The position numbers were made by a program, and so were the translations under genes. The notes under the pieces were generated by a model. The model did no database searches, was not told the origin of the DNA, and saw nothing but the letters and a program-made list of their open reading frames with translations. From assembly GCA_009784145.1 (NCBI GenBank), contig WRCI01000041.1, forward strand, positions 1-11,258: a DNA stretch of 11,258 bases. The letters are read 5' to 3'. Shown here in pieces: positions 1-11,258 of this stretch (the first letter of the stretch is position 1; each line of letters begins with the position of its first letter). Source of the DNA: Methanobrevibacter sp. (GTDB lineage: Archaea; Methanobacteriota; Methanobacteria; Methanobacteriales; Methanobacteriaceae).

Positions 1-70
1 TAAAAATATTATAAAATAATTAAAAATAATTAAAAATAATATAAAAAAATAACTATAAAAATCGATTAAT

Positions 71-775
71 ATGACCATTTATCTAAAAAATGAAGAAATA
101 GCTACTGAAAACCTTGTTCCTGGTAAAAAAGTATATGGGGAACAATTATTTGAAGAAAAAATCCTTAAAAATCATGAAACCTCTGAAGAAGGATTAGAAC
201 ATAGTGAAGGAACCTCTAAAACTATCGAATATAGACTTTGGAATCCTTATCGTTCTAAATTAGCTGCTGCTTATTTAAATGGTCTTCAAAACTTAGATAT
301 AGCTGAAAATTCAAAAATCTTATATCTTGGAGCATCTACTGGAACTACAGTTTCTCATGTTTCAGATATAGCTAAAAATGGATTAATATATGCAGTAGAA
401 TTTTCACCTGTAAGTATGAGAAAGTTAGTTCGTTTGTGCCAAATTCGACCAAATATAGTTCCAATATTATCTGATGCAACTAAACCAAAGAAATATATCA
501 ATTTAGTAGAAAAAGTAGACTTTATTTACTGTGATGTAGCTCAACCAAAACAAACAAATGTTTTCATTGATAATATAAATCTTTTTTTGAAAGAAAGCTC
601 TTTAGCTATGATTATGATTAAATCAAGAAGTATTGATGTTAATCAAAAACCACAGAAGATCTTTAAGCAAGAAGAAAGTAAATTAAAAGAAAAAGGATTT
701 TCAATAGTTGAAAAAATCAAACTTGAGCCTTATGAAAAAGACCATGCTTGTTTTTTAGTTAAAAAAAGCTTTTAA
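71..775 (+). CDS. flpA: Fibrillarin-like rRNA/tRNA 2'-O-methyltransferase
   Basis: Catalytic SAM-dependent methyltransferase of the archaeal C/D sRNP, which 2'-O-methylates rRNA and tRNA together with Nop5 and L7Ae. The 234-aa product shows the family signature in order: EYRLWNPYRSKLAAA (residues 53-67), the SAM-binding loop LYLGASTGTT (84-93), acidic E110 after IYAV, SDAT (134-137), the CDVAQP motif with D155 (154-159), IKSRSID with K184 (183-189), and LEPYEKDHA (218-226). Length is close to the usual 225-230 aa. A short Glu/Ser-rich insertion (about residues 34-50) sits just before EYRLW, where archaeal homologues are shorter. No clear Shine-Dalgarno precedes the ATG. The 70 bases upstream are almost pure A/T with short AATTAAAAAT repeats and a possible TATA box near 10-17. 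Nop5 is often directly upstream in archaea and would lie outside the window. This is the only plus-strand protein gene seen. Identification is secure from motifs. Confidence 0.96.
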   Translation: MTIYLKNEEIATENLVPGKKVYGEQLFEEKILKNHETSEEGLEHSEGTSKTIEYRLWNPYRSKLAAAYLNGLQNLDIAENSKILYLGASTGTTVSHVSDIAKNGLIYAVEFSPVSMRKLVRLCQIRPNIVPILSDATKPKKYINLVEKVDFIYCDVAQPKQTNVFIDNINLFLKESSLAMIMIKSRSIDVNQKPQKIFKQEESKLKEKGFSIVEKIKLEPYEKDHACFLVKKSF

Positions 776-820
776 ATTTATATAAAAAAAGTTTTAAATT
801 TAGTTAAAAAAGCTATAAAC
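754..820 (+). repeat. Three ~22-nt tandem copies spanning the flpA stop codon
   Basis: Three imperfect units lie head to tail: 754-776, 777-798 and 799-820. Each begins TTTAGTTA or TTTATATA and continues with an A-run and (G)CTTTTAAA or a variant. The first copy encodes the last residues of FlpA (VKKSF) and the stop; the other two are non-coding. This looks like slippage duplication of the 3' end of the gene. Confidence 0.7.
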
Positions 821-829
821 TTTTTATAA
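821..829 (+). terminator. Possible T-run terminator of flpA
   Basis: A run of five T followed by ATAA comes directly after the tandem repeat behind flpA. Oligo-T stretches end many euryarchaeal transcripts. In DNA this AT-rich a T5 run is weak evidence. Confidence 0.3.
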
Positions 830-1204
830 TCACTGATTGAAATGAAAGATGCTAATAAATCATGATTATTGAAATTATATCATAAATAACATTATAAATA
901 GCTAATAAAGAAAATTGTAATTTGAAAGTATTATTAGCTAATAAAGTCAAATTTCTTTTTTAAATGATTTACATATAAATTCAATATAAATCTAGAAAAC
1001 AATAAATAATATCATAGTCACTTAGTTATAAGATTTAATTTTATGATAAATAATAGCTATCATATATTAAAAAAATTCTATTTTTGAAACACTATACGAA
1101 AAAATATGTAAATTAAAATTTATAGATTAATATAATAGCTATTATTAAAATAAGCATATTATATAGAAAAAATATTTTTTGAAAAATCCTAAAAAAGTAT
1201 TACT

Positions 1205-1222
1205 AAAGAAAGCTTTTTATAC
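1205..1222 (+). promoter_or_regulatory. BRE/TATA-like promoter ahead of the RNA candidate
   Basis: A purine-rich stretch (AAAGAAAGC, 1205-1213, BRE-like) is followed by TTTTTATAC (1214-1222, TATA-like). An archaeal start about 26 nt past the box centre would fall near 1244, at the foot of the first hairpin of the RNA candidate. TATA-like words are common in this AT-rich DNA, so it is the placement that gives it value. Confidence 0.35.
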
Positions 1223-1241
1223 TAGTTTAACCAGATATACA

Positions 1242-1348
1242 ATTGCTAATGCAATATAAAGAAAAGTTCTATATTATATCCCTTGAGTGATTTCACTCTC
1301 ATACACACTCCACATTGGTAAAAGCTCGGGGGATTGAACTTATTCTTT
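1242..1348 (+). ncRNA. Candidate structured non-coding RNA, family unknown
   Basis: A small hairpin ATTGC-TAAT-GCAAT (1242-1255) is followed by a long interrupted helix. AAAGAAAAGTTC (1258-1269) pairs with GAACTT-A-TTCTTT (1336-1348): 12 pairs with one bulged A at 1342. After an asymmetric internal loop (1270-1277 against 1335), ATCCCTTGAG (1278-1287) pairs with CTCGGGGGAT (1325-1334): 10 pairs, two of them U-G. The 37-nt apical part (1288-1324) can form GAGTGA-TT-TCACTC (1285-1298), which competes with the last three pairs of the second helix. The two wobbles would be A-C mismatches on the other strand, so the plus strand is the likely RNA. This island is far richer in G and C than its surroundings. 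It lacks box C/D and ANA signals placed as in guide RNAs and does not fold as a tRNA. Whether it is transcribed is inference. Confidence 0.55.
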
Positions 1349-1356
1349 GAAAATAC

Positions 1357-1367
1357 TTATTTTTATT
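1357..1367 (+). terminator. T-rich end signal after the RNA candidate
   Basis: TTATTTTTATT lies 9 nt past the closing base of the long helix. It has the form of an archaeal oligo-T terminator and would give a transcript of roughly 120 nt from the proposed start. Confidence 0.35.
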
Positions 1368-1618
1368 CCAATATTATATAGAAATTTTATATACTCGTTT
1401 TAATTATCTATAAATTTAATTTAAACATTATTTTTATTAATATCCTCAAATTTCATTAAAAAGGTATTACTTTTTTGACTATTAAGATAATGATAATAGC
1501 CTATTCAATATTCTAAAATAAATAGCTATATAATAATAAAATTTTGAATTAATAAAAACCCAAAATGTAAAAATATAATATAATTTGAAATTAATAAAGA
1601 TTTAAAAAAATATAAAAA

Positions 1619-1744
1619 TAAAATACTAAAATTAGATAAAAAAAACAAGACAGAACATGACTTGATAAAACTTAGAAAAAAATAAAATAAAATCTAACTA
1701 ATAAAACTTAGAAAAAATACAAGCTAAAATACTAAAATTAGATA
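1619..1744. repeat. Two nested pairs of direct repeats downstream of coaBC
   Basis: A perfect 20-nt repeat, beginning TAAAATACTAAAATTAG, occurs at 1619-1638 and 1725-1744. Between the copies a 17-nt repeat, ATAAAACTTAGAAAAAA, occurs at 1665-1681 and 1701-1717. No coding capacity or inverted-repeat structure accompanies them. Confidence 0.75.
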
Positions 1745-1745
1745 T

Positions 1746-1758
1746 AAAAAATTAAAAA
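1746..1758 (-). terminator. Possible T-run terminator of coaBC
   Basis: On the minus strand, runs of five T (1754-1758) and six T (1746-1751) start 18 nt past the coaBC stop, as expected for an archaeal oligo-T terminator. No stem-loop is needed or seen. Confidence 0.4.
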
Positions 1759-1775
1759 GATTAATTTAATGAGGA

Positions 1776-2999
1776 TTATAATCTTTCAGTTAATTTATCA
1801 ACAACTATTTTAGCTATTTCTCTTTTAGAACATAAATCTACTTTTTTAATGTTATCATCTATTAAAATAACCTGATTATCATCTGAACCAAAGCCAGACC
1901 CTTTAACACTAAGATCATTAGCTACAACTAAATCAGTTCCAGCTTCTTCAATTTGTTTTCTAGCTAATTCAACCATTTTTTCCTCAGAAATATTATATTC
2001 TGCTTTAAAACCAACTAAAAACACATCAGGATGTATATCTTTAATTTGTCTTATTATTTTTTCAGTAGCTTTAAATTCTAAAGATAAGTCTAGTGAAGAA
2101 GAAATTTTAGAATCTTTTTTATGAATTGGTGCAAAATCAGAAACTGCAGCAGTAGCTATAAATACATCATAATCTTTAATAAGTTCTTTTGTTTTATTAT
2201 TCATTTCTTCACTTGATTCAACATATATAACATCCAAACATTTAGGCATGTTTACATCTATATGAGCAGCTATGATTTTTACATCCATTCCTCTACTATA
2301 AAGTTCTTTAGCTAATTCTAATCCCATTTTTCCAGAAGATTTATTTGTTATTCCCCTAATAGGATCAATAGCTTCATAGGTTCCACCTAAAGTAATTAAT
2401 ACTTTTTTATGAGCTAAATTTAGATTTTTTTCAAGTTGATTATTATCATTATCTTTATACAAATTGTTATCATTATTCTTATACTGATTTAAGCTAATAA
2501 TCCGTTTAGATTCTAATACAATATCTTCAATATATGGGAATTTAGCTTTACCTTCATCAATGCGAGGTTTTAAGAAACTAATTTCATCTTCAGATGTTTC
2601 TAATTTGATTTTTTTTATATTTTCAAAAATAGCTTTATACATAGAATCATGCATAGAAGGAACAAAAACAATAGGCGTGCCCATTCCATAAGCAGTTATA
2701 AGAAGAGAAGTAATAGAATCATCAGCCATTTTATAAGCAAATTTACTAATAATATTAGCTGTGGCTGGAGCTATTAAAATCAAATCTACATCAGCATATT
2801 TAACATGCTCAATATTTCCTGTAAGATCCAAAACAACTTCTTGACCAGTAGCAAACTCCATAGAATTAGGATGGATAATTTTAGTTGCAGAACTACTCAT
2901 AAAACTTTTAACATTAAAGTCCTGTCTTCTAAGTTCTCTAGCTAATTTAATTGATTCAATTGCAGCTATACTTCCAGTAACACATAATATAATATTCAT
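1776..2999 (-). CDS. coaBC: Bifunctional CoaBC: phosphopantothenoylcysteine synthetase/decarboxylase
   Basis: Makes 4'-phosphopantetheine for coenzyme A: the CoaB domain joins cysteine to phosphopantothenate and the CoaC domain (flavoprotein) decarboxylates the product. The 407-aa product has CoaC at about 1-170: the flavin-binding start ILCVTGSIAA, the active-site His in IEHV (H65), APATANIISK (77-86) and PSMHDSM (114-120, in place of the bacterial PxMN motif). CoaB covers about 198-405: ITLGGTYEAIDPIRGITN with SSGKMG (202-226), TAAVSDF (283-289), VGFKAE (329-334) and VANDL (359-363). Length is normal for the fused enzyme. The interdomain linker (172-187) is an Asn/Asp-rich duplicated octapeptide. 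The ATG is preceded by GGAAGG at 3009-3014 with a 9-nt spacer, supporting this start. A 143-nt gap separates it from the lipoprotein gene upstream, so it may have its own promoter. Identification is secure. Confidence 0.96.
   Translation of the reverse strand: MNIILCVTGSIAAIESIKLARELRRQDFNVKSFMSSSATKIIHPNSMEFATGQEVVLDLTGNIEHVKYADVDLILIAPATANIISKFAYKMADDSITSLLITAYGMGTPIVFVPSMHDSMYKAIFENIKKIKLETSEDEISFLKPRIDEGKAKFPYIEDIVLESKRIISLNQYKNNDNNLYKDNDNNQLEKNLNLAHKKVLITLGGTYEAIDPIRGITNKSSGKMGLELAKELYSRGMDVKIIAAHIDVNMPKCLDVIYVESSEEMNNKTKELIKDYDVFIATAAVSDFAPIHKKDSKISSSLDLSLEFKATEKIIRQIKDIHPDVFLVGFKAEYNISEEKMVELARKQIEEAGTDLVVANDLSVKGSGFGSDDNQVILIDDNIKKVDLCSKREIAKIVVDKLTERL
2440..2487 (-). repeat. 24-nt in-frame duplication in the CoaBC linker
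   Basis: Two similar 24-nt units (2440-2463 and 2464-2487) encode consecutive octapeptides, roughly QYKNNDNN and LYKDNDNN, in the hinge between the decarboxylase and synthetase domains. The unit is a multiple of three and lies outside both catalytic domains, so it should be tolerated. Confidence 0.7.
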
Positions 3000-3008
3000 T
3001 TTTTAAAA

Positions 3009-3014
3009 CCTTCC
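3009..3014 (-). promoter_or_regulatory. Ribosome binding site of coaBC
   Basis: GGAAGG on the minus strand, 9 nt before the ATG. It is embedded in a TATTTATTTTGGAAGG context that closely resembles the repeated leader units in front of pheA. Confidence 0.55.
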
Positions 3015-3114
3015 AAAATAAATATGAAAATAATTTTAACTTTTAAAATAAACACAACACCCAACACAAACACACCTTCAAATCTTTCAAAATAAATAAA
3101 AGAAAAATAGTGTA

Positions 3115-3164
3115 TTAAAACATTTAAATTACTCTAAAACATTTAAACTGTCCTAAAACTTGAC
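3115..3164. repeat. 19-nt tandem repeat overlapping the lipoprotein gene's stop codon
   Basis: Units run 3115-3133 and 3134-3152, with a partial third copy to about 3164. They share (C/T)TAAAACATTTAAA. The second and third copies hold the last codons and the TAA of the minus-strand lipoprotein gene; the first is non-coding. The arrangement mirrors the repeat at the flpA stop. Confidence 0.65.
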
Positions 3165-3682
3165 ACTATGAAATCAAAGATTTTTTCTTGATTTGAAAAT
3201 TCATTTTGAGGAGCTGTGCATAAAATAACATAAACTTCTTTATTGTTTTCTATCCAAATAGCTCTATGTTTTTTTATATTTCCATTATCATTAGTTAAAT
3301 ATAAACATTCTAAAGCAGTAAATTCACCAATACTAGTATTTCCTTGGCTTATTAATTGATAATCTGAATTAGAGAATAATTTTTTATAAGTTTGAGTGAA
3401 AAAACTATTTAAAGGTGTTGATAGATTTTTTCTTTCAATATTAACATTAATACTTCCTAAATCATTTGTATCTTTAGAATTTGGATCTGCAACAGCAATT
3501 ATTGAATTTTCTGAGTGAGCTTCAGCAACAACCCAATTTCCAGGATATGTAATAGATATTCCATTTTGAGATAATGTTTTAGTTCCATTAAAATCATCAG
3601 TATTCTCATCAGAATCAGTTATACATCCAGAAACAAATATAACTGCTATTATTACAATTATTCCTAAAATATATTTTTTCAT
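3143..3682 (-). CDS. Predicted lipoprotein with a PsbP-like domain
   Basis: The 179-aa product begins with a short basic start and a hydrophobic segment (residues 4-17) ending in the lipobox VSGC, with the lipidated cysteine at C20. It is therefore probably anchored on the outer face of the membrane. An acidic, Asp/Asn-rich spacer (21-34) leads to a single domain (about 35-177) with PsbP/Mog1-like features: the opening GISITYPGNW (41-50), a central region ending EFTALECLYLT, then the strand EVYVILCTAP (149-158) and a closing FDFIVSSF (169-176). Such domains are common in secreted methanogen proteins of unknown role; I cannot assign a ligand. GGTGA (3687-3691) lies 4 nt before the ATG and supports the start. 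It follows the Gly/Ser-tail membrane protein gene by 44 nt on the same strand, so the two are probably co-transcribed as an envelope pair. The fold call is from sequence pattern only. Confidence 0.75.
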   Translation of the reverse strand: MKKYILGIIVIIAVIFVSGCITDSDENTDDFNGTKTLSQNGISITYPGNWVVAEAHSENSIIAVADPNSKDTNDLGSINVNIERKNLSTPLNSFFTQTYKKLFSNSDYQLISQGNTSIGEFTALECLYLTNDNGNIKKHRAIWIENNKEVYVILCTAPQNEFSNQEKIFDFIVSSFRTV

Positions 3683-3726
3683 TAATTCACCACTTAATTA
3701 ATCAAATATGAATTAAAAAAGATAGA

Positions 3727-4539
3727 TTATCTGTTACTAGAACTAGAACCACTACCAGAGCTAGTACTCTTAGTAGAACTACTACTAGATCCAGAACCAC
3801 TACCTGAACCAGAACCACTACCTGAACCAGAACCACTAGTACTGCTAGAACCACTACCAGATCCACTGCCAGAACTAGAACTACTACCCGATCCACTGCC
3901 ACTGCCAGAACTAGAACTAGAACCACTAGTACTGCTAGAACCAGAGCCTGAACCACTACCAGAACCAGACCCACCATTGGAACTAGAGCTATCATCGGAA
4001 TTATCGTTAGTTGTTACATCATTAGAACTAATTCTATTACTAGATTCGTCCTTCACTTCAGAATTAGAATTAGATATTGAGATAACGTCACCAAAACCTG
4101 AATCTGTAGAATTAGCTACTATCTCTGGAAAAGTACTATCAGCAACAAATATTGGTCCAGAATTTTGAATATTTGTTTGTGGACCTGCAAAAAGTCCAAA
4201 GCTTATTCCAACAAGAAATGCAGATATTAAAAATACAACTGCTATTATAGCAAATATTCCTTTGTGTGAAGCAGCTTTAGCAGCTTTCATTTCTTCTTTT
4301 CTTTCTTTTTCAGTTTTAACAATATATTTATTGACAAGAGCCCTATCTTCTCGCCTACTGGCTTCTGCCATACTTCTTTGGATAGCTGGTGAAGGAGGTC
4401 TTTTTCCTTTACCTTGCATATTTCTTATACGAGTGCTTGCATTAAGATTAGCTAAACGAGATTTATATTCGTTAGATAAATATTTATATTTATCTTCAGA
4501 AATTTTCCCCATTTTATAATCTTTTTCAAGCTCTTGCAT
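3727..4539 (-). CDS. One-TM protein with a SHOCT-like N-terminus and a long Gly/Ser tail
   Basis: I do not recognise a named family. The 270-aa product has a charged, probably cytoplasmic N-terminus (1-93). Its first part, [20 protein letters not shown], resembles the short helical SHOCT/oligomerisation motif, and a Lys/Glu-rich stretch follows (75-90). One membrane helix (about 95-118) comes next, then a Ser/Asn-rich spacer (120-185) and an almost pure Gly/Ser tail (186-270). By the positive-inside rule the tail is outside, where it could span the cell wall or be glycosylated. The tail DNA is repetitive. No canonical start has a good ribosome binding site. This ATG has only AAGGA with a 2-nt gap, whereas AGGAG at 4582-4586 lies 9 nt before an in-frame ATT (4570-4572), which would add 11 residues (NQDKQKLLRI and the start). 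A stop at 4585-4587 rules out anything longer. It is the first gene of a probable pair with the downstream lipoprotein. Confidence 0.75.
3732..3975 (-). repeat. Gly/Ser-coding repeat tract
   Basis: About 240 nt of degenerate 6-nt Gly-Ser codon pairs with interspersed Ser-rich blocks. It contains a larger internal duplication: a 25-nt segment at 3829-3853 recurs exactly at 3919-3943, 90 nt (30 codons) away, encoding GSSSTSGS twice. Tract length is likely to vary between strains. Confidence 0.8.
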
Positions 4540-4581
4540 TATCCTTAAAAGCTTTTGTTTATCTTGATTAATATTATCTCT

Positions 4582-4586
4582 CTCCT
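4582..4586 (-). promoter_or_regulatory. AGGAG ribosome binding site of the Gly/Ser-tail gene
   Basis: AGGAG, followed by AGAG, on the minus strand. It lies 42 nt before the first ATG but 9 nt before an in-frame ATT. It is the best purine-rich site in the leader and raises the possibility of a near-cognate start. Confidence 0.4.
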
Positions 4587-4638
4587 AGGGATTTTTATGA
4601 TTATTTTCATTATACTTGATTGAAATGTAAAAGATTTA

Positions 4639-4647
4639 TTTTATAAA
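4639..4647 (-). promoter_or_regulatory. Possible TATA box of the Gly/Ser-protein and lipoprotein operon
   Basis: TTTATAAAA on the minus strand. A start about 26 nt downstream would fall near 4617, giving a leader of 30-45 nt before the AGGAG site. Similar words occur nearby, so the exact box is uncertain. Confidence 0.3.
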
Positions 4648-5075
4648 TTATATATTGAATTTTATTGAATTTTTTAAAAATAAAATATAAATAAGTAGTT
4701 TATTTAAAAAATCTTATATTCAAATTCAATTAAAAGATTAAAAAATTATATCAAATTATTCTAAATTATATTCATTTAAAATTTATTTAATTTATTATTA
4801 AAATTATATTTATATAAAAATTATTATTTAAAATTATATTATAAATATGAAAGTTATTATTTAAGATTTATTTAAGATTACATTATAATATGAAAATTAT
4901 TAAATCATATTTTATAAAAAATATTAGTGAAATATATTAGATAATTTATAAAAATACAAAATTTATAGTTTTCATAAGACATAAATACATTATTATATAT
5001 GATTCTAATTTTATTTATAATTTTCGTATAATTTAGAATATAATTTAATAAAAATATAATTTAATTATAATAATT

Positions 5076-5178
5076 TATAATCTATATACACCCTATATAA
5101 TCCATATAATCTACTCATAAATTAATTATAATCTATATATGTTCTATAAAATCTATATAATTTACATAATCTACTCAT
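5076..5178. repeat. Two ~45-nt direct repeat copies downstream of pheA
   Basis: Copies at about 5076-5118 and 5127-5178 share TTATAATCTATATA and end in a 26-nt block (5093-5118 and 5153-5178) with three mismatches, finishing TAATCTACTCAT. They lie 50-150 nt past the pheA stop, possibly inside its 3' untranslated region. Confidence 0.6.
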
Positions 5179-5230
5179 GCCCTACTTATAATTTTAAACC
5201 AATGCAAAATCAAGATGAATTTTTAAGAAA

Positions 5231-6082
5231 TTATTTAGCTATAGGATAAGAACCTAATACCTTCATAAAAGAAGTTTTAGTCTCGATAATATTTAAAATA
5301 TCTTTAATTATATCATTATCTTGATGACCTTCAAAATCAACAAAAAAGATATATTTACCTAATCCTTCTTTTGATGGACGAGATTCGATTTTTGTTAAAT
5401 TCACATTATTTTCTGCAAAAATGCCTAAAATATCATGAAGTCCTCCAGGATTATCCTCAAAAAGTGAAAAAAGAATAGATGTTTTATCATTATTAGTTAT
5501 TTTTGATTTATTTTTGGAAAGTATTACAAATCTTGTTTCATTATTTTTAATATCCTGAATGTTTCTATCTAATACATCTAAACCATAAATTTCAGCAGCT
5601 TTTAAAGTACCAATAGCACCAATTTTCTTAACTCCTTTAATAGATTTAGCTGCTGCAGCAGTACTGAGCGTGAAATGAGTTTTTATATTATGAATTTCTA
5701 AATAATTTTGACATTGTGCTAAAGCTTGTGAATGAGAATAAACTTCTTTAACATCCTTAACACTAATATTCTCTTTATTACTCTCCTTATCAATAAGAAG
5801 ATTATGGTTAATTGGAATTATAATCTCTTTTTCAATATTTAAATCAATTTGATTAGCTAAAAAATCCAAAGTTATTCCAACAGGACCTTCAACAGAATTT
5901 TCAATAGGAACGATGCCTTTAAAACAAGTTCCATCAACAACAGACTTCATGACAGATGGAATAGAACAATAAGATACTAATTCGCCATCTAAACTAGAAG
6001 CTGCTTCATGAGTAAAAGTTCCATTAGGACCTAAAAATGCGATTTTGTCATGATTATTGTTACTATTTTTAGAATTACTTAT
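5231..6082 (-). CDS. pheA: Prephenate dehydratase with C-terminal ACT domain
   Basis: Converts prephenate to phenylpyruvate in phenylalanine synthesis and is expected to be feedback-inhibited by Phe through its ACT domain. With the start proposed here (283 codons, numbering from the ATA at 6080-6082) the conserved N-terminus KIAFLGPNGTFTHEAA is residues 13-28. PIENSVEGPVG, SHSQALAQC, STAAAA and the catalytic NNETRF motif (T183) follow in order. The ACT domain (about 203-275) has NPGGL (211-215) and the Phe-binding ESRP (233-236). Starting at the first ATG (5948-5950) would delete 44 residues including the conserved N-terminal motif, so it is rejected. No ATG, GTG or TTG occurs in frame between a stop at 6095-6097 and KIAF. 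A very good GAGGAGG site (6090-6096) sits 7 nt before the ATA. The body is uninterrupted, so it looks functional. An A-run one base short at 6043-6046 is the alternative explanation. Confidence 0.9.
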   Translation of the reverse strand: MSNSKNSNNNHDKIAFLGPNGTFTHEAASSLDGELVSYCSIPSVMKSVVDGTCFKGIVPIENSVEGPVGITLDFLANQIDLNIEKEIIIPINHNLLIDKESNKENISVKDVKEVYSHSQALAQCQNYLEIHNIKTHFTLSTAAAAKSIKGVKKIGAIGTLKAAEIYGLDVLDRNIQDIKNNETRFVILSKNKSKITNNDKTSILFSLFEDNPGGLHDILGIFAENNVNLTKIESRPSKEGLGKYIFFVDFEGHQDNDIIKDILNIIETKTSFMKVLGSYPIAK

Positions 6083-6089
6083 AAAAAAA

Positions 6090-6096
6090 CCTCCTC
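6090..6096 (-). promoter_or_regulatory. Strong ribosome binding site in front of an ATA codon (pheA)
   Basis: GAGGAGG on the minus strand is the best Shine-Dalgarno match in the window. The 7-nt spacer of T leads to ATA AGT AAT in the pheA frame. It overlaps the in-frame TGA (6095-6097) that bounds the reading frame. It is also the first unit of the leader repeat array. Confidence 0.75.
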
Positions 6097-6279
6097 AAAA
6101 CAAATAAAACATAATAATTAAAACAATCCCTTCAAAATAAATAAAACACAATAATTAAAACAATTTCCTCAAAATAAATAAAACACAATAATTAAAACAA
6201 TGACAATTAAAACAATTCCTTCGAAACAATTAAAACATTAGTAGTTAAAATAATCCTCTTAAAACAATTCAAACATTAT
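6090..6279 (-). repeat. Tandem array of ~37-nt leader units upstream of pheA
   Basis: Units: 6090-6127, 6128-6164, 6165-6201, a 15-nt partial at 6202-6216, 6217-6254, and a degenerate one at 6255-6279. On the minus strand each full unit reads approximately ATTGTTTTAATTATTGTG, then TTTTATTTATTTTGA, then a purine run (GGAGG, AGGG, GGAA, AGGA). Units 2 and 3 are nearly identical. Each therefore carries a Shine-Dalgarno-like word, but only the one next to pheA is positioned for use. There are no unique spacers, so it is not CRISPR. Confidence 0.75.
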
Positions 6280-6296
6280 CCTAATAAAATAACATT

Positions 6297-6329
6297 AAAA
6301 AAAATAATATTAAAGAAAAAAATAAAAAA
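6297..6329 (-). terminator. Multiple T-run terminator after the 273-aa CBS gene
   Basis: On the minus strand runs of six, seven and eight T (6324-6329, 6316-6322, 6297-6304) begin about 18 nt past the stop. Consecutive T-runs like this are a typical euryarchaeal termination pattern. They separate the CBS gene from pheA, whose promoter should lie between here and the leader repeats. Confidence 0.55.
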
Positions 6330-6347
6330 GAATTGAAATATAGTTAA

Positions 6348-7169
6348 CTATCCCTCTTCTAATTCAACAATCAAATCAAGTAAATCAGATTGAGTTACAA
6401 TTCCAACAACTTGATCCTTTTCATTTACAATAGGATAACCATTATAACCAGTTTCTAGCATAGCTTTGGCAATATCGCTTATAGTGGATTCTAAAGACAT
6501 TGTTACTACATTTCTAGACATGACCTCTTCTACAAGTAAATTTTTAATTTGTGCTTGTTTATATTTATCTGGAACATGCTTTCTAAATGAAGTTAAAGCT
6601 CTAGCTATATCTTTAGAAGTTAAAATACCTCCAAGTGAGTCATTTTCATTTATTAAAAGTCTTCCAATTTTAGAATCTAACATGACTCTCCTTGCATGAA
6701 TCAGTCTATCATCAGCAGAAACAGAAATTATTTCCCCACTCATTATATCTTCAGCTAATATTCTCTCATATGCTTTTCCTTTGCATATATCTATGAAATC
6801 GAATTTAGTAATTATTCCTACTAATTCATCATCAACTATAACTGGTAAAGCACCAATATTTTTTTCAAGAATTAATTTAGCTGCATTAGCTACAGACATG
6901 GTTTCATCAGCAGTTATTACATTTTTTTCCATTACTGTAGAAATGTGAAAGTGAGATGGTGCTAAATTCCCATATTTAGAAGAACCTAACTTAATAGCTA
7001 TGTCTTTTTCTGAAGTTATTCCTACTAATTCCTTTTCATGATTTTCATTGGTGTTAATAACCGGTATTCTTGATATTTTATGTTTTTTCATTAGTCTAAG
7101 AGCATCACAAATGTTTTGATCTTTGTCTATAGTCATAAGCTCTTCTGACATTAAATTTTTTATTTGCAT
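6348..7169 (-). CDS. Four-CBS-domain protein (273 aa)
   Basis: Stand-alone regulatory-type protein made only of CBS repeats, with no enzyme domain: CBS1 about 5-60 (SEELMTIDKDQNICDAL ... LVGITSEKDIA), CBS2 about 77-129 (VMEKNVITADETMSV ... LVGIITKFDFI), CBS3 about 138-192 (DIMSGEIISVSADDRL ... LGGILTSKDIA) and CBS4 about 214-267 (EVMSRNVVTMSLESTI ... VVGIVTQSDLL). Each ends in the G-I-x-T-x-x-D pattern whose Thr and Asp commonly contact the ribose of adenine nucleotides. Paired CBS domains usually bind AMP/ATP or SAM; the ligand and target cannot be read from the sequence. It is soluble, with no signal or membrane segment. GGTGA (7174-7178) 4 nt before the ATG fixes the start. The gene lies 230 nt after a second four-CBS gene on the same strand and is followed by strong T-runs, so it may be transcribed separately. 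Confidence 0.9.
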   Translation of the reverse strand: MQIKNLMSEELMTIDKDQNICDALRLMKKHKISRIPVINTNENHEKELVGITSEKDIAIKLGSSKYGNLAPSHFHISTVMEKNVITADETMSVANAAKLILEKNIGALPVIVDDELVGIITKFDFIDICKGKAYERILAEDIMSGEIISVSADDRLIHARRVMLDSKIGRLLINENDSLGGILTSKDIARALTSFRKHVPDKYKQAQIKNLLVEEVMSRNVVTMSLESTISDIAKAMLETGYNGYPIVNEKDQVVGIVTQSDLLDLIVELEEG

Positions 7170-7275
7170 ATTATCACCACTTAAATCAAATTAATATATT
7201 TAACAAAAAATAAAATAATAAAAAAATTATTGTAAATTAAAATTATTTACTAATATTAGATATATTCCTCTAAAT

Positions 7276-7348
7276 TATAACTATTATATCTAGTATAACT
7301 ATTATATCTAGTATAACTATTATATCTAGTATAATTATTATAAACTAG
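7276..7348. repeat. 18-nt tandem repeat between the two CBS genes
   Basis: Three perfect copies of TATAACTATTATATCTAG (7276-7293, 7294-7311, 7312-7329) and a diverged fourth (7330-7348). On the minus strand each unit reads CTAGATATAATAGTTATA and so contains a TATA-like word, about 110-160 nt upstream of the 273-aa CBS gene. A promoter role is possible but unproven. Confidence 0.85.
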
Positions 7349-7399
7349 CTTTAGAACATTCCTTAAATTAAGTTCAATAGTTTTTAAAATGTTCTTAAA

Positions 7400-8350
7400 T
7401 TAGGATTTGTGAATAGCTTTTAAGATATCTTTTTCTGTTACAATACCTAATAGCTCCCCATTTTTAACAACTGGAACTCCACCAATATTTTTTTCCTCTA
7501 ATATTTCACATAAATCTCCAACACGAGTTAATGGATCTACAGTTACAACATCATCTTCCATTATTTCAGTTATTTTAGTATCTAATACTTCTAAAGCACT
7601 AGTAGATTTCATTTTACTGAATAATTTATTATCTCCTAAAAACTTTAAAACATCATTAGAAGTTACAATTCCTTCTAATATTTCTTTTTCTCCATGAACT
7701 GCACTGTCTTCTTTTGTTTTGCCCACAATTGGGATTCTTCTTAAATGATTTCTAACCATTATTTTTGAAGCTCCTTCAATAGGTGTTCCAGGAGTGGTTG
7801 TAATAACCTGAGTTGTCATATAATCTTTAACTAATTCATCTGTTAAGACACCTGCCATAGCTAATGCAAAGTCTCTTTCAGTAATAATTCCAACTATTTT
7901 ATCATTATCATCTACAATAGGAAGGGCTCCAACATTATATTCTAACATCAGACTAATGCAATCATTAATTGAATCTTTATTTTTCAAGAATTTAACATCC
8001 CTAGTCATAATTTCTCTTACAGATTCATTAATAGCTGCTAAAAAGTTATCATCATACTTTTCTTCCATGATTTTGAATTTATCTCCACCACCTAAAAAAT
8101 TTAGTATATCCATAGCTGTTACTATCCCTAAAAGCTTTTCAGAACCAGGGTCAGTTATTGGAAGTCTTCTGAATTTGTGATTTACCATAACTTCGGCAAC
8201 TTCTTTAATACTAATAGTTGGCTGGACAGTAATGACATCTTTTTTAGCTAATGTCATTATATCGCCTTCACGTTCTGAAACTCTGCTTTCATGTTCTATA
8301 GATCCACGGTCCATAGATTTTCTTAAGTTTATGGCACTTTTGTCTTTCAT
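7400..8350 (-). CDS. Four-CBS-domain protein (316 aa)
   Basis: Second CBS-only protein. A polar N-terminal extension (1-33, with MDRGSIEHESRVSEREGDIM) precedes four CBS domains: about 36-86 (KKDVITVQPTISIKEVAEVM ... LLGIVTAMDIL), 112-164 (REIMTRDVKFLKNKDSINDC ... IVGIITERDFA), 174-236 (VKDYMTTQVITTTPGTPIEG ... LEGIVTSNDVL) and 260-313 (ITEIMEDDVVTVDPLTRVGD ... LLGIVTEKDIL). All four keep the G-I-V/I-T-x-x-D nucleotide-contact pattern, so two adenine-nucleotide- or SAM-binding CBS pairs are expected; the target is unknown. It resembles its neighbour in architecture but not closely in residues, so it is an old duplication or only a family member. GAGGTG (8356-8361) just before the ATG supports this start. 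No membrane or enzyme domain is present. Confidence 0.9.
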   Translation of the reverse strand: MKDKSAINLRKSMDRGSIEHESRVSEREGDIMTLAKKDVITVQPTISIKEVAEVMVNHKFRRLPITDPGSEKLLGIVTAMDILNFLGGGDKFKIMEEKYDDNFLAAINESVREIMTRDVKFLKNKDSINDCISLMLEYNVGALPIVDDNDKIVGIITERDFALAMAGVLTDELVKDYMTTQVITTTPGTPIEGASKIMVRNHLRRIPIVGKTKEDSAVHGEKEILEGIVTSNDVLKFLGDNKLFSKMKSTSALEVLDTKITEIMEDDVVTVDPLTRVGDLCEILEEKNIGGVPVVKNGELLGIVTEKDILKAIHKS

Positions 8351-8914
8351 ATATACACCTCAAAATATAAACCATGTATTTAAAATTAATTGATTATATT
8401 ATTTTATATTCAAATATTTTTCATATTCCTATACATTATATTTATTAATATTTATTAAAATCTATAAATACACATAATATCTACCAATATAGATTAAAAT
8501 CTATAAATATATATTAATATTCTATTATAATCAGTTATATTCTTATTTCATTACATTGTTTATATTTTTTATATTCTATTACATTTTATTCAGTAAATCT
8601 ATTGATTTAATTAATAATATTGAGTAAGTTATTAAATATTATTCTTTTCATTATTATAGTTATAGGTTTAGAATAATTATTAATTATAATTATATAATTC
8701 CTATAAAATATCTTTTACTATTTTATAATACATATCATCTAATTAATTTATAATTTTATAAATAAAATTATTATAATATAATAACTTTTACAATAATTAA
8801 TTTTAATAAAAATAATCAAAAATTAATTTACAATAAGTAACAAATCATGAAAACTACAACAAATCATGAAAACTACAACAAATAATCAACAAATCATAAA
8901 TCCACAATAAATAA
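8351..8914. other. Non-coding AT-rich gap between queE and the 316-aa CBS gene
   Basis: No reading frame, tRNA or GC island is seen. A 17-nt direct repeat, ATTAAAATCTATAAATA, occurs at 8454-8470 and 8493-8509. The right end holds the tandem repeat behind queE. The promoter of the CBS gene should lie in roughly 8370-8420, but no single TATA box stands out from the background. Confidence 0.65.
8839..8876. repeat. 19-nt tandem duplication downstream of queE
   Basis: AACAAATCATGAAAACTAC occurs twice in perfect tandem (8839-8857, 8858-8876), followed by decayed partial copies to about 8905, near the queE stop at 8915. Confidence 0.8.
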
Positions 8915-9640
8915 TCATTTAATATTTAACAATTTATGAGTTTGTGGAATAAGCAAAACTTCCATACATTCCCCAATAATTTCAGAAAAAACAAATAATT
9001 TTTTATTTTGATTTGTCCACTGGCTTAATGGACTTGAAGGTTGAATTACACACATAATATCTAATTTAGATTCAACGTTTTCCATGATTTTATTTATCAT
9101 GTTTTTAATAGTACTTGTTTTTGAAGAAGGCAGGACAACCATTTTACAATATAGTTCTTTATTATGATTTATTAAAAATTTTAGTGATTTGATTTCATTT
9201 TCAAAAATATCTTCATGTGTTTTCTCATCATCAAAATGTTCTGGGAGTTTAATATCTAAAGACACACAATCAATTCCAACAAGTTTAGCTAATGATTCAG
9301 GCAAAGTACCATTTGTTTCTAACATAAACTTAATATTAATTTTTCCAAATTCAGAGAATTTTATTTTTTCAATTAATTTGTTAATGAACTCTACATATAA
9401 AAGAGGTTCTCCACCTGTAAAAGAAATAGAATGTAAATCAGGACTTATTAAATTTTTTATATCCTCCAAAATTTCATCTACAGTCATTAAAGTTCCAAAG
9501 TCCTTAGATTGGCTTTCTTGAGTATCACAGTAATTACAAGACAAATTACATCCAGAAAAACGAATGAATATTTGTCTTCTACCAATCCATGCTCCTTCAC
9601 CTTGAAAACTTGAAAAAATCTCTACAATTGGTGCTTTCAT
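8915..9640 (-). CDS. queE: 7-carboxy-7-deazaguanine synthase (radical SAM)
   Basis: Radical-SAM ring contraction of 6-carboxy-5,6,7,8-tetrahydropterin to 7-carboxy-7-deazaguanine, on the preQ0 route to archaeosine in tRNA. The 241-aa product shows IFSSFQGEGAWIGRRQIFIR (8-27, the QueE substrate-binding opening), the 4Fe-4S cluster motif as C31-x3-C35-x2-C38 in GCNLSCNYCD, FTGGEPLL (74-81), LETNGT, the KMVVLPSS strand, IQPSSP and the C-terminal IPQTHKLL. All are QueE hallmarks and the length is usual. It starts 23 nt after the queD stop on the same strand, so the two consecutive pathway enzymes are almost certainly co-transcribed. The ribosome binding site is weak (AAAGGT about 9 nt before the ATG), but there is no better start because the ATG is only five codons before the conserved IFSSFQGEG. 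QueC, the next enzyme, is not in the window. Confidence 0.95.
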   Translation of the reverse strand: MKAPIVEIFSSFQGEGAWIGRRQIFIRFSGCNLSCNYCDTQESQSKDFGTLMTVDEILEDIKNLISPDLHSISFTGGEPLLYVEFINKLIEKIKFSEFGKINIKFMLETNGTLPESLAKLVGIDCVSLDIKLPEHFDDEKTHEDIFENEIKSLKFLINHNKELYCKMVVLPSSKTSTIKNMINKIMENVESKLDIMCVIQPSSPLSQWTNQNKKLFVFSEIIGECMEVLLIPQTHKLLNIK

Positions 9641-9663
9641 TTAGTCAAAACCTTTAAAAATAA

Positions 9664-10218
9664 TTAGCTAATTTTTTTAAAACAAGCTCCTTGACCTATT
9701 CCTTCATTTACACATACAGAAACAGAATCAATTTCATGTTCTTTTTTCATTAATTCTTCAAAAAGAATATTTGCAAAATATTGAGACATTTCTTCAGCAG
9801 AAGAATGTTTTAATGGAAGAAGAACACAATCTTCCATAGGAATTTTATATTCTTTATTTTTAATAGAAAATTCAACATAGTCTTTATTACAAAAGTCAAG
9901 AACAGATAACTCATTAGAATCTATATTTTCATTATTATCAAGAGATTTTCCAGAACTATCTACTCCTTTAAATTTCATATTTTGATTATTAATTGGGATT
10001 AATAATCTATGATCTAACTTTTTACAAATAGATCTAACAATCGTTTTTACATCTTTAAAATCAGTTACAAATTCATAATTGCCAGTTCTTTCTCCTATAA
10101 TTTCTACATCAACAAAGTAAGAATGTCCATGAATAAAACCACATGAAGAGTGTGCAGGTATAATATGAGCAGATGAAAATCTTAATCCTGCATTTATTCC
10201 ATTAATCATTATTTTCAT
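9664..10218 (-). CDS. queD: 6-carboxy-tetrahydropterin synthase (QueD/PTPS family)
   Basis: Converts dihydroneopterin triphosphate to 6-carboxy-5,6,7,8-tetrahydropterin, the substrate of QueE. Zinc ligands are visible as H18 (FSSAH), H30 and H32. The catalytic cysteine is C26, spaced as CxxxHGH, the arrangement typical of QueD rather than of eukaryotic PTPS. The D69-H70 pair (LDHRLLIP) and a C-terminal Glu (E172 in [12 protein letters not shown]) complete the site. At 184 aa it is much longer than the 120-140 aa of bacterial QueD. The excess is a Asn/Ser/Asp-rich stretch (about 77-105) and the segment after it, before the conserved [12 protein letters not shown] helix (about 138-149). AAGGAG (10226-10231) 7 nt before the ATG supports the start over the Met at residue 4. 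It lies between the DUF366-like gene (62-nt gap) and queE (23-nt gap). Because of the CxxxHGH motif and the QueE neighbour, QueD is preferred over a folate-type PTPS-III. Confidence 0.93.
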
Positions 10219-10280
10219 ATTTTTACTCCTTATGTTTAAAATATTATTATTTATTAATATTTACAATAAATTATTAATAT

Positions 10281-10988
10281 TTACAATAAATTAGTTTTAC
10301 TAATATCTAATTCAATATCTATTAATTCATTTATGTAATTTGTAACAATATTGTTTATTAAATTCATCAAATTATCATTATTAAATATTTTATTAGCTAA
10401 TTCAAAAAGTCCAATTGTATCTATATCATCTGGTGTTCCATCACTACTAAGATTAATACCTAGATGTATTTTCATGGAACTAATAGAAACAGTAGCTATC
10501 GAAACTGTAAGTTTATTCAAATCAGCACCATCAATAAACCCAATACCCTCAGTCAAATCAATATTCACATTCAAATCAGTGCCATCACTCAAATCAGTAC
10601 TCTCAATCAAATCAATATCCTCATTCAAATCTTCCTTAGAATTTGAAATTATATAAATATCATCACCTTTACGGATAGAGTTGATTCCTTTTTTAGCTAA
10701 TTCTTCTTTTAAAATCATTACTAATAATCTTTGTCGCATATAAGCTATTCTTAAGTTAGCTGGTTGTATATCAAAATGTTCAACTATAAAATGAATCATA
10801 TTGTCAGATTTGATTTCTAAATTAATATCTTCAAAATCTTTAAGATGTTCAGGATAAATATCCATTGGACCTATCCAAGTTATAATACTAGAACCTTTAA
10901 TTCCAAATGATTTAAAAGCCCAAGATTTTTCAATCTGACTTCCATCGTATTTCAAAGCTTTATTGATATGTTTATGAGTTATTTCCAT
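10281..10988 (-). CDS. DUF366-like archaeal protein with a hexapeptide-repeat insert
   Basis: I recognise this with moderate confidence as the archaeal DUF366 family, which has no established function. The conserved-looking core is residues 1-113: [31 protein letters not shown], a stretch ending IHFIVEHFD, then [21 protein letters not shown] and RKGDDIYI. It resumes after about 160 with [27 protein letters not shown]. Between them, residues about 116-158 are an acidic tandem repeat of six residues, variants of xDLxxx, coded by seven 18-nt units. That explains why the product (235 aa) is longer than I would expect for the family. No membrane segment or signal is seen. It is the first gene of a tight run with queD and queE, which suggests a role in deazaguanine/archaeosine metabolism by association only. 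The ribosome binding site is weak (GTGGAATT just before the ATG). Confidence 0.75.
10517..10642 (-). repeat. Seven 18-nt in-frame repeats inside the DUF366-like gene
   Basis: Units start at 10517, 10535, 10553, 10571, 10589, 10607 and 10625. All but the second begin TCAAATC on the plus strand. They encode a degenerate acidic hexapeptide array on the minus strand (for example [18 protein letters not shown]). The 18-nt period keeps the frame, so copy number can change without breaking the protein. Confidence 0.85.
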
Positions 10989-11037
10989 ATTAATTCCACA
11001 AATAATAAAAGTTCAATACAAATAATTGCTAATAATC

Positions 11038-11120
11038 TCTATAAAATTATAATTAATTAAGACTTCTATAAAATAATAAATTAATTAAAAATTCTATAAA
11101 ATAATAATTTATTAAATTTA
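11038..11120 (-). repeat. ~28-nt tandem repeat upstream of the DUF366-queD-queE operon
   Basis: Units 11038-11064, 11065-11092 and 11093-11120 each begin TCTATAAAA on the plus strand, which is TTTTATAGA on the minus strand, a TATA-like word. The nearest copy lies about 50 nt before the ATG and, with a start 26 nt further on, would give a leader of about 30 nt. The nearest copy is therefore the best promoter candidate for the operon. Confidence 0.55.
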
Positions 11121-11226
11121 GTATATTTTAATAAACTATAAAATAATATATGAATTTAGATATTATTATAATTATACTTAATAAATATACTTAATAAAAT
11201 TACTTTAATAAAATATATCAATTATA

Positions 11227-11258
11227 ATTTTATAATAATATTTTATAATAATATTTTA
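11227..11258. repeat. 13-nt tandem repeat at the window edge
   Basis: ATTTTATAATAAT occurs at 11227-11239 and 11240-11252, with a partial third copy running off the end of the window. Confidence 0.7.

Follow-up and report, generated by a model that had tools for sequence, protein, structure and literature searches.

Does the single G+C-rich island in the gap between two converging archaeal genes encode an RNA and, if so, what might control that RNA and what might it do? The stretch of DNA analysed here (the window, 11,258 nt) is contig G000:C41 of a Methanobrevibacter-type archaeon, from an assembly that is 65% complete. In it, a fibrillarin gene (71-775, + strand) and a CoaBC/Dfp gene (1776-2999, - strand) converge on about 1 kb of A/T-rich DNA. 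An earlier reading of the sequence alone had placed one island in this gap, with both neighbours pointing toward it, and had proposed that the island is an unassigned structured RNA gene. The gene orientations are as described, and across the gap (776-1775), where G+C ranges from 10 to 35% in 100-base steps, the segment 1242-1348 is indeed the G+C peak. Elsewhere in the window, a frame at 3727-4539 carries a long Ser/Gly repeat tail, the frames opposite to or overlapping it being probably spurious; adjacent frames at 8915-10218 look by eye like QueE-type radical SAM and 6-pyruvoyl-tetrahydropterin-synthase-like proteins and perhaps belong to the archaeosine pathway.

Folding of 1242-1348 gave a minimum free energy of -25.6 kcal/mol, where shuffled sequences averaged -15.7 (z -3.48), and 0 of 200 dinucleotide shuffles were as stable. 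The fold contained both long helices that the sequence-only reading had drawn, in the same positions: a 12-pair helix with one bulge (P1) and a 10-pair helix (P2), the latter extended by one loop-side pair, 1288-1324. In the centroid structure this closing pair was the only one within the P2 loop, 1288-1324, which was otherwise open. The flanking signals were also located, namely a TATA-like element 20 nt upstream and a T-rich run from 1357, whose five consecutive Ts at 1360-1364 put the claimed distance of 9 nt after the island about right. The coordinates of these and other features are collected in Table 1.

Table 1. Features of the RNA gene and its flanks in the window
Feature	Position	Strand	Basis or conservation
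Box 1, AAAAAAGTATTACT, with palindromic core AGTATTACT	1191..1204	+	Directly upstream of BRE/TATA region; core exact in 22 of the first 23 homologues, one mismatch in L003
BRE-like AGAAAGC	1207..1213	+	Largely kept in homologue alignment; we take its function from archaeal promoters in general
TATA box, TTTTTATA	1214..1221	+	Largely kept in 23-sequence alignment; last four bases near-invariant
Near-invariant TTGCTAATGCAAT (5' hairpin of the earlier reading)	1243..1255	+	At predicted transcription start, presumed to lie inside this segment by the TATA spacing rule
P1, 5' strand	1258..1269	+	Fold; double-sided changes at 4 of 11 modelled pairs; pairing in 82% of cells
P2, 5' strand	1278..1287	+	Double-sided changes at 7 of 9 modelled pairs; pairing in 92% of cells
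Loop seed 1, TTCACTC	1292..1298	+	TCAC in 45 of 45 distinct loops
Loop seed 2, CACTCC	1306..1311	+	ACTC present twice in 38 of 45 distinct loops
P2, 3' strand	1325..1334	+	As P2, 5' strand
P1, 3' strand	1336..1348	+	As P1, 5' strand
T-rich run, TTATTTTT	1357..1364	+	T-rich there in most alignment rows; putative, likely terminator
Box 2, AAAAAGGTATTACT	1458..1471	+	Core with one mismatch; box 1 lies 267 nt before it

The island belongs to no RNA class that we could recognise, as the sequence-only reading had also stated. Rfam 15 at gathering thresholds gave no match in the window (tRNA, SRP RNA, RNase P RNA, C/D, H/ACA and riboswitch families included), and ARAGORN gave no tRNA or tmRNA gene. 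At E<=5, the region 780-1780 gave three chance-level Rfam matches, the best of 17.2 bits against a threshold of 60.

Homologues in relatives, and compensatory changes within them, had been proposed as the evidence to look for, and we observed both. By DNA similarity, homologues were found in 23 of 60 genomes searched, the window's own genome included (L001-L023); in the other 37 the best match had E 0.003 or worse and, among the matches listed, these were short pieces. A covariance model of the RNA alone matched 99 of the 138 genomes of the family, in 10 of its 17 genera, and none of 12 genomes from other families of the order (99 of 150 in total). Among the 99, 97 matched at E<=1.5e-5 and 96 had a single match; those of G096 and G130 were split into pieces, at least one of each at a contig end. 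An apparent second copy in G009 (E 0.015) was rejected, as it lies inside a gene that reads by eye as histidyl-tRNA synthetase. A pattern built on the promoter and 5' end matched 44 named stretches, from Methanobrevibacter, Candidatus Methanovirga, Candidatus Methanorudis and one unnamed member of the Methanobacteriaceae, and of the 34 that were given to the covariance model 33 matched. Altogether 69 loci were given to the model and 68 matched, the exception being L084, an incomplete locus.

The gene's surroundings are largely conserved: 21 of the 23 loci have fibrillarin upstream, and 13 have CoaBC within the flank examined; in G003 another gene lies downstream of the RNA. The two loci that lack fibrillarin, L014 and L017, are both of genus g4. 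In L014 (G007), the RNA and both of its boxes lie between other converging genes, at 111-989 and 1865-2707, which encode a LysR-type HTH protein and a CBS-domain protein, so that here either the cassette or its neighbours moved. By eye, P1 of L014 and L017 is apparently replaced by an extension of P2.

The best single test of the family is the homologue from genus g2 (G005, L310), which was missed by DNA similarity and reached only E 0.015 with the model. The same spot was matched by the independent promoter pattern and lies, by eye, between fibrillarin and CoaBC, with both boxes 265 nt apart. Its P2 is rewritten as TCCTCATAG/CTATGAGGA, forming 9 pairs, and little is kept of its loop besides two CACTCC motifs, so both ACTC-type seeds persist in this divergent sequence. 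The strict promoter form, box-GANA-TATA, had 13 matches in 36 genomes, all of them at the RNA gene, and TTGCTAATGCAA was not evident by eye at other promoters of the fetched loci.

Covariation supports a shared structure. In 53 distinct sequences aligned by the model, and thus fitted to it, we counted 76 double-sided cells, compared with 24.6 in shuffles (0 of 500 reached the observed value) and at most 27 in slid controls; pairs with such changes occur in both P1 and P2 (Table 1). RNAalifold, applied to an unfitted MAFFT alignment, returned 12 pairs, 9 in P2 and 3 in the 5' hairpin, with double-sided changes in 7 of the former and none of the latter. It did not recover P1 from this alignment, in which MAFFT misaligns P1 in several rows. 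On the unfitted alignment (A3) the named structure also exceeded its shuffle and slide controls in most measures, the exception being further pair types, for which 50 of 500 shuffles reached the observed value. The structure of the RNA is under selection.

The small hairpin at 1242-1255 that had been drawn ahead of the two helices fared less well: it does fold in the window sequence, but as a conserved helix it is not supported, with double-sided changes in none of its 4 modelled pairs and the outer pair disrupted in 29 of the 53 distinct sequences. We treat this segment as promoter or 5'-end sequence, which it may be rather than a helix, because the TATA box would place the start site there. 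Pairing of the 5' end with the loop as a pseudoknot (CUAAUG with CAUUGG, by eye) was considered and set aside, as the loop side is lost in genera g5, g6 and g11.

Might the island instead encode a short peptide, or does A/T-rich DNA fold this way by chance? From a conserved ATG, 6 of 56 homologues do have a frame of 33-46 codons, but 27 of the 56 stop after 4 codons and no frame is conserved; the compensatory changes and the shuffles, none of which folded as well, also oppose this idea, to which we give almost no credence. The plus-strand reading of the earlier proposal was borne out as well, since the two main helices of the 53 distinct homologues require 51 wobble pairs when read on the plus strand and 14 on the minus strand. 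With family, fold and covariation in agreement, we regard it as close to certain that the island is a real structured RNA gene that had not been catalogued. The best explanation of these observations is a non-coding RNA of about 105-120 nt, present as one copy per genome in Methanobrevibacter and its sister genera and expressed from a TATA promoter of its own.

We turn to the boxes that lie up- and downstream of the RNA; these, and the nickel link drawn through them, go beyond the earlier reading. In the next two counts and in the later count of 32-bp partners of the RNA's boxes, as in the wobble and frame counts above, each distinct promoter-to-RNA stretch was taken once and the promoter pattern was required. 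An exact AGTAWTACT was present 212-267 nt downstream of box 1 in 45 of the 50 distinct loci with 300 nt of downstream DNA; the window, with its one mismatch, is among the other 5. A third copy lies 187-200 nt upstream in 12 loci; those of known genus all belong to g11.

The same box occurs throughout the genomes of relatives. In 8 relatives that are at least 99% complete, the 13-mer AAAAAGTAWTACT has 170 sites and its reversed control 21, a count that includes the RNA's own boxes and takes symmetric sites twice. The window's own genome, surveyed for a 12-mer with one mismatch, had no enrichment (35+35 sites versus 39+42). In three genomes we examined 39 box loci together with the RNA locus L190, covering every listed box of G003 and, save for one in each, those of G028 (2.87 Mb) and G023 (1.69 Mb); the RNA's own box places in the latter two were set aside. 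Neighbours confirmed by profiles were HmdC, Hmd, CbiM, FrhA, nicotianamine synthase, a heavy-metal P-type ATPase and CobN-type proteins and, in two genomes, McrB. A family-5 binding protein stands at boxes in all three genomes; that of G028 is NikA-like (166 bits, below the NikA model cut-off of 393), and the other two match the general family-5 domain only. Many boxes have neighbours of no evident nickel role, such as TatD, PAP2, EamA, HcyBio, HxlR, an integrase and unnamed proteins. The spacing between box and TATA at other genes was too noisy in A/T-rich DNA to be of use.

One of the three other exact 12-mer boxes in the window's own genome (L034) lies 228 nt upstream of an mcrB start, a gene call made from a 28-residue match at a contig end. 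In two relatives, G028 (L173) and G003 (L191), a box precedes mcrB by 221 or 240 nt, and by eye the mcrB leaders of these two have stretches in common.

At some of these sites the box is one half of a larger operator. Among 54 sites (L163 being left out as a duplicate of L162), the offset of +32 bp between centres had 8 inverted partners, compared with 0.44 per offset. L162 and L163, about 10 kb apart in G028, share the box, an HxlR regulator, a small membrane protein and a CbiA/ParA-type ATPase, and are likely a recent duplication. The paired operator was present in 108 of the 138 family genomes and its control in 1. We took one operator locus from each of 30 of the 108 genomes, not chosen by gene, and searched them with a strict set of 12 metal-related query proteins, counting a gene only if it started at most 800 nt downstream of the operator. 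A gene of this set (nikA-like, CbiM, P-type ATPase, nicotianamine synthase or Hmd/HmdC) was found at 22 of the 30 loci, one of which, L289, is itself the source of a query; without the two genomes from which queries were drawn, 21 of 28 loci qualify. Any gene of the set was found in 2 of 48 unrelated control loci, from which loci with the RNA promoter were excluded and some of which overlap each other. A looser set of 20 proteins had given 25 of 30, a count superseded by the strict one. The three matches dropped were an EamA alone, an ATPase fragment of 41% identity some 950 nt distant and a CobN-type protein with no start nearby. It should be noted that the query labelled CobN_G028 is a DUF3344 protein and falls outside the strict set.

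In L292, L297 and L304, nicotianamine-synthase-like genes adjoin a heavy-metal P-type ATPase at paired boxes, and another such gene is at paired boxes in L188; the synthase and ATPase could possibly form a metal-chelator system in gut methanogens.

How do the RNA's boxes relate to this operator? At a distance of 32 bp on either side, no partner half-site reached 3 cases among 50 box-1 and 43 box-2 contexts. The best explanation is that boxes 1 and 2 are half-sites of the metal-gene operator which, at the RNA gene, stand singly and widely spaced. With its two boxes far apart and neither of them paired at 32 bp, the RNA may be controlled in another way than the uptake genes are; looping between the two boxes is one idea of how it might work. 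Nor are RNA and paired operator strictly linked, because each can occur without the other: genus g10 has the RNA, yet all 3 of its genomes lack an exact paired operator, and in genus g3 operators stand without the RNA in 8 of 20 genomes. The exact paired operator was also not found in the window's own, 65% complete genome.

The lack of a paired operator at the RNA, and the position of box 2 beyond the RNA's end in the gap between converging genes, would suit a constitutive structured RNA whose boxes serve something else, e.g. as a regulator decoy or as a chromatin boundary between convergent genes. We consider this improbable: box 1 adjoins the BRE/TATA element in all of the first 23 homologues, with an exact core in 22, and genus g4 keeps box 1 even with the other neighbours of L014. 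Within that genus, L014 has an exact box 2, whereas L017, L058 and L079 do not.

The RNA is probably nickel-regulated. We think it quite likely that it is under the control of a nickel box, with the proviso that cobalt also fits, as CbiM and CobN neighbours could mean that metal. As to the reader of the box, we infer that NikR binds it and that nickel rather than cobalt is the signal, and lean slightly toward NikR. A NikR domain was found in 125 of the 138 family genomes (not in the window's own, at 65% completeness), and the NikR protein of G023 has a ribbon-helix-helix together with the NikR C-terminal domain. The box core contains GTATTAC, one base from the published NikR half-site of delta-proteobacteria, GTGTTAC, and an iron-only hydrogenase is within the NikR regulon there (PMC545781). 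Transcript work on nickel limitation in Methanothermobacter marburgensis dates from before (PMC3087415), and under such limitation Hmd, a CobN1 and a NikR homologue of this species are up and Frh and Mvh are down (PMC12350162).

Nonetheless, the published NikR operator has a spacing of N13/14 (PMC545781) and the paired spacing here is 32 bp, a difference that favours a regulator other than NikR. Near nikR in both G003 and G023 we noted a similar protein of about 155 aa (L312 4848 +, L314 3479 -), whose G023 copy has no Pfam match and has a box upstream. It is a possible co-regulator and might itself read metal-responsive boxes, as might a nickel, cobalt or zinc sensor, given that the CbiM and CobN neighbours fit cobalt too; one Methanothermobacter NikR homologue may sense zinc, according to a review passage (PMC3087415). 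The breadth of NikR in the family and the likeness of the core to a NikR half-site weigh against these regulators, and on balance we judge them unlikely but not remote. Our confidence in the nickel box, in NikR and in the reading as a whole was lowered because of the strict recount, the NikA-like score below its cut-off and the remark on zinc in PMC3087415.

If NikR does bind box 1, the RNA would answer to nickel supply and would probably be up when nickel is short, as uptake genes would be. Its long P1/P2 stem presents an open loop of 35-37 nt with two CACUC(C) seeds. The 16S anti-Shine-Dalgarno end is UCACCUCC, and the resemblance of the seeds to it suggests translational repression at ribosome-binding sites. 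The seeds could pair with GAGUG or GGAGUG around such sites and block translation, making the RNA a trans-acting repressor. We infer the direction of regulation and the pairing mechanism, and any target; that the loop pairs with mRNAs at all is a tentative proposal, to which we would give a little less than an even chance.

Searches for targets came out negative. Of 128 start regions, that of a glnK-like mRNA (named by eye) in G028 formed the strongest duplex (-21.9 kcal/mol); of 25 loci given, 20 had a readable start, and 3 of these beat -16 kcal/mol (-22.2, -19.1 and -16.8), so this pairing is chance or lineage-specific and was rejected. Among the ten best duplexes of 60 in G028, a metal ATPase ranked 4th and FrhA 5th; no such gene ranked in the top ten for G003 or G023. 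The dual-site pattern GGAGTG-N0..14-GAGTG had 33 matches in 19 genomes, 12 of them the antisense strand of the RNA gene itself. The other 21 compare with 37 for the control, and the 18 examined as loci had no recurrent gene start region. Single-seed TGGAGTG before ATG did exceed its control, an excess that is uninformative because any GGAG Shine-Dalgarno would give it.

That these searches yielded no conserved mRNA partner is what would be expected if the RNA were nickel-regulated but bound a protein, as a sponge or scaffold, with the CACUC repeats as protein-recognition motifs. An open loop that holds a pair of short, similarly spaced repeats and otherwise drifts also suits such a role. There is no candidate protein, though, and the seed motif fits pairing near ribosome-binding sites too; a protein-binding RNA is to our minds unlikely. 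For the reading as a whole, i.e., an RNA gene under nickel control with mRNA pairing as its favoured end, our belief only just outweighs our doubt.

A more speculative model, and one we think rather unlikely in its full form, is that this is a nickel-sparing RNA, the first of archaea. At low nickel, NikR would leave box 1, the RNA would build up, its two anti-Shine-Dalgarno-like seeds would shut off translation of nickel-hungry enzymes, and electron flow in gut methanogens would be helped to pass from [NiFe]-hydrogenases to the nickel-free Hmd; the second box would let NikR loop the gene, giving a sharper switch.

Methanobrevibacter is a main methane producer of animal guts. The conserved RNA gene with its nickel box provides a concrete candidate for a regulator in this genus, and the operator pattern provides a list of candidate metal-regulated genes. 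Methanogens have a high nickel demand (PMC10617489), and two species that have been studied reroute electron flow under nickel scarcity (PMC12350162). That study reports protein changes and a NikR homologue made at low nickel, and the portion of it that we cite names no control circuit (PMC12350162). Our literature search, in which few subscription journals were covered, returned no description of this RNA family, of a nickel-linked archaeal sRNA or of the Methanobrevibacter operator.

How, finally, does this RNA compare with known systems? Among regulatory sRNAs of methanogens there is sRNA154 of Methanosarcina mazei, which is nitrogen-related and comes from another order. As a regulatory sRNA of a methanogen (PMC11549558) it is of the same general kind as the RNA described here, whose sequence no Rfam family matches. 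The delta-proteobacterial NikR regulons (nikMNQO; GTGTTAC-N13/14-GTAACAC) have a half-site one base apart from ours and the same class of uptake genes (PMC545781). In contrast, the half-sites here lie 32 bp apart where they mark uptake genes and 212-267 nt apart where they flank the RNA gene, and the account of those regulons, in the part cited, names no RNA (PMC545781). Metal-regulated sRNAs as a kind are already known in bacteria (PMC9294342). RyhB-type iron sRNAs and the Nur-linked s-SodF follow the same logic that we propose, in which a cognate sRNA goes with a metal sensor (PMC9294342), although they concern other metals or regulators and other phyla. A further close parallel is NikS (HPnc4160/IsoB) of Helicobacter pylori, which is likewise a small RNA under a nickel regulator and is listed as the cognate sRNA of NikR (PMC9294342). 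NikS is bacterial, whereas the RNA described here is from a methanogen and has a covarying stem, two boxes that are single half-sites and a putative link to NikR.
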